The translations under genes were made by a program, and so were the position numbers. The notes below the pieces were generated by a model. That model had not been told where the DNA came from and did no database searches. It saw only the letters and a program-made list of their open reading frames with translations. This document shows positions 1 to 64,000 of a stretch of 64,000 nt of DNA, one piece after another. Numbering within the stretch: the stretch's first letter is position 1; each line of letters opens with the position of its first letter. Origin of the DNA: Neoaquamicrobium microcysteis (GTDB lineage: Bacteria > Pseudomonadota > Alphaproteobacteria > Rhizobiales > Rhizobiaceae); the NCBI RefSeq assembly GCF_008180155.1, contig NZ_VSZS01000062.1, forward strand, positions 1 to 64,000. Reading direction: 5' to 3'.

Positions 1-284
1 CTGCGCACCTGGCGCGGCTTGCCGTGCGCGCATTCCAAGAGGTCGCGGTCCCACCCGCCCAGATCGGCCGCCGCCTCGTAGGTCGAGACGAGGAAGGCCA
101 GCAAGGCTTCGCGCCGGGCGAGCCAGTGCCAGACCAGGATGGCGGCCGGGTTCTTCGCATCGACCTGGTGTACCAAAGCCTGGAGCACGCCACGCGGGAT
201 CGGCACCTGACGCTCGGCCCCCCATCTGGGCAAAGCGGATGGCAAGCCCGATCGCAGTGGCGGCATCGTCCAGCGGCTGCGCAT
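1..284 (-). CDS. Conserved-looking hypothetical protein, 3' part cut by the window edge
   Basis: The minus strand is open from an ATG at 284 to the window edge, giving 94 residues. The translation looks like a real folded protein: it contains VPIPRGVLQALVHQVDAKN, followed by a Trp/Leu-rich helix-like stretch and an acidic segment. A different minus frame starting near 328 is also open but reads as low-quality sequence, so I chose the 284 frame; a GGGAGA lies just upstream, rather close to the ATG. The gene follows the 345-residue gene (365-1402) on the same strand, about 80 bases downstream, so it may share its transcript. I do not recognise the family. Confidence 0.5.
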   Translation of the reverse strand, partial: MRSRWTMPPLRSGLPSALPRWGAERQVPIPRGVLQALVHQVDAKNPAAILVWHWLARREALLAFLVSTYEAAADLGGWDRDLLECAHGKPRQVR

Positions 285-364
285 GGGTCTCCCGTGGCGC
301 GTCACGGCGCGCGAGGTCGAGGGTCATTGATGAAAGTGATCTGGAAGCTGGGACGTCGCACCGA

Positions 365-1402
365 TCAGGGGCCGCCGCCGCGCGCAAAGCCGACGACGAT
401 GGGTCGCCGCTCGGTGCGATGGGGCGCCGTGACGCCTTGCCGCTGCGTGCGCGACCTGCTCATCGCGATGCTGGCGCCGCCGTCCTGATCATCGTCCTCG
501 TCCAGCGCCGCCGAACCGTCGCCCTCGTGTTCGTCATCGCTCGGTCCGATATCGTTGGCGAACACAGATCCCGGACCGTCCTCGCTGGCGCTGATCGCCC
601 GCAGGCACGCGGCGCGAACCTCCGCCTGAACCCGTTGGGCAAACTTTGCCCGAAGCGCCAGCATTGCCTCTCCGGCATCCGGCACGCCGATCAGGTCGCC
701 GACCTCATCCAGTGTGAAGACGCCGCTCTTCTGGTCGCGCCGCTCGCTCGAGCCGTCGATGATGGCGACATCCACCCGGGAGACGCCCGCCACCCGTCCC
801 TCGATGTGCAGCCAGTCTCCGGCAATGAGAGCTGTTGCCATCATGCGCCTGCGCAGCGCATTCAGACGTCGCTCGGCATAGGAGGCGAGCGAGCGCTTAA
901 CGTCGAACAGCAGGGCCAGGTGCCGGTCACGATCGACGAGGAAGAGGTCGGGAATGTAGCTTGTCGCGTGGTGCACTTCCGAACGCAGCCGCAGTCCCTC
1001 CAGCCCAACCCAGTCGTTGCGCTTCAACAGTTCGACTGCCGCAGGAACGATCGGCAGCGCCGTCTCCGGCGGCATCAACACCAGCGCAGGGTTCTCGCCG
1101 GCGAGGCGCGATAAACCCCATTCGAGCAGCTTGCCTTCATGATAGGTGACGGCACGCACGGTGGAGTTGAGTTCGGCGAAGGGGCCAAAGACCGGATCGG
1201 CGCGAGCGCCCGCCGCCTTGATCGCGGCAATGGCACGATCGATCAGGACGTCGAAGTCGGCATCGCGCCGGGCGGCAGGCGTGTCCGCCTGGCCGACTGC
1301 GGACCGGACTGAGTGGCTGCCGGTGATACCAGTCGGTGCGGTGGCGGCAGACCTGCGGATGTCAGCGGTCGACCGCCGACCGGCGGCGGTGTGATAGGTC
1401 AT
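365..1402 (-). CDS. Hypothetical element-borne protein with a possible PD-(D/E)XK-like motif
   Basis: 345 residues, preceded by GGAG eight bases before the ATG. The first 45 residues and the last 80 are low complexity (the tail is Asp/Glu-rich and then Arg-rich), with a folded core at about 45-260. The core contains IPDLFLVDRDRHLALLFDVK (about residues 165-184), which has the spacing of a PD-(D/E)XK nuclease site: PD, about fourteen residues, then D-x-K. A basic helix follows (RRLNALRRRMM). The nuclease reading is an inference from this motif alone; no partner methylase or helicase is nearby. It is probably co-transcribed with the partial gene downstream. Confidence 0.6.
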   Translation of the reverse strand: MTYHTAAGRRSTADIRRSAATAPTGITGSHSVRSAVGQADTPAARRDADFDVLIDRAIAAIKAAGARADPVFGPFAELNSTVRAVTYHEGKLLEWGLSRLAGENPALVLMPPETALPIVPAAVELLKRNDWVGLEGLRLRSEVHHATSYIPDLFLVDRDRHLALLFDVKRSLASYAERRLNALRRRMMATALIAGDWLHIEGRVAGVSRVDVAIIDGSSERRDQKSGVFTLDEVGDLIGVPDAGEAMLALRAKFAQRVQAEVRAACLRAISASEDGPGSVFANDIGPSDDEHEGDGSAALDEDDDQDGGASIAMSRSRTQRQGVTAPHRTERRPIVVGFARGGGP

Positions 1403-1459
1403 GGAGTGATCTCCAGATGATGCTGGTGGCGACTGCCGATCAGGCGGCGCCGGACGTGC

Positions 1460-1774
1460 TCAGGCCGTGGCGCGAAGGCTGATCAACACACGCACCTCGT
1501 CTGCCAGATTCTGGGCGGCCGCATCCTCGGCGGCGACGTGTGCCGCCCGGCAGATGCAGTGGCGATGATGGTCGGCGAGCTGCCGTTCGGCCGAACGTGC
1601 GCGCTGCTCTGCTGCATCAAAGGCGAGCATCAGTGCGGCGACTGCCAAGAGCTGTCCGGCCGGGAGATCGGCCAGTTCCAGCATGGCATCGACATCAGCA
1701 TGCCTGCCAGCAAGCTGGGGGCTCTTGCCGACGACGGCTTCATTCCAGAGGGAGTTGCGGGTAACGGTATCCAT
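1460..1774 (-). CDS. Small hypothetical protein
   Basis: 104 residues with GAGG about nine bases before the ATG. It is Ala/Leu/Arg-rich and probably all helical; the middle (LLAVAALMLAFDAAEQRARSA) reads as an amphipathic helix and the second half could form a coiled coil. There is no recognisable motif. It lies between the 345-residue gene and a bZIP-like small basic gene on the same strand. The plus strand of this interval is open too, but its translations look random. Function unknown. Confidence 0.5.
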   Translation of the reverse strand: MDTVTRNSLWNEAVVGKSPQLAGRHADVDAMLELADLPAGQLLAVAALMLAFDAAEQRARSAERQLADHHRHCICRAAHVAAEDAAAQNLADEVRVLISLRATA

Positions 1775-1981
1775 AGCCCAAGACCTCTATCCAGGTTGCG
1801 GGTCAGGCCTTCGTCGATGTTAGCGCATTGGCGGAGGCCGTCCAAAACGCCGGGACCGTCCCGACGCCGAAAACACCCTGGCAGGATCCGCGGGCGATCG
1901 GAGCCCGCAAAATGAACGAGTTGGAATCTTTGCGATCGATTGGTTAACGGGCGGCGGACTGGCGGGACGCGCTTCCGGTCC

Positions 1982-2323
1982 TTATGCGTCCTCGTCGTCT
2001 ACCAGACCAGCCGCAACAAGCTCGGCATGCGGGGCGCGCTGTCGGAGCAGGCTCCAGCCCTTCTCATAGCGTGCCTGAAGTTCGAACCAGACTTCGGCCG
2101 TCTGTTGCCGCTGGAAACCGATGGACTCCAGCCTGCGCGCGGCACGCCTTTGGATCTCAAGCAGTTCGGGATGGCGACCCTGGCGAAGATAGGTGGTCAT
2201 GGCGATGTCGAGCACGGCGCGCGCCAGGTTCTCGTTGGTCGGTGGCTGCTCCGTCTTCTTGCGGGCGCGATAGGCGCGCTGGCGCAACCGCTGCTTCTCC
2301 AGTCGGTTCGGATCTCTGGCCAT
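1982..2323 (-). CDS. Small basic hypothetical protein, paralogue A of an element-specific pair
   Basis: 113 residues starting at the ATG preceded by GGAGA with a five-base spacer; an upstream in-frame ATG at 2350 has no such site. The N-terminus is strongly basic (RLEKQRLRQRAYRARKK, about residues 7-23), resembling the DNA-contacting region of bZIP proteins. A predicted helical body follows and a short acidic tail closes it. It aligns without gaps over 84 residues with the gene at 4857-5216 (about 32 identities by hand count), sharing KQR-x-x-QRAY at the start and RYE-x-GW at the end. No family name is known to me; nucleic-acid binding is inferred from charge and motif only. Confidence 0.65.
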   Translation of the reverse strand: MARDPNRLEKQRLRQRAYRARKKTEQPPTNENLARAVLDIAMTTYLRQGRHPELLEIQRRAARRLESIGFQRQQTAEVWFELQARYEKGWSLLRQRAPHAELVAAGLVDDEDA

Positions 2324-2382
2324 GCTGGTCTCCAAGGCATCGATGTTCACGACGCAGGATTTGCTGGGGTGGGGTGAGAAGC

Positions 2383-2410
2383 GACGCCCGGGCCGTTGGG
2401 CCCGGGCGTC
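2383..2410 (-). terminator. Perfect 12-bp stem with GTTG loop, likely terminator
   Basis: GACGCCCGGGCC (2383-2394), loop GTTG, then GGCCCGGGCGTC (2399-2410): a perfect GC-rich hairpin just past the stop codon of the 453-residue minus-strand gene (2421-3782) and before the next minus-strand gene starts (2323). On the minus strand it is followed by GCTTCTC, only a weak T-tract, so termination strength is uncertain. Confidence 0.6.
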
Positions 2411-2420
2411 TTGCTCGCGA

Positions 2421-3782
2421 CTAGGCGTCAGCGTTGCCGTCGACCGCAGCGTCGTTGGCGGCGGTTGCCCCCTTCGCAGCTGCCCTGGCTTCGCGCAGGG
2501 CCTGCTTCTCGGCCTTGGCCTTGTCGCGCTTGGCCTTCTCGCGGGCCTTCTTTGCGTCCGCCTTCGCGCGCTCCTTGGCCTGCTCGGCCTTGACGCGTTC
2601 GGCCTCGGCGGCCGCGGCGCGCTCCTCCAGCACCGCCTTGGCCTTCTCGGCCCGCTCGGTGCCGACCGCCCACTCCAGCTCGGGCAGGACCTTCTGCTCG
2701 AGCCAGGTGCCTACCTTCTCCGACTTCGGCCAGGACTGATCCGAGCCCATGTCGTAGAGCACCCGTTCCGTTCTCACCCAGCGGTTCTCTGCCACCGGGA
2801 GGACGTGGATGATCCCGGCTCCGTAAGGGTCACCCGGCACCTGCGCCGCGTAGACCAGCGACTTGAAAAGGCCGGATGCCAGGCGAGCGTCGTGCACCAG
2901 GCGCCCCTCGCGGTGTGGCTCGAGGAAGATGTGCACCGCGCGCAGCATCCTCACGACCGTCTCGAAGAAGACCTTGGATGCGTAGCCGGTCTTCTCGGCG
3001 ACTGCTGCCCTGAGCCCCTCCGGTCCACCGTCATCGGGGACGACAGCGATCGGAACGGGCGTGCCCAGCATGGCTTTCACCCGCTTGACCGACAGCTTCC
3101 CCCCAGCCTCGGCTGCGACCAGCACCTCCTCGACCTTGTCGGTCTCGGCGGTCGCCATCACGTAGAGCGAACTCGCCGCGATGCCGAGCCGTGCCAGCCG
3201 GGCGCGGTGCTCGCGCAGGTTCCTGTGGACCCTTGCGAGGTTCTCCGCTCCGGTGCGGCAGATCCCGAAGGCTCCCTTCACCAGCTTGCCGAAGGTCTTC
3301 TGGTCCGGTGCGATCTGATGCACCGCATCCATCACCGCGCCGCACTCGAAGACGTGCTCCGTCGAGCGGCGCCCGAGCTCGGTGTAGGCGAGGCGTAGCG
3401 CCTCGACCGCCTGAGCTTCGTCTTCCGACAGACCATAGGCGGCGTAATCCGGCGCGGCCGCGGCCGCGGCCTCGTCCCTGGCAGCGCTCGACTTCAGCTT
3501 CGCCTTGCGGCTCTGCTTCTTCGCCACCACATCGCCCATGGCCGCGGCCACGGCCTCGGTCGCCGGATCTGCTCCGGCTTCGGTGGTCGCAGCGGCCCCC
3601 ACTTCGGGCGCCGCTTCCGGGGGCGTTCCAGCCTCGGCTTCCGCCTGGACTTCGGGCGACTGGGCGTCGCCCGTCACATCGGCGTCGCCCGTGACCTCCG
3701 TGACGCTCTTCGTGGTTGCGTTCTCGATCGCCTCGACGTCCGTCGCGGTCTCGACTTCGTTCTGCTCGTTCTTCTTCGCCAT
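2421..3782 (-). CDS. DUF3102-like plasmid/phage-type protein with acidic N-terminus and Lys/Ala coiled-coil tail
   Basis: 453 residues, start supported by AAAGGA upstream. There are three parts: an acidic, low-complexity N-terminus (residues 1-105); a folded middle (about 110-370); and a highly charged Ala/Lys/Glu/Arg helix (about 370-440) that should form a long coiled coil. The start of the middle part (FGKLVKGAFGICRTGAENLA, then leucine-rich helices ending in KLSVKRVKAMLG) follows the pattern of DUF3102, a helix-turn-helix-like family found on plasmids and phages. DNA binding or replication/partition is therefore plausible, but this is inference from pattern. It is probably monocistronic, with the 2383-2410 hairpin behind it and a long non-coding region in front. 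Confidence 0.6.
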   Translation of the reverse strand: MAKKNEQNEVETATDVEAIENATTKSVTEVTGDADVTGDAQSPEVQAEAEAGTPPEAAPEVGAAATTEAGADPATEAVAAAMGDVVAKKQSRKAKLKSSAARDEAAAAAAPDYAAYGLSEDEAQAVEALRLAYTELGRRSTEHVFECGAVMDAVHQIAPDQKTFGKLVKGAFGICRTGAENLARVHRNLREHRARLARLGIAASSLYVMATAETDKVEEVLVAAEAGGKLSVKRVKAMLGTPVPIAVVPDDGGPEGLRAAVAEKTGYASKVFFETVVRMLRAVHIFLEPHREGRLVHDARLASGLFKSLVYAAQVPGDPYGAGIIHVLPVAENRWVRTERVLYDMGSDQSWPKSEKVGTWLEQKVLPELEWAVGTERAEKAKAVLEERAAAAEAERVKAEQAKERAKADAKKAREKAKRDKAKAEKQALREARAAAKGATAANDAAVDGNADA

Positions 3783-4856
3783 CGCGATATCCTTTCAGCT
3801 GGCGTTAGACACAGGCACCGACCGTCCCGTCAGGGCGGCCACCCGGGAACCCCCGGGCATATGCGGTCACCATCAGCTTGAGGTTGGAGGACATGGCCCG
3901 GCAGCGTGTGTGCTGCAGCCGGGTCGGCGAGTGGACGCGCCGGAGCATCGACCGGGTAGACTGCAACGCGCAGCCAGCCCGGGTCCGACGACCGGAACGA
4001 CATGGGTTGACGGCTCCGCACGGGACGAGCGGAGGGGTGAAGCGTGTTCAAGGTGAACACTCCCTGTGTGCGGCACAAAGGGCCGCGACCGACGGAGCCC
4101 TCAGACGAACAGTCCGAGAGGCGATGGGTCGCCGAAGAACCCGTCCGCACCCGCAAGGGCACGGCGTTCGGCAGTCAGTGGCAAGGAGCCCGATCCGTCG
4201 GGCGACGACGGAGGGGCTTAGCCGAGCCGGGCTATTCGCTTGTTGGGGTTCAAGGCACTGCCTCCGTGGCAGGCTGCTCGGGTGGATCCCGGCAGCGCGG
4301 ACCGGTCGTATAGATGAAGAGATCGCGCCGCGCAACAGGAAAATGACAGAAAGTGTAGTGTAATCAGTTAGTTAAATTGCGATCGTCCGCGGTTGCAATC
4401 CGTTTACGATAAGCCGTCGGCCGCGCGTGATGCATGTTGAAGCATCCTGACGTGCCCGCACCTCATCTCGATTTGCGCTATCTCGATACAGGATCAGGTG
4501 CGGGCGATTCAGACCTCATTGCCCGCGTTGCAAAACTGCCCGGCCGCGATTCACAACACTGGAAATCCGTTACGGCCATCGCGCCATCCGGAGGCTGAAG
4601 CATCTCGACGTGCTCGCACGTCGGATCGAAGCAAAACAATTTGTGGTCATCCGATTCAAAAGTCTGAGCAGGCGATTCTGAAGTCCGAGCAACCGATTCA
4701 GAACTCACCGCCCGCGATCCAATGATCGGGGCAAACGATTCGGAAATGCGGATGCGCGATTCAAGCTGGCGGAAGGCCAGTCGGCAAACGGCGTTTGTTC
4801 ATTGCGAGCCGAGGGCGACCATGGCCGCAGGGTTGATGACGGACAGGGAGGCCACG
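3783..4856. other. Long gene-free region of the element containing a 21-bp repeat array
   Basis: About 1.07 kb without a convincing gene. Bases 3783-4330 are GC-rich and open in several frames, but all translations look random. Around 4335-4400 there is a short AT-richer patch (GTGTAGTGTAATCAGTTAG), a possible promoter. From 4484 to 4777 the DNA is organised in 21-bp periods (separate entry). The region separates a minus-strand gene (start 3782) from a plus-strand gene (start 4857), so it should contain divergent promoters, and is the best candidate in this stretch for an origin or a control locus. Confidence 0.6.
4484..4777 (+). repeat. Tandem, phase-locked 21-bp repeats with CGATTCA core (iteron-like)
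   Basis: CGATTCA or a close variant begins at 4484 (CGATACA), 4505, 4526 (CGTTGCA), 4547, 4568 (CGTTACG), then after a decayed stretch at 4652, 4673 (CGATTCT), 4694, 4715 (CGATCCA), 4736 (CGATTCG) and 4757. All steps are 21 or a multiple of 21 (the 4547-4652 gap is 105), giving 14 periods, of which the first five and last six keep the core. 21 bp is two helical turns, as in iterons. It is not a CRISPR: there is no long conserved repeat and no unique spacers. The period also equals seven codons, so a decayed heptapeptide repeat gene is an alternative. Confidence 0.8.
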
Positions 4857-5216
4857 ATGCCAGGGCGCAAGAGACAGGGCCGCGAGGAACGGCTGCGCAA
4901 GCAACGGGAATATCAGCGCGCCTACAACAGGCGCATCGCTAGAACGCGCGCGCCGGACCGCGACGCGATCGCGCGCGAGCTGCTCCACTACGCGATCACC
5001 GAGAACCTCCGGCTGGGACGCGAAGAGGAGATGTGGACGCTGGCGGCGTCGGTCATCGAGCGGCTGGTCGCCCGTGGATATGATCGCGCCGCCACTGAGG
5101 AGACCTTCTCGGCCATCGTAGACCGCTACGAGGCGGGCTGGACATTCCAGCGCAGGCTTCTTCCCGGCGGCGACGGGGACGAGGTGGCCGAAGGCGACGC
5201 TGGCCGCGGCGGCTGA
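4857..5216 (+). CDS. Small basic hypothetical protein, paralogue B of an element-specific pair
   Basis: 119 residues from an ATG with AGGGAGG a few bases upstream; an in-frame ATG at 4722 has no ribosome site and would run through the repeat array, so I prefer 4857. The N-terminus is very basic (RLRKQREYQRAYNRRIARTR) and bZIP-like. The body aligns gaplessly with the protein at 1982-2323, keeping AR-x-x-L, LR-x-GR and RYEAGW, and a Gly/Asp-rich tail ends it. The gene is the first one downstream of the 21-bp array. A regulatory or DNA-binding role is inference. Confidence 0.65.
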   Translation: MPGRKRQGREERLRKQREYQRAYNRRIARTRAPDRDAIARELLHYAITENLRLGREEEMWTLAASVIERLVARGYDRAATEETFSAIVDRYEAGWTFQRRLLPGGDGDEVAEGDAGRGG

Positions 5217-5515
5217 GGCGGCGAGTGGCTCGGCTACGGCCGCCATCGGGCAGCATGGGCATAGGTCTCGTGGCCGGACCTGCCTGGCGTCGTTCCATGA
5301 CCGAGGGCTGCCACTCCATCAGGACGCGGTGCCATTGTCCTCGGGGCGGGTGTCCTGCACCCTTGGGAAGGGCCCCGTGCAAACCCTGTTATCACCAACC
5401 TGTTCGTATTCCCCCCATAACTCCACCAAACGCTGTTTGAAGGGCAGGCGATTCATATCTCTGGAAACGCGATTCATCTTTCCAGCGTTGGACGCGGGGC
5501 ACCGTCCCGTGGAAC
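5217..5515. other. Intergenic region with two further CGATTCA repeats
   Basis: About 300 bases with no convincing gene. Near its right end CGATTCA occurs at 5449 and 5470, again exactly 21 bases apart, directly in front of the hydrolase/exonuclease gene pair. The rest is GC-rich with no clear promoter or terminator that I can name. Confidence 0.5.
5449..5490 (+). repeat. Two-unit copy of the 21-bp CGATTCA repeat
   Basis: CGATTCATATCTCTGGAAACG (5449-5469 in register) is followed by a second unit starting CGATTCATCTTTCC at 5470. Core and spacing match the large array at 4484-4777. It lies about 25 bases before the first possible start codon of the alpha/beta hydrolase gene, a position suited to transcriptional control. 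Confidence 0.65.
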
Positions 5516-6193
5516 ATGATGTCCCCGCACCAATTGCTGCCGACTATGCCCGACGACGACACGATGCTGATCACCGGCCCCGACAACGCCCTTGCCACCA
5601 TCCTGCTCGCCCATGGCGCAGGCGCGCCAATGGACTCAGCCGGGATGACCGGCATCTCGGAGGTGCTGGCGGGAGCCGGCTTCCGGGTTGTCCGTTTTGA
5701 GTTCGGCTACATGGCCGCGCGCCGCTCCGGCCAGCGCAAGCCGCCGCCAAAAGCCGAGCTGCTGCAGGACGAGTATCGTCAGACCGTAGATACGCTCGCC
5801 GCTTCCGGCCCGTTGATCATCGGCGGCAAGTCCATGGGCGGGCGGGTCGCCTCGATGGTGGCGGATGAGCTTCACGCCGACGGCCGCATTGCCGGCCTGC
5901 TTTGCCTTGGATATCCGTTCCATCCGCCAGCCAAGCCGCAGCAGTTGCGCACCGCGCATCTGGAGGCCCTGCGGACACCGACCCTTATCTGCCAGGGGAC
6001 CCGCGATCCGTTTGGCACGCGCGACGAGGTCGCCAGCTTCAGCCTCTCGCCCTCGATCGAGATCCTCTGGCTCGAGGATGGCGATCATGACCTCAAGCCT
6101 CGTAAGTCGATCTCCGGCTTCACCGCCGCCGATCATCTGGCCACCGTCGCTGACGCAACCCGGGACTGGGTCGCGCGCGTTCTGGCGCGATGA
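5516..6193 (+). CDS. Alpha/beta-hydrolase of the KANSL3/Tex30-like family
   Basis: Up to 225 residues. LLAHGAGAPMDSAGM (oxyanion region), the nucleophile elbow GGKSMGGR (Ser near residue 108) and the C-terminal EDGDHDLKPRK (His, with Asp in TRDPFGTR) give a complete catalytic triad of the small dienelactone-hydrolase-like group (KANSL3/Tex30 type). The substrate is unknown. The start is uncertain: ATGs at 5516, 5519 and 5546 are possible and none has a strong ribosome site. The stop overlaps the next start (ATGA), so it is translated with the exonuclease gene. Catalytic class is well supported, role is not. Confidence 0.8.
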   Translation: MMSPHQLLPTMPDDDTMLITGPDNALATILLAHGAGAPMDSAGMTGISEVLAGAGFRVVRFEFGYMAARRSGQRKPPPKAELLQDEYRQTVDTLAASGPLIIGGKSMGGRVASMVADELHADGRIAGLLCLGYPFHPPAKPQQLRTAHLEALRTPTLICQGTRDPFGTRDEVASFSLSPSIEILWLEDGDHDLKPRKSISGFTAADHLATVADATRDWVARVLAR

Positions 6194-6966
6194 AGATCGC
6201 GACCTTCAACATCAACGGCGTCAACAAGCGGCTCGACAACCTCATCGCCTGGCTTGCCGAGGCCCAACCCGACATCGTCTGCCTGCAGGAACTGAAGGCA
6301 ACGCAGGACGCCTTTCCGGAAGAGGCGATCAATGCAGCCGGCTATGACGCGGCCTGGGTGGGGCAGAAGAGCTGGAACGGCGTCGCCATCCTGTCGCGCA
6401 TCGGCGAGCCAGTCGTCACCCGCCGCAGCCTTCCCTGCGATCCGGCTGATGAACAGGCCCGCTACATCGAAGCAGCAGTCGCGGGCGTCCTGGTCGCCTC
6501 GATCTATGCGCCGAACGGCAATCCGCAGCCCGGGGCAAAGTTTGCCTACAAGCTCGCCTGGCTGGAACGGTTGAGGACGCACGCCACCGCGCTGCGCAAG
6601 TCGGGTGCGCCGATCGTGCTCGCGGGCGACTACAATGTCGCGCCGACGGATCTCGACATCTACCCGACCTCATCGTGGGATGACGACGCACTCATCCACC
6701 CGGACAGCCGTGCGGCCTACCGCAGGCTCGTCGGCCGCAGTTGGACCGACGCGCTGCGCCACCTCCACCCAAAGGAACGCGTCTACACCTTCTGGCACTA
6801 CAAGCGTATGCGCTGGCCACGTGACGCTGGTCTCAGGCTCGATCATCTGCTCCTGAGCAGCAACCTAACGGAACGGCTCGTCGAGGCCGACGTCGACCGT
6901 GACGTCCGCGGACGTGAAGGTGCCAGCGATCACGCTCCGGTGTGGGTCACCTTGAGGGACGGCTAA
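6190..6966 (+). CDS. xthA: Exodeoxyribonuclease III family protein (xth)
   Basis: 258 residues, the usual length for ExoIII. Visible family motifs: MKIATFNINGVNKRL at the N-terminus, CLQELKA (metal-binding Glu), AGDYNVAP (Asp/Asn of the active site), the RLDHLLLS substrate loop, and the terminal GASDHAPVW (Asp-His pair). It would act as a 3'-5' exonuclease and AP endonuclease in base-excision repair. It overlaps the hydrolase gene by four bases. Chromosomes of this group normally carry their own xth genes, so this is an additional copy carried by the element. Confidence 0.9.
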   Translation: MKIATFNINGVNKRLDNLIAWLAEAQPDIVCLQELKATQDAFPEEAINAAGYDAAWVGQKSWNGVAILSRIGEPVVTRRSLPCDPADEQARYIEAAVAGVLVASIYAPNGNPQPGAKFAYKLAWLERLRTHATALRKSGAPIVLAGDYNVAPTDLDIYPTSSWDDDALIHPDSRAAYRRLVGRSWTDALRHLHPKERVYTFWHYKRMRWPRDAGLRLDHLLLSSNLTERLVEADVDRDVRGREGASDHAPVWVTLRDG

Positions 6967-7017
6967 GCGGCCAACGTCGTCATCCTCCCATCATCGGATT
7001 GAACTCGACAAGGGCAA

Positions 7018-9165
7018 CTAGGACGCCGCCTTTTTGGGTCGCCGTCCGCGCTTGTTGCCGAAGCGGTCGCCGCCCTTCTTGCCCGCCCATGGCGGTGGCT
7101 CCATCTTCTCAACCCAAGGAAGCAGCCTGATCGGCTTCGGTTCGAGGTGCCCGGTGATGACGGGATATCGGGAAATGATCAGCTGGATCAGTGAAAGGCC
7201 CGCCGGGTTGGTATACCGCGTCGCAGTTTCCGTCTCTCCAAGCCGCCCCGAAATGTCTTCGATCACGCCGTCGGAAACGCCCGCCTGCTTGAGCGTATTG
7301 GCAAAGCCATGTCGGAGCGCATGGATAGGACGCTGCCAGAGACCCCCCGGCATGCACTTCTTGGCGATCGGTACGAAGTCCTTGTAGAATCGGTCACCGG
7401 GGTCGCTCTTCTGCAGGTAGGGAGAGAAGAGTTCCGGAAACAGCATCTTGTGCCCGAGCTCCTTCAACCGCTCGACATACTCGATGAAATTGAGCCGCAG
7501 GAGTTCGTTCGGCACCGGCAGCAGCCGATGTGACTGGGCATTCTTGATGCGCCTGACCTCGCTCGCCTTGATCTGGATCGACCAGTGGCCATCGCTCTGC
7601 ACGATCTCGTCGACCATGAGGCCGGCGAATTCCTTACGCCGGGAACCAAGGTAGGTGAATAGCATGGGGAGGTAGTAGCTGGCCGAATGGAAGACGTGGT
7701 CTCCTGCGACTTCCGGTTCCTCCACGCTTCTTCGACCCGTGAAGAACGGGATATCAAAGAGCGGCCGGATGTCCTCCGGCTTCGGCTTGACCTGTTGGAG
7801 CCTGATCTCGCCTTTTGGCGGCTTCTTGGGCCGCAACCCCTCGAAGGTCCATTCCGGAACCGTGAAGTGCGATGCGCGCAGATGCTTCAGGAAATGGTCG
7901 AGATTGCCGAGGTGTCGGCGGATTGTCGCACGCGAGAGTCCAAGTTCGATCTTCTCGCCCGATGCTGCTGCCTCGTCGGCGCGCCGTTTGCTCTCGGCTC
8001 GCAACGCAGCAGGCGAAAGCGCGCGCAGGCGCGGACTGCGACCGTAGAGGGGAAGGATGTGATTGAAGTGCTGGCGGAGCGCAGCGACATGTTCCTGCGT
8101 GATCTCGCCGGAATGCGCCACGCCATGCTCTTCCAGGATGCCGCGAAAGATGCCGACCAGTACCCGAACGTCCGACGCCGTGTCGTCTTCCCACTCGTTC
8201 TTCCTGTTCGAGATGAGGTTCTCCAACTCCGTGTCGAAATCCGTTAGAGGGAGATCTTTCCGAGCCGTCTTCGGCTGGAGTGGCTTGGCCTGAGGGATCG
8301 AGCGCTGGACGGTCACCGGCTCTGAAGGGACGACCGGGGGCTCCGGCCTAAGTTCTGGCTCGGCCGCCGATCGCGCCACGGGCTTTTCTTCAGACCAGAG
8401 AACGGCCGGGCGAGGAGGTGGCGACCCGGCGCTGGCGGCAACCGATCCACGTTCCGGCAGACGTTCTGCAGTGAGCTTCGGCTTTCTCGTGTCTGCGGCC
8501 GACGCTAGCAGCGTGTCCGCCCGCGCCCTGAAAATCTCCTCGATCGCAGCGTCCCGATGCAGCGGCGTGTCCTCGAGTTCGGCCTGTGCCATGCGGTGCA
8601 GAACGTCGCGAAGGAACGGGCTGCGCGTCACGCCCTTCCTGTCGGAATTGGTGATCTCACGTTCGGACCGATAGGTCGCTTCGATGAAGGGGAGGTCGTC
8701 TGCCTGCGCGCCTGCCTCGATCAGCGCCTCGCGCGTCTCGCTGCCCTCGGCGAAGGAAACATCCTCGCCTGACCCGAACGTGTGCAGGAGGCGGTAGGCC
8801 CAGCCGACCTGACGGTCTGCCTCCCGATGTTCGGGATCCCGCAGGGTACCCGTCCGTTTCGCCGCCAGGTCCAGCGCCTCGATTTCGGCGCGCATCGCCT
8901 CGGCCTCGAGCGCGAAGATTTTCGCGAGCTGTTCCTTTGTCGCCATCCTGGCCTTCGGCACCATTTCAAGTTCGAGCAGCATGGCGTTCAAGCGCCGTGC
9001 CACGAGCGAAGCCTTCTTACGGTCCGACAGCCTAAGGCTCAGTGAAAGCCTTGCATTTGTTCCGGTGCCTTTGAAGCCGACGGGGATGCGCGCCCGCCAG
9101 TAGAAGATCGGCCCCCTGAGGACGAGGTTTTCGACCTGATGCCTGCGCAGTCCCATCCGCCCCAT
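7018..9165 (-). CDS. Large tyrosine recombinase/integrase of the tRNA-Gln element
   Basis: About 715 residues from the ATG at 9165 (another ATG at 9156; the frame stays open to a TTG at 9288 that I consider too weak). The N-terminus (RRHQVENLVLRGPIFYWRARIP) is typical of rhizobial phage-type integrases. A long middle with a Pro-rich linker follows, then a SAM-like core-binding domain and the C-terminal catalytic domain. Catalytic residues seen: Arg in LGSRRKEFAGL, HALRHGF (His-x-x-Arg) and the nucleophile in ATRYTNP. The usual LGH motif reads SGRLGE, so the last His appears replaced. It catalyses integration and excision at the neighbouring tRNA gene. It is much longer than simple phage integrases (about 400 residues). 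Confidence 0.9.
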   Translation of the reverse strand: MGRMGLRRHQVENLVLRGPIFYWRARIPVGFKGTGTNARLSLSLRLSDRKKASLVARRLNAMLLELEMVPKARMATKEQLAKIFALEAEAMRAEIEALDLAAKRTGTLRDPEHREADRQVGWAYRLLHTFGSGEDVSFAEGSETREALIEAGAQADDLPFIEATYRSEREITNSDRKGVTRSPFLRDVLHRMAQAELEDTPLHRDAAIEEIFRARADTLLASAADTRKPKLTAERLPERGSVAASAGSPPPRPAVLWSEEKPVARSAAEPELRPEPPVVPSEPVTVQRSIPQAKPLQPKTARKDLPLTDFDTELENLISNRKNEWEDDTASDVRVLVGIFRGILEEHGVAHSGEITQEHVAALRQHFNHILPLYGRSPRLRALSPAALRAESKRRADEAAASGEKIELGLSRATIRRHLGNLDHFLKHLRASHFTVPEWTFEGLRPKKPPKGEIRLQQVKPKPEDIRPLFDIPFFTGRRSVEEPEVAGDHVFHSASYYLPMLFTYLGSRRKEFAGLMVDEIVQSDGHWSIQIKASEVRRIKNAQSHRLLPVPNELLRLNFIEYVERLKELGHKMLFPELFSPYLQKSDPGDRFYKDFVPIAKKCMPGGLWQRPIHALRHGFANTLKQAGVSDGVIEDISGRLGETETATRYTNPAGLSLIQLIISRYPVITGHLEPKPIRLLPWVEKMEPPPWAGKKGGDRFGNKRGRRPKKAAS

Positions 9166-9305
9166 GCTCCGTCGGCCCGGGAGCGGATGGACACCAGCTC
9201 TGGGCATCAGTTGTGGGCACCAGTTGCGGAAGGCCGATTCGACGCGAAGCGCATCGGCTCGAAAACCCAGAAAGTCCAATGATTTCAATGGTTTACTAAG
9301 AAGTC

Positions 9306-9379
9306 TGGCTGGGGAACCTGGATTCGAACCAGGACTAACGGAGTCAGAGTCCGTGGGTCTACCGTTAACCTATTCCCCA
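9306..9379 (-). tRNA. tRNA-Gln (anticodon CUG)
   Basis: The minus strand reads TGGGGAATAGG at its 5' end and closes with the complementary TTCCCCA, discriminator G and an encoded CCA (9306-9308). The anticodon stem ACGGA/TCCGT encloses the loop CTCTGAC, giving CUG, which decodes CAG. The T arm CTGG-TTCGAAT-CCAG is intact. The integrase lies just beyond the 3' end, so this end is the presumed attachment site. Confidence 0.93.
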
Positions 9380-9674
9380 ACGCATCGGCGGTTGTTCCCT
9401 CGAAGAAGAACCGGTCGCTTGGCTGCGCCGCCGAATTCGCCCGGATATAGCCGTGGATGGAGAATAGTCAACCCCTAACCGATACGCCGGGGTCGAGTTT
9501 GGCTGGGTGGCGTGGCGGGAGGAGGCGGGCGGGACTGCCTGCAAGCTCGTCGAGCAAAATTCGACGGCCGGCCTTGGTGTTTCCGCCGCGCGCTGGTACT
9601 CTGTCGCCAACAGAACGATGAGTGCGCCTGCTGCATCCGCCCCTTGCGGTTCGCGCGGCGCCGAAGGACAGCAC

Positions 9675-11093
9675 GTGAAAGACCCCGATCGAGGCGCCGA
9701 TGCGTCTGAAGGCGGGGCGTCCGGCGGCAAGAGCGGTGCATCGAGCACCGCGGAGCCGCGTCCCGGCCGAAACAGAGGCCGGACCAGCGGCGGGCCCGCG
9801 CAAGCGCGGGGTGGTCGCGACGCCCCCGGCGGCAATCCGCCGCAAAAGAAGCGCCGCAAGCGCAGGCGTGGCCGCAAGGTCTATGCTCGCGACGGCAAGC
9901 CGTCTGTCGAAAGCGCGCCATCAGCGGCGGCGGCTGGACCGGCGTCCGCACCGCAGGCCGGCCAGACCAGATCGACCCCCGTGGTCGAGCCGGCGTCGAC
10001 TGCATCGCAGACGCCATCGATAGCTGTATCCGCGCAGCCGGGGCCAACTGGGCAGGGCGGCGTGCGGTCGCCGCGCGTGCCGGATTTGCCGGTCTATGCC
10101 GCACTCGACCTCGGCACCAACAATTGCCGGCTGCTCGTAGCCATTCCGCAAAGGCCAGGCCAGTTCCGGGTCATTGATGCCTTCTCGCGCATCGTGCGGC
10201 TGGGCGAGGGGCTCACCGGTTCGGGACGGCTGGGCGATGCGGCGATGGACCGTGCCGTGGAGGCTCTGAAGGTGTGCGCCGACAAGCTGCGGGTGCGTCA
10301 GGTGCGCAAGGCGCGCTTGATCGCGACCGAAGCGTGTCGGGCCGCCGACAACGGCACGGAGTTCATCGATCGCGTCGAGCGCGAAGCGGGGCTCAGGCTG
10401 GAGATCATCGACCGCAAGACCGAGGCCCGGCTCGCCGTTTCCGGCTGCGGTTCGCTGGTCGAGCGCGACACGCATGGCGTGGTGCTGTTCGACATCGGCG
10501 GCGGATCGTCCGAAATCGCGCTGATCGACGTGTCGCGCCATCGCACGCCACGGCTCGCCAATCACATCGTTTCGTGGACCTCGCTCCCCGTCGGCGTCGT
10601 GTCGCTGGCCGAGCGATTCGGCGGACGGCATGTGACGCGTGCGGTCTTCGACGCCATGGTGGCGGAGGTCGCGGGCATGCTCGACCGTTTTGAAGGGCGC
10701 ACGCGGCTGTCGCATCTGGCAGCCGGCGAACGCTTCCACCTGCTTGGAACTTCCGGCACGGTCACCACGCTTGCCGGTGTGCATCTGGGGCTGGAGCGCT
10801 ACGACCGCCGCCGCGTCGACGGGCTTTGGATGGACAACGCCAATGTCGATGCGATGATCGAAAAGCTGCTTGGCTGGGACTTCGACCAGCGGGTGGCCAA
10901 TCCGTGCATCGGCGCCGACCGAGCCGACCTCGTGCTTGCCGGCTGCGCGATACTGGAGGCGATCCGCCTGCACTGGCCGTCGCAGAGGCTGCGGGTGGCC
11001 GATCGCGGCCTGCGCGAGGGCATGCTTTCGGAACTGATGGCCGATGACGGCGCATGGCGACGTAACCGGCGGCGAGGGGCATTCACGCGATGA
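9675..11093 (+). CDS. Ppx/GppA-family phosphatase with long disordered basic N-terminus
   Basis: Exopolyphosphatase/guanosine pentaphosphatase family. I favour the GTG at 9675 because GAAGGA stands six bases before it; an in-frame ATG at 9618 lacks such a site. The first ~135 residues are low complexity with a very basic patch ([11 protein letters not shown]). The actin-like ATPase fold follows: [16 protein letters not shown] (phosphate 1), [15 protein letters not shown] (phosphate 2), [13 protein letters not shown] (adenosine), ending with DRGLREGML. The C-terminal HD-like half of E. coli Ppx is absent, giving the short rhizobial form. It overlaps rlmE by four bases, so they are co-transcribed. 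The substrate (polyP or pppGpp) is not decided by sequence. Confidence 0.88.
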
Positions 11094-11824
11094 AGAAACC
11101 GGGAAAGAGCGGCGCGTCGCAGGGGGCAGGCGGCGCGCGCGCGCTCAAGACGCGCATCAAGAAGAAGAGCGGGCTGAAGAATTCTTCCCGCCGTTGGCTC
11201 GAACGCCACCTCAACGACCCGTACGTGCACCGCTCGAAGGCCGAGGGTTATCGTTCCCGCGCGGCGTTCAAGCTCATCGAGATCGACGACAAACACAAGC
11301 TGCTGAAGCCGGGCCAGCGCGTGATCGACCTGGGTGCCGCCCCGGGCGGGTGGCTGCAGGTTGCGGCTGCCCGGGTGAAGTCTCCCGAGGATGCGCCGAC
11401 GGTCGTCGGCATCGACTATCTTGGGGTGGACCCTGTTCCGGGCTCGACCATTCTTGAGATGGATTTTCTGGACGAGGGCGCGCCCGCGCGCCTGATGGAA
11501 GCGCTTGGCGGCGCACCCGACCTCGTGCTTTCCGACATGGCCGCGCCCACCACAGGTCACCGCAGGACCGACCATATCCGCACGATGCATCTGTGCGAGG
11601 TGGCGGCAGATTTCGCCATCTCGGTTCTGAAGCCCGGCGGGCATTTTTTGGCAAAGACCTTCCAGGGTGGCACGGAGGGCGGGTTGCTCGACCTTCTCAA
11701 GCGAAATTTCCGCACCGTCCATCACGTCAAGCCACCCGCGTCGCGCGACGAGTCGGTCGAGCTCTACATCCTCGCCAAGGATTTCAAGGGCAAGCCGGAC
11801 GGGGACGATCAGTCGACCGAGTGA
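11090..11824 (+). CDS. rlmE: 23S rRNA (uridine2552-2'-O)-methyltransferase RlmE (FtsJ)
   Basis: 244 residues; the family is usually 210-245. The SAM-binding loop is [15 protein letters not shown]. The K-D-K-E catalytic tetrad is visible: Lys in RAAFKLIE, Asp in [12 protein letters not shown], Lys in [10 protein letters not shown], Glu in ESVELYILA. The basic N-terminal extension of about 40 residues (many Lys/Arg) is common in alphaproteobacterial RlmE and probably contacts RNA. It methylates the ribose of U2552 in the peptidyl-transferase region late in 50S assembly. Its 3' end overlaps the convergent MFS gene by 16 bases. Confidence 0.95.
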
Positions 11825-13296
11825 GGGCTCTGCTGCGGCGGCTGATTTTTCCTCACGTGCCCGGAAACGGTCAGGCCCGCGTCCGGTGACAGTTTCAGGA
11901 TGGGTAGCACGGCGCATGCCGCAAACATGGCGACCACGATGAAGGCGGTGGAGAATGCCGCCAGCCCGGTCGGTTCGCCGGTGGCAATATGGTGCGCCTC
12001 CAGCAGCATGCCCGCCACCGCCACGCCAAGGGCTATGGAAATCTGTTGCGAGACCGAGGCTATGGCGGTCGCCTGCGCGGCCTGGCGGTCATCGATCTCC
12101 GCGAACACCAGCGCGTTGTTGGAGGTGAAGAACAGCGAGCGGGTGAAGCCGGCCGCGATCAGGGTCCCGATGATGATCCAGTAGGGTGTGGAGGGCGTGA
12201 AGAAGGCGTTGGCGGCCATCAGCAGCGCGCCTGCACCGGCCGCAAACACCAGCACGTTGCGGAAGCCTGCAAGCCGCAGCGCCGTCGTCGCGAAAAATTT
12301 CAGCGCGATTGCCCCCAGCGCGCTGGCGAAGGTCAGCATGCCGGATTCGAAAGGGCTCAGTCCGAAGCCGAGCTGAAACATCAGCGGCAGCAGGAACGGG
12401 ACCGCGCCAATTCCGATCCGGAATATCGAGCCGGACAGGATGGCGATGCGGGGCGCTGGGTTGTCGAGAAGCCTGAGGTCCAGGATAGGCGTGGCGATGC
12501 TTCTGGCATGGCGCACATAGGCCATGGCGGCGAGAATGCCGAGCCCCAGGGTGAAGGCTCCGATGAGGGGCGGCAGTGCCGGCATGGACACGACAGAAAG
12601 GCCGAACACGATGCCGGCGGCGGCTAGCGCGGCAAGCGAGAAGCCCTTCCAGTCTATCCGCGCCACGGGGGCCGGCGGCATGTCCGGCAGCACGCGCCCG
12701 GCAACGACGATGCCGATCAATCCGATGGGCACGTTGATCAGAAAGATCCAGTGCCATGTGAAGAAGGTGGTGATGAAGCCGCCGACAGGCGGCCCGATGA
12801 GCGGACCTATGAGCGCGGGAACCGTCAGCCAAGCCATGGCCGAGACGAGCTGGCTGCGCGGCGTCGAGCGCACGAGCACGAGCCTGCCGACCGGCGTCAT
12901 CATGGCGCCGCCCATGCCCTGCAGGAAGCGCGCACCGACGAATTCCAGCATCGAGCCGGCGGCTGCGCATGCCAGCGAGCCCACGACGAACACGCCAATG
13001 GCTATGCGAAAAACGCGCTTCGCGCCGAACCGGTCGGCCATCCACCCCGAAACTGGAATGAAGATCGCCAGCGCCACGAAGTAGCTGGTCAGCGCCAGCT
13101 TCAGCGTGATCGGGCTCGTGCCGATGTCGGCCGCGATGGCCGGCAGCGAGGTGGCGATGACCGTCGAATCCATCTGCTCCATGAACAGCGCGACCGCGAG
13201 GATCAGGGGAACGGTGCGGTTCAACGGCGATGTCCGGGCGACGCCGCGCTTCGCGTGCACGGCTGATGATGATGCGGCATGCGCGCGGGTTACCAT
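11809..13296 (-). CDS. MFS transporter, DHA2 (14-TM) drug/metabolite exporter family
   Basis: 495 residues with about 14 hydrophobic segments. The first one carries [19 protein letters not shown], the DHA2 signature with the membrane Asp, followed by [13 protein letters not shown] (motif A between TM2 and TM3). [12 protein letters not shown] matches the antiporter motif C of TM5. It should be a proton-coupled exporter in the inner membrane; the substrate is unknown and there is no adjacent membrane-fusion protein. A perfect 7-bp inverted repeat sits 22 bases upstream of its start, a candidate repressor site. The 3' end is convergent with rlmE. Confidence 0.88.
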
Positions 13297-13317
13297 GAAG
13301 CCGGTCCGGGGTTCAAT

Positions 13318-13336
13318 CCGTAAGTCTGTCTTACGG
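13318..13336. promoter_or_regulatory. Inverted repeat CCGTAAG-N5-CTTACGG upstream of the MFS gene
   Basis: A perfect 7-bp inverted repeat (13318-13324 and 13330-13336) located 22 bases before the MFS start codon at 13296, inside the 168-base divergent region shared with the MBL-fold gene. Size and symmetry suit a TetR- or MarR-type operator, but no such regulator gene is adjacent. It could also form an mRNA hairpin. Confidence 0.45.
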
Positions 13337-13464
13337 TTTTCCAGCTTGTGGTTCGCGCTTCGGTTGATCGTTCACAAACGCTCAAGTTGACGTGAGCGGC
13401 TTGTTATCCGGCCGGAAGCGGCCATGTCCGACACATCGACAGTCGATCAAGGGAGAACTCATAG

Positions 13465-14442
13465 ATGGTCGTGACCGATCGCCGATCCGCATTTAAGTTC
13501 GGTCTGGTGGGGGCAGCCGCGCTGGCCGCGCCGCAAATCATGGTAAGAACAGTTCATGCGCAGGCACCCGTGCCCGAAATAGGCAATCCCCGCTTCAACC
13601 GCTTCAACCTTGGAAGTTTCGAGGTGACGGCCATTAATGACGGTGCACGGGTGATGGATGACCCGCACACCATTTTCGGCGAGGATCAGGAGCAGGCGGC
13701 GGTCGCGGAGCTGTTGGAGGAAAACTTCCTGCCATCGGATCGTCTCGTCAACAGCTTCACACCAACGCTCGTCAATACCGGTTCGGAGCTCATCCTTTTC
13801 GATACGGGGCTGGGTGCCGGCGCGCGAGAAGGCGGGCTGGGGCAGCTTCGTTCGCGCATCGAGGCATCCGGCTACAGCCCGGACGATGTGTCGATCGTCG
13901 TTCTCACGCACTTCCATGGGGATCATATCGGCGGCCTGATGGAGGACGGTGCTCCCGCCTTCGCGAATGCGCGCTATGTCGCGGGCCAGGCGGAATACGA
14001 CTTCTGGACGGCCGAGGAGCGGATGTCCGGTCCGACCGAAGGCAATGCCCAGGCAGTGCAGGCCACCGTCGTGCCGCTTGCTGAAAACATGACGTTTATC
14101 GGCGATGGCGACGAGGTGGTGCCCGGCGTCAGCGGCATGCTGGCCGCCGGCCACACTCCCGGTCACATGGTGTTCCATCTGGAATCGGAAGGGCGGCGGC
14201 TGATGCTGACGGCGGATACGGCGAACCACTATGTCGCGTCGTTGCAGCGGCCGGACTGGCACGTCCGTTTCGACATGGACAAGGAAGCGGGCGCGCAGAG
14301 CCGCCGTCGCGTCTTCGACATGATCGCCTCGGAGCGTATCCCCTTCATCGGCTATCACATGCCGTTCCCGGCGGCCGGCTTCATCGAAAAGGTTGACGAC
14401 GGCTTCCGCTTCGTGCCCGTCAGCTACCAATTGATGCTGTAG
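13465..14442 (+). CDS. TAT-exported metallo-beta-lactamase-fold hydrolase
   Basis: 323 residues. The N-terminus DRRSAFKFGLVGAAALAAPQ with VHAQA about residue 35 is a twin-arginine signal with an Ala-x-Ala cleavage site, so the mature enzyme is periplasmic. The metal centre is intact: HFHGDHIGG (HxHxDH), His in AGHTPGHMV, Asp in LTADTANH, His near the end in IGYHMPFP. This set matches the binuclear-zinc MBL-fold superfamily (quorum-lactonase/organophosphatase-like group); the actual substrate cannot be read. The ribosome site GGGAG lies before the ATG. It stands alone between a divergent MFS gene and a convergent SDR gene. Confidence 0.87.
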   Translation: MVVTDRRSAFKFGLVGAAALAAPQIMVRTVHAQAPVPEIGNPRFNRFNLGSFEVTAINDGARVMDDPHTIFGEDQEQAAVAELLEENFLPSDRLVNSFTPTLVNTGSELILFDTGLGAGAREGGLGQLRSRIEASGYSPDDVSIVVLTHFHGDHIGGLMEDGAPAFANARYVAGQAEYDFWTAEERMSGPTEGNAQAVQATVVPLAENMTFIGDGDEVVPGVSGMLAAGHTPGHMVFHLESEGRRLMLTADTANHYVASLQRPDWHVRFDMDKEAGAQSRRRVFDMIASERIPFIGYHMPFPAAGFIEKVDDGFRFVPVSYQLML

Positions 14443-14454
14443 TCTGGCCTACAG
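14437..14454. terminator. Short hairpin between convergent genes
   Basis: CTGTAG-TCTGGC-CTACAG spans the two stop codons of the MBL-fold gene (plus) and the SDR gene (minus). The stem is only six pairs and lacks a T-tract; it could act weakly in both directions. Confidence 0.3.
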
Positions 14455-15216
14455 ATGACCCGCGTCGACGATCAGGGTCTGCGCGGTCAGCATCCTTGAG
14501 GCGTCGGAAGCAAGGAAGAGGCACGGCCCGACGAGATCGTCGGGCTGCATTTCTTCGCGCAGGCACTGTGCCTGCACATGTGCCGCGAGCCTTTCAGGCG
14601 TCACCCACAGATCACGCTGGCGCTGGGTCATCACCCAGCCGGGTGCGATGGCGTTGACGCGTATGTTGTCCGGCCCGAGCTTGCCCGCCAGCCCCTTCGT
14701 CAGCCCGATGATGCCCGCCTTTGCCGCGGTGTAGGAGGGCATGTCCGGGTGATTTATCATGAAGGAGGTGGAGGTGAAGTTGATGATCGAGCCGCCGCCA
14801 GCATCTTTCATGCCGGGCACGACCGCTTGGGCCGCGAAGAAATGCGGGCGCAGGTTGATGGCCTGATTTTCTTCCCAGTATTCGACGGTTACGTCCTCGA
14901 TCTCGTGGCGCTGGTCAAAGGCGGCATTGTTGACCAGCACCGTCACCGAGCCATGCCTGTCCGCGGCCGTCGCAGCGGCGGCTCGTAGCGCGTCGATGTC
15001 GCGAAGGTCGGCTTCGAGGAACAGCGCCCTGCTGCCGGTCTCCTGCTCCAGCCGGTCGGCAAGCGCCTCGCTCGCCTCGCGCGCAATGTCGATGAAGGCT
15101 ACCCTGGCTCCCTGCCTGAGGAAGCCTTCGGTGAGCGCTGCACCTATTCCGCTGCCTCCTCCGGTGATGAGTACCGAGCGGCCTTCGAGATCGGCGTGAC
15201 GAACGGATGGCATCAT
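14449..15216 (-). CDS. Short-chain dehydrogenase/reductase (SDR)
   Basis: 255 residues from the ATG at 15216, which has AGGAA upstream and lies 10 bases after the kynureninase stop; the open frame continues upstream into kynU but that part is not SDR-like. Classical SDR motifs: TGGGSGIG (nucleotide-binding), LVNNAAFD (NNAG-type), the catalytic Ser in NFTSTSFM and YTAAKAG (Tyr-x-x-x-Lys). An Asp after the second strand (VAFIDIA) suggests NAD(H) preference. As the third gene of the aminotransferase-kynU-SDR operon it may reduce or oxidise a product of aromatic amino acid breakdown, but this is only inference from position. Confidence 0.87.
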   Translation of the reverse strand: MMPSVRHADLEGRSVLITGGGSGIGAALTEGFLRQGARVAFIDIAREASEALADRLEQETGSRALFLEADLRDIDALRAAAATAADRHGSVTVLVNNAAFDQRHEIEDVTVEYWEENQAINLRPHFFAAQAVVPGMKDAGGGSIINFTSTSFMINHPDMPSYTAAKAGIIGLTKGLAGKLGPDNIRVNAIAPGWVMTQRQRDLWVTPERLAAHVQAQCLREEMQPDDLVGPCLFLASDASRMLTAQTLIVDAGHL

Positions 15217-15226
15217 GGGTCTGTTC

Positions 15227-16513
15227 CTAAGTGACGAGCTTGCGTTCGGAGAAACGGTCCTCGCGCCAGAAGCCGGTTTCCATGATCGCTTCCAGCGTGG
15301 CGACGGCGGCCCACACGTCCTCGAACCCGACATAGAGCGGCGTGAAGCCGAACCGCAGGATGTCCGGCGCACGGAAGTCGCCGATCACGCCGGCCTCAAT
15401 CAGCGCCTGCATGATCGGCCAGCCGTTCTCGTGCGTCAGCGCCACTTGGCTGCCGCGTTCCGCGGGCTCCTTCGGAGTTATGACGCTCAGCCCGTGCTGC
15501 ACCAGCCTCTGCTCGGCCAGTTCGATGAACATGCCGGTGAGCCGCAGCGATTTATCGCGCAGCGCCTGCATGTCCGTCTGCTCGAAGATCGACAGGCTTT
15601 CCATCAGCGGCAGGTAAGAGAGCACCGGCGGCGTGCCGACCCGGAACTTCTCGATGCTGCCGGCTGGCTGAAAATCGATCTCGAAGGCGAAGGGAACTGC
15701 ATGGCCCTGCCATCCGGTCAGCGGGTTCTGCACCTCTCCGAGATGACGCGTCGCCACGAACAGCCATGCCGGCGCGCCGGGGCCGCCATTCATGTATTTA
15801 TACGAGCAGCCGACCGCGAAGTCCGCATCGCAGCCGGTCAGGTCCACCGGCAGCGCTCCAAGCGAATGGGCGAGGTCCCAGATCACCAGCGCGCCGACCT
15901 CGTGCGCCGCACTTGTCAGCCGCGCCATGTCGCGAAGCCGGCCCGTGCGATAGTTGACGTGGCTCAGGCAAACGACCGCCGTATCCGTGTCCAGAAGCTC
16001 CAGTACGGAGTCGTCATCGTCTCCCGCCAGCGCCAGTTCGGCCTTGGGAAAGACGTTGGCGATCGCGCCCTGCAGGATATGCACGTCGGTCGGGAAGTTG
16101 TTGCGCTCGGAGATGACCTTGCGGCGGTCACTGCGCAGGTTCATCGCGGCGCAAAATACCTTGTACAGGTTGACCGATGTCGAATCGGCAGCCAGCACTT
16201 CGCCTTTCTTGGCGCCCATCAGCTTCGCAAGCCTGTCTCCGACGGTGACCGGCAGCATGTGCCAGTCGCGCGCGTTCCAGCTACGGATGAGGCCCTTGGC
16301 CCAGCCTTCCGACATCGCCTCCTGCATCGCGGGCACGGCGGAGACTGGCATCGCTCCCAGCGAATTGCCGTCGAGATAGATTTCGCCCTTCGGCAGGTCG
16401 AACATCTGGCGGAAATGCGCGAGCTGGTCCTCCCAGTCCAGCTTCTGGCATTCCTTCTGCTGGGGGGAGGCCGCGTCGCGTGCGGCTTTCACGGCGTCGA
16501 TCATCTCGCTCAT
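15227..16513 (-). CDS. kynU: Kynureninase
   Basis: 428 residues, the usual length. A fold-type I PLP enzyme with the kynureninase hallmarks IYLDGNSLGAMP near residue 45, VIWDLAHSLGALP (Asp-x-x-His PLP contact), and the Schiff-base Lys in GCSYKYMNGGPGAPAW, followed by PLTGWQGH. It cleaves L-kynurenine to anthranilate and alanine (and 3-hydroxykynurenine to 3-hydroxyanthranilate). It lies between an aminotransferase (9-base gap) and an SDR on the same strand. Tryptophan dioxygenase and formamidase, which make kynurenine, are not in the window. Confidence 0.95.
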   Translation of the reverse strand: MSEMIDAVKAARDAASPQQKECQKLDWEDQLAHFRQMFDLPKGEIYLDGNSLGAMPVSAVPAMQEAMSEGWAKGLIRSWNARDWHMLPVTVGDRLAKLMGAKKGEVLAADSTSVNLYKVFCAAMNLRSDRRKVISERNNFPTDVHILQGAIANVFPKAELALAGDDDDSVLELLDTDTAVVCLSHVNYRTGRLRDMARLTSAAHEVGALVIWDLAHSLGALPVDLTGCDADFAVGCSYKYMNGGPGAPAWLFVATRHLGEVQNPLTGWQGHAVPFAFEIDFQPAGSIEKFRVGTPPVLSYLPLMESLSIFEQTDMQALRDKSLRLTGMFIELAEQRLVQHGLSVITPKEPAERGSQVALTHENGWPIMQALIEAGVIGDFRAPDILRFGFTPLYVGFEDVWAAVATLEAIMETGFWREDRFSERKLVT

Positions 16514-16521
16514 GACCCGTC

Positions 16522-17703
16522 CTACAGCACGGAAACGATCTTGGCGGCAAGGTCATCCAGCCTGTCGCCAGGCAGCCCGGCGACGTTGAAGCGGCTGTCG
16601 CCGACGATGTAGACGCCATGGTCGGCACGCAGCTTCGCCACCTGCTCGGCCGAGATGCCGAGGCGGGAGAACATGCCGCGCTGGCGAGCGATGAAATCGA
16701 AGCGATCCGAATTCGAGTGCCGGCGCAGCGCGTCTGCAAAGCCCTGCCTCAGGCTCATCATGCGCTGCCGCACCGCCTCCAGCTCCGCCTTCCAGTCTGT
16801 GCGCAGGTCGTCATCCTCCAGCACGATGCGCACGCACGCCGCGGCGTGGTCCGGCGGCATCGACCAGATGCCGCGCGCGATGCCAAGCAACTGGCCGTAG
16901 GCGGTATCAGCTTCAGCCTTGTTACTGCCCAGAATGAGAGCCGCACCGGCCCGGTCGCGATAGACTGAGAAGTTCTTGGAGCAGCTTGCCGCCGCCAGCA
17001 GTTCCGGCACGGTCTCCGCCAGGATGCGCAGGCCGGCCGCGTCCTGCTCCAGGCCTTCGCCGAAACCCTGATAGGCGATGTCGACGAACGGCGTCAGTCC
17101 GCGTTCCGCCAGCAGGCGGGCGACTGAGCGCCACTGATCGAGCGAAAGGTCCGCGCCCGTCGGATTATGGCAGCAGCCATGGAGCAGCACCACGTCGCCG
17201 GCGGGTATGGCCTCCAGCGCCTCTGTCATGGCGTCGAAGCGCACGCCGCCGTTCTCGGCATCAAAGTAGGCGTAGGTTTGCGCCTTCAGGCCCGCCGCAC
17301 GCAGGATGGGCATGTGGTTCGGCCATGTCGGGTCCGGCACCCACACCGTCGCGTCGGGGCGCGACAGGCGAATCAGGTCCGCCAGCAGGCGCAGTGCCCC
17401 GGTGCCGCCGGGCGTCTGCGCGGCGCGCAAGCGAGCCCGGTCGGCCTTGTCGCCGAAGACGACGCCGATCATCAGTTCGTTGAATACGGTGTCGCCGGCA
17501 AGCCCCAGATAGCTCTTGGTCGCCTGCGACTTGTGCAGCCTTCGCTCGGCCTCGCGCACCGCCCGCATCACCGGCGTCTTGCCGTCGACATCCTTGTAGA
17601 CGCCGACGCCGAGGTCGAGCTTTCCCGCGCGCGGATCGTCGCGGTAAAGCGACATCAGCATCAGGATGCCGTCGGGTGCTGCGGGTTGAAGTGTCTCGAA
17701 CAT
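16522..17703 (-). CDS. Aromatic/aspartate aminotransferase, class I (TyrB/AspC type)
   Basis: 393 residues from an ATG with GGAGGG upstream. It has the aspartate/aromatic aminotransferase pattern: DLGVGVYKD at residue ~30, PGGTGALRL, HGCCHNPTGADLS, VDIAYQGFGEGL, and the PLP Lys in SCSKNFSVYRDRAGA, with the C-terminal substrate Arg in GDSRFNVAG. It transfers amino groups between aromatic amino acids or aspartate and 2-oxoglutarate in the cytoplasm. Being first in an operon with kynureninase, it may act on kynurenine or on tryptophan/phenylalanine; sequence alone does not say which. Confidence 0.9.
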   Translation of the reverse strand: MFETLQPAAPDGILMLMSLYRDDPRAGKLDLGVGVYKDVDGKTPVMRAVREAERRLHKSQATKSYLGLAGDTVFNELMIGVVFGDKADRARLRAAQTPGGTGALRLLADLIRLSRPDATVWVPDPTWPNHMPILRAAGLKAQTYAYFDAENGGVRFDAMTEALEAIPAGDVVLLHGCCHNPTGADLSLDQWRSVARLLAERGLTPFVDIAYQGFGEGLEQDAAGLRILAETVPELLAAASCSKNFSVYRDRAGAALILGSNKAEADTAYGQLLGIARGIWSMPPDHAAACVRIVLEDDDLRTDWKAELEAVRQRMMSLRQGFADALRRHSNSDRFDFIARQRGMFSRLGISAEQVAKLRADHGVYIVGDSRFNVAGLPGDRLDDLAAKIVSVL

Positions 17704-17844
17704 GGGGCCCTCCGAAAACCGGCGCCACAAAGCCCTAATTCGTTCGGCCGTGCAACAGATTTGGTCGCTTCCGTGATTGTGCCAGCGGCAGGCGGCCTTA
17801 AAGTCGCGCGAACGGCGCGCTTCGACGCCGCATGAGGGGCAGGC

Positions 17845-19098
17845 GTGGCAAAACGCTATTCGGCATTCGGGCTTTTTCGCGAAGGGTTGCGCGGTCACAG
17901 CGGCTGGCAGCCGGCATGGCGCTCGCCCAGCCCCAAGCCGCGCTACGACGCCATCATCATCGGCGGGGGCGGGCAGGGGCTGGCCACGGCATACTATCTG
18001 GCGAAAAACCACGGCATGACGAACGTGGCTGTGCTTGAGAAGAGCTGGCTTGGCGGCGGCAACACCGGCCGCAACACCACGACCATCCGCTCCAACTATT
18101 TCTATCCCGAAAGCGTCGCACTCTACGATTTCGCCCTGAAGCTCTACGAAGGTCTGTCGCGGGAGCTCAACTACAACATCATGCTTTCACAGCGGGGCGT
18201 CGTGACCGTCTCGCATTCCGATGCCGAGATGGAGATGGCGGCGAGACTGGTCAACGCGATGCAGATCAACGGCACCGACGCCGAGCTGCTCGACCGCGAC
18301 GGTGTGCTAGCCAAGGCGCCGTTGCTCAATAGAACGGATCAGGCGCGCTATCCGATCTTCGGCGGTACATGGCAGGGCAGGGCAGGCGTGGCCCGCCACG
18401 ATGCGGTGGCTTGGGGCTATGCCCGCGCGGCCGACGGCTTCGGCGTCGACATCATCCAGAACTGCGAGGTAACCGGCTTCCTCATCGAAAGCGGCCGCTG
18501 CGTCGGCGTCGAAACCTCGCTCGGCGAAATCCGCGCGGATGCCACTGGCCTTGCGGTCGCGGGCCATTCGGGCGTGCTGGCGGCCAAGGCGGGGTTCCAG
18601 CTTCCGATCCGCTCCTATTCGCTGCAGGCGATGGTGTCGGAGCCGGTGAAGCCATGTCTCGATACGGTCGTACTCTATCTCGGCACCGGCACCTATCTCT
18701 TCCAGTCCGACAAGGGCGAGATCGTTGTGGGTGGCGGGCTCGACCGCGTGCCCTCCTACGCGCAACGCGGCAACCCGCCGATGCAGCAGACGGTGATCTC
18801 CGGCATGTTGGAGATGTTTCCCTCCTTCGGCCAGCTCAAGATGCTGCGGCAGTGGGCGGGCATAGTGGACGTGGTGCCCGATTCCTCGCCCATCATCGGC
18901 CCATCGCCGCTGCCCGGTCTCTACCTCAATTGCGGCTGGGGCACGGGCGGCTTCAAGTCCATCCCCGCCGGCGGCTGGCTTCTGGCGCATCTCATGGTCA
19001 CCGGCGAGCATCACGAGATCAGCCGGCCGTTCGACCTCGACCGTTTCGTCACAGGTCGGCTGGTGGACGAGGCGGCCGGCTCCGGCATCGCGCATTAG
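17845..19098 (+). CDS. soxB: Sarcosine oxidase, beta subunit
   Basis: 417 residues from a GTG with AGGGG nearby, as expected for heterotetrameric SoxB. The FAD-binding Rossmann motif IIIGGGGQGLATAYYLA starts near residue 36; the His of ARHDAVAWGYARA matches the residue that carries covalent FMN in this subunit; the C-terminal GLYLNCGWGTGGFKSIPAGG is a further FAD contact. Together with the alpha, delta and gamma subunits encoded immediately downstream it oxidises sarcosine to glycine, passing the methyl group to tetrahydrofolate. First gene of soxBDAG, divergent from the aminotransferase-kynU operon across 141 bases. Confidence 0.96.
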   Translation: MAKRYSAFGLFREGLRGHSGWQPAWRSPSPKPRYDAIIIGGGGQGLATAYYLAKNHGMTNVAVLEKSWLGGGNTGRNTTTIRSNYFYPESVALYDFALKLYEGLSRELNYNIMLSQRGVVTVSHSDAEMEMAARLVNAMQINGTDAELLDRDGVLAKAPLLNRTDQARYPIFGGTWQGRAGVARHDAVAWGYARAADGFGVDIIQNCEVTGFLIESGRCVGVETSLGEIRADATGLAVAGHSGVLAAKAGFQLPIRSYSLQAMVSEPVKPCLDTVVLYLGTGTYLFQSDKGEIVVGGGLDRVPSYAQRGNPPMQQTVISGMLEMFPSFGQLKMLRQWAGIVDVVPDSSPIIGPSPLPGLYLNCGWGTGGFKSIPAGGWLLAHLMVTGEHHEISRPFDLDRFVTGRLVDEAAGSGIAH

Positions 19099-19109
19099 GA
19101 ACCCAGGCC

Positions 19110-19376
19110 ATGCAGCTCTTTTCCTGTCCCTTCTGTGGTCCGCGCGACGAAACGGAGTTCCTGTTCGCAGCAGAAGCCGGCAAGACGCGTCCGGAACCAG
19201 CAGCCGACGTTTCGGCGGAGCGTTGGTCGGAGTACCTTTATCTGGGGGGCAACCCGCGGGGCGCGACGCGCGAAATCTGGCAACATCTCACCTGCGGCGA
19301 GTTCTTCGCGATGGAACGCGATACCGTCACCCACGTGGTTTCCGTCTCGCACTCCCTACGGGGAGAGGAGGCATGA
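19110..19376 (+). CDS. soxD: Sarcosine oxidase, delta subunit
   Basis: 88 residues, the normal size. It starts with MQLFSCPFCGPRDETEF and continues with YLYLGGNPRG and HLTCGEFFAMERD. The Cys pair near the start plus a later His-x-x-Cys form the zinc site of the delta subunit, and the -HVV-V- segment near the end is typical. It is a structural subunit of the cytosolic heterotetramer. It lies 11 bases after soxB, and its TGA overlaps the soxA ATG. Confidence 0.95.
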   Translation: MQLFSCPFCGPRDETEFLFAAEAGKTRPEPAADVSAERWSEYLYLGGNPRGATREIWQHLTCGEFFAMERDTVTHVVSVSHSLRGEEA

Positions 19377-22084
19377 CTGCGCGCCGCGTCACGGACAGCG
19401 GCAGGCCGCTCGCCTTCAGCTTCGACGGCCGTCCATATGAGGGCAGGGAAGGCGACACGATTGCGTCCGCCCTTCTTGCAAATGGCGTGCGCGTGGTCGG
19501 CCGCTCCTTCAAGTATCATCGCCCGCGCGGCATCTACGGCGCATGGACCGAGGAGCCGAACGCCATCGTCGACGTCACGTTCGACGGCACGACCACGCCC
19601 AACCTGCGGGCCACGACCGAACTGCTCAAAGCAGGGATGGATGTCCGTTCGGTCAATGCGAAGCCTACTGCCGATGCAGACCGGCTGGGCCTGCTCGACA
19701 GGCTTTCGCCGTTCCTGCCCGCCGGCTTCTATTACAAAACCTTTCTTTGGCCCGACTGGCATCGTTTCGAGCCGCGTATCCGCGCCATGGCTGGCCTTGG
19801 TCGTCTCGACCCGTCCAACGAGCCGCCGGCGGAAAACCCGATGGTGAACGCACGCTGCGACGTGCTCGTCGTCGGGGCGGGGCGGTCGGGCCTGGCTGCC
19901 TCGGCCGAAGCGGCGGGAGCGGGAAAATCGGTCATCCTCGTCGACGACCAGTTCGCGCCGGGCGGCTCGATGCTCTATCGCGAGGTGGATGGCGATGCGC
20001 GCGTGGAACAGGCGGTTGCGGACATCGCAAGGCTCGGTGGACGCGTCCTTTCGCGCACGACGGCATACGGCATCTATGACCACAATCTCGTCTGCTGCTG
20101 GGAGCGGCGCGGCGCGCAACCTGATCGCCAGTGGCGCGTCAGGCCGGGGCAGATAGTGCTGGCCACCGGCGCCATCGAGCGGCCGCTGATCTTTGCAGAC
20201 AACGACCGGCCGGGGGTGATGTCGGCGGATGCGGCGCTCTTCTACCTGCGGCGACATGGCGTTCTCGTCGGCAACAGGATCGTGCTGGCTGCCAACAATT
20301 CCCGGGCGATCCCGATTGCAGACACGTTGCGGGAAGCAGGCGCGCACGTCACCGTGGCCGACCTGCGGGACGGTGGGACGGTCGATGCCGTTCATGGCGC
20401 CAAGGCCGTAGAGGCCGTCACGGTCTCCGGCAAGCGTTTGGACGCCGACACTCTTCTCATGTCCGGTGGGTACACCCCGACCGTACATCTCTTCTGCCAG
20501 GCAAAAGGCAAGCTGCGCTACGATGAGGGGATTGCGGCTTTCGTGCCGGGAAACCCTGTCGAAGGCGTGTCGGTGATTGGTTCGGCGGCGGGCGATTTCG
20601 ACGACTACGCGATATCGCCGGTCTGGCCGAAGGCGGGCGCCAAGACCCGTCAGTGGATCGACTTCCAGAACGACGTAACCCTGAAGGATGTGGAACTCGC
20701 GGCACGCGAGAACTTCCGCTCGGTCGAGCATCTCAAGCGTTACACCACACTTGGCATGGCGACGGATCAGGGCAAGACGTCCAATATGAACGGCCTTGCC
20801 GCGATGGCCGCCATCACCGGCCGTACCATAGAGCAGACCGGAACCACGACCTATCGGCCGCCCTTCACGCCTGTTCCATTCACCGTCGTGGCCGGCCGCC
20901 GACGTGGCGAGCTGTTCAACCCCGTGCGGCGGCTGGCGCTGGAGGCCGAGCATCGCGCGGCCGGGGCCGTGTTTCGCGAATATGGCGGCTGGCTTCGCCC
21001 CGCATGGTACGGAAAGGGAGACGCGGCGGACGAGGTCCGCCGTGAAGCCCGGCAGGCGCGCGACACGGTCGCGATCTTCGACGGTTCGCCGCTCGGCAAG
21101 ATCGAGGTGTTCGGCCCGCAGGCAGGCGAGATCGTCGACTATAATTCCTACAACACCATCTCCACGCTGAAGCCCGGCCGCATCCGCTACGGTTTCATGC
21201 TCACCGAAAGCGGGGTCATCTACGACGACGGCGTTACGACGAAGCTTGCCGACGACCACTACGTCGTCTCCTGTTCCTCGGGCCATGTCGCCGGCGTCGT
21301 CGCGCGGCTGGAGGAGTGGCGGCAGGACCGTTTCGATCCCTCGCAGGTGTTCGTGCACAATCTCACTCCGCACTGGGCGACGCTCACGGCGTGCGGGCCA
21401 CGCGCGAAGCGCCTCGTCGACGCGCTGTCGCTCGGTGTCGATCTGGACGACGCCGCACTGCCGCACATGGGCGCTGGCACAGGCACCTTCGCCGGCTGCC
21501 CTGCGCGGATCGCGAGGGTCAGTTTCACCGGCGACCGCTCCTACGAGGTGTCGGTGCCGGCTGCGACGGCGCCTGCGCTCTGGGCCGCAATGAACGAGGC
21601 GGGCAGGGTGCTTGATGCTGTGCTGATGGGGTCGGAGGCGTTGCTGATGCTGCGCGCCGAAAAGGGCTACATCATCGCCGGCAAGGACACCGACGGGACG
21701 ACGATGCCGCAGGATCTCGGGCTCAGCGGCCCGCGCGACAAACGACAGGGCGAATATGTCGGCAAGCGTTCGCTGTTTACCGACAATGCGCAGCGGCAGG
21801 ACCGGCAGCAGTTCGTCGGCCTTGCCGTGTCGGACGGTGGACCGGCGCTCCCCACAGGCGCGCATGCGCTGGGTTCTGACGGCGGCCAACGGCGCTCCGC
21901 CGGGTTCGTGACGTCGAGTTATGACAGCCCTGCGCTTGGCCGTCCCATTGCTCTGGCGCTGGTTCAGCGCGGGCTTTCGCGAATGGATGAGGAGATCGAG
22001 CTGGTCCATCTGGGCAGCGTACGCCGCGCGACGATTACCGATCCCTGCGCCTTCGATCATGACGGGAGCCGCCTCAATGCTTGA
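19373..22084 (+). CDS. soxA: Sarcosine oxidase, alpha subunit
   Basis: 903 residues from the ATG overlapping the soxD stop, preceded by GGAGAGGAGG. Domain order: an N-terminal 2Fe-2S-ferredoxin-like fold (FDGRPYEGREGDTIASALLA, FKYHRPRGIYG); a pyridine-nucleotide oxidoreductase domain with VLVVGAGRSGLAASAEAA near residue 165 (noncovalent NAD+); and from about residue 510 a GcvT-type folate-binding domain ending in the aminomethyltransferase beta-barrel. It receives the methylene group and makes 5,10-methylene-THF. It is slightly shorter than the ~965 residues of characterised homologues. An open frame of nearly 990 codons on the opposite strand is a GC-bias artefact. Confidence 0.96.
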   Translation: MTARRVTDSGRPLAFSFDGRPYEGREGDTIASALLANGVRVVGRSFKYHRPRGIYGAWTEEPNAIVDVTFDGTTTPNLRATTELLKAGMDVRSVNAKPTADADRLGLLDRLSPFLPAGFYYKTFLWPDWHRFEPRIRAMAGLGRLDPSNEPPAENPMVNARCDVLVVGAGRSGLAASAEAAGAGKSVILVDDQFAPGGSMLYREVDGDARVEQAVADIARLGGRVLSRTTAYGIYDHNLVCCWERRGAQPDRQWRVRPGQIVLATGAIERPLIFADNDRPGVMSADAALFYLRRHGVLVGNRIVLAANNSRAIPIADTLREAGAHVTVADLRDGGTVDAVHGAKAVEAVTVSGKRLDADTLLMSGGYTPTVHLFCQAKGKLRYDEGIAAFVPGNPVEGVSVIGSAAGDFDDYAISPVWPKAGAKTRQWIDFQNDVTLKDVELAARENFRSVEHLKRYTTLGMATDQGKTSNMNGLAAMAAITGRTIEQTGTTTYRPPFTPVPFTVVAGRRRGELFNPVRRLALEAEHRAAGAVFREYGGWLRPAWYGKGDAADEVRREARQARDTVAIFDGSPLGKIEVFGPQAGEIVDYNSYNTISTLKPGRIRYGFMLTESGVIYDDGVTTKLADDHYVVSCSSGHVAGVVARLEEWRQDRFDPSQVFVHNLTPHWATLTACGPRAKRLVDALSLGVDLDDAALPHMGAGTGTFAGCPARIARVSFTGDRSYEVSVPAATAPALWAAMNEAGRVLDAVLMGSEALLMLRAEKGYIIAGKDTDGTTMPQDLGLSGPRDKRQGEYVGKRSLFTDNAQRQDRQQFVGLAVSDGGPALPTGAHALGSDGGQRRSAGFVTSSYDSPALGRPIALALVQRGLSRMDEEIELVHLGSVRRATITDPCAFDHDGSRLNA

Positions 22085-22598
22085 AACGATGCGCGACAGG
22101 GGCAAATTCTGGACGCCCGTCCCGGACTGGACGACGGCGCGCATCGAGCGTGACGGTTTGTCAGTGCGGCGCATCGCCGGGCTTGGCCAGATGCTCATAT
22201 CAGGTGATCTGCGCGGGGCTGTTGCCGGACTCGCGCCGGGCGTGTCGGAAATCGGGCTCTGGTCGCTGGCGGAGGCGGACAGCTATTTCGTGCGCAGCGC
22301 GCGGGATCGTGGGCTGCTGGTCACACCGGCCCCCCAGCATGTCGCCCCAGGCTGGCGCGAGGGCTACGTCGCCACTCCGTGCGACGACGCCTATGCGGTG
22401 CTCGAGCTTGCCGGCAGCGGGCTGGCCGAAATGGTGGCCGAGGCCACGTCCGTGGATCTGGAAGCGGGAAGTCGATCCGCTGCCGTTTTGTTCGCAGGCG
22501 TCACGGTCTTCCTCTACCGGACTGCGCCCTCAACTGCGCGGCTGCATGTCGAAAGCCCTATGGCAAGCTATCTCTGGAAATGGCTCGACGAACGCTGA
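22077..22598 (+). CDS. soxG: Sarcosine oxidase, gamma subunit
   Basis: 173 residues from the ATG at 22077, which has GGGAG eight bases upstream and overlaps the end of soxA by eight bases. SoxG is poorly conserved; the features that fit are position as the last sox gene, length, the low-charge N-terminal half with GLGQMLISGD, and a C-terminal ATSVDLEAG and VTVFLYRT followed by SYLWKWLDE. It resembles the C-terminal part of GcvT-like barrels. It ends three bases before the convergent amidase gene. Confidence 0.9.
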   Translation: MLETMRDRGKFWTPVPDWTTARIERDGLSVRRIAGLGQMLISGDLRGAVAGLAPGVSEIGLWSLAEADSYFVRSARDRGLLVTPAPQHVAPGWREGYVATPCDDAYAVLELAGSGLAEMVAEATSVDLEAGSRSAAVLFAGVTVFLYRTAPSTARLHVESPMASYLWKWLDER

Positions 22599-22601
22599 TT
22601 T

Positions 22602-24020
22602 TCAGCAGCCCGCTCGGGGTTCGATGGGCGTCACCGTGTCGAGGTCCAGCAGCTTTTCGAGTTGCCGCGCGCCTGACAGAAGCTTCGCCTCGCCGCGCGG
22701 CATCGCCACGATCTGCAAGCCCACCGGCAACCCTTCGGACGTGAAGCCGCAGGGTAACGACAGAGCCGGCGCGGTCGTCAGCGAAATCGCGAAGGCGATT
22801 GCCAGCCAGTCGATGTAGGTCTCGAACTTTACGCCCGCGCATTCGGCGACGTAACGCTGCTCGACCGGGTAGGGCGCGACGATGGTGGCTGGCGTCATCA
22901 GCAGGTCGTATTCTCCGAAGAACGCGACCGTTCGCGCGATCATTGCGGCGCGCTGCATCTCCGCCTCAATGATCTGCGGCATGGTGAGCTGGAGGCCCTT
23001 TTCGACGTTCCAGACCGTTTCCGGCTTGAGACGGCCTGGATGGTCCTTCAGCTTCTGCGCGTGCGCAGCCGCGAAGCCTTTCGCCCGCAGCGTCTGGAAA
23101 CAAGCATGTGCCTCCGACAAGTCGGGATGGGCTTCCTCCACGCTCACGCCCAGTTCCGCAAAGCGGTAGGCCGCGCGGCGGCATATCTCGGCCACCTCGG
23201 GGTCGACCGGCGTGACGCCCAGATCGGCACTGAAGGCCACCTTGCGCAGCCGCGCCGGCGTGCGCGCTGCGTCCAGATAGGATGTGCCATCGCGCGGCAG
23301 CGAAACCGGGTCGCGCGCATCCTCGCCCGTCATCGCGTCTAGCAGCAGCGCCACGTCCTCGACCGTGCGTGCCATAGGGCCTTCGACGGAGAGGATGTTG
23401 TCGACCACGTTTCCGGGCGTTGCCGCCACGCGGCCGGGGCTCGGTCGCAGGCCGACGATGCCGCAGAAGCTGGCCGGGTTACGAAGCGAGCCGCCTAGGT
23501 CCGAGCCATGCGCCACCCATGCCATACCGGTCGCCAGCGACACCGCCGCACCGCCGCTGGAGCCGGCCGCCGAACGGCTGGTGTTCCAGGGGTTGCGCGT
23601 CGTGCCGAACACTTCGTTGAAGGTGTTGGCGCCCGCGCCGAACTCAGGCGTCGCGGATTTGGCGTAGATGATGCCGCCTTCCTTCTCGATGGTCTCGACC
23701 AGTATGTCGGAGCGCTCGGGAATATGGTCGGCGAAGATGGGCGAGCCCCAGGTGGTGCGCACGCCCTCTACTTCGGTCAGGTCCTTGATCGGTACCGGCA
23801 GGCCGGCAAGGCGGCCGCGCTGGTCGAGCGGCTTCTTCATCAGCGCGGAGGCACGCTCCCGGGCGCGTTCGAAGCACAAGGTAGGCAGCGCGTTGACCGC
23901 GGGATCGACTGCCGCGATGCGCTCCTCCAGCGCGTCGAGCAGGTCAAGCGGCGTGACTTCCCCGGCCTTCAACCTGTCCACGATGGCGCAGGCCGACTGG
24001 TTTATCAACAATGGCGACAT
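22602..24020 (-). CDS. Amidase of the amidase-signature family
   Basis: 472 residues, typical length. The Ser-cis-Ser-Lys triad is present: Lys in GLPVPIKDLTEVEG (about residue 77), the cis-Ser in AAGSSGGAAVSLATG (about 152) and the nucleophile Ser in GSDLGGSLRNPASFCG (about 176). It hydrolyses a carboxamide to acid plus ammonia. Lacking the GatB/GatC partners, it is not evidence of tRNA amidation; a free-standing catabolic amidase is more likely. It lies downstream of, and on the same strand as, hutF-hutC (63-base gap), so it may share their transcript, and is convergent with soxG. Confidence 0.88.
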   Translation of the reverse strand: MSPLLINQSACAIVDRLKAGEVTPLDLLDALEERIAAVDPAVNALPTLCFERARERASALMKKPLDQRGRLAGLPVPIKDLTEVEGVRTTWGSPIFADHIPERSDILVETIEKEGGIIYAKSATPEFGAGANTFNEVFGTTRNPWNTSRSAAGSSGGAAVSLATGMAWVAHGSDLGGSLRNPASFCGIVGLRPSPGRVAATPGNVVDNILSVEGPMARTVEDVALLLDAMTGEDARDPVSLPRDGTSYLDAARTPARLRKVAFSADLGVTPVDPEVAEICRRAAYRFAELGVSVEEAHPDLSEAHACFQTLRAKGFAAAHAQKLKDHPGRLKPETVWNVEKGLQLTMPQIIEAEMQRAAMIARTVAFFGEYDLLMTPATIVAPYPVEQRYVAECAGVKFETYIDWLAIAFAISLTTAPALSLPCGFTSEGLPVGLQIVAMPRGEAKLLSGARQLEKLLDLDTVTPIEPRAGC

Positions 24021-24083
24021 GGCTCTCCCCCTCCCGCAAAGGGCGGCAGGATGGACGCGGCCAGTCGTGATTGCAATGTCGTA

Positions 24084-24800
24084 TCAGCCTTCCGGCGTGA
24101 AGCGGGCAACAAGCGCGTGGCTCGTGCCCGGATAGGTCAGCCGCACATGCGTCACCGGCCGCCCGCCCGTCCATGTACGACGTTCGACCGCGAGACATGG
24201 CGTGCCTGCATCCACACCCAGACGTTTCGCCGTCGGTTTGTCGGCGGCCAGCGCGCGGATCGTGTGCTCGGCGGCGCTCCATGGCACATGGCCTATAAGC
24301 CAGGGGCCGGGAGCGATGGTTTCGAACGGCTCCTGCTCTGCCTCCGGCACGGTATCGAGGCTGATGAGCCGTTCCTCGAGGCAGAACGGCGCCTCGCCGG
24401 CAAAATGCAGGCAGACGATGTCGACCAGTCTCGTGGCATCGGCAAAACCGGCAGCCTCATCGACAGGTTTGCCCGCCGAGCGGATCGTCCGGGAAAGGCG
24501 TTCGTAGCGGTAGGGTGCGCCCAGCGCCTCGACCTCGGCGCGGATGTCGTGGATTTCCAGCACGGCCGCCTGTGAGCGCGGCCGCGCGACGAAGCTGCCG
24601 GAGCGTTTGCGCCTTTCGATAAGCCCGGCCTTGGCGAGCTGTGTCAGCGCCTTGTTGACGGTCATGCGCGAGCAGCCATATTGCTCCGTCAGCTCGTGCT
24701 CGAAGGGAATGCGATGCCCGGGCGGCCACGCGCCCGACACGATCTTCGCGCCGATGTCGCCAAGAATGCGCTGGTGCAGAGAGAGGGGTTCGCCGCTCAT
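24084..24800 (-). CDS. hutC: Histidine utilisation repressor HutC (GntR family)
   Basis: 238 residues. N-terminal winged helix of the GntR type (LHQRILGDIGAKIVSGAWPP, then EQYGCSRMTVNKALTQLAKA) followed by a UTRA ligand domain from about residue 90 to the end, with LPxP-like and RLTYPGTSHAL strands. It should bind urocanate and release the hut operators. It starts two bases after the hutF stop (GTGACGATG), so the two are translationally coupled. The operator TATGTCTATACATA lies in the hutF-hutI divergent region. Confidence 0.94.
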   Translation of the reverse strand: MSGEPLSLHQRILGDIGAKIVSGAWPPGHRIPFEHELTEQYGCSRMTVNKALTQLAKAGLIERRKRSGSFVARPRSQAAVLEIHDIRAEVEALGAPYRYERLSRTIRSAGKPVDEAAGFADATRLVDIVCLHFAGEAPFCLEERLISLDTVPEAEQEPFETIAPGPWLIGHVPWSAAEHTIRALAADKPTAKRLGVDAGTPCLAVERRTWTGGRPVTHVRLTYPGTSHALVARFTPEG

Positions 24801-24802
24801 CG

Positions 24803-26158
24803 TCACGCTTCGGCCAGCTCCCGCAGCGCTTTGCGGAAGCCACGTTCGGCTTCTTCGCGAATGCGGTGACGCCCGTTCTCCACCAGCTTGTTGCCGCCGA
24901 TCCAGACGCTGTCCGGCTTTCCCGCTCCTGCAAAGACGAACGCATCGAGCACCGCGTCTTCCTTCTTGCCCTCGAAGGTCACGTCGGAAACGTCCAGCGA
25001 GAAGAAGTCGGCCGGTTCTCCTATAGCGATACCGGCGCCCGCCACGCCAAGCGCCTGCGCGCCGCCCTTCAGCACCGCATCGAACAGGGCGCGGCCGGTA
25101 GATCCCGGCCCTCCCGCCATGACGTTGCGCGCCCGGTTCCCCAGCCGCTGCGCATACTCGAACTGCCTCAACTCGGCCGACAGCCCGATCAGGACGTTGG
25201 AGTCCGAGCCCACGCCATAGCGCCCGCCATGCTCGGCAAATAGCGGCCCCTGAAAGATCCCGTCGCCGAGATTGGCTTCTGTCACGGGGCACAGCCCCGC
25301 CACCGCGCCGGATTGCGCCACGCCTGCCGTCTCGCTGTCGTTCATGTGCGTCGCGTGGATGAAGCACCAGCGCTCGTCTACCGGCGCATTGGCAAGCAGC
25401 CATTCCACCGGTCGCGCGCCGGACCACGCAACACAGTCTTCCACCTCCTTCACCTGCTCGGCGACGTGAATATGCAGCGGCCCGCCGGTTGCCATCGCGG
25501 CCACTGCCGCAAGCTCCTCCGGTGTGACGGCACGCAGCGAATGCGGTGCTGCGCCCATCAAGGCTTGAGAAAGTGATTCAACTGCCTTGCGAGATGATTC
25601 AAGCAGCCGGCCGAACCCGTCGACATCGTTGATGAAACGGCGCTGGCCCGGGGCAGGGGCGTGGCCGCCGAAAGTCGAGTGCGCGTAGAAGACCGGCAGC
25701 AGCGTCAGGCCGATGCCCGACGCCGCGCTTGCGGCCGCAATCCGTTCCGCCATCTCCGCCATGTTCGCATAGGGCGTGCCATCCGGCGCGTGGTGGAGGT
25801 AGTGGAACTCGCCGACCCTGCCGAAACCCGCCTCCAGCATCTCGACATAGAGCATCAGCGCCGTCGCCTCGACCTGCTCGGGCGTCATCGTCAGCGCGTG
25901 GCGGTACATGACTTCGCGCCACGTCCAGAACGTATCCGTCGTCGGGCCGCGCCGCTCCGCCATGCCCGCCATGGCGCGCTGGAAGGCATGGCTGTGCAGG
26001 TTTGCGACCGTCGGCAACAGCACTGCGCAGCGCTCATCGGCGCTGCCGGGGGTCGCATCCGTATCGATCGCCTCGATGCGCCCGCCACTGACTTTCAGCG
26101 CAACGTTCCGTTGCCAGCCGCTAGCCGTCAGCGCCTCGTTCGCGAAGATCACCGTCAT
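24803..26158 (-). CDS. hutF: Formimidoylglutamate deiminase
   Basis: 451 residues from the ATG at 26158; the open frame runs further upstream into the regulatory region but that part has no start with a ribosome site. Amidohydrolase-superfamily metal ligands: NLHSHAFQRAM (His-x-His), HIHVAEQ, HATHM and VGSDSN (Asp). It converts N-formimidoyl-L-glutamate to N-formylglutamate and ammonia in the five-step histidine route. The next enzyme, N-formylglutamate deformylase (HutG), is not encoded in the window. First gene of the leftward hut transcript, followed by hutC. Confidence 0.94.
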   Translation of the reverse strand: MTVIFANEALTASGWQRNVALKVSGGRIEAIDTDATPGSADERCAVLLPTVANLHSHAFQRAMAGMAERRGPTTDTFWTWREVMYRHALTMTPEQVEATALMLYVEMLEAGFGRVGEFHYLHHAPDGTPYANMAEMAERIAAASAASGIGLTLLPVFYAHSTFGGHAPAPGQRRFINDVDGFGRLLESSRKAVESLSQALMGAAPHSLRAVTPEELAAVAAMATGGPLHIHVAEQVKEVEDCVAWSGARPVEWLLANAPVDERWCFIHATHMNDSETAGVAQSGAVAGLCPVTEANLGDGIFQGPLFAEHGGRYGVGSDSNVLIGLSAELRQFEYAQRLGNRARNVMAGGPGSTGRALFDAVLKGGAQALGVAGAGIAIGEPADFFSLDVSDVTFEGKKEDAVLDAFVFAGAGKPDSVWIGGNKLVENGRHRIREEAERGFRKALRELAEA

Positions 26159-26190
26159 GTCCACGACCCTGCTTGCCAATGTGCTGATGA

Positions 26191-26204
26191 TATGTCTATA
26201 CATA
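26191..26204. promoter_or_regulatory. HutC operator candidate
   Basis: TATGTCTATACATA is symmetric (TATGT / ACATA around CTAT) and contains GTCTATAC, which fits the GT-x-TA-x-AC core recognised by the HutC subfamily of GntR regulators. It is 33 bases before the hutF start codon and 49 bases before the hutI start codon, so one site could control both divergent transcripts. Confidence 0.7.
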
Positions 26205-26252
26205 ATTGCATTGGAATGAAAGCGGGAATTGCCGCGCGCCGAGGGAGTGACG

Positions 26253-27455
26253 ATGCGGAAGGTGTGGCGTAACGCGAGACTTCTCACCCTTGCCGAAGGC
26301 GTCGATGCGCTTGGGCTGGTCGAGGCCGGCGCGGTCGCCGCGCAGGACGGCAGGATCGTCTTCGCCGGTCCCCAATCCGAACTGCCCACGGGCTTTGGCG
26401 ATGCGGAGACCATCGACTGCGAAGGCCGCCTCATCACGCCCGGTCTGATCGACTGCCACACCCATCTCGTGCATGCCGGTGACCGTGCCAACGAGTTCGA
26501 AATGCGGCTGGCCGGCGCCTCCTACGAGGATGTCGCGAAGGCCGGCGGCGGCATCGTGTCTTCGGTCAGGGCGCTGCGGGCCGCCAGCGAGGACGAACTG
26601 GTCGCCCAGTCGCTGCCGCGCCTCGATGCGCTCATCGCTGAAGGCGTCACGACGGTCGAGATCAAGTCCGGCTACGGCCTCGACACCGAAAACGAGATGA
26701 AGTCGCTGCGCGCCGCGCGTCGGCTTGGCGTGGAACGCAAGGTGTCGGTCCGCACCACCTTCCTCGGCGCACACGCTCTGCCGCCGGAAATGGACGGCGA
26801 CAAGGACCGCTACATCGACATGGTCGTCGCGAGCATGCTGCCCGCCATCGCACGGGCCGGGCTTGCCGATGCGGTCGACGGGTTCTGCGAGGGCATCGCG
26901 TTCTCGCCGCAGCAGATCGCGCGGGTTTTCGATGCCGCGAAGGAGGCCGGCCTGCCGGTCAGGCTTCACGCCGACCAGCTTTCCAACCTTCATGGTGCGG
27001 CGCTTGCCGCAGGCTATGGAGCCCTTTCCGCCGACCATCTTGAATACACGGACGATGCGGGTGCCGCCGCTATGGCGAAGGCCGGCACCGTGGCGGTCCT
27101 GCTGCCCGGTGCATTCTATTTCATCCGCGAGGAGAAGCGCCCGCCCGTAGGTCTCTTCCGTCGCCACGGTGTGCGGCTGGCGGTCGCCACCGACTGCAAT
27201 CCCGGCACGTCTCCGCTCACCTCGCTCCTGCTGGCCATGAACATGGCGGCCACCCTGTTTCGCCTTACCGTCGATGAGTGCGTGGCCGGTGTCACGCGCG
27301 AGGCCGCGCGGGCTCTGGGTCTGTTGCCCGAAACGGGCACGCTCGAGCCCGGCAAATGGGCAGACCTCGCAATCTGGGATGTCGAGCGCCCTGCCGAACT
27401 GGTCTACCGCATCGGGTTCAACCCGCTTCATGCCCGCGTCTGGAGGGGAGAATGA
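26253..27455 (+). CDS. hutI: Imidazolonepropionase
   Basis: 400 residues from the ATG with GAGGGAG upstream; a TTG at 26229 is a weaker alternative. Amidohydrolase fold with [12 protein letters not shown] (His-x-His metal site), [27 protein letters not shown] and the metal Asp in [10 protein letters not shown]. It hydrolyses 4-imidazolone-5-propanoate to N-formimidoyl-L-glutamate. Its TGA overlaps the hutH start (ATGA), so the rightward unit is hutI-hutH-hutU. Confidence 0.96.
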
Positions 27456-28987
27456 CCACGATTGTCTTGATGCCCGGCAATGCCTCCCTCACCGACTGGC
27501 GCGCGATCTGGCGCGGGGCGGTTCCATCGCTTGACCCGTCGTGCCGGCCGAGAATCGTTGCCAGCGCCGATGCTGTCGCGCGCATCGTTGCCAGGGGCGA
27601 GCCCGTCTACGGCATCAACACCGGCTTTGGTAAGCTCGCCAGCGTGCGCATCCCGGCCGCCGATCTGGAAACACTCCAGCGCAACATCGTGCTTTCCCAC
27701 GCTGCCGGCACCGGTGAGCCAATGCCTGTCGCGGTCGCGCGGCTGATGATGGCCCTCAAGCTTGCGAGCTTGGCTCAAGGCGCCTCCGGAGTGAGGCCCG
27801 AAACGGTCGCGCTGCTCGAAGCCATGCTGGCGAAGGATGTCGTGCCGGTCGTGCCGGCGCAGGGCTCGGTCGGCGCGTCCGGCGATCTCGCGCCGCTGTC
27901 GCATATGACGGCGGCCATGATCGGTGTCGGCGAGGTGTTTCATGCCGGCAAGCGCATGACGGCTGGCGAGGGTCTTGCCGCCGCCGGACTTTCGCCCGTA
28001 ACCCTCGGTGCAAAGGAGGGGCTGGCGCTGCTCAACGGCACCCAGTTCTCCACCGCGTACGCGCTGGCGGCTCTGTTCGAGGCCGAGATGCTGTTCCGTT
28101 CCGCGCTGGTCACGGGAGCGCTTTCCACTGATGCCGCCAAGGGTTCGGACGCCCCCTTCGATCACCGTATTCACGCCCTTCGCCACCATCGCGGCCAGAT
28201 CGAAACCGCCGAGACGCTGCGCCTGCTGATGGAGGGCAGCGCCATACGCGAGTCCCACAGGGTTGGCGACGAGCGGGTGCAGGATCCGTACTGCCTGCGC
28301 TGCCAGCCGCAGGTCATGGGCGCGGCGCTCGATGTGCTGCGCAAGGCGGCGGACACGCTGGCGACGGAAGCCAACGGTGTCACCGACAATCCCCTGATCT
28401 TCGCTGAGGACGACACCGCCCTGTCGGGCGGCAACTTCCACGCCGAGCCGGTGGCCTTTGCAGCCGACATGATCGCGCTTGCCGTCTGCGAAATCGGCTC
28501 ACTGGCGGAGCGGCGTATCGCCATGCTGGTCGATCCGGCACTTTCGGGCCTTCCTGCTTTCCTTACGCCGAGGCCGGGTCTCAACTCCGGCTTCATGATC
28601 CCGCAGGTGACGGCGGCCGCACTCGTTTCGGAAAACAAGCAGCGCGCCTATCCCGCCAGCGTCGACTCCATCCCGACCTCGGCCAATCAGGAAGATCACG
28701 TCTCGATGGCTGCGCATGGAGCGCGCCGCCTGCTCGGCATGGTCGAAAATGCCAGCGCCGTCATCGGCATAGAGCTGCTGGCGGCCGCGCAGGGATGCGA
28801 CTTTCATGCGCCGCTCGCATCGAGCCAACCGCTGGAGGCTGCGAGAGCGCTGTTGAGGGCGCAGGTGCCGCATCTGGAAGACGACCGGCATTTCCATCCC
28901 GACATGGAGGTCTCGAACGCGCTTGTCCGCTCCGGCGCGCTTATCGACGCGGTCTCGGCGGTCGAACTGCCCGGCGTCGAGGCGTGA
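27452..28987 (+). CDS. hutH: Histidine ammonia-lyase
   Basis: 511 residues from an ATG preceded by GGAGGGGAGA. The autocatalytic MIO prosthetic group is formed from Ala-Ser-Gly in [15 protein letters not shown] (about residue 143). Other family residues: [11 protein letters not shown] near residue 53, [15 protein letters not shown], and [15 protein letters not shown]. It removes ammonia from L-histidine to give trans-urocanate, the first committed step and source of the HutC inducer. Confidence 0.97.
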
Positions 28988-29050
28988 ACATCCCGCGATG
29001 GCAATCAATTCTTCAAACCGCGTCCATGCGCGGCTGACACGGAGGCCACA

Positions 29051-30721
<1,671 letters not shown>

Positions 30722-30765
30722 GGCATGCCGTGCTAACACCGGTGCCGTCATTTTGATGGAGTTGC

Positions 30766-31986
30766 GTGTTGAGCATCGAGAAAGTGGTGATCGTAGGCAG
30801 CGGGCAGGCAGGCGTCGAGTGCGCCGCCGCGCTCCGTCACAACGGGTTTGCGGGTTCGGTCATCGTCCTCGGTGACGAGCCGGATCTGCCGTACCAACGG
30901 CCTCCGCTTTCCAAGGAATTTCTCAAGAGCCCGACGGATTCGTCCCTCCCGCTCAAAGGCGAGGCGTTCTACGGCCAGCATGCCATCGATCTCAGGCTCG
31001 GCGTTGTGGCGGAGCGTATCGAACGCGACGCGCGGCAGCTGTTGCTCGCTGGCGGCGAACGTCTCGCCTACGACCACCTCGTTCTGGCCACCGGCGCGCG
31101 CAACCGCTTTCCTCCTGTAAAGGGGCTCGACCCCTGCGGCGTGATGGAACTCCGCACGCTCGCCCATGCGCGCGCCATGACTGCAAGGCTGGACCGGTTG
31201 CGGCACGTAACCATCATCGGCGGCGGGTTCATCGGGCTCGAGGTTGCCGCATTGCTGCGCCAGCGCGACATTGCCGTCGATGTTCTGGAGGCCGCCGACC
31301 GGCTCATGGGGCGCGTGCTCTCTCCGTTGATGAGCGATGCCTTCGTTCCAATCCATGAGCAGATGGGCACGCGGCTCCGTCTCGCGACGGTTGCGACTGA
31401 AGTAGCCGGCCGTTCGGTTGTCCTCTCGGATGGCGAAACGCTGGACACCGATGCGGTCGTCGTCGCGGCGGGCGTCGTTCCCAATTCAGAGCTGGCGGCC
31501 GAGGCCGGGCTGGATGTCGCCAATGGCGTGGTCGTCAACGACAGGCTCCTGACGTCCGATCCTTCCATTTCGGCCATCGGCGACTGCGCGGCCCATCCCA
31601 ATCCCTGGGGCATCGGCACGATCCGCCTGGAATCGGTGCAGAACGCGGTCGATCAGGGCAAGTGCGTAGCCGCACGCCTCACCGGCAATGACCAGTCGTA
31701 CGACGCGCTGCCGTGGTTCTGGTCGCATCAGGGTGCCGCCAAGCTCCAGATCGCCGGGCTCGCCATGGGCATGGACGACGCGGTTATGCGCGGCGACCCG
31801 TCGACGGGCAAGTTCTCGGTCTTCGTCTATCGAAAGGGCAGGCTCATAGCAGTCGAAAGCGTCAGCAGCCCGGCCGATCATATGGTCGCGCGCCGGGTTC
31901 TCGCGGCGCGGCAATCGATCCCGAAGGAGATCGCGGTGGATTTGTCTGTCGATCTCAAGACGCTGGTGCCGAAGCCTGCGGCGTAA
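30766..31986 (+). CDS. FAD-dependent NAD(P)H:ferredoxin reductase-like oxidoreductase
   Basis: 406 residues from a GTG with GGAG five bases upstream. N-terminal FAD motif VVIVGSGQAGVECAAALR, then LPYQRPPLSKEFL, the GD-type ATGARNRFP, a second dinucleotide motif VTIIGGGFIGLEVAALLR, and ISAIGDCAAHPNP near the end. The C-terminal reductase domain includes ALPWFWSHQGAAKLQIAG, as in rhodocoxin/putidaredoxin reductases and the mammalian AIF group. It should pass electrons from NAD(P)H to a [2Fe-2S] ferredoxin. No ferredoxin, P450 or dioxygenase gene is adjacent, so the partner is elsewhere. Confidence 0.9.
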   Translation: MLSIEKVVIVGSGQAGVECAAALRHNGFAGSVIVLGDEPDLPYQRPPLSKEFLKSPTDSSLPLKGEAFYGQHAIDLRLGVVAERIERDARQLLLAGGERLAYDHLVLATGARNRFPPVKGLDPCGVMELRTLAHARAMTARLDRLRHVTIIGGGFIGLEVAALLRQRDIAVDVLEAADRLMGRVLSPLMSDAFVPIHEQMGTRLRLATVATEVAGRSVVLSDGETLDTDAVVVAAGVVPNSELAAEAGLDVANGVVVNDRLLTSDPSISAIGDCAAHPNPWGIGTIRLESVQNAVDQGKCVAARLTGNDQSYDALPWFWSHQGAAKLQIAGLAMGMDDAVMRGDPSTGKFSVFVYRKGRLIAVESVSSPADHMVARRVLAARQSIPKEIAVDLSVDLKTLVPKPAA

Positions 31987-31999
31987 AGCCTGAGTCAAA

Positions 32000-34084
32000 T
32001 CAGCGTTCTGTCGCAATCTGCTCTACGAACACTTTCACGCTCGCCGTTCGCCCGGCGGCGTCCATCACAGTCAGCGTCGAAAAGCCCGCACCGTCCGGCT
32101 GCCAGCTTGCCGTGCGACGACGCGAGCTGCCGTCCAGCGGCCGCCCATTCGCCAGCCATCGGAACGGCGCGCGCCCGCCCTGCAGCTTTAGCACCAGCGG
32201 CATCGCGGCATCCTCGGCAACGGCGAGCTCGACGCGCGCGCCCTGCGGCGGAAAGACGATCTGGGGTGCCGCCTCGGCAATACCGTTCTCGCGCAGCGCG
32301 TCGCCGGGCGAGGAAAACCGCCGCATCATCGCCGGCAGGTCGTTGCGCGCGGTCCGCAATGCACCTACCGGCGGGCGGGGCAGGGAGGTGACGGGCAGGC
32401 CGGATTTGGCGAAGGCCTCGAACAGGATCGGCGCTGCCGAGGCGTAGCCGGATAGGCCCGGTACCGCTGCGCCGTCAGGTCGCCCGACCCAGACGCCCAG
32501 CACGTGCCGGCCGTCGAAGCCTACCGACCACGCGTCGCGATAGCCGTAGCTGGTGCCGGTCTTGTAGCCGATGCCGCGTGGCGCGGCAGCTTCCGGCGGT
32601 GCGATGCCTGCCAGCATGTCGGCCACCTGCCATGCCGCGCGTGGGTCGAGCAGCGTGGCGGTCTGCCTGTCGCCGCTCATGTTGCCGATCGTCGTCGCTT
32701 CGCCGCCATTGGCAAACCCGGTGTAGAGCTGCACCAGCTCTCGCAGCGAAAGCCCCGCGCCGCCCAGCGCGATGGCCAGTCCGGGCGCTTCGTCGCGCGG
32801 CAGCGCCAGGTTCACGCCCGCGCGGCGGAAGCGGGTGGTGAGCCGTGCCGGTCCCACCGTGTCCAGCAGCCGTACCGCCGGCACGTTCAGCGACATCTGC
32901 AACGCCGTGCGTATGGACACGTCGCCCTGATAGGCGAGATCGAAATTGCGCGGCCTGTATCCGCCGAAACTCGACGGGCGATCCTCGATGATCGTCTCCT
33001 GCGCCACCATGCCTTCCTCGAAGGCGAGGCCGTAGATGAAGGGCTTGAGCGTCGAGCCTGGCGAGCGCACGGCGCGAGTCATGTCGATCCAGCCCGAGCG
33101 CGATTCATCGAAGAACCCTGCCGAGCCCACCTCCGCAAGAATGTCGCCGGTCCGCGCATCGGCCAGCACCATGGCTACGGACAGGCGCGGGCCGATGCGC
33201 CGAGCCGCATCTCGCGCCACGCGCTCGAGCCCTTCCTGCGCCCGCCGGCTGAGGGTGAGCTCAATCCGGCCTTCTCCACGGTGCTCGCGCAGCGCCCGCT
33301 CGGCGGCATGCGCGGCCAGGAACGGCATCGCGCGGCGTACGGTCGGCACCGACGTTTCCATGCCGCGATGCGTTTCTCGCTCGTCCAGCACGTTCGCCGC
33401 CGCCATGCGGTCCAGCACGCGGTCGCGCGCGATCTCTGCCGCTTCGGGATGGCGATCGGGCCGCCGGCGTTCCGGCAGTTGCGGCAGCGCAACCAGCAGC
33501 GCCGCCTCGCCGAGCCCCAGCCGCTTCGGCTCCTTGCCGAACCAGGCGAGGCTCGCCGCGCGGATGCCTTCGAGGTTGCCGCCATAGGGTGCAAGCGTCA
33601 GGTAACGCTTAAGGATTTCGTCCTTGCTGAGACGCCGCTCGATCTGCACCGCGCGAGCCATCTGTCTGAGCTTGGCGGTGAGCGAACGTTCCTCGCGCGG
33701 CTCGATCAACCGGGCGAGCTGCATCGTGATCGTCGAACCACCCGAAACGATCCGTCCGCTGGTTGCGAACTGGAAGGCCGCGCGCCCCACGGCCAGCAGG
33801 TCGACACCCCGATGCGCGCGAAAGCGCTTGTCCTCATAGGCGACCAGCATGTCCATGAAATGCGGGTCGATATCGTCCAAAGACACCTTGAAGCGCCACG
33901 CGCCCTCGGGCGTCGCCAGCGCGCGCAGCAGCGCCCCGTCGCGGTCCACGACTTCGACGGAGGTGGCCGGCAGGTCGAGCGGCGGCGGGTTGGCGCGGTC
34001 GAGCGCGTCCAGCGCGGCCATCGCAGCCGTGCCCAGCAGCGCGGTCAGCGCAAGGGCGAGGGCAGGGCGCTTCCAGCCGATCAT
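32000..34084 (-). CDS. pbpC: Penicillin-binding protein 1C (bifunctional peptidoglycan glycosyltransferase/transpeptidase)
   Basis: 694 residues from the ATG overlapping the end of the alpha-2-macroglobulin gene (ATGA). One N-terminal membrane anchor; the GT51 transglycosylase site YEDKRFRAHRGVD and GGSTITMQLARL; then the transpeptidase with SPGSTLKPF (Ser-x-x-Lys), the SxN motif in MSLNVPAV and KTGTSYGYRDAW (KTG). A C-terminal PBP1C-specific beta domain of about 90 residues (from APQIVFPPQGARV) completes it. It polymerises and cross-links glycan at the periplasmic face. Pairing with an alpha-2-macroglobulin gene is the known E. coli yfhM-pbpC arrangement. Confidence 0.96.
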   Translation of the reverse strand: MIGWKRPALALALTALLGTAAMAALDALDRANPPPLDLPATSVEVVDRDGALLRALATPEGAWRFKVSLDDIDPHFMDMLVAYEDKRFRAHRGVDLLAVGRAAFQFATSGRIVSGGSTITMQLARLIEPREERSLTAKLRQMARAVQIERRLSKDEILKRYLTLAPYGGNLEGIRAASLAWFGKEPKRLGLGEAALLVALPQLPERRRPDRHPEAAEIARDRVLDRMAAANVLDERETHRGMETSVPTVRRAMPFLAAHAAERALREHRGEGRIELTLSRRAQEGLERVARDAARRIGPRLSVAMVLADARTGDILAEVGSAGFFDESRSGWIDMTRAVRSPGSTLKPFIYGLAFEEGMVAQETIIEDRPSSFGGYRPRNFDLAYQGDVSIRTALQMSLNVPAVRLLDTVGPARLTTRFRRAGVNLALPRDEAPGLAIALGGAGLSLRELVQLYTGFANGGEATTIGNMSGDRQTATLLDPRAAWQVADMLAGIAPPEAAAPRGIGYKTGTSYGYRDAWSVGFDGRHVLGVWVGRPDGAAVPGLSGYASAAPILFEAFAKSGLPVTSLPRPPVGALRTARNDLPAMMRRFSSPGDALRENGIAEAAPQIVFPPQGARVELAVAEDAAMPLVLKLQGGRAPFRWLANGRPLDGSSRRRTASWQPDGAGFSTLTVMDAAGRTASVKVFVEQIATER

Positions 34085-37000
34085 TGCGACGCCATGACCT
34101 CCATCATGCCCGCCGCGGTGCGCGCGTTGAACTGCGGGCGGTACATGTCCTCGACCACGGCTGCGGGGTGCGCGTAGACGCCCGGCGTCACGGCGCGTAC
34201 CACATAGGCCACGGTGAACGAGCCGCCGCCGGTGCGGTCGAACGCCGCGACGAACCGGTCGTCGCGGAACTCCGAATGCACGGCCTCCGGTTCGCCCAGC
34301 CATTCGAAGTTAGAAAGCTCGGCGCTGTCCACCAGCCTCGGGTTGTCGATCTCGAAGCCGGCGGGCAGCAGGTCGGTCACGGCGACGCGCGAGGGCCAGT
34401 CGTTAAGCTCTTCGACTTCGAGGACCACCACAAACCGCTCGTTCTGGACGGCCTCGCTGACGTTCGCTTCCTCGCCATCGAGCGTGTAGTAGGCGCGGCT
34501 GATCGTGAAGCCCTCGCCGCCGGCTGGCAGCGGCTGCGCCGGGGCGGCGACCGTGGTAATGACGGCATCGACCGGCTCGCTGCCGCGATTTGCGATCACC
34601 AGCGGCGTCTGCAGCAGTTCCTCGCCGCTGACACGGCGGGCGAAGCTGCCCTTGTGCGCCGCGCCGTCCACTTCGAGCGATATGGCGTCGCCGGTTGCCT
34701 GCACCGCGCGGGCAGCCAGCAGCATCCAAGCTTCTTCCTGCGTGCTGGTCCACTGCTTCTTGTCCCTTTCGCCGGCGACGAAACGAACCATCGCCGGCAC
34801 CGCGCCGGGTGAAGGCCTCGTTTCAGCGGCCAGCGCCAGCATTGCTGCGCCGTCACGCAGGGCCGAGCCGTAGTCGGATCGGTAGAAGCTGGTGGCGGTG
34901 TCAGCCTGCGCCTGGCGCAGCGCCGAGGCGAAGACCGTATCGGCGCGCTGGTTGTCGCCATAGAGCGCAAGTGCTGCCGCGATCTGCGCGCGCGCCATCG
35001 GGCTGGTGAACTCGTCCAGCCGCGTATCGGCGTAGTAGCGCAGGTCGCCGATCGACGCTTTCCTGTTGCGCGCCAGCACATAGAGCGCATAGGCGATCTC
35101 GGTGCCGCGCGCCTGAATGTCGGTCGTGTAGGAAAGCTGGTTCTGAAGGTTCTCCAGCGCGCTCGTCATGCCCTGCACCGGCACGCCATAGCTGGCCTCT
35201 CGCGCACGCGTGAGGAAGTCGGTCACATAGGCGTCCAGCCACAAATCGCCGTAGCCCGGCCCCCAAAGGCCGAACGTGCCGCTCGATGTCTGGAACGTCA
35301 TTACACGTGATATGGCATTCTGCACGCGCTCGCGCAGGGCCGGATCGTTTTCAAGCCCGCTCGCTGCCGAAAGCTCGCTGACATAGAGCAGCGGCAGCGC
35401 ACGGCTGATCGTCTGCTCCGCGCAGCCGTAGGGGTATCGGTCCAGCGTCATCAGCATCGACGGCAGATCGAAGGCTGAGGCAGGCGACACGCCGATCGTC
35501 ACCGAAGCACCGTCCAGAAGGCTTGCCGCCAGCAATTCCCGGTCGATGCGGATTGATCCGCCATTCGCTGCCAGGCTCACGGTCTGCCTGTTCGCTATCG
35601 GCATCGCCGGCTGGCGCACCGGCAGATACATGGTGCGGCCGACCTCCAGGCCGTCTGGATGGGAAAGCGAAACGGTGATCGCCGCGTCACCGGTCGTCAG
35701 CGCCGTTACGGGCAGCAGCAGCGTTGCCCGCCCGTCCTGTGCCAGCGATACGCTCTGAGGCGCATCTGCGAAATCGAAGGTCGCATCGCCCTCGGTATTG
35801 ATCGCGATGGCGTAGTCCCCGGCCGGCCCATCCGTGTTGTGCACGTCGAGGCGGATCGTCGCCCGGTCGTCGGTTGCGAGGAAGCGCGGCTGGCCGGCTG
35901 TGATGACGACCGGATCGCGAATGACGACATCGCCGCAGGCCTGCCCGACACCGGACTTCGACCACGCCACAGCCATGACGCGCGCGGTGCCGTTGAACTC
36001 GGGAATGTCGAAGGCGATTTCGGCCTTTCCACCATCATCGACACGAACGGGTCCGGAGAAGAATGCCAGCAGCCGCTCTGTCGGCGCGCTGCCCTGCGCC
36101 GTCATGCCGCCTCCGTCGCCGCCGGTGCGGATGCGGCCGAAAGCGCCGGCGGAACCGTCGATGAGCCGGCCGTACAGGTCGCGCATTTCGAGCCCGAGCC
36201 TGCGCTGGCCGAAATACCAGCCATCAGGGTCCGGCGCCTCGTAGCGCGTCAGATTGAGGATGCCGACATCGACCGCGGCAACGGCGACATAGGCTTCCTC
36301 GCCGGCGCTCAATCCGGTCAGCGTCACGGGTATCGCCAGCGTCTCGCGCGGGGATGACTGTGCCGGCAGCGCCAGCCCCACGCCGAGCTTGCGCTCGGCC
36401 GGATCGACCGAAAGCCACTTCACGCCGATGGCGCGCGCGGGCATGCGGCTCTCTTCTGCGTTGCCTGGACGAAACAGCGTGGCGGTCACGTATGCGCCCG
36501 CGCCCCAGTCCGCCGAGACGGGGATTTCGATCTCCGCGCCCTCGGCGGGTACGTTCGCCTCGATGGTCTCGTAAAGGCGCTCCGAGCCGATGGCGATCAG
36601 CATCTCGCCGGCAAAGCGCGGCGAAACCTTCAGCGTGGCGGTCTCGCCGGCCGCATAGCTGTCCTTGTCGAGCGCGATCTCGAGGCCGTCGGGCGTTTCG
36701 GTCGAGGTAGCCTCGACGAACCAACCTGCGTCGAACTCGTAGCTCGCCACCGACCCGTCAGCGTCGGCGCTCTCCACATCGAGGCGGTATCGTCCCCATT
36801 CGACCGGTACGGAGACGGCGACGGGCTGGTCCGCGCCGATGTCGATCGTCCCGCCAGATACCTGATTTTCGAGCGTGATCGCCTCGTATTGCCAGGAATT
36901 GTTGCTGCGGTACCATTGATAGTTCCGCTCGATCTTCGTCAGCGTCCACGTCGCGCCGGCGTGCGCTTCGCGCTCTCCATCCGGAGACACTGCGATGACA

Positions 37001-39543
37001 CGGAAGCCCGCCGTCGCGCCCTGCGGCACTTCGGTTCCGACAAAGTCGGGTCGGATGCCGATCAGCGATTCGTCGGGGATGATCGACAGCGTCGTGCTGC
37101 GCTCCACCGCCCGGCCGCCGTTCTCGCTCATGCGCACGGTCACCTTCGCGTCCAGCAGGCGCGTGGTGTAGGGCAGCTCGTCGGCTACTGCCTCGAATCT
37201 TGCCTTTCCGTCCTCGTCCGTCGTGTCGAGGTCGAGCGGCGTCGTCACCGCTTCAACCTCCTCGTCGGACAGACCGAACTTGTAGCCCGGATAGCGGGGC
37301 CAATCGCGCGTGGTGGCGATGGTCATCTCGCCTTCCAGCTCTAGGCCGGCAGCGGGTGCGCCGTAGAGATAGCGCCCGTCGAGGTTGATCCAAGCGGGTT
37401 CGCCTGCCGAGACTTCGGCCGTTTCCGGCTCCAGTTCGAACTCGATACGATCCGGTACGAAGTCCTCGACCAGAAACACGGCCTGCGCCACCGGTGCTGC
37501 ATCCGGGTCGGTATGGATGCGAAGGTTCCAGGAGCCCAGCATCGCCGTCTGCTGCAAGGTGAGCGGCACATGGTGGCCGCCGAGCGTGCGGCCGTCGCTG
37601 GTGATGCGGCGTTCTTCCACGCCGTCGGGGCGAATGAAGATGAAGGTCAGAGGCAGGGCGTCGACCGCCTCGGCGCTGTCGTCGCGGACAAGCGCTGCGG
37701 CGTGCACCGTCTCGCCGGCGCGGTAGATGCCGCGCTCCGTCCATGCGAAGACATCGACTGCACCCGGCGCGGCGCGTCCCGTCACGCCGCGATCCGACAG
37801 GTCGAAGCCGGCACGCGTCATGTCGAGGAAGACGAAGTCATCGTCGCTGCCAGACGCGGTGAGAACGGCCGGCGCCATGCCGGCGCTGCCGCGCATCAGT
37901 CCCGGCGTGAAGACCGCCTCTCCTTTCGTATCCGTGGTCGCGGTCCCGAGGATTTCGTTGTTGCGGGCCAGAAGCTGCAGCTCGACGTTTTCCAGCGGCT
38001 TGGCCGTCGCTAGCGACCGCACGAACACGGTCAGCCCATCTTCGCCCGCATAGGTGGAAAGGCCGATGTCGGAGACGACGAACCATTGCGTAGCCCTGGC
38101 GTTCCAGCTTTCGCTCTGGTCGCCCTGCGGGCTGGCCGTCAGCACGTAGACGCCCGGCTTGCGCTCCGGCAATGCCTCATCCACGGGGAAGCTGGTCAGC
38201 ACCTCCTTGTTGAGCTCGTTGTCCAGTTCGATCGTTCCCTGCCAGACGATTTCGCCTAGGTCCGTTCCCAGCGAGGAAATGTCGTATTCGTCGATCTGGC
38301 GCAGGAACTGATACCCCGTCAGCAGGCCGGCGAGCGCCCGGTCGCCGACGCGGTGCAGCTTCAGGTCGGCTGATGGCGCGTTGACGCTGACCATCGGCAC
38401 GCCGTGCCGGCCCGCACCCGGCAGCACGAAGTTCTCGCCGGAGAAGCGGATGGAAGGTGCGCGATCCCGCACGTAGACGGAGAGGCTAATCGGGCTTTCG
38501 ATCACTTCTCCGATCGCCGCAGGCAGTCCCTGCCGCACCGTGATGCGGTAGTTCTTGCCGTGCTCCAGCCCTTCCACGCAAAGCTGCTGGCCGCTGACGT
38601 CGATGGCCTTTGGGGCTGCGTCGCCCACGGTCACGAACGGCGCGTAATCGACGCCGGCCTTTGCAAGCTCCTCGGAAAACTGCACACAGGCGCGGGGTGA
38701 CGCGATGTCGGTCTCGACCGTGTTGTTGACGACGCGAAAGCCCTTGCGCGCCTTGAGGTCGAGGTAGGAAGCGCGCACGGTTGCGTCGTCCGCAAGCGCG
38801 AGGCTCGCCTCAAAAGCCTGCAACGCCGGTCGGTAGAGGTCACGACGGTCGAGCGCCTGTCCGATTGCCGCAAGGCTGCGTGCGCGCAGGCCCGGTGTGC
38901 GTGCCAGCTCATAGGCGTTAAGCGCCGCAGACGTGCCGTCGCGCGCAAGCTGCGCCTGTTCGTTGCTGTCCTGCGCTTCTATCGCGAACTGTGCCTGCGA
39001 AAGAGAGAGCCACAGCTCGATATCGTCGGGCTCGACCGCAAGCGCGGAATGCCACGCCTGCGCGGCCGCCCGCGCATCGCCCGAACCCATGGCGCTTCCG
39101 GCCATCGACGACAGGAAGACCACGCCCTCATCCTCGGCGGGCGCCTCGTCCGACAAGGCCTCGCGATACCGGCGCGCGTCGCTCCTCATGTGGTCCGGCA
39201 CGTAGGTCAGTTGCGGCGGGGCGCCGATCTCGGCCTTATCGCCCTGCATCACCACCTTGCCCGCCACCGCGCCGGCAAACGGATTGAGCTGGCTGTAGTC
39301 CGACTTCAGGAAGCACCATTGCGCGCGGGTGTTGTAGGTGAAGGCGCGGCAGGCGGTGTCTGCCAGGCAGATGGCCTCGCAGGCGTCGAGCGAAACGTCG
39401 CGCTCTGTCCTCAGGTCGAAGCCGAAATAGTCGGCATCCAAGGTCGTCTGAATTGTGCGTTCCGTCTGGGCGCCCGCTGCGCCGGACAGAGCCAGAAAGA
39501 GCATGGTGATGATGGAAAGAAAGCGGGCCGCGCGCACCGACAT
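34081..39543 (-). CDS. Bacterial alpha-2-macroglobulin with PAN/apple domain
   Basis: 1820 residues from the ATG with GGAGG six bases upstream (another in-frame ATG lies four codons earlier). A signal peptide ends near LSGAAGAQ. The next ~80 residues hold a PAN/apple-like module rich in Cys (SLDACEAICLADTACRAFTY). A tetratricopeptide-like helical stretch and then a series of macroglobulin beta-domains follow. The thioester motif PYGCAEQTISRAL sits near residue 1373, with the all-helical thioester domain after it. It is a periplasmic protease trap thought to protect the envelope while PBP1C repairs the wall. It is somewhat longer than E. coli YfhM (1653), mainly because of the N-terminal part. 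Confidence 0.95.
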   Translation of the reverse strand: MSVRAARFLSIITMLFLALSGAAGAQTERTIQTTLDADYFGFDLRTERDVSLDACEAICLADTACRAFTYNTRAQWCFLKSDYSQLNPFAGAVAGKVVMQGDKAEIGAPPQLTYVPDHMRSDARRYREALSDEAPAEDEGVVFLSSMAGSAMGSGDARAAAQAWHSALAVEPDDIELWLSLSQAQFAIEAQDSNEQAQLARDGTSAALNAYELARTPGLRARSLAAIGQALDRRDLYRPALQAFEASLALADDATVRASYLDLKARKGFRVVNNTVETDIASPRACVQFSEELAKAGVDYAPFVTVGDAAPKAIDVSGQQLCVEGLEHGKNYRITVRQGLPAAIGEVIESPISLSVYVRDRAPSIRFSGENFVLPGAGRHGVPMVSVNAPSADLKLHRVGDRALAGLLTGYQFLRQIDEYDISSLGTDLGEIVWQGTIELDNELNKEVLTSFPVDEALPERKPGVYVLTASPQGDQSESWNARATQWFVVSDIGLSTYAGEDGLTVFVRSLATAKPLENVELQLLARNNEILGTATTDTKGEAVFTPGLMRGSAGMAPAVLTASGSDDDFVFLDMTRAGFDLSDRGVTGRAAPGAVDVFAWTERGIYRAGETVHAAALVRDDSAEAVDALPLTFIFIRPDGVEERRITSDGRTLGGHHVPLTLQQTAMLGSWNLRIHTDPDAAPVAQAVFLVEDFVPDRIEFELEPETAEVSAGEPAWINLDGRYLYGAPAAGLELEGEMTIATTRDWPRYPGYKFGLSDEEVEAVTTPLDLDTTDEDGKARFEAVADELPYTTRLLDAKVTVRMSENGGRAVERSTTLSIIPDESLIGIRPDFVGTEVPQGATAGFRVIAVSPDGEREAHAGATWTLTKIERNYQWYRSNNSWQYEAITLENQVSGGTIDIGADQPVAVSVPVEWGRYRLDVESADADGSVASYEFDAGWFVEATSTETPDGLEIALDKDSYAAGETATLKVSPRFAGEMLIAIGSERLYETIEANVPAEGAEIEIPVSADWGAGAYVTATLFRPGNAEESRMPARAIGVKWLSVDPAERKLGVGLALPAQSSPRETLAIPVTLTGLSAGEEAYVAVAAVDVGILNLTRYEAPDPDGWYFGQRRLGLEMRDLYGRLIDGSAGAFGRIRTGGDGGGMTAQGSAPTERLLAFFSGPVRVDDGGKAEIAFDIPEFNGTARVMAVAWSKSGVGQACGDVVIRDPVVITAGQPRFLATDDRATIRLDVHNTDGPAGDYAIAINTEGDATFDFADAPQSVSLAQDGRATLLLPVTALTTGDAAITVSLSHPDGLEVGRTMYLPVRQPAMPIANRQTVSLAANGGSIRIDRELLAASLLDGASVTIGVSPASAFDLPSMLMTLDRYPYGCAEQTISRALPLLYVSELSAASGLENDPALRERVQNAISRVMTFQTSSGTFGLWGPGYGDLWLDAYVTDFLTRAREASYGVPVQGMTSALENLQNQLSYTTDIQARGTEIAYALYVLARNRKASIGDLRYYADTRLDEFTSPMARAQIAAALALYGDNQRADTVFASALRQAQADTATSFYRSDYGSALRDGAAMLALAAETRPSPGAVPAMVRFVAGERDKKQWTSTQEEAWMLLAARAVQATGDAISLEVDGAAHKGSFARRVSGEELLQTPLVIANRGSEPVDAVITTVAAPAQPLPAGGEGFTISRAYYTLDGEEANVSEAVQNERFVVVLEVEELNDWPSRVAVTDLLPAGFEIDNPRLVDSAELSNFEWLGEPEAVHSEFRDDRFVAAFDRTGGGSFTVAYVVRAVTPGVYAHPAAVVEDMYRPQFNARTAAGMMEVMASQ

Positions 39544-39913
39544 GAAAGCCTCCAAACGCTAGCGACATCCCCGGGGTCATGACCCTGCGGAACTTGAGCA
39601 GGCTTCACCTTTCCTTGTCAACAAGCCAGCCCGGCGTCCCTTTGCGGTAACTGGCATCGCCATCGGGCGCATCTGGCGCTAGCGGGCGAATCGACGGCGC
39701 GATTTAGTGTCATGATACAAAGTCTTGCCGAACGACATTCGCAAGACGCGGATTCTTTTCCCATTGCAAAAATTGCGTCAACTTTGTCGCAATTACGCCA
39801 TCTGTGTGGCCTGCAACATTGCACATTCCGTTACGGCGTCACCGTTCGGCTTTTTGACATCGTCAGCCGGATGCGGAATGGTACGGCCAGTCGGTTCAAA
39901 TGGGAGAACGTCG
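39544..39913. promoter_or_regulatory. Divergent promoter region with two perfect inverted repeats
   Basis: A 370-base region between the alpha-2-macroglobulin gene (minus) and the ABC substrate-binding protein gene (plus). It contains GTCTTGC-N12-GCAAGAC (39722-39728 / 39741-39747) and AATTGCG-N10-CGCAATT (39771-39777 / 39788-39794), both perfect 7-bp inverted repeats, in a locally AT-richer patch. No gene is convincing here; the frame of the substrate-binding protein stays open upstream but has no start with a ribosome site. The repeats are candidate operators for either gene. Confidence 0.5.
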
Positions 39914-41569
39914 ATGAAATTCTATAAAAGCAACGGCAACCGTGTCCCCGAGCACATCGAAAAGCTCGCGGCGGACACGAAGGCCGGGAAGCTCGACCGC
40001 CGCGAATTCCTCGCCATGGCAAGCGCGTTCGGCGCCTCCACGGCGATGGCCTACGGCATGATCGGACTGGCTGCGCCGACGAAGGCGCTGGCGCAGGAAG
40101 AGCCCAAGCGGGGCGGGGTCATCAAGGTTGCGATGCCGATCAAGGATCCCAAGGATCCGCGCACCGCCGACTGGTCCGAGATCGCCAATGCCGAGCGCCA
40201 GACGCTCGAACCGCTGGTCAAGTATACCCGCGATTTCACGTTCGAGCCCTACCTGCTCGAAAGCTGGGAAGTGAACGACGACGCCACCGAATATGTCTTC
40301 CACATCCGTCCGGGCGTCACCTGGACCAACGGTGACACCTTCAATGCCGACGACGTGATCTTCAACATCACCCGCTGGGCCGACCGCAGCGCCGAAGGCA
40401 ATTCCATGCCTGGCCGTCTCGGCTCGCTGGCCGACGCCGACACGGGCAAGCTGCGTGAAGGCTCCGTCGAGCGCGTCGACGACATGACTGTCCGCCTCAT
40501 CCTGAGCGAGCCCGACATCGCGCTCATCCCGAACCTGACCGACTATCCGGGCCTGATCGTTCACCGCTCCTTCGACGAGACCGGCGCCAACTTCGCACAG
40601 AACCCCATCGGCACCGGCCCGTTCGAGCTGGTCTCCTACGATGTCGGCCAGTCGGTGGTCTACAAGCGCCGCGAGACCGGCGAATGGTGGAACGGCGAGG
40701 TCTATCTCGACGGCGTCGAGTTCATCGACTACGGCACCGATCCCGCAGCCATGGTTTCGGCCTTCGAGGCGGGCGAGGTGCACACCAACCACGAGACGAC
40801 GGCCGATTTCGTGGCGATCCTCGAAGGCCTCGGCATCGAGACGTCCGAGGTCGTCACCGCATCGACAATCGTTGCGCGCACCAACGTCGCAAACGCGCCC
40901 TATGACGACCAGAAGGTGCGCCGCGCGCTCACCATGGCGGTCGACAACGCCACCGTGCTCGCACTTGGTTACGGCAATGCCGGCGAGGTGGCCGAAAACC
41001 ATCACGTCTGCCCGATCCATCCGGAATATGCCGAGATGCCCGCGCTCACCCGCGACATCGACGGCGCCAAGGCCCTGATGGAAGAGGCCGGCCAGATGGA
41101 CTACGAGCACGAGCTCATCACGGTCGACGAGGACTGGCACAAGAACACGGGCGACGCCATTGCCGCCCAGCTTCGCGAAGCCGGCTTCAAGGTCAACCGC
41201 ACGGTGCTGCCGGGCTCGACCTTCTGGAACGACTGGACGAAGTACCCGTACTCGATGACCAACTGGAACATGCGCCCGCTGGGCATCCAGGTGGTCGCCA
41301 TCGCCTACCGCACCGGCGAGGCCTGGAACGAGGCCGCCTACTCCAACCCGGATCTGGATGCCAAGATCAATCAGGCGCTGTCGATCGCCGATGCCGACGA
41401 GCGTCGCACGGTGATGGGCGAAATCCAGAAGATCCTGCAGGAGTCGGGCATCATCATCCAGCCCTACTGGCGCAAGCTCTACAACCACTCCGTCGCAGCC
41501 GTGAAGAACCATGGCATGCACCAGACCTTCGAGCATGATTTCGGCAAGGTCTGGCTGGACGAGGCCTGA
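39914..41569 (+). CDS. ABC transporter substrate-binding protein, family 5 (peptide/opine type), TAT-exported
   Basis: 551 residues from the ATG with GGGAG upstream. The signal carries a twin-arginine motif ([15 protein letters not shown]) and an Ala-x-Ala-like end at TKALAQE. The mature part has the SBP_bac_5 pattern: [20 protein letters not shown], then [20 protein letters not shown] and [14 protein letters not shown]. It binds oligopeptides, opines or similar solutes in the periplasm and delivers them to the permeases encoded next. TAT export is less usual than Sec for this family but common in rhizobia. A stable hairpin follows the stop codon. Confidence 0.93.
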
Positions 41570-41586
41570 GCCGCAAACTGGAATGA

Positions 41587-41611
41587 GGGAGGGGGCGTCA
41601 AGCCCCCTTCC
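41587..41611 (+). terminator. Stem-loop between binding-protein and permease genes
   Basis: GGGAGGGGGC-GTCAA-GCCCCCTTCC forms a ten-pair stem (one G-T pair) just after the binding-protein stop codon, without a T-tract. Such hairpins inside ABC operons typically limit read-through or protect the upstream mRNA so that binding protein is made in excess over permease. Confidence 0.5.
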
Positions 41612-41777
41612 GCCTCAATAGGGGCGCCTGAGCTGAACAAGCGTTGAACGGGAACAAGACGCGAGCCAGGGCCGGGACGGAAGCGGGGCGCATGCCCTGC
41701 CTGCCTGCGGCCACATATTCGCATTCCGTTCGGCTCACAGCCACGCGCAGTCCCCAACCCGACCGGCAGGGGGTAGG

Positions 41778-42815
41778 ATGCTAAGCTTTATCATTCGTCG
41801 TCTCGGAACGATGGCGCTGACCATGCTGTGCCTCACCATGGTCGTGTTCTTCATGATCAATCTGGAGCCCAACCTGCGCAAGCTGTCGATCAGCCAGCTC
41901 GACATGCGTTCGTCCGACGAGCACATCGAAAGCTGGCTCGTGCGCAACGGCTATCGGGACAACTTCTTCGTGCGCTACGGCCGCTGGCTCGGCGTGGTGC
42001 AGAAGCAGCCCAACATCAACGCCGAGACGGGCGCGGTCACGCCTCGCTTCTCGTTCTGCAACGAGCCGGCCGAACCCTATTACGGCGGCATCCTGCAGGG
42101 CGATTTCGGCTGCTCCACCAAGTTCAAGACGACGGTGTCCGCCAAGCTCTGGCCGGCGCTGGCCGCAACCGGCAAGCTGATGTTCTGGGTCATGGTCACC
42201 ATGGTTCCGGTGGCGCTGCTCATAGGCATCTTCGCGGGCATGCGGGAGGGGTCTCGAACGGATCGTACCTTGTCGGTCGCGTCGATCACCACAACGGCCA
42301 CGCCGGAATATGTCTCCGGCGTCATCTTCACGGTCGTCTTCGCGTCATGGTTGGGTTGGCTCAACGGGTCGGCTGCGACGGCCACCAGCCAGGGCCTCAC
42401 ATTCTACAACTTCACCCTGCCGGTGATGACCATGGCGATCTACGGCATCGGCTACATCGCGCGCATGACGCGGGCCTCGATGGTCGAAGTCATGACGCAG
42501 CAATATATCCGCACCGCGCGCCTCAAGGGCCTGTCGTTCAACACGGTTGTCGTCAAACATGCCTTGCGCAACGCGTTGATCGCGCCCTTCACGGTCATCA
42601 TGCTGCAGTTTCCCTGGCTGCTCACCGGCGTCGTCATCGTCGAGGTGATGTTCCGCTACCAGGGCTTCGGCTTCACGCTGGTCGAGGCAGCCGGCAACAA
42701 CGACATCGACCTGCTGCTTGGCTGCTCGCTGGTCTCGGTCTTCGTCGTGCTTTTCACCCAGCTCATCTCCGACGTGGGCTACGCCTATCTCAACCCGCGC
42801 ATCCGCGTTCAGTAG
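41778..42815 (+). CDS. ABC transporter permease (DppB/OppB type)
   Basis: 345 residues with six membrane segments: one at the N-terminus (IIRRLGTMALTMLCLTMVVF), a periplasmic loop of about 110 residues that is longer than usual and contains two Cys, and five more. The cytoplasmic EAA-like loop is YIRTARLKGLSFNTVVVKHALRN, cut here into YIRTARLKGLS and VVVKHALRNALIAP, which docks the ATPase. GxxLTGVVIVEVMFRYQGFG before the last helices is also family-typical. It lies 208 bases after the binding protein and ten bases before the second permease. Confidence 0.93.
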   Translation: MLSFIIRRLGTMALTMLCLTMVVFFMINLEPNLRKLSISQLDMRSSDEHIESWLVRNGYRDNFFVRYGRWLGVVQKQPNINAETGAVTPRFSFCNEPAEPYYGGILQGDFGCSTKFKTTVSAKLWPALAATGKLMFWVMVTMVPVALLIGIFAGMREGSRTDRTLSVASITTTATPEYVSGVIFTVVFASWLGWLNGSAATATSQGLTFYNFTLPVMTMAIYGIGYIARMTRASMVEVMTQQYIRTARLKGLSFNTVVVKHALRNALIAPFTVIMLQFPWLLTGVVIVEVMFRYQGFGFTLVEAAGNNDIDLLLGCSLVSVFVVLFTQLISDVGYAYLNPRIRVQ

Positions 42816-42825
42816 GGGGCCGCGC

Positions 42826-43983
42826 ATGCAGCTCGAATATATCGGCGGCTTTCAGGTCTTCATCGGGGTGCTGTTGCGATTCTGGCCGGTCTGGATCGCG
42901 CTTGCCCTGGTGCTGGGCGCCAGCATCACCTTCAAGGCGCGGCTCGGGCTCTACGGCCAGCTGTTCAACAGCTATGTCGGCGTCGCGGGGGTGACGATCT
43001 GCCTGTTCTGGCTGTTTACCGCAATGTTCGCCTCCACCATCGCGCCGTTCAATCCGCTGGCGCAGATACTGGTGATGAAGGACGCGCTGCCCGGCGCGGT
43101 CGAGCCGCAGAGCGGGCATACATTCCTGTTCGGCGGCGACAGGCTGGCGCGCGACATCTTCTCGCGCATGGTCTACGGCAGCCAGATCGTTCTGGTGATC
43201 GCGCCCGCCGCCACCATGTTCGCACTGATGGTCGGCATCACGCTCGGCCTTCCCGCGGGTTACTATGGCGGTCGGGTGGATACGATTCTGTCCTTCCTCG
43301 CCAACCTCGTGCTGGCCTTCCCCGTCATCCTGCTGTTCTACCTGCTGGTGACACCGGGCATCATGGACACGCCGATCCCCTATGCGATGGCGGGCGTGTT
43401 CTTCCTGTTCCCGATCATCTTCTTCTGCACGCTCTTCTACACCCGCTACAGGCACCGCCCGCAACTGCTGGCGATCCAGCTCGGGGTGACTCTGCTGCTG
43501 GGCGGGTGGATTTATGCAGGCCTTGTCTTCAACGCCGACCCGCTGCGCATCATCGCGATCCGGCCGAACGAGCTGAACATCTTCGTGGCGGTTGTGTTCG
43601 CGTCTTCGCCCGGCGTCTTCCGCATCGTTCGCGGTCTGGTGATGGACATCAAGACGCGCGACTACGTGGCCGCCGCCCAAACGCGCGGCGAGAGCCCGTG
43701 GTACATCATGCTGTGGGAAGTGCTGCCCAACGCGCGCGGACCGCTGATCGTCGATGCCTGCCTGCGCATCGGCTACACGACGATCCTGCTCGGCACGCTC
43801 GGTTATTTCGGCCTCGGCCTTGCACCCGAAAGCCCCGACTGGGGCACGGCGATCAAGGAAGCCAGCCGCCTGCTGCGCTCGCACATCCACCCGGCTCTGC
43901 CGCCAACCATCGCGCTGATGAGCTTCGTGCTCGGCCTGAACCTCCTGGCCGATGCGCTGCGCGAACAGTCGCTGAAGGATTGA
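42826..43983 (+). CDS. ABC transporter permease (DppC/OppC type)
   Basis: 385 residues from the ATG after AGTAGGGGGC. The N-terminal membrane segment (WPVWIALALVLGASITF) is followed by FLFGGDRLARDIFSRMVYG, the OppC-type start of the core domain. Further helices follow, with the EAA loop DYVAAAQTRGESPWYIMLWE and VLPNARGPLIVDA. There is an extra hydrophobic pair around residues 185-245 (FFLFPIIFFCTLFYTRYRHR and the next helix), making it about 85 residues longer than a standard DppC. It forms the heterodimeric channel with the previous gene product. Confidence 0.92.
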   Translation: MQLEYIGGFQVFIGVLLRFWPVWIALALVLGASITFKARLGLYGQLFNSYVGVAGVTICLFWLFTAMFASTIAPFNPLAQILVMKDALPGAVEPQSGHTFLFGGDRLARDIFSRMVYGSQIVLVIAPAATMFALMVGITLGLPAGYYGGRVDTILSFLANLVLAFPVILLFYLLVTPGIMDTPIPYAMAGVFFLFPIIFFCTLFYTRYRHRPQLLAIQLGVTLLLGGWIYAGLVFNADPLRIIAIRPNELNIFVAVVFASSPGVFRIVRGLVMDIKTRDYVAAAQTRGESPWYIMLWEVLPNARGPLIVDACLRIGYTTILLGTLGYFGLGLAPESPDWGTAIKEASRLLRSHIHPALPPTIALMSFVLGLNLLADALREQSLKD

Positions 43984-43993
43984 GGACACGACG

Positions 43994-46750
43994 ATGAACG
44001 AAGCCGTCAAAGCCACGAACATCGAAAGCGCAGAACCCATCCTGGAAATCGAGAACCTGTCGATCTCGTTCTTCACGCGGCGAGGCGAAATCCCGGCCGT
44101 GATGGACTTCTCCTGCAAGGTCATGCCTGGCGAGGCGATGGGCATCGTCGGCGAGAGCGGCTGCGGCAAGTCCACCGTGTCGCTCGGCATCATGCGCGAC
44201 CTGTCCAACGTCGGCAAAATCGTCGGCGGGCGTATCGTGTTCAAGGGCAGGGACATGGGCGACCTGTCTGATGCCGAGCTGCGGGCGATCCGCGGCAACG
44301 AGATCGCCATGATCTATCAGGAGCCGATGGCGAGCCTGAACCCGGCGATGAAGATCGGCGCGCAGCTCATGGAAGTGCCGCTGATCCACGACAAGGTGTC
44401 GAAGGAAGAAGCCTATAAACGCGCGCTGGAAATGGTGCGCTCGGTGCGGCTGCCCGACCCTGAGCGCATCATGCGGTCCTATCCCCACCAGCTTTCGGGC
44501 GGCCAGCAGCAGCGCATCGTCATTGCCATGGCGCTGCTTTCCAACCCGGCGCTGTTGCTGCTGGACGAGCCCACCACCGCGCTCGACGTCACCGTCGAGG
44601 CCGGCATCGTCGAACTGGTCAAGGGGCTGGGCAAGCAGTTCGGCACGTCGATGATCTTCGTGTCGCACAATCTCGGGCTCATCCTCGAGACCTGCGATCG
44701 CATCACGGTGATGTATTCGGGCGAGGCGGTCGAGACCGGTTCGATCAAGGATGTGTTCGACCACATGCGGCACCCCTACACGCAGGGGCTGTTCCGCTCG
44801 ATCCCGCTGCCGGGGGCCGACAAGAATTCGCGCCCGCTGATCGCCATTCCAGGCCAGTTGCCGCTGCCGCACGAGCGGCCGAAGGGCTGCAATTTCGGCC
44901 CCCGCTGCCACCACTTCAAGCCGGGGCTTTGCGATGCCGCGGAGATCCCGATGATCGAGGTGGAAGGGCACGAGCGGCATTTCAGCCGTTGCGTCCGCTT
45001 CGACGAGATCGACTGGACCGCGCTGCCGGAAGGCGCGAAGACCGAGAAGGAAGCGGTCAAGCCCGGCGCGCCCGTGCTCAAGATCGACAACCTCAAGAAG
45101 TACTATCAGGTCGCCGCCAATGCGATCTTCGGGGGGGCCGAGACGCGTACCGTCAAGGCCAACGAGCAGATCAGCTTCGAAGCGCGCGAGAGCGAAACCG
45201 TCGCCATCGTCGGCGAAAGCGGCTGCGGCAAGTCCACGCTCGCAAAGGTTCTGCTTGGGCTGGAGACGGCGACGTCGGGCACGGTCTCGCTCGGCAACAC
45301 GCAGATCGGAGGCACGCCGGTCGAGGATCGTGGCACCGACACCGTGTCCGGCATCCAGATGGTGTTCCAGAACCCGTTCGACACGCTCAATCCCAGCCAT
45401 TCGGTCGGCTCGCAGATCATCCGGACGCTCGAGAAGTTCAAGATCGGCAACACGGTTGAGGAGCGAAAGCAGCGCATGTTCGAGCTGCTGGACCTCGTCA
45501 AGCTGCCCCGCGCCTTCGCCGAGCGGATGCCGCGCCAGCTTTCCGGCGGGCAGAAACAACGCATCGGCGTCGCCCGCGCCTTTGCCGGCAACGCCAAGGT
45601 CGTGGTGGCCGATGAGCCTGTTTCCGCGCTCGACGTGTCGGTGCAGGCCGCCGTAACCGAGCTGCTGATGGACATCCAGCGCAAGAACAAGACGACGATG
45701 CTGTTCATCAGCCACGACCTGTCCGTGGTGCGCTACATCGCAGACCGCGTGGTCGTCATGTATCTCGGCCACATCGTCGAGCAGGGCACGACCGACCAGA
45801 TATTCTCGCCGCCCTACCACCCCTATACGGAGGCTCTGCTGTCGGCGATCCCCATCGCCGATACGAGCGTGGTCAAGAAGCATATCGTGCTGGAGGGCGA
45901 TATTCCGTCCGCCATGAACCCACCGCCTGGCTGCCCTTTCCAGACGCGTTGCCGGTGGAAGAAGTTCGTGCCGGGCGACAAGTGCGAGACGCAGGTGCCG
46001 CCGCTCAAGGACCTTGGCAACGGCCACAGGAGCCTGTGCTGGCTGGACGACGAGCAGCTTGCAACGATGGAGCCGGTCATCAGCTTTGCCGGCGCGCACG
46101 AGCCCGACCCGGCCACCGAGACGCCGACCGCTTCGGCTCCGCGCAAGGCGGTGAGGGTGCGGGCCGAAAAGCCCGCCGCAGCCTCGCCGGCAACCCCCGC
46201 CCAGGCGCTCAAGGCAAAGGCGGCGCCGAAGGCGAAGGCATCGAAGGCGATGGTTGGCCAACTTGGCGATTCATCGCCGGAGAAGTCGCTTACCGAGGCG
46301 GGTGAGGGGCGTCAGGCCGCCAGCGCGGAGGTCGCGCCTGCAACGGCCGGAACGCCCAAGGAAAGCGCTGCGGCAGAGGGGAAAGTCGTACCGCCGCGCC
46401 GTAAGGTGCAGGTTGCCCGTTCTACCGAGGCGGCAAAGGTTTCCATGGGGGTTCCCCATGCCGAGGCAGGCGAAAAGGGCCGTCCGACAGGCATTGCGAG
46501 GCCAAAGAACCCGGACGATCTGAAGCTGATTTCCGGCGTTGGGCCGAAGCTCGAAGGCGTGCTCAACGGGCTCGGCATCTACACTTACGCGCAGGTAGCC
46601 TCGTGGAAGAAAGCCGAGCGCGACTGGGTCGACGGCTACCTGAAATTCAGCGGCCGGATCGAGCGGGACGACTGGGTCAGGCAGGCCAAGGCGCTCGCCA
46701 AGGGCGGCAAGGCCGAATACATCCGCGTCTTCGGCAAGAAGCCGCGATAG
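43994..46750 (+). CDS. Double ABC ATPase (DppD-DppF fusion) with NuoE-like C-terminal tail
   Basis: 918 residues, GAGGA before the ATG. First ATPase: Walker A GESGCGKST at 53-61, signature LSGGQQQR, Walker B LLLLDEP, and an oligopeptide-type Cys motif (GPRCHHFKPGLC). Second ATPase: Walker A at about 407, LSGGQKQR, VVVADEP, and another Cys motif (PFQTRCRWKKFVPGDKC). From about 695 the chain is a low-complexity Ala/Pro/Lys/Glu linker. The last ~80 residues (from NPDDLKLISGVGPKLEGVLN) form a helix-hairpin-helix-like module ending in RVFGKKPR, which I recognise as the C-terminus of rhizobial NuoE (complex I). It energises the importer; the role of the tail is unknown. Confidence 0.93.
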   Translation: MNEAVKATNIESAEPILEIENLSISFFTRRGEIPAVMDFSCKVMPGEAMGIVGESGCGKSTVSLGIMRDLSNVGKIVGGRIVFKGRDMGDLSDAELRAIRGNEIAMIYQEPMASLNPAMKIGAQLMEVPLIHDKVSKEEAYKRALEMVRSVRLPDPERIMRSYPHQLSGGQQQRIVIAMALLSNPALLLLDEPTTALDVTVEAGIVELVKGLGKQFGTSMIFVSHNLGLILETCDRITVMYSGEAVETGSIKDVFDHMRHPYTQGLFRSIPLPGADKNSRPLIAIPGQLPLPHERPKGCNFGPRCHHFKPGLCDAAEIPMIEVEGHERHFSRCVRFDEIDWTALPEGAKTEKEAVKPGAPVLKIDNLKKYYQVAANAIFGGAETRTVKANEQISFEARESETVAIVGESGCGKSTLAKVLLGLETATSGTVSLGNTQIGGTPVEDRGTDTVSGIQMVFQNPFDTLNPSHSVGSQIIRTLEKFKIGNTVEERKQRMFELLDLVKLPRAFAERMPRQLSGGQKQRIGVARAFAGNAKVVVADEPVSALDVSVQAAVTELLMDIQRKNKTTMLFISHDLSVVRYIADRVVVMYLGHIVEQGTTDQIFSPPYHPYTEALLSAIPIADTSVVKKHIVLEGDIPSAMNPPPGCPFQTRCRWKKFVPGDKCETQVPPLKDLGNGHRSLCWLDDEQLATMEPVISFAGAHEPDPATETPTASAPRKAVRVRAEKPAAASPATPAQALKAKAAPKAKASKAMVGQLGDSSPEKSLTEAGEGRQAASAEVAPATAGTPKESAAAEGKVVPPRRKVQVARSTEAAKVSMGVPHAEAGEKGRPTGIARPKNPDDLKLISGVGPKLEGVLNGLGIYTYAQVASWKKAERDWVDGYLKFSGRIERDDWVRQAKALAKGGKAEYIRVFGKKPR

Positions 46751-46837
46751 GCGACCGGATTTCGATCACATTTCGCGTTCGCGGGAACTTCGCGGGCTCC
46801 ATTGGGATTGGCTTGGTCCAACCCGATGGAGAATCTC

Positions 46838-47320
46838 ATGTCCAAGAGCGACCGCAAGAAACTTTACGAGATGATCGACGACATCAAGATCGCCATGCTG
46901 ACGACCGTCGAAAAAGGCGGCGCATTGCATGCCCGGCCGATGGCAAATCAGGCGGCGGACAAGAGCGGGACGCTCTGGTTCTTCACCGAAAAGGACGGCG
47001 GCGTCGCGAAAAATGTTAAGGCAAATCCGCGCGTTAGCCTGGGCTATGCCGGAAGCGGAGCCTACGTCGCCGTCAGCGGCAATGCCGAGATGATTCACGA
47101 CCGCAAGAAGATCGACGCGCTCTGGAGCGAAGAGGTCAAAGCCTGGTTTCCCGACGGAAAGGACGATCCGAACCTTGCGCTGCTGAAGGTCGATCCGGAA
47201 GTCGGCGAATACTGGTCGTTTCCAAGCGCCCCGGTCAGCCGGGCGATAGGCTACGTCAAGGCAAAGCTGACCGGCGAAGCTGTTGACGATATCGGCGAGA
47301 ACAAAAAGCTGGCGCTTTAG
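46838..47320 (+). CDS. PNPOx-fold general stress protein 26-like protein
   Basis: 160 residues from the ATG with GGAGA five bases upstream. The split-barrel flavin fold of the pyridoxamine-phosphate-oxidase superfamily is visible: IKIAMLTTVEKGGALHARPM, LWFFTEKDGGVAKNVKANP, VSLGYAGSGAYVAVSGNAE, LWSEEVKAWFPDG and YWSFPSAPVS. Members related to B. subtilis GS26 bind FMN or FAD and are stress-associated, but enzyme activity is usually unproven. Monocistronic; convergent with the next lipoprotein gene. Confidence 0.88.
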   Translation: MSKSDRKKLYEMIDDIKIAMLTTVEKGGALHARPMANQAADKSGTLWFFTEKDGGVAKNVKANPRVSLGYAGSGAYVAVSGNAEMIHDRKKIDALWSEEVKAWFPDGKDDPNLALLKVDPEVGEYWSFPSAPVSRAIGYVKAKLTGEAVDDIGENKKLAL

Positions 47321-47332
47321 GCTGTCGAAAGG

Positions 47333-47923
47333 TCAGCGGCAGTTCTGCATCTGGCCGGCGTAGTCGTTCGCCATGTTCGAAGTGCGGCGGGCGTAGTTCT
47401 GGATCGAATTGTTATTGCGCCACGACCCGCGGCTGTAGCCGCTGTGGCCGGAATAGTAGGCAAGATAGAGGTTATAGGTGTCGTGAGGCGCGATGCCGAG
47501 CGTATTGACCGACTTGTTGTGGTACCAGCCGACGAAATCCACCGCGTCGGAGAAGTTGTTCCGGCGGGCCGAATGGCGTCCGGTCTCGCGCTGGTATTGG
47601 GTCCAGGTGCCGTCCAGAGCCTGCGAATAACCATAGGCGGTGGAGGCTCGCTTGCCGGGGATGAATCCGAGGATCATCTTTCGCGGCGGGCGAGCCCTGC
47701 CGTCGAAGCCGGATTCCATGCGAATCGTGGCCATGAGGACGTGCGGCGGGATGCCGTATTTCTGCGATGCGGCATGGGTCGAACGCCGCCAATTGCTTGT
47801 CCAGCCTGCATTCTGGCTGAAAACGGCGCAGACATTGTTGATCTGGGACGGCTTGCTGGCGCAGGCCGAAACGGCCAGCAGCGCAAGGAGCGGCAGAAAA
47901 CGCAGGACACGCGATACACACAT
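47333..47923 (-). CDS. Lysozyme-like (SLT-fold) transglycosylase lipoprotein
   Basis: 196 residues from the ATG at 47923. A signal peptide with the lipobox LLAVSACAS places the mature N-terminal Cys at the outer membrane or periplasmic side. The body looks like a soluble lytic transglycosylase: YGIPPHVLMATIRMESGFDG with the catalytic Glu, then STAYGYSQALDGTWTQYQ, FVGWYHNKS and a Tyr/Ser/Asn-rich C-terminus. It probably cleaves peptidoglycan. No good ribosome site is visible and the frame is open further upstream, so the start is the least certain part. Confidence 0.85.
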   Translation of the reverse strand: MCVSRVLRFLPLLALLAVSACASKPSQINNVCAVFSQNAGWTSNWRRSTHAASQKYGIPPHVLMATIRMESGFDGRARPPRKMILGFIPGKRASTAYGYSQALDGTWTQYQRETGRHSARRNNFSDAVDFVGWYHNKSVNTLGIAPHDTYNLYLAYYSGHSGYSRGSWRNNNSIQNYARRTSNMANDYAGQMQNCR

Positions 47924-48210
47924 GGGCCGAACGTTAGAACATCGGCGTAAATTAAAGCTTTCGCTTGATTTTAACGAATAGGGCCGCGAAGCGGCGAAAG
48001 ACCCGCCCGGTATCATCTCCAGTTACTCGAATCCGGTAACCTCGGATCGTCGAGGCTCGGGTCAGTGAGTGAGGTAGTGTAGATATAGCGACGTGATGTG
48101 TCGTATATTTATTGCTGGCCGGTTGTGTATTGCCGCCTCTTCTAAAATCGCGCCGGCAAAGGACGCATTTCCAACATCGCTGCATGCTGGGCGGCGTAAC
48201 CTCTCATGTC
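47924..48210. other. Divergent intergenic region
   Basis: About 290 bases between the SLT lipoprotein (minus) and the MttB-like gene (plus). The middle (48060-48110) is AT-richer than its surroundings (GTAGATATAGCGACGTGATG, then TCGTATATTTATTGC) and should hold the promoters; I cannot assign boxes with confidence. The frame of the MttB-like gene is open through part of it. Confidence 0.4.
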
Positions 48211-49752
48211 ATGAATGCCGAACCTCGCCGCCGCCGCTCCACCGACCGCGCCGCCCACAAGCGGCCGGCCGCGATCCCGCAGCTCGCAATGACCCATGCG
48301 CGCAATCCGTATCCGCCGATGCGGCTGCTGTCCGACGATCAGCTCGAGGCGATCCACGAAGCCGCGATGCACATTCTGGAGAATTTTGGCATCGAGATGA
48401 TGAGCCATTCGGCGCTCGACCTTTTCGCCGGCGCAGGCGCGAAGGTGGACCGGGCGGCGCAGACCGTGTTCGTCGACCGGGGGCTGGTGGATCAGGCGCT
48501 AAAGACGACGAAGTCGGCCTACCAGCTTACGCCGCGCAACGCCGAGAAGGCGGTTCCCATCGGCGGCGATGCGATCAGCTTTACGCTCGTTGCCGGCCCG
48601 CCCAACGTGCACGACATGGAGCGTGGCAGGCGGGCGGGCAACCACAAGGACTATTGCGACCTGATCCGGCTGGCGCAGCATTTCAACTGCATCACCATGC
48701 TGGGCAACCAGGTGTGCGCGCCGATCGAGCTGCCGGCCAATTCGCGCCACCTCGACACCTATTTCGCCAACCTGACGCTGACCGACAAGAGCTTCCACGT
48801 CTCGGCCATCGGCCGGGGCAGGGCGCTGGACGGGATCGCGATGATGGCTATCGCGCGCGGGCTTACGCTGGACAAGATGCGGGACGACCCGGCTGTCACG
48901 ACGATCATTTCGGTCAATTCGCCCCGCCGCTTCGACGACCAGATGGCGGACGGGCTGATGACGATGGCGGAGCACGGCCAGTCGGTCGCGGTCACGCCCT
49001 TCACGCTGATGGGGGCGATGAGCCCGGTGACGCTGGCCGGTGCTCTGGCGCAGCAGAACGCTGAGGCGCTGGCGGGCATCGTGCTGACCCAGCTGGTGCG
49101 GCCCGGCGCGCCGGTAATGTACGGGGCGTTCACGTCAAATGTGGACATGCGTTCCGGCGCGCCGGCGTTCGGCACGCCCGAGAACACGAAGGCCAACGTC
49201 GCGTCGGGGCAACTCGCCCGGCGCTACAACCTGCCTTACCGTACCACGCCGGGCTCGGCTTCAAATGCCGCCGACGCGCAGGGCGCCTACGAGACGATGA
49301 TGGCGCTGTGGGGCGCGGTGCTGGGGCACGGCAATCTGGTCTACCACGCGGCGGGCTGGCAGGAGGGCGGGCTGACGGCTTCCTACGAGAAGTTCATTCT
49401 CGACGTCGAGATGATCCAGCACATGATGGAGTTTCTGCGGCCGATAGAGGTGAACGAGGGGGAGCTGGCGCTGGACGCGCTCGGCCGGGTGCCGACCGGC
49501 GGGCACTTCTTCGGCGACCCGCACACGCTGGAGCGCTACTCGACTGCCTTCTACCAGCCGCTCGTTTCCAACTGGCAGAACTACGAAAGCTGGCAGGAGG
49601 CAGGCGGGCTGAACGCCACGCAGCGCGCGACCGGCCTATGGAAGAAGGCGCTTTCGGAATACGAGCAGCCGCCGATGGACGAGGGCGTGCGCGAAGGGCT
49701 GGACGAATATGTCGCAAAGCGGCGCGAAGAGATCGGGGCGGGCGAGCCGTGA
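48211..49752 (+). CDS. MttB-superfamily (trimethylamine/betaine-type) methyltransferase without pyrrolysine
   Basis: 513 residues from the ATG at 48211 (earlier ATGs in frame are less convincing). MttB features: YPPMRLLSDDQLEAIHEAAM near the start, then VAGPPNVHDMERGRRAGNHK, TTIISVNSPRRFDDQMADGL, and the Gly-rich C-terminal half with LGHGNLVYHAAGWQEGG. The gene runs to its TGA without an in-frame TAG, so pyrrolysine of true TMA methyltransferases is absent, as in glycine-betaine methyltransferases. It would transfer a methyl group from a quaternary or tertiary amine to a corrinoid protein, which is not encoded nearby. The downstream DMGDH-like gene supports a methylated-glycine route. Confidence 0.88.
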   Translation: MNAEPRRRRSTDRAAHKRPAAIPQLAMTHARNPYPPMRLLSDDQLEAIHEAAMHILENFGIEMMSHSALDLFAGAGAKVDRAAQTVFVDRGLVDQALKTTKSAYQLTPRNAEKAVPIGGDAISFTLVAGPPNVHDMERGRRAGNHKDYCDLIRLAQHFNCITMLGNQVCAPIELPANSRHLDTYFANLTLTDKSFHVSAIGRGRALDGIAMMAIARGLTLDKMRDDPAVTTIISVNSPRRFDDQMADGLMTMAEHGQSVAVTPFTLMGAMSPVTLAGALAQQNAEALAGIVLTQLVRPGAPVMYGAFTSNVDMRSGAPAFGTPENTKANVASGQLARRYNLPYRTTPGSASNAADAQGAYETMMALWGAVLGHGNLVYHAAGWQEGGLTASYEKFILDVEMIQHMMEFLRPIEVNEGELALDALGRVPTGGHFFGDPHTLERYSTAFYQPLVSNWQNYESWQEAGGLNATQRATGLWKKALSEYEQPPMDEGVREGLDEYVAKRREEIGAGEP

Positions 49753-49773
49753 GGGTTGGCGCGCTATCGATCA

Positions 49774-49926
49774 CCCCCCTCTGGCCTGCCGGCCATCTCC
49801 CCCACAAGGGGGGAGATCAGCCGATGACGCGGGTTTCGCCAATCGCTACCGCAGCAGGAGGATCGGCCGGGCAGAAGCTGCCAATCTCTCCCCTTGAGGG
49901 GAGATGTCCGGCAGGACAGAGGGGGC
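49774..49926. repeat. Palindromic intergenic element with ~43-bp inverted termini
   Basis: The left arm (49774-49817) reads CCCCCCTCTGGCCTGCCGG and then CATCTCCCCCACAAGGGGGG. The right arm (49884-49926), read in reverse complement, begins GCCCCCTCTGTCCTGCCGG and continues with nearly the same bases. About 65 unrelated bases separate them. Each arm is itself a hairpin (ATCTCCCCC / GGGGGAGAT). This resembles the abundant palindromic intergenic elements of rhizobia. It occupies most of the gap between the MttB-like and flavoprotein genes. Confidence 0.8.
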
Positions 49927-50017
49927 GACGTAGAGCGCCACGTTCCCTGTTCAATGCAGCGGCCTGACAAAATGATTCCCCTTCTCCTCCCAACTCCCTG
50001 AAAAGCAGGAATATTTC

Positions 50018-52468
50018 ATGAAGTCGCATACGCGTGTGGTGGTCATTGGCGGTGGCGTCGTGGGGACGTCGGTGCTGTATCATCTGGCCAGGCATGGCTG
50101 GACGGACGTGATGCTGCTGGAGCGCGACGAGCTGACTTCGGGCTCGACTTGGCATGCGGCGGGCGGGATGCATACGGTCAACGGCGATCCCAACGTCGCC
50201 AAGCTGCAGAAATACACGATCGAGCTCTACAAGGAGATCGAGGAGCTTTCCGGGCAGGCGACCGGCGTGCACATTACCGGGGGCGTGCTGCTTGCCGCCA
50301 CCGAGGCGCGCATGGACTGGCTGCGCGGGGTGGTGGCGAAGGGGCGCTACCTGGGGCTCGACCTCGAGGAAATCTCGGCCAGGGAAGCAGCCGAGCTGAT
50401 GCCGCTGCTCGACCCGTCGCAGTTCGTCGGTGCGGTGCGCAATTCCGAGGACGGGCATCTCGACCCGTCGGGCGTGACGCATGCCTATGCCAAGGCCGCG
50501 CGCAAGCTGGGCGCGGAGGTTCACCGCTTCACCAAGGTCGAGGATATCGTGCGGCGCGAGGACGGCGCGTGGCGGGTCATCACCGACAAGGGCGAGGTGG
50601 TGGCAGAGCATGTCGTGAATGCCGGCGGTCTGTGGGCGCGCGAGGTCGGCCGCATGGTCGGGCTGGAGCTTCCGGTGCTGGCGATGGAGCACATGTACCT
50701 CATCACCGAGGATATGCCCGAAGTGGCGGAGTGGAACGCGAAGACCGGGAGCGAGGTGATCCACGCCATCGACTTCGATGGCGAGCTCTACCTGCGGCAG
50801 GAACGCGGCGGGATGCTGATGGGCACCTACGAGAAGGCCGCCAAGCCGTGGTCGGAATACCAGACGCCGTGGAACTTCGGCCATGAGCTGCTGGAACCGG
50901 ACATCGACCGCATAGCACCGTCGCTGGAGGTGGGTTTCCGGCATTTTCCGGCGTTCCAGAAGACCGGCATCAAGCAGATCATCAACGGCCCCTTCACCTT
51001 CGCGCCGGACGGAAACCCGCTGGTCGGTCCAGTGCGCGGGCTGCCGGGCTTCTGGGTCGCGTGCGGGGTGATGGCCGGTTTCAGCCAGGGCGGCGGCGTG
51101 GGGCTGGCGCTCGCCAACTGGATGATCGACGGAGACCCAGGCGCGGACATCTGGGCGATGGACGTGGCTCGCTACGGCGACTGGGCCTCGATGGCCTACA
51201 CCAACGCCAAGGTGCGCGAGAACTATTCGCGGCGGTTTTCGATCCGGTTTCCGAACGAGGAGTTGCCGGCGGGAAGGCCGCTCAGGACGACGCCGGTCTA
51301 CGACCTGCTTGCGGCCAGGGGCGCGCAGTTCGGCGTCGCCTACGGGCTGGAGGTGCCGCTATGGTATGCGCCGAAGGGCGCGAAGGACATCTTCTCGTGG
51401 CGGCGCTCGACCGATTTCGAGCATGTCGGCAACGAGGTTCGCGCCGTGCGCGAGCGGGTGGGGCTTTCGGAAATCTCATCCTTCGCGAAGTATCGGGTGA
51501 CGGGCGAGGGGGCCGCCGCGTGGTTGGACCGGATGCTGGCCTGCAAGCTGCCGGGAGCAGGGCGCATGACGCTGGCCCCGATGCTGAAGGAAGACGGCAG
51601 GCTGATCGGGGATTTTACGCTGGCGAATTTGGCCGGCGGAGGTGTGCCGGGGGCCGCCTCACAGGAATGGTTCATCGCGGGCTCCGGCATGGCCGAGCAG
51701 TTTCACATGCGGTGGTTCGAGAAGCATCTGCCGGGCGACGGCAGCGTGAACGTGGAGGCGCTGGGGCTTTCGCTGGTGGGGCTTTCGATTGCGGGGCCGC
51801 GGGCGCGCGACGTGCTGGCCAAGGTGACGCGGGCGGACGTGTCGAATGCGGGGATGCCGTTCATGGCCGTGAGGCGAATGGATATCGGCATGGCGCCGTG
51901 CACGGTGGGACGGGTGAGCTATACCGGCGATCTGGGCTACGAGATCTGGATGGCGCCGGAATATCAGCGCCACGTGTTCGAGACGCTGATGGAAGCCGGC
52001 GAGGAGTTCGGCATCGCGCTTTTCGGCTCGCGAGCGCTGAACGCGCTGCGGCTGGAAAAGAACTACGGGTCGTGGGCGCGGGAATACCGGCCGATCTACG
52101 GACCGGTCGAAGCGGGGCTGGAACGGTTCGTCGCCTATGGCAAGGACGCGGACTTCATCGGCAAGCAGGCCGCGATCGCGGAGCGTGAGGGCGGCGGCAA
52201 GCTGCGGCTGCGCGCGTTCGTGATGGAGGCGGAGGACGCAGACGTGATCGGCGACGAGGCGATCTGGTTCGAGGGCAAGGTCTGCGGCTGGGTGACGTCG
52301 GGCGGCTATGCGCACAATGCCGGGAAATCGGTCGCGATGGGCTATGTGCCGAAAGAGGTTGCCGACAGGGCCGAGGGGTTCGAGATCGAGCTTCTGGGGA
52401 GGCGGCACAAGGCGACCGTGCAGGCCACGGCGCTGTACGACGCCAATTTCGAGCGGCTGAGAAGCTGA
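50018..52468 (+). CDS. Dimethylglycine/sarcosine dehydrogenase-like flavoprotein with GcvT domain
   Basis: 816 residues, AGCAGGA before the ATG. The N-terminal DAO-type FAD domain starts RVVVIGGGVVGTSVLYHLA and includes SGSTWHAAGGMH, whose His is the covalent FAD attachment point in the dimethylglycine dehydrogenase group. FAD contacts recur at GFWVACGVMAGFSQGGG (about residue 345). From about residue 430 a GcvT-like folate-binding region follows (FSWRRSTDFEHVGNEVRAVR, GRVSYTGDLGYEIW) with a C-terminal barrel. It should oxidatively demethylate a methylated glycine and load the one-carbon unit on THF. It sits between the MttB-like and cysteine hydrolase genes. Confidence 0.92.
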   Translation: MKSHTRVVVIGGGVVGTSVLYHLARHGWTDVMLLERDELTSGSTWHAAGGMHTVNGDPNVAKLQKYTIELYKEIEELSGQATGVHITGGVLLAATEARMDWLRGVVAKGRYLGLDLEEISAREAAELMPLLDPSQFVGAVRNSEDGHLDPSGVTHAYAKAARKLGAEVHRFTKVEDIVRREDGAWRVITDKGEVVAEHVVNAGGLWAREVGRMVGLELPVLAMEHMYLITEDMPEVAEWNAKTGSEVIHAIDFDGELYLRQERGGMLMGTYEKAAKPWSEYQTPWNFGHELLEPDIDRIAPSLEVGFRHFPAFQKTGIKQIINGPFTFAPDGNPLVGPVRGLPGFWVACGVMAGFSQGGGVGLALANWMIDGDPGADIWAMDVARYGDWASMAYTNAKVRENYSRRFSIRFPNEELPAGRPLRTTPVYDLLAARGAQFGVAYGLEVPLWYAPKGAKDIFSWRRSTDFEHVGNEVRAVRERVGLSEISSFAKYRVTGEGAAAWLDRMLACKLPGAGRMTLAPMLKEDGRLIGDFTLANLAGGGVPGAASQEWFIAGSGMAEQFHMRWFEKHLPGDGSVNVEALGLSLVGLSIAGPRARDVLAKVTRADVSNAGMPFMAVRRMDIGMAPCTVGRVSYTGDLGYEIWMAPEYQRHVFETLMEAGEEFGIALFGSRALNALRLEKNYGSWAREYRPIYGPVEAGLERFVAYGKDADFIGKQAAIAEREGGGKLRLRAFVMEAEDADVIGDEAIWFEGKVCGWVTSGGYAHNAGKSVAMGYVPKEVADRAEGFEIELLGRRHKATVQATALYDANFERLRS

Positions 52469-52474
52469 ACCATC

Positions 52475-53155
52475 ATGAAGAAACCGATCACGCTGCCGCG
52501 CCGCAAGGTTGCCGCACTTTTCATCGACCTGCAGGAAGAACACCGGCAGGACCCGCGCTATCTAGTCGACGGTTTCGGCGATGTGGTGGCCAATGCCGCG
52601 CGGCTGCAACGGGCGGCGAGAGCGGCTGGCGCGCCGCTCTACCACTTTGCCTACGTGGTCGACCTGGCAGCCGGCGATGCGCGGCCGTACCACCCGGTGA
52701 TGCCGGACGGGCGCTCGGCCTTCAGCGACAAGGATGATCCGCTGACCGCGATCTGTGCCGAGGTCGCGCCGCAGGAGGGCGAGCCGCTGCTCGTGAAATC
52801 GGAGGCGACGGCGTTTCGCGACGGGCTGGCGGCGGAACTGCGCGGGCGTGGGGTCGAATGGCTCGTGATTGCCGGAGTGTGGACGGAAGCATGCGTCGAC
52901 GCCACCGTGAAGGACGCCATCGGCTACGGGTTCCGCGTGCTGCTGGTGAAGGACGCGTGCGGCAGCGGATCGCGCGCGATGCACCAGACGGGCATACTGA
53001 ACCTCGCCAACCGGCTCTATGGCGGGGCGGTGGTTTCTACCGATGCGGCCTGCCGGCTGCTTTCGGGGGAGACAGCACCGGCATGGCAGGTGGAGGGCTC
53101 TGTGCCGCTTCGCTACGAGGCGGAGACGTTGGGGAAGCTTTACGCGGCGCTTTGA
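52475..53155 (+). CDS. Isochorismatase-family cysteine hydrolase
   Basis: 226 residues starting six bases after the flavoprotein gene. Catalytic triad: Asp in ALFIDLQEEH (about residue 18), Lys in LLVKSEATAF and nucleophile Cys in GVWTEACVDATVKDA, with the cis-peptide region preceding it. These residues define the nicotinamidase/N-carbamoylsarcosine amidohydrolase group. Because its neighbour handles N-methylated glycines, N-carbamoylsarcosine or a related amide is an attractive substrate, but this is guilt by association only. Confidence 0.9.
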   Translation: MKKPITLPRRKVAALFIDLQEEHRQDPRYLVDGFGDVVANAARLQRAARAAGAPLYHFAYVVDLAAGDARPYHPVMPDGRSAFSDKDDPLTAICAEVAPQEGEPLLVKSEATAFRDGLAAELRGRGVEWLVIAGVWTEACVDATVKDAIGYGFRVLLVKDACGSGSRAMHQTGILNLANRLYGGAVVSTDAACRLLSGETAPAWQVEGSVPLRYEAETLGKLYAAL

Positions 53156-53166
53156 ATGGCGGAACG

Positions 53167-53193
53167 ATAACATGACTAAAAATGTCATGTTAT
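53167..53193. promoter_or_regulatory. Perfect 10-bp inverted repeat between cysteine hydrolase and preT
   Basis: ATAACATGAC-TAAAAAT-GTCATGTTAT, perfect over ten base pairs, lies 11 bases after the hydrolase stop codon in an unusually AT-rich 138-base gap. It is followed by TTTCC, so it could be a weak terminator, or an operator for the rightward pyrimidine operon. Confidence 0.5.
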
Positions 53194-53225
53194 TTTCCTT
53201 TAAATTCAAACGCTTCGGCGAAAAT

Positions 53226-53241
53226 TTGACCGATTGATAAA
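53226..53241 (+). promoter_or_regulatory. RutR-box-like operator before preT
   Basis: TTGACCGATTGATAAA: the left half TTGACC and the T before the right half match the RutR consensus TTGACCA-NN-TGGTCAA, while the right half is degenerate. The 12 bases TTTGACCGATTG are identical to the reverse complement of the site at 59818-59833 beside the rutR gene. It lies 53 bases before the preT start codon, in a promoter-like position. Confidence 0.6.
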
Positions 53242-53293
53242 AAAATAAATCGTGCTAGCATTTCCCCAAAACCAATAATGGGGAACATCGCTG

Positions 53294-54661
53294 ATGGCTG
53301 AAGGCCAGTTGAAGGATGGGATCGCCGCCGGCAGGCTGGCGGGCCCGCAATATGCCGAGAATTTTTCCGACCTGCACCCGGCCTACGATAGGCACGAGGC
53401 GCTTGTGGAAGCCGATCGCTGCTACTTCTGCTACGACGCACCGTGCATGCAGGCGTGCCCGACCTCGATCGACATTCCGCTGTTCATCCGCCAGATCTCG
53501 ACCGGCAACCCGCTGGGCGCGGCCAAGACGATCTTCGACCAGAACATACTCGGCGGCATGTGCGCCCGCGTGTGCCCGACCGAGACGCTGTGCGAGGAAG
53601 TGTGCGTGCGGGAGGTGGCAGAAGGCAAGCCGGTGCAGATCGGCCGGCTGCAGCGCTACGCGACCGACGAGGCGATGGCGCGCAACAAGCAGTTCTACCA
53701 GCGCGCCGCGCCGACGGGCCGGAAGATCGCCGTGGTGGGGGCGGGGCCTGCCGGCCTTGCCTGCGCGCACCGGTTGGCGGTGAACGGCCATGAGGTGACG
53801 ATCCTCGAAGCCAGGCCCAAGGCGGGCGGGCTGAACGAATACGGCATCGCCGCCTACAAGGCGACGGACGACTTCGCCGGCGCCGAGGTCGATTACGTGA
53901 CCGCTATTGGTGGCATCACGATCGAGAACGACAAGGCGCTCGGGCGCGACTTCTCGCTGGCCGAACTGGCGGCGTCCTACGACGCGGTGTTCCTGGGCAT
54001 GGGGCTCGGCGGCGTCAACGCGCTGCGGGCAGAAGGCGAGGATGCGAACGGCGTGGAGAACGCCGTCGACTTCATCGCCGAGCTGCGGCAGGCGAGCGAC
54101 CTGTCGACGCTGGAGATCGGCCGCCGCGTGGTGGTGATCGGCGGCGGCATGACGGCCATCGATGCGGCGATCCAGTCGAAGCTGCTGGGCGCGGAAGAGG
54201 TGACGATCGCCTACCGCCGCGGCAAGGACAACATGAACGCGTCGGAGTTCGAGCAGGATCTTGCGACCGTGAACGGCGTGGTCATCCGCCACTGGATGCA
54301 GCCCAAGCGCGTGGTGGCCGAGGACGGCCGTACGGTCGCGATCGAGCTGGAGCATACGCGGCTCGACGGCGAGAGGCTGGTTGGCACGGGCGAGATCGTG
54401 CGCCTGCCGGCCGACCAGGTGTTCAAGGCCATCGGGCAATCCTTCGACGCGTCGCCGCTGAACGGCTCGGGCAACTCCATCGCGATGGAGGCCGGGCGCA
54501 TCAAGGTGGACGCCGAGGGCAAGACGTCGATGGCGAAGGTGTGGGCGGGCGGCGACTGCGTCGTCGATGCGCGCGAAGACCTGACCGTCGCAGCCGTGGC
54601 CGCAGGGCGCGACGCGGCAGAAAGCATCCACCGGGCACTCACCTCTAACGGGAGGGCATGA
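53294..54661 (+). CDS. preT: NAD-dependent dihydropyrimidine dehydrogenase, PreT subunit
   Basis: 455 residues with GGGGA upstream of the ATG. N-terminal Fe-S region with two Cys clusters (DRCYFCYDAPCMQACPTS and GGMCARVCPTETLCEEVCV), then the GltD-like flavoprotein: VAVVGAGPAGLACAHRL-type motif at about residue 145, GLNEYGIAAYK, the second dinucleotide motif VVVIGGGMTAIDAAIQS, and WAGGDCVVDAREDLTV at the end. It takes electrons from NADH and passes them to PreA for reduction of uracil or thymine. Its stop overlaps or abuts the preA start. Confidence 0.95.
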   Translation: MAEGQLKDGIAAGRLAGPQYAENFSDLHPAYDRHEALVEADRCYFCYDAPCMQACPTSIDIPLFIRQISTGNPLGAAKTIFDQNILGGMCARVCPTETLCEEVCVREVAEGKPVQIGRLQRYATDEAMARNKQFYQRAAPTGRKIAVVGAGPAGLACAHRLAVNGHEVTILEARPKAGGLNEYGIAAYKATDDFAGAEVDYVTAIGGITIENDKALGRDFSLAELAASYDAVFLGMGLGGVNALRAEGEDANGVENAVDFIAELRQASDLSTLEIGRRVVVIGGGMTAIDAAIQSKLLGAEEVTIAYRRGKDNMNASEFEQDLATVNGVVIRHWMQPKRVVAEDGRTVAIELEHTRLDGERLVGTGEIVRLPADQVFKAIGQSFDASPLNGSGNSIAMEAGRIKVDAEGKTSMAKVWAGGDCVVDAREDLTVAAVAAGRDAAESIHRALTSNGRA

Positions 54662-54663
54662 GC

Positions 54664-55977
54664 ATGGCAGACATCCGCAACAACTTCGTCGGCATCAAGT
54701 CTCCCAATCCGTTCTGGCTGGCCTCGGCCCCGCCGACCGACAAGGCCTACAACGTGGTGCGTGCGTTCCAGGCAGGCTGGGGTGGCGTGGTTTGGAAAAC
54801 GCTGGGCGAAGAAGGCCCGCCGGTCGTCAACGTCAACGGCCCGCGCTACGGCGCGATCTGGGGCGCGGACCGCAGGCTTCTCGGCCTCAACAACATCGAG
54901 CTGATCACCGACCGCGACCTCCAGACCAATCTGCGCGAGATGAAGCAGGTCAAGCGCGACTGGCCTGACCGCGCGCTGGTCGCATCCATCATGGTTCCCT
55001 GCGAGGAGCATGCCTGGAAGGCTATCCTGCCGCTGGTCGAGGAGACGGGCGCGGATGGCATCGAGCTGAATTTCGGCTGCCCGCACGGCATGAGCGAGCG
55101 GGGCATGGGCTCGGCCGTCGGCCAGGTGCCGGAATATATCGAGATGGTCGTGCGCTGGTGCAAGCAGTACACCCGCATGCCCGTCATCACCAAGCTGACA
55201 CCCAACATCACCGACATCCGCAAGCCGGCGCGCGCGGCGCATGCCGGCGGCACCGACGCGGTGTCGCTCATCAACACAATCAACTCGATCACGGGCGTCG
55301 ATCTCGACAGTTTCGCGCCGCAGCCGACCATCGACGGCAAGGGTAGCCATGGCGGCTATTGCGGCCCGGCGGTGAAGCCGATCGCGATGAACATGGTGGC
55401 CGAGATCGCGCGCGATCCCGAAACCCGCGGCCTGCCGATCTCGGGCATCGGCGGCATCACGACGTGGCGTGACGCGGCCGAGTTCATGGCGCTGGGGGCG
55501 GGCAATGTGCAGGTGTGCACGGCTGCCATGACCTACGGCTTCAAGATCGTACAGGAGATGATCGAGGGGCTGAAGAGCTGGATGGACGAGAAGGGCCATG
55601 CCGACCTCGACGCCATCATCGGCCGCGCGACGCCCAACGTCACCGACTGGCAGTATCTCAACCTCAACTACGTCGCCAAGGCGCATATCGACCAGGATGC
55701 CTGCATCAAGTGCGGCCGCTGCCACATCGCTTGCGAGGACACCTCGCACCAGGCGATCACCAGCATGGTCAACGGCGCGCGCCACTTCGAGGTGATCGAA
55801 GAGGAGTGCGTGGGCTGCAACCTGTGCGTCAATGTGTGCCCGGTGGAAGGCTGCATCACGATGGAGCCTTTGGCCGTCGGCGCGCTCGACAAGCGCACCG
55901 GCAAGCGGGTCGAGCCGGTCTACGCCAACTGGACGACGCATCCGAACAACCCGATGGCGAAGGTCGCCGCGGAATAG
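54664..55977 (+). CDS. preA: NAD-dependent dihydropyrimidine dehydrogenase, PreA subunit
   Basis: 437 residues from the ATG at 54664, chosen because GGGAGG is eight bases upstream; the ATG at 54658 would be too close to it. TIM-barrel dihydroorotate-dehydrogenase fold binding FMN: KSPNPFWLASAPPTDKAYNV, ELNFGCPHGMSERGMG with the active-site Cys, and ISGIGGITTWRDAAEFMALG. A C-terminal ferredoxin domain with two [4Fe-4S] sites (CIKCGRCHIACEDT and CVGCNLCVNVCPVEGC). With PreT it catalyses uracil/thymine to 5,6-dihydropyrimidine, the first step of the reductive pathway. Confidence 0.96.
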   Translation: MADIRNNFVGIKSPNPFWLASAPPTDKAYNVVRAFQAGWGGVVWKTLGEEGPPVVNVNGPRYGAIWGADRRLLGLNNIELITDRDLQTNLREMKQVKRDWPDRALVASIMVPCEEHAWKAILPLVEETGADGIELNFGCPHGMSERGMGSAVGQVPEYIEMVVRWCKQYTRMPVITKLTPNITDIRKPARAAHAGGTDAVSLINTINSITGVDLDSFAPQPTIDGKGSHGGYCGPAVKPIAMNMVAEIARDPETRGLPISGIGGITTWRDAAEFMALGAGNVQVCTAAMTYGFKIVQEMIEGLKSWMDEKGHADLDAIIGRATPNVTDWQYLNLNYVAKAHIDQDACIKCGRCHIACEDTSHQAITSMVNGARHFEVIEEECVGCNLCVNVCPVEGCITMEPLAVGALDKRTGKRVEPVYANWTTHPNNPMAKVAAE

Positions 55978-56230
55978 TTCCTCCCCGCCCGACGGTGCCG
56001 CCCGCGTTGCGTATTGGGCGGGACCGTCGGGCTCCCACGTTCAAAGCCGGGTTCGATGTGCTGCGTGTTGCGCGGAGCAGCGAAGGTTGGCGGCGCTTAC
56101 GGCACTGCCCCCTCATCGCCCTGCCGTAAACTTCTCCCCGTCGGTGAGAAAGAACGGTCGTCTCGGCCGCCGCGTGCCCCGTGGCGTGAGTCGAGTTTTC
56201 GCCCGCAGAGAACTGTTTCCACGTCGCAGA

Positions 56231-56396
56231 CCCCCACCCTCTATCCTGCCGGGGAGAGCCACGCGTCTCTCCCGTCCTTCGGACCCCCACAAGGGGGAGG
56301 GAGGTCGTCGGCGTGCCGCCAGACTTTGCACATCAGGTGCGAAGCCCGACGTTCAAGTCTCCCTCCCGTTGCGGAGGGATACAGGGCGGGGGTGGG
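56231..56396. repeat. Palindromic C/G-rich intergenic element
   Basis: The left end CCCCCACCCTCTATCCTGCC (from 56231) and the right end, read in reverse complement, CCCACCCCCGCCCTGTATCC (from 56396) share CCCT-x-TATCC-xx-CCG. Internal hairpins (CCCCCACAAGGGGG at 56284-56297 and CCTCCCGTTGCGGAGG) resemble those of the element at 49774-49926. It is probably a member of the same rhizobial repeat class but more degenerate. Confidence 0.65.
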
Positions 56397-56474
56397 ATGA
56401 CGGTCGCAGCGGTGACAACCAGCCGGGATGGCTCTCACGATGCCTGAACGCAGCTTTCAGCATTTCTGAATCGT

Positions 56475-56489
56475 GGATATTCATTATCC
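56475..56489. promoter_or_regulatory. Palindrome GGATATTCATTATCC upstream of the Rrf2 gene
   Basis: GGATA-TTCAT-TATCC with a further half-site-like ATGATAAG immediately after it. It lies 34 bases before the Rrf2 start codon, a usual position for an autoregulated Rrf2-family operator. Confidence 0.5.
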
Positions 56490-56522
56490 ATGATAAGTGG
56501 TGTCCATGATCGGAGAGGCGAG

Positions 56523-57020
56523 ATGAAACTGGGCGAGGGCGTCGAAGCCGCCATCCACTGCACGATGGTTCTGGCTACGCTGGGGCCGGGCGAGACGCTG
56601 CCGGCCGCCGCCATGGCCGAGGCCTATGGCATCTCCCCCAGCTACCTGCTCAAGCATCTCAAGACGCTGGTGGCCGAGGGGCTGCTGGAATCCGTGCCGG
56701 GGCCGAATGGCGGCTACAGGCTGGCGCGGGCGTCCGACAGGATCACGCTGCTGGACGTCGTTCTGGCGGTGGAGGGGAGGGCACCCGCCTTCCGCTGCAT
56801 GGAAATAAGACAGGGTGGGCCGGTGAAGCTGCCGAAAGCGGTCTACGCCAAACCGTGCGGCGTCAACGCCGCGATGCTGAAGGCCGAGCGCGCCTACCGC
56901 GCAGCACTGGCCGAAACGTCGATCGCCGACATCGTCGCCGATTTCAACGCGGAGGCCGATCCGCGCGCGGTGGAGGCAGTCTGCGCCTTCGCCGAGCGCT
57001 ATCGCCGCCCGCAGGGCTGA
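56523..57020 (+). CDS. Rrf2-family transcriptional regulator
   Basis: 165 residues from the ATG with GGAGAGG upstream. The winged-helix domain reads LGEGVEAAIHCTMVLATL, then AEAYGISPSYLLKHLKTLVA (recognition helix) and GLLESVPGPNGGYRLAR, the last being the Rrf2 wing signature. Two Cys in the second half (RCMEIRQ, AKPCGVN) are spaced unlike the three-Cys Fe-S cluster of IscR/NsrR, so redox sensing by thiols is possible but a cluster is doubtful. It precedes an AhpD-like gene by 26 bases and probably controls it. Confidence 0.88.
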   Translation: MKLGEGVEAAIHCTMVLATLGPGETLPAAAMAEAYGISPSYLLKHLKTLVAEGLLESVPGPNGGYRLARASDRITLLDVVLAVEGRAPAFRCMEIRQGGPVKLPKAVYAKPCGVNAAMLKAERAYRAALAETSIADIVADFNAEADPRAVEAVCAFAERYRRPQG

Positions 57021-57046
57021 AAGTTTCAAACCGAAGGAGAAGCCAA

Positions 57047-57505
57047 ATGAAACCCCGTCTGCAATTCTTCAATGTCGCCCCCGAGATCATGAACCAGGTG
57101 CTGGCGCTCAACGAGGCGGTCGAAAAGAGCGGGCTGGAGCGCAGCCTGCTGCACCTCGTCAAGCTGCGCGCATCGCATCTCAACGGCTGCTCCTACTGCG
57201 TGGACATGCATACGCGAGAGGCGCGGCAGGACGGCGAGAGCGAGCAGCGCGTCTACCTTGTTTCGGCGTGGCGCGAGTCGCCGCTCTACACCGAGCGCGA
57301 GCGCGCCGCATTTGCCTGGACCGAAACGCTGACCGCGCTTGCCGGCAACCATGTGGAAGACGAGGCCTACGAGGCCGCGCGCGCGCATTTCAGCGAGGAG
57401 GAAATGGTCAAGCTCAGCGTGGCCATCGGCATGATCAACGTGTGGAACCGGCTCTGCACCGGCTTCCGCGCCATACACCCGGTGGAAAAGGCGAAGGCCG
57501 CGTGA
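57047..57505 (+). CDS. AhpD-like carboxymuconolactone decarboxylase-family protein
   Basis: 152 residues, GAAGGAGA before the ATG. All-helical AhpD fold with the redox/catalytic motif NGCSYCVDMHTREARQDG (Cys-x-x-Cys-x-x-x-His) at about residue 45, the hallmark of alkylhydroperoxidase-type members. It may reduce peroxides through the Cys pair. It forms a two-gene unit with the Rrf2 regulator, followed by a hairpin terminator. Confidence 0.9.
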   Translation: MKPRLQFFNVAPEIMNQVLALNEAVEKSGLERSLLHLVKLRASHLNGCSYCVDMHTREARQDGESEQRVYLVSAWRESPLYTERERAAFAWTETLTALAGNHVEDEAYEAARAHFSEEEMVKLSVAIGMINVWNRLCTGFRAIHPVEKAKAA

Positions 57506-57515
57506 GGAAACGGAC

Positions 57516-57541
57516 GGGCGGCGCGTCGACCGCCGCCCTTC
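57516..57541 (+). terminator. Terminator-like hairpin after the AhpD-like gene
   Basis: GGGCGGCG-CGTCGAC-CGCCGCCC (eight GC pairs) followed by TTCT, ten bases after the stop codon. The T-tract is short. Confidence 0.6.
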
Positions 57542-57616
57542 TGGCCCTAATGATTTTTCTTCCACGCAAGGCCGGGCTCGGCTAGTGCCTGTATACATCA
57601 GGGGACGAGGCCGGAA

Positions 57617-58555
57617 TTGAACGACACCGCCAGACCTGCGCCAGCAAGGCCCGCCGTGGCTCACGCCACGGGGCGGCGCAAGCTCGTAGGCCATCTGGCT
57701 ATGGTGCTGTTCGCCGCGCTCGTCTCGGCTTCCTATTCCATCGGGGCGTTGGCCGCGCCCCTGATCGGGCCGGCGGCGATCAACGCGATGCGGTTCGTAA
57801 TCGGCATCGCCACGATGGGGGCGGCCGTGATGATCGTGACGGGCGGGCATATCCCGAAGCCGCGCGCAAGCTGGCGATACCTGATCCTCGGCAGCCTGAT
57901 GGCGACGTTCTTCGTCACCATGTTCATGGCGCTGCGGCTGACCGATCCGGTGTCGGCCGGCGCGGTGTTCACGCTGATGCCGCTGATGGCGTCGTTCTTC
58001 GGCTGGGTGTTCCTGGGCGAGGTGCCGCGCGGCGTGGTGCTGGCCAGCCTCGCATTTGCGGGCCTCGGCTCGATATGGGTCATCTTCAACGGCGATGTCG
58101 CCGCGATACTGGCGTTCCAGATCGGGCAGGGCGAACTCATCTTCCTGATCGGCGTTGCGGCGCACGCGGCCTACGCGCCGCTGGTGCGGCGGCTGAACCG
58201 GGGCGAGCACACCGCCGTCTTCACCTTCTGGACGCTGGTGAGCATCGGACTGTGCCTTGCCGTGTACGGCGCGGGCGAGATCGTCGAGACGGACTGGACC
58301 TCGCTGCCGCCCATCGTGTGGATCGCGATCTTCTACCTCGCCATCGTGACGGGGGCGGGCACGACGTTCCTGGTGCAGTTCGCGGCAATGCGGCTGCCTG
58401 CCTCCAAGGTGCTGGCCTACACCTATCTGAGCCCGACGCTCATCATCCTCTACGAGGGGCTGCTGGGGCACGGGTGGGCCAGCCCCGCCGTGTTGGCCGG
58501 CGCGCTGGTTACGGTGCTGGGGCTGGTGGTGATGGCGGCCTCGCGCGACAGCTGA
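57617..58555 (+). CDS. DMT-superfamily (EamA) transporter
   Basis: 312 residues from a TTG start; the next in-frame ATG falls within the first membrane helix, and GAGGCCGG lies upstream of the TTG. About ten membrane helices in two five-helix EamA repeats (residues ~25-160 and ~175-305), with the internal signs ALRLTDPVSAGAVFTLMPLM in the first repeat and AAMRLPASKVLAYTYLSPTL in the second. It is an inner-membrane metabolite or amino acid exporter of unknown substrate. It is apparently monocistronic between two unrelated units. Confidence 0.85.
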   Translation: MNDTARPAPARPAVAHATGRRKLVGHLAMVLFAALVSASYSIGALAAPLIGPAAINAMRFVIGIATMGAAVMIVTGGHIPKPRASWRYLILGSLMATFFVTMFMALRLTDPVSAGAVFTLMPLMASFFGWVFLGEVPRGVVLASLAFAGLGSIWVIFNGDVAAILAFQIGQGELIFLIGVAAHAAYAPLVRRLNRGEHTAVFTFWTLVSIGLCLAVYGAGEIVETDWTSLPPIVWIAIFYLAIVTGAGTTFLVQFAAMRLPASKVLAYTYLSPTLIILYEGLLGHGWASPAVLAGALVTVLGLVVMAASRDS

Positions 58556-58631
58556 CGGGCGCCGTCTAAACCAATCGTTAACGCAAATCGGCAAGCTTGG
58601 CGCAAGGTTCAGCGGTGGCGCCAGGGGCCGT

Positions 58632-58880
58632 ATGATAGTCATCAAGGCAAGCGGGTCGAACGATGTGAAGACGCTGCGCAAGCTGGCGCGCTCGCTTTCG
58701 GCCGAGCCAGCGGAGGTTTCGGTCGAAGACCTCGCGCCGCCAGCGCCCACGACCCGCAAGGCGTCGAAACCCAGCGTCAGCACGCTGCCCGGCGCCACGA
58801 TCTCCGAACAGACGCGACAGGCGATCCTCAGCCTTCAGCCGGTAGATGTCGAAGCCAGCGGCGAATACGAGCTGAGTTAA
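58632..58880 (+). CDS. Small hypothetical protein
   Basis: 82 residues, Ser/Ala/Pro-rich, with a short basic N-terminal helix (VKTLRKLARSLS) and a disordered middle. The ribosome site is poor (GGGGCC near the ATG). It is not a shadow of a longer gene on either strand and has codon usage like its neighbours, so I list it as possible. No family recognised. Confidence 0.4.
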   Translation: MIVIKASGSNDVKTLRKLARSLSAEPAEVSVEDLAPPAPTTRKASKPSVSTLPGATISEQTRQAILSLQPVDVEASGEYELS

Positions 58881-58937
58881 ACGGCGGACACGCTAGAGCC
58901 TTTCACATTTACACGGAATTTCGCGTGCAGCCGAACG

Positions 58938-58990
58938 CCCCCTTCACCACGCTTCGCGTGGTCCCCTTCCCCCGTTTACGAGGGAAGAAC
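58938..58990. repeat. Double-hairpin intergenic palindrome
   Basis: CCACGC-TTC-GCGTGG (58947-58961) is followed by CTTCCC-N10-GGGAAG (58966-58987). The CCCCTTCCCCC and GAGGGAAG pieces recall the larger palindromic elements elsewhere in the window. It lies downstream of the small gene and of the rutR 3' end (convergent), so it may serve as a bidirectional terminator. Confidence 0.5.
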
Positions 58991-59040
58991 CAGCGTTGCG
59001 GAGCATCCTGACTGCCAAAGAAAGGCGGCTGACACCGCGC

Positions 59041-59673
59041 TCACGCCTTCGGCTTAAGCCCCTCGATGAAAAGCTGCTCGAGGAAGCGGGCGGCGTCTTC
59101 GAAGCGGCCTTCGCCGCCGCGGTCGGGGCCGAGCACGGCGCGGACCTGGACGTCGAAATCGGCGTAGTGCTGCGTGGTCGCCCAGATCGAGAAGATGAGG
59201 TGGAAGGGGTCTGTGCGCACGATCTTGCCGGCGCGCATCCAGCCGCGGATGATCTCGACCTTCTCGTCCACCAGCGTCTTCAGTTCGCCCTCGATCATCG
59301 GCAGGATGCGCGGTGCGCCTTGCAGGATCTCGTTGGCGAAGAGGCGGCTCTCGCGCGGGAAATCGCGCGCCATCTCAAGCTTGCGGCGAATGTAGCTGCG
59401 CAGTTCGGTCATCGGGTCGCCGATGTCGTCAAGCTCGCGCAGCGGCGCCAGCCAGGTTTCTAGCAGCCGCTGCATCAGGGTGACGTGAATGTCCTCCTTG
59501 GAGCGGAAATAGTAGAGCAGATTGGGCTTGGACATGCCTGCGGCATCGGCGATCTGGTCTATCGTCGCGCCGCGAAAGCCGTGCTGGGAGAACGCTTCCA
59601 GAGCAGCCTCAAGGATGATCTCGCGCTTCTCCGTCTGGATGCGCGTCCTGCGCTTCGGTTTCACCGCCTCCAT
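59041..59673 (-). CDS. rutR: RutR-type TetR-family regulator of pyrimidine catabolism
   Basis: 210 residues from the ATG with GGGTGGGAA upstream. N-terminal TetR helix-turn-helix (EAALEAFSQHGFRGATIDQI, then GMSKPNLLYYFRSKE), and a C-terminal domain that matches E. coli RutR closely: ETWLAPLREL, SYIRRKLEMARDFPRESRLF, GAPRILP, HLIFSIWATTQHYADFDVQV and the terminal EGLKPKA. RutR binds uracil or thymine and leaves DNA. It is divergent from the beta-alanine aminotransferase-like gene, with a RutR-box-like operator between them and a second before preT. Confidence 0.93.
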   Translation of the reverse strand: MEAVKPKRRTRIQTEKREIILEAALEAFSQHGFRGATIDQIADAAGMSKPNLLYYFRSKEDIHVTLMQRLLETWLAPLRELDDIGDPMTELRSYIRRKLEMARDFPRESRLFANEILQGAPRILPMIEGELKTLVDEKVEIIRGWMRAGKIVRTDPFHLIFSIWATTQHYADFDVQVRAVLGPDRGGEGRFEDAARFLEQLFIEGLKPKA

Positions 59674-59789
59674 CGCATTCCCACCCCTCGATGCGCCGCC
59701 GCGCGCCACGCTCTGGACCAATCGTCTGGACCAGTTTTCGCCTTGCCTGTGGAGCGCGAAGCGACGCAGGCAATTGCGTTAGTAATCCC

Positions 59790-59817
59790 TTGACCGCCCC
59801 TGTGGCGGTGCTAACGT
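59790..59817 (+). promoter_or_regulatory. Putative sigma-70-type promoter for the second pyrimidine arm
   Basis: TTGACC (59790-59795), 16 bases, then TAACGT (59812-59817). The RutR-box-like operator begins at the very next base, where a bound repressor would block RNA polymerase. This is my reading by eye; the -10 box is imperfect. Confidence 0.4.
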
Positions 59818-59833
59818 TTGTCCAATCGGTCAA
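59818..59833. promoter_or_regulatory. RutR-box-like operator between rutR and the aminotransferase gene
   Basis: TTGTCCAATCGGTCAA, nearly palindromic (TTGTCC / GGTCAA). It keeps most of the RutR consensus TTGACCA-NN-TGGTCAA; the opposite strand reads TTGACCGATTGGACAA. It lies in the 238-base divergent region and could control both rutR and the rightward operon. Confidence 0.75.
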
Positions 59834-59911
59834 AAATTTGCGTAGCACATCTGCGCCCGAAGAACCAAGCGTTGGCCGAAACGAATGGGAACACAAAGGG
59901 GAAGCTTGGTC

Positions 59912-61240
59912 ATGTCCAACAGGCTCAACGTCGCGCCGAACGATCTCAGCGCATTCTGGATGCCGTTTACGGCGAACCGTCAGTTCAAGCAGCAGCCGCG
60001 CATGCTGGTGGCCGCCAAGGACATGCACTACACGACCGCCGACGGCCGCAAGGTGCTGGACGGAACGGCAGGCCTGTGGTGCGTGAATGCGGGACACTGC
60101 CGGCCCAAGATCACCGAGGCGATACAGCGGCAGGCGGCCGAGCTGGACTATGCGCCGGCGTTCCAGATGGGGCATCCGCTGGCGTTCGAGCTGGCGAACC
60201 GGCTGGTGGACGTGGCGCCGGAAGGCATGGACCATGTGTTCTTCACCAATTCGGGTTCGGAATCGGTCGATACGGCGCTGAAGATCGCGCTGGCCTACCA
60301 GCGCGTGAAGGGCGAGGGCAGCCGCACCCGCCTGATCGGCCGCGAGCGCGGCTATCACGGCGTCAATTTCGGCGGCATCTCGGTGGGCGGCATCGTCACC
60401 AACCGCAAGATGTTCGGCACGCTGCTGACCGGCGTGGACCACATGCCGCATACGCATCTGCCGGGCAAGAACGCGTTCACCAAGGGCGAGCCGGAGCATG
60501 GCGGCGACCTGGCGGACGAGCTGGAGCGCATCGTGACCCTGCACGACGCCTCGACCATCGCGGCCGTGATCGTGGAGCCGGTGGCGGGGTCGACGGGCGT
60601 GCTCATCCCGCCGAAGGGCTATCTCCAGCGCCTGCGCGACATCTGCACCAAGCACGGCATCCTGCTGATCTTCGACGAGGTCATCACCGGTTTCGGGCGT
60701 CTGGGCACGCCGTTCGCCGCCGACTATTTCAGCGTGATCCCCGACATCATCACCACCGCCAAGGGTGTTTCCAACGGCGTGATCCCGATGGGCGCGGTGT
60801 TCGTGAAGAAGGAAATCCACGACGCGTTCATGGCCGGCCCGGAACACATGATCGAGTTCTTCCACGGCTACACCTATTCGGGCAATCCGATCGCGTCGGC
60901 AGCCGCCATCGCGACGCTGGACACCTACAAGGAAGAGGGCCTGCTGACTCGCGGCGCGGAGTTGGCGCCGTACTGGGAAGAGGCGCTGCATTCGCTGAAG
61001 GATGCGCCGAACGTCATCGATATCCGCAACATCGGCCTCGTCGGCGCGATCGAGCTGAAGCCCATCGACGGGCAGCCGACCAAGCGTGCCTTCTCTGCCT
61101 TCGTGAAGGCGTTCGAGAAGGGTTGCCTGATCCGCACCACCGGCGACATCATCGCGCTGTCGCCGCCGCTGATTATCGAAAAAGGCCAGATCGACGAGCT
61201 GGTCGACTGCATAAGAGACGTGCTGAAGGCGATCGACTGA
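59912..61240 (+). CDS. Class-III omega-amino acid:pyruvate aminotransferase (beta-alanine type)
   Basis: 442 residues from the ATG after AAAGGGGAAG. Fold-type I, class III aminotransferase: FWMPFTANRQFKQQPRML, DGTAGLWCVNAGHCRP, FFTNSGSESVDTALKIALAY, RGYHGVNFGG, LLIFDEVITGFGRLG, and the PLP Lys in ITTAKGVSNGVIPMG. These signatures are those of beta-alanine-pyruvate aminotransferases. It would convert beta-alanine (from uracil) or 3-aminoisobutyrate (from thymine) to the semialdehyde, the last amino-releasing step. First gene of the second pyrimidine arm, divergent from rutR. Confidence 0.92.
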   Translation: MSNRLNVAPNDLSAFWMPFTANRQFKQQPRMLVAAKDMHYTTADGRKVLDGTAGLWCVNAGHCRPKITEAIQRQAAELDYAPAFQMGHPLAFELANRLVDVAPEGMDHVFFTNSGSESVDTALKIALAYQRVKGEGSRTRLIGRERGYHGVNFGGISVGGIVTNRKMFGTLLTGVDHMPHTHLPGKNAFTKGEPEHGGDLADELERIVTLHDASTIAAVIVEPVAGSTGVLIPPKGYLQRLRDICTKHGILLIFDEVITGFGRLGTPFAADYFSVIPDIITTAKGVSNGVIPMGAVFVKKEIHDAFMAGPEHMIEFFHGYTYSGNPIASAAAIATLDTYKEEGLLTRGAELAPYWEEALHSLKDAPNVIDIRNIGLVGAIELKPIDGQPTKRAFSAFVKAFEKGCLIRTTGDIIALSPPLIIEKGQIDELVDCIRDVLKAID

Positions 61241-61257
61241 GGTCGCCTTCGACCGCA

Positions 61258-61285
61258 GGGCCGGCGTCGGGAACCGCCGGCCTTT
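61258..61285 (+). terminator. Hairpin between aminotransferase and hydrolase genes
   Basis: GGCCGGC (61259-61265), ten-base loop, GCCGGCC (61276-61282), then TTT. It is only 18 bases past the aminotransferase stop, so it may lower expression of the downstream genes relative to the first. Confidence 0.45.
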
Positions 61286-61316
61286 CGGATGACATTGAAT
61301 GAGAGGAAGCCTGCCT

Positions 61317-62567
61317 ATGGCCGCACCCGGCGAGAACCTGCGCATCAACCCCGACCGCCTGTGGGACAGCCTCATGGAGATGGCGAAGATCGGGCCGGGG
61401 GTGGCGGGCGGCAACAACCGCCAGACGCTGACCGACGCCGACGGCGAGGGCAGGCACCTGTTCAAGAAGTGGTGCGAGGACGCGGGCATGGCCGTGGGCG
61501 TCGACAAGATGGGCACCATGTTCGCGCGCCGCGAGGGCACAGACCCGTCGCTGCCGCCCGTCTATGTCGGCTCGCACCTCGACACCCAGCCGACCGGCGG
61601 CAAGTATGACGGCGTGCTCGGCGTGCTGGGCGGGCTGGAAGTCATCCGCACGCTCAACGACCTCGACATCAGGACGAAGCACCCGATCGTCGTGACCAAC
61701 TGGACGAACGAGGAAGGTACGCGCTTCGCCCCCGCCATGCTGGCGTCGGGCGTGTTTGCCGGCGAGCACGACCTCGAATGGGCCTACGACCGCAAGGATG
61801 CCAAGGGCCTGCGCTTCGGCGACGAACTGGAGCGCATCGGCTGGAAGGGCGAGGAAGAGGTCGGCGGGCGGCCGATGAAGGCTTTCTTCGAGCTGCATAT
61901 CGAGCAGGGGCCGATCCTCGAGGACGAAGGCATCGACATCGGCGTCGTCACCCACGGGCAGGGCCTGTGGTGGCTGCAGGTGACGCTGACCGGCAAGGAC
62001 GCGCATACGGGCTCGACCCCGATGCCCAAGCGGCGCAATGCGGGCTTGGGCATGGCGCGCGTGACCGAGCTGGTGCACGAGGTGGCGATGGACTACCAGC
62101 CCGACGCGGTGGGCGCGGTGGGCCATGTCGAGGTCTATCCGAACTCGCGCAACGTGATCCCCGGCAAGGTGGTCTTCACCATCGACATCCGCACGCCGGA
62201 CGCGCAGGTGCTGGCCGAGATGCGCGCGCGCATCGAGGAAGGCATTGCCACCATCTGCGAGGCGATGGATATCGGCTTCGAGGTCGAAGCTGTCGGCCAT
62301 TTCGAGCCGGTGACGTTCGACGAGACCTGCGTGAAGGCGGTGCGCGACGCCGCCGAGCGCCTTGGCTACACGCATCGCAACATCGTGTCGGGCGCGGGCC
62401 ACGACGCCTGCTGGATCAGCCGGCTCGCGCCGACGTCTATGATCTTCTGCCCCTGTGTGGACGGGCTGAGCCACAACGAGGCCGAGGAGATCAGCAAGGA
62501 ATGGGCGGGCGCCGGCGCGGACGTTCTGTTCCACGCGGTGGTGGAGACGGCGGAGATCGTGGAGTAA
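61317..62567 (+). CDS. Zn-dependent N-carbamoyl amidohydrolase (beta-ureidopropionase type)
   Basis: 416 residues from the ATG preceded by GAGGAAG with a seven-base spacer; an ATG at 61299 lacks this. M20-like di-metal hydrolase of the allantoate amidohydrolase/carbamoylase group: VGSHLDTQPTGGKYDGVLGV (metal His and Asp), TNWTNEEGTRFAP (Glu), FFELHIEQGPILED (His), GKDAHTGSTPM with RNVIPGKVVFTIDIR (dimer domain), and GLSHNEAEEIS (last metal His). In this operon it should hydrolyse N-carbamoyl-beta-alanine to beta-alanine, CO2 and ammonia, the third step of reductive pyrimidine breakdown. Confidence 0.93.
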   Translation: MAAPGENLRINPDRLWDSLMEMAKIGPGVAGGNNRQTLTDADGEGRHLFKKWCEDAGMAVGVDKMGTMFARREGTDPSLPPVYVGSHLDTQPTGGKYDGVLGVLGGLEVIRTLNDLDIRTKHPIVVTNWTNEEGTRFAPAMLASGVFAGEHDLEWAYDRKDAKGLRFGDELERIGWKGEEEVGGRPMKAFFELHIEQGPILEDEGIDIGVVTHGQGLWWLQVTLTGKDAHTGSTPMPKRRNAGLGMARVTELVHEVAMDYQPDAVGAVGHVEVYPNSRNVIPGKVVFTIDIRTPDAQVLAEMRARIEEGIATICEAMDIGFEVEAVGHFEPVTFDETCVKAVRDAAERLGYTHRNIVSGAGHDACWISRLAPTSMIFCPCVDGLSHNEAEEISKEWAGAGADVLFHAVVETAEIVE

Positions 62568-62639
62568 TCTGAATCACTTGAACGCGAACGTTGAAGCCGC
62601 TCGACAGAAGCCGGCTCCGACAATCAGGGGAACGAAAGA

Positions 62640-64000
62640 ATGACAAAAGTCATCAGGAACGGAACCATCGTCACCGCCGACCGGACCTACAAGGCCGACG
62701 TGCTGGTGAAGGACGGCAAGATCGTCGCCATCGGCAACGACATTCACGGCGACCACGAATACGATGCGACCGGCTGCTATGTGATGCCCGGCGGGATCGA
62801 CCCGCATACGCATCTCGAAATGCCCTTCATGGGCACCTATTCGGCCGACGATTTCGAGAGCGGCACGCGGGCGGCCCTTTCGGGCGGCACGACCATGGTG
62901 GTCGATTTCTGCCTGCCTTCGCCGGGGCAGTCGCTGCTGGAAGCGATCCAGATGTGGGACAACAAGTCGGGCAGGGCGTGCTGCGACTACTCGTTCCACA
63001 TGGCGATCACCTGGTGGGGCGAGCAGGTCTTCAACGAGATGCCGGAGGTGGTGAAGCGCGGCATTCCGACCTTCAAGCACTTCATGGCCTACAAGGGCGC
63101 GCTGATGGTGGACGACGACGAAATGTTCTCGTCGTTCCAGCGATGCGCCGAACTGGGCGCGCTGCCGCTGGTTCATGCCGAAAACGGCGACGTGGTGGCG
63201 CAGCTTTCGCAGAAGCTGCTGGCCGAGGGCAATAACGGGCCGGAAGGCCACGCCTATTCGCGCCCGCCGGAAGTGGAGGGCGAGGCTACCAACCGCGCCA
63301 TCATGATCGCCGACATGGCGGGCGTGCCGCTCTATGTCGTGCACACATCCTGCGAGCAGAGCCACGAGGCGATCCGCCGCGCGCGGCAGAAGGGCATGCG
63401 CGTGTTCGGCGAGCCGCTGATCCAGCACCTCGTGCTCGACGAGACCGAGTATTTCAACAAGGACTGGGACCATTCGGCGCGCCGCGTGATGAGCCCGCCC
63501 TTCCGCAACAAGCAGCATCAGGATTCGCTGTGGGCCGGGCTTTCGGCCGGCTCGTTGCAGGTGGTGGCGACGGATCATTGCGCCTTCACCAGCGAGCAGA
63601 AGCGCTTCGGCGTCGGCGACTTCACCAAGATACCCAACGGCACGGGCGGGCTGGAGGACCGGCTGCCGGTGCTGTGGACCTTCGGGGTGAACACCGGCCG
63701 GCTGACGCCGAACGAGTTCGTCGCCGTGACCTCGACCAACATCGCCAAGATCCTCAACATGTATCCCAAGAAGGGCGCGATCCTCGAAGGGGCGGACGCC
63801 GACATCATCGTCTGGGACCCGGAGAAGACCAAGACGATCTCGGCAAAGGCGCAGCAATCGGTGATCGACTACAACGTGTTCGAGGGCATCGAGGTGAAGG
63901 GCCTGCCGCGCTACGTCTTCACGCGGGGCGAGGTGGCTGTGAACGACGGCAAGGTCGAGGCGAGACCCGGCCATGGCGAATTCGTCGCTCGCGAGCCGCA
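62640..64000 (+). CDS. hydA: Dihydropyrimidinase (D-hydantoinase), 3' end outside the window
   Basis: 453 residues are visible out of the usual ~484; the frame is open at the window end. The start ATG at 62640 follows AGGGGAACGAAAGA. Cyclic amidohydrolase with a binuclear zinc site: GIDPHTHLEMPF (His-x-His), the carbamylated Lys in FKHFMAYKGALMV, then LVHAENGD, YVVHTSCEQS and VVATDHCAFT (Asp). It opens dihydrouracil or dihydrothymine to the N-carbamoyl-beta-amino acid, which the upstream gene product cleaves. Third gene of the rutR-adjacent operon. Confidence 0.95.
   Translation, partial: MTKVIRNGTIVTADRTYKADVLVKDGKIVAIGNDIHGDHEYDATGCYVMPGGIDPHTHLEMPFMGTYSADDFESGTRAALSGGTTMVVDFCLPSPGQSLLEAIQMWDNKSGRACCDYSFHMAITWWGEQVFNEMPEVVKRGIPTFKHFMAYKGALMVDDDEMFSSFQRCAELGALPLVHAENGDVVAQLSQKLLAEGNNGPEGHAYSRPPEVEGEATNRAIMIADMAGVPLYVVHTSCEQSHEAIRRARQKGMRVFGEPLIQHLVLDETEYFNKDWDHSARRVMSPPFRNKQHQDSLWAGLSAGSLQVVATDHCAFTSEQKRFGVGDFTKIPNGTGGLEDRLPVLWTFGVNTGRLTPNEFVAVTSTNIAKILNMYPKKGAILEGADADIIVWDPEKTKTISAKAQQSVIDYNVFEGIEVKGLPRYVFTRGEVAVNDGKVEARPGHGEFVAREP

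Follow-up and report, generated by a model that had tools for sequence, protein, structure and literature searches.

The window, 64,000 nucleotides from Neoaquamicrobium microcysteis, carries the genes of an ABC importer (Table 1), among them an intact open reading frame that starts at an ATG and encodes the ATPase. The double ABC ATPase that the initial annotation had placed here coincides exactly with this frame, and Pfam recognizes two ABC_tran and two oligo_HPY stretches in the protein, which scores 565 bits against the dipeptide ABC ATPase model NF008453 (cut-off 408). With these domains present twice, and with genes for a solute-binding protein and two permease subunits upstream, the protein is a double ATPase of a peptide-type ABC importer. 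The first permease subunit is similar to Opp2B and the second to NikC, each with a score below the cut-off. The third gene downstream of the ATPase gene encodes a methyltransferase of the MTTB family (48112-49752, E 2.9e-196).

Table 1. Genes and sequence features of the importer locus in the window.
Feature	Position	Strand	Basis
Family 5 solute-binding protein, same transporter	39914..41569	+	SBP_bac_5, E 1.3e-68
Permease subunit 1, OppB/DppB type	41778..42815	+	BPD_transp_1, E 2.2e-31
Permease subunit 2, OppC/NikC type	42826..43983	+	BPD_transp_1, E 3.7e-17
Double ABC ATPase of the peptide-importer type, including linker and module	43994..46750	+	ORF, 918 aa
Linker, residues 696-828	46079..46477	+	composition: 34 Ala and 14 Pro of 133
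Conserved linker motif GDSSPEKSLTEAGEGRQAASAEV (GDSxPEKSLTEAGEGRQAASAEV)	46265..46333	+	kept in orthologs with and without tail
C-terminal module, residues 829-918, including RP..P lead-in	46478..46747	+	NF009040 tail match, AF2 model
Stretch alignable as DNA to the nuoE 3' end of the same genome	46480..46751	+	blastn 244/272, 90%

The description of the linker as low-complexity holds for its richness in alanine and proline and fails for the conserved motif within it, which relatives without the tail have kept. Among the 20 relatives searched, this motif gave four matches (in the own genome and in G002, G005 and G006), each located at the ABC ATPase gene, and it may be a short binding motif in its own right. 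In the full-length AF2 model, residues 692-839 have neither helix nor strand, at a confidence (mean pLDDT 41) low enough to make this weak evidence; the model was set aside for its poor quality.

The homology core of the C-terminal module (residues 838-918; 46505-46747) aligns with profile positions 321-400 of the 400 in the NCBIfam model NF009040 ("NADH-quinone oxidoreductase subunit E") at E 1.9e-41, in agreement with the earlier statement that the last ~80 residues match the C-terminus of NuoE. This 81-residue tail alone reaches 143.1 bits, below the whole-protein cut-off of 514 bits, the remainder of the chain being an ABC ATPase; its weaker matches are to models of L21, the phasin PhaH and S2. 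The nuoE gene of the same genome (L002) encodes 416 amino acids and matches NF009040 over its full length (E 7.7e-182), and its tail is 95% identical in protein to that of the ABC ATPase. At the DNA level, the last aligned base of the two genes lies one base past the stop codon. Beyond the module, the ungapped identity in four congeners was 0.40-0.53 upstream and 0.17-0.33 downstream, and the DNA homology ends at the module borders. A chance likeness of the two tails is excluded. The terminal stretch that follows the core, GG.AEY..VFGKKPR, is present in the window protein, in the NuoE of the same genome and in 24 of 34 ABC tails; it is missing in nine of the 34 and altered in G056.

The AF2 model of the module (residues 829-918) has a mean pLDDT of 89.7 and a pTM of 0.78. 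Its hairpin (GVGPK) resembles a helix-hairpin-helix (HHH) and the tail is basic; the Pfam gathering scores lie above those of the tail (13.8 bits against 27 for HHH_5, 12.3 against 24 for HHH). The closest structural neighbours, which are weak, are NusA acidic repeats, occupying the first three places (1wcn, 6ib8 and 4mtn, of which 6ib8 is by its title a complex with SuhB), and the HHH of Y-family polymerases. We read the tail as a self-contained and mobile HHH-like domain, the same type as is found at the end of NuoE in this group. The look of the hairpin and the basic tail, together with the analogy to the Y-family polymerase HHH and to FEN-1, which contains a helix-3-turn-helix part, suggest as the main rival to a docking role that the module anchors its carriers on DNA or RNA. 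However, the hairpin lysine, nearly invariant among the aligned ABC tails, is replaced by valine in two other tails of the window's genome, those of LivG and L21. The NusA acidic repeats are protein-binding, and the carriers include respiratory and importer subunits that are not known to interact with nucleic acid. We regard tethering to nucleic acid as possible, if improbable.

A survey of other proteins, as the initial annotation had proposed, found the module on a range of carriers. Besides NuoE, the tail matches in its own genome a 197-aa protein (60%) encoded about 2 kb from nuoE, a LivG-type ATPase with a more distant C-terminal copy (56%; L004:277-1749; 329.8 bits against a cut-off of 362) and L21 (40%); a profile search of this genome gave one additional match only (E 0.6). 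The 197-aa carrier is called phasin-like with reservation, the PhaH model match covering mostly linker and tail. A candidate resembling a solute-binding protein (L006, E 0.158) was rejected as spurious, its match being internal and absent from the profile search at E <= 1. Further carriers among the fetched loci were L21, S2 (labelled by eye) and NuoE-like proteins, along with small proteins that, judged by eye, have a hydrophobic N-terminus; two of these (L106 and L221) hold two tandem copies of the module and are candidates for a hub or scaffold. A cytochrome c1 of G046 (L238:3357-4688; Cytochrom_C1, E 3.7e-92) has a complete NuoE-type tail, and apparent Rieske and cytochrome b genes were seen by eye upstream of it. 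The module is N-terminal on GlnQ-type amino-acid ABC ATPases (L236:137-1507 and L237:1112-2230, in G046 and G011; 319 bits each, cut-off 379), so that importer ATPases of three kinds bear it: the window protein, the LivG type and the GlnQ type. A strong tail match was found in 136 of 218 genomes of the family, most of the matches listed being NuoE-length frames, and at E <= 1e-10 a match occurred in eight of the 86 genomes of a class-wide sample, the own genome included.

The interpretation in the initial annotation, which included a mobile module, is partly supported; its suggestion of a specific link between the importer and complex I, or of a mark for assembly or degradation, fared less well. 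The NuoE tail is the nearest copy in the genome and a second carrier lies close to nuoE, but a complex-I-specific role is unlikely given that L21, S2, cytochrome c1 and ATPases of the LivG and GlnQ types bear the module too. The C-termini of the ABC tails vary, unlike a tag that is read at its last residues. Both proposals strike us as very unlikely. A phage origin was likewise rejected: at E <= 1e-3 none of 50,697 phage records matched the tail, and four matches in PHROGs had E values of 0.026 to 0.33. A megablast search for plasmids carrying the complete gene gave no record with 80% coverage; the tail itself was matched in eight plasmid records, six of which are large Sinorhizobium, Shinella or Rhizobium replicons.

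Orthologs of the ABC ATPase, taken at E <= 1e-180, occur in 30 of 81 genomes of the family (one per genus) and in four of eight within the genus; of the 325 relatives in the scan of named genomes, the best 80 were retained. After removal of six same-genome repeats and four identical cores from 113 loci, 103 distinct orthologs remained, of which 34 carry the tail. That the architecture might be an assembly artefact joining two genes, a possibility the initial annotation had itself raised, had nothing in its favour and is refuted, since the same arrangement recurs in independently assembled named isolates, including Mesorhizobium sediminum, Nitratireductor arenosus and the complete genome of Mesorhizobium sp. 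AR07. By their coordinates, the congeners G002 and G005 are Mesorhizobium sediminum KCTC 42205 and Aquamicrobium sp. LANL01G. The ABC orthologs can be aligned with one another in the flank that precedes the module, which speaks against a recent capture of the tail in the own genus. On the tree of the ATPase core, rooted at its midpoint, the tail state changed at least 13 times, against 29 in shuffles, a count that is blind to gain versus loss. Loss appears likelier than gain, because eight of the 11 rows nearest the midpoint root have the tail and the tail-less Aliihoeflea proteins retain the linker as far as roughly the site at which a module would begin. The tail is present in Mesorhizobium sp. 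AR07, Root102 and dw_380 and absent in relatives 91-93% identical to AR07 in aligned DNA. As for NuoE in the same genomes, three of 18 tail-less genomes (G067, G043 and G022) had no NuoE tail match, and among the 34 tail-bearing ones only G060 (88% complete) had none; these numbers are small, and we claim no co-occurrence.

The tail is conserved where it is kept. In 11 ortholog pairs of our choosing, some with high dS, omega was 0.02-0.38 for the tail, 0.10-0.61 for the linker and 0.02-0.16 for the ATPase core; the tail value exceeded that of the core in eight pairs, equalled it in two and fell below it in one. Could the tail nevertheless be a passenger, recombination-prone coding DNA fused to gene ends and tolerated on the ABC ATPase without a function? 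The repeated changes of tail state and the variable ends would fit, as would the frames disrupted before or inside the tail in L034 and L063, two of the 34 rows with a tail, which reflect either sequencing error or loss in progress. Yet tail omega is at most 0.17 in eight of the 11 pairs, a value that exchange with nuoE may have lowered by reducing the apparent divergence; identity in the same pairs is 0.71-0.99 for the tail against 0.27-0.91 for the linker; and three kinds of importer ATPases bear the module. We consider a functionless tail unlikely.

A new observation concerns the relation of the two tails within a genome. Both were compared in 33 genomes, G060 being left out for want of a NuoE match, and NuoE and ABC tails are more alike within than between genomes in protein, in first and second codon positions and in third positions. 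With one genome per clade (19 clades), the median p was 0.001 for each of the three, and the excess persisted for protein and third positions without the own genus. As controls we added 20 LivG and 20 phasin-like tails, drawn from slightly more than 20 each among the matches listed, and compared NuoE-LivG and NuoE-phasin-like pairs over 17 clades each. Neither showed a third-position excess (for NuoE-LivG, 0.001 with a median p of 0.48), so a genome-wide codon habit is not the reason for the likeness, and an origin in codon or composition bias was rejected. In protein, NuoE-LivG pairs had a small excess (0.014, median p 0.003, 17 clades), while NuoE-phasin-like and LivG-phasin-like pairs had none.

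The trees give a similar picture. In the DNA tree, the NuoE and ABC tails of one genome pair with each other in G062 (97/90) and G240 (88/88), and the ABC tails of G000, G002 and G005, all of the own genus, cluster with the NuoE tails of these three genomes (92/89); the ABC tail of G006, from the same genus, lies outside this cluster. Monophyly of the ABC tails was rejected (p-AU 0.011 for DNA and 0.025 for protein, the protein tree having few columns), and a single vertical origin without exchange is accordingly disfavoured. The within-genome excess, third positions included, the controls and the rejected monophyly together indicate that sequence was exchanged. Exchange is occasional, because 16 of the 33 genomes show no close pairing: their ABC tail does not reach the first ten in protein likeness to their own NuoE. 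The two genes are far apart: they lie on different contigs here, are separated by 0.76 Mb in G002 and 1.7 Mb in G071, and, where the pair shares one contig in the set examined, by 0.16 to 1.7 Mb. Gene conversion would be the simplest mechanism.

These observations fit best, with a probability of roughly 0.55, a history in which an ancestral double ABC ATPase gene gained, behind a long linker, a copy of the 3' end of nuoE that would later have been lost several times. Where retained, the copy would be under purifying selection; in some lineages it would also have been homogenised with that genome's nuoE, ectopic gene conversion being the simplest route. The function of the tail is most likely that of a flexible docking module, as suggested by a compact domain on a long linker that is found at either end of unrelated carriers and is conserved while the linker drifts. 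Such a tethered domain would bring complex I, bc1, importer ATPases and the ribosome to a common partner or place, transport itself being probably independent of it. The three kinds of importer ATPases, the cytochrome c1, the constraint and the exchange between distant loci suggest a reusable functional part.

A wider and more doubtful reading is that part of the alphaproteobacteria use the module as a shared docking tag, bound by one hub protein or structure on complex I, bc1 and RC-LH1 as well as on importer ATPases and ribosomes; if true, the tag would place or regulate energy supply, nutrient import and translation together. The covariation of NuoE and LivG in protein without a third-position excess is a hint in this direction, being the pattern predicted for two tails that adapt to one common partner without trading DNA. 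A candidate setting would be the PTS-Ntr-linked inactivation of ABC importers, at the post-translational level, that is reported for Rhizobium leguminosarum (PMC3665714). The ABC ATPase is an easy carrier on which to test these ideas, since close relatives naturally do without its tail and a deletion of the tail would leave respiration untouched.

Among known systems, the oligopeptide ABC ATPases of the GsiA / PRK11308 kind have ABC_tran and oligo_HPY twice per chain, as does the window protein, which differs in its additional linker and module and misses the GsiA equivalog cut-off (NF007613: 498.7 of 1077 bits). The NusA acidic-repeat domains share 15-19% identity with the module, at Z values where a common arrangement is possible. 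The NuoE proteins with a C-terminal extension (NF009040 / PRK12373) share the tail module, its final residues GKKPR included, on a different carrier, an NuoE domain there and an importer ATPase here. Among the open-access titles and abstract openings listed in literature searches, none names the tail on an ABC ATPase, which does not prove its absence in print. The folded tail ends NuoE in many relatives and also occurs on a photosystem subunit: in the available text on the RC-LH1 of Dinoroseobacter shibae, the C-terminus of protein-O is said to resemble NuoE C-termini and its function is called obscure, and the relatives named there do not include importer ATPases (PMC12079452). The C-terminal domain of protein-O (8yy9 chain O) belongs to the same family as our tail (phmmer E 3.8e-20), and protein-O, as described in that text, is a small membrane-anchored subunit of a photosynthetic core, unlike the importer ATPase that carries the module here.
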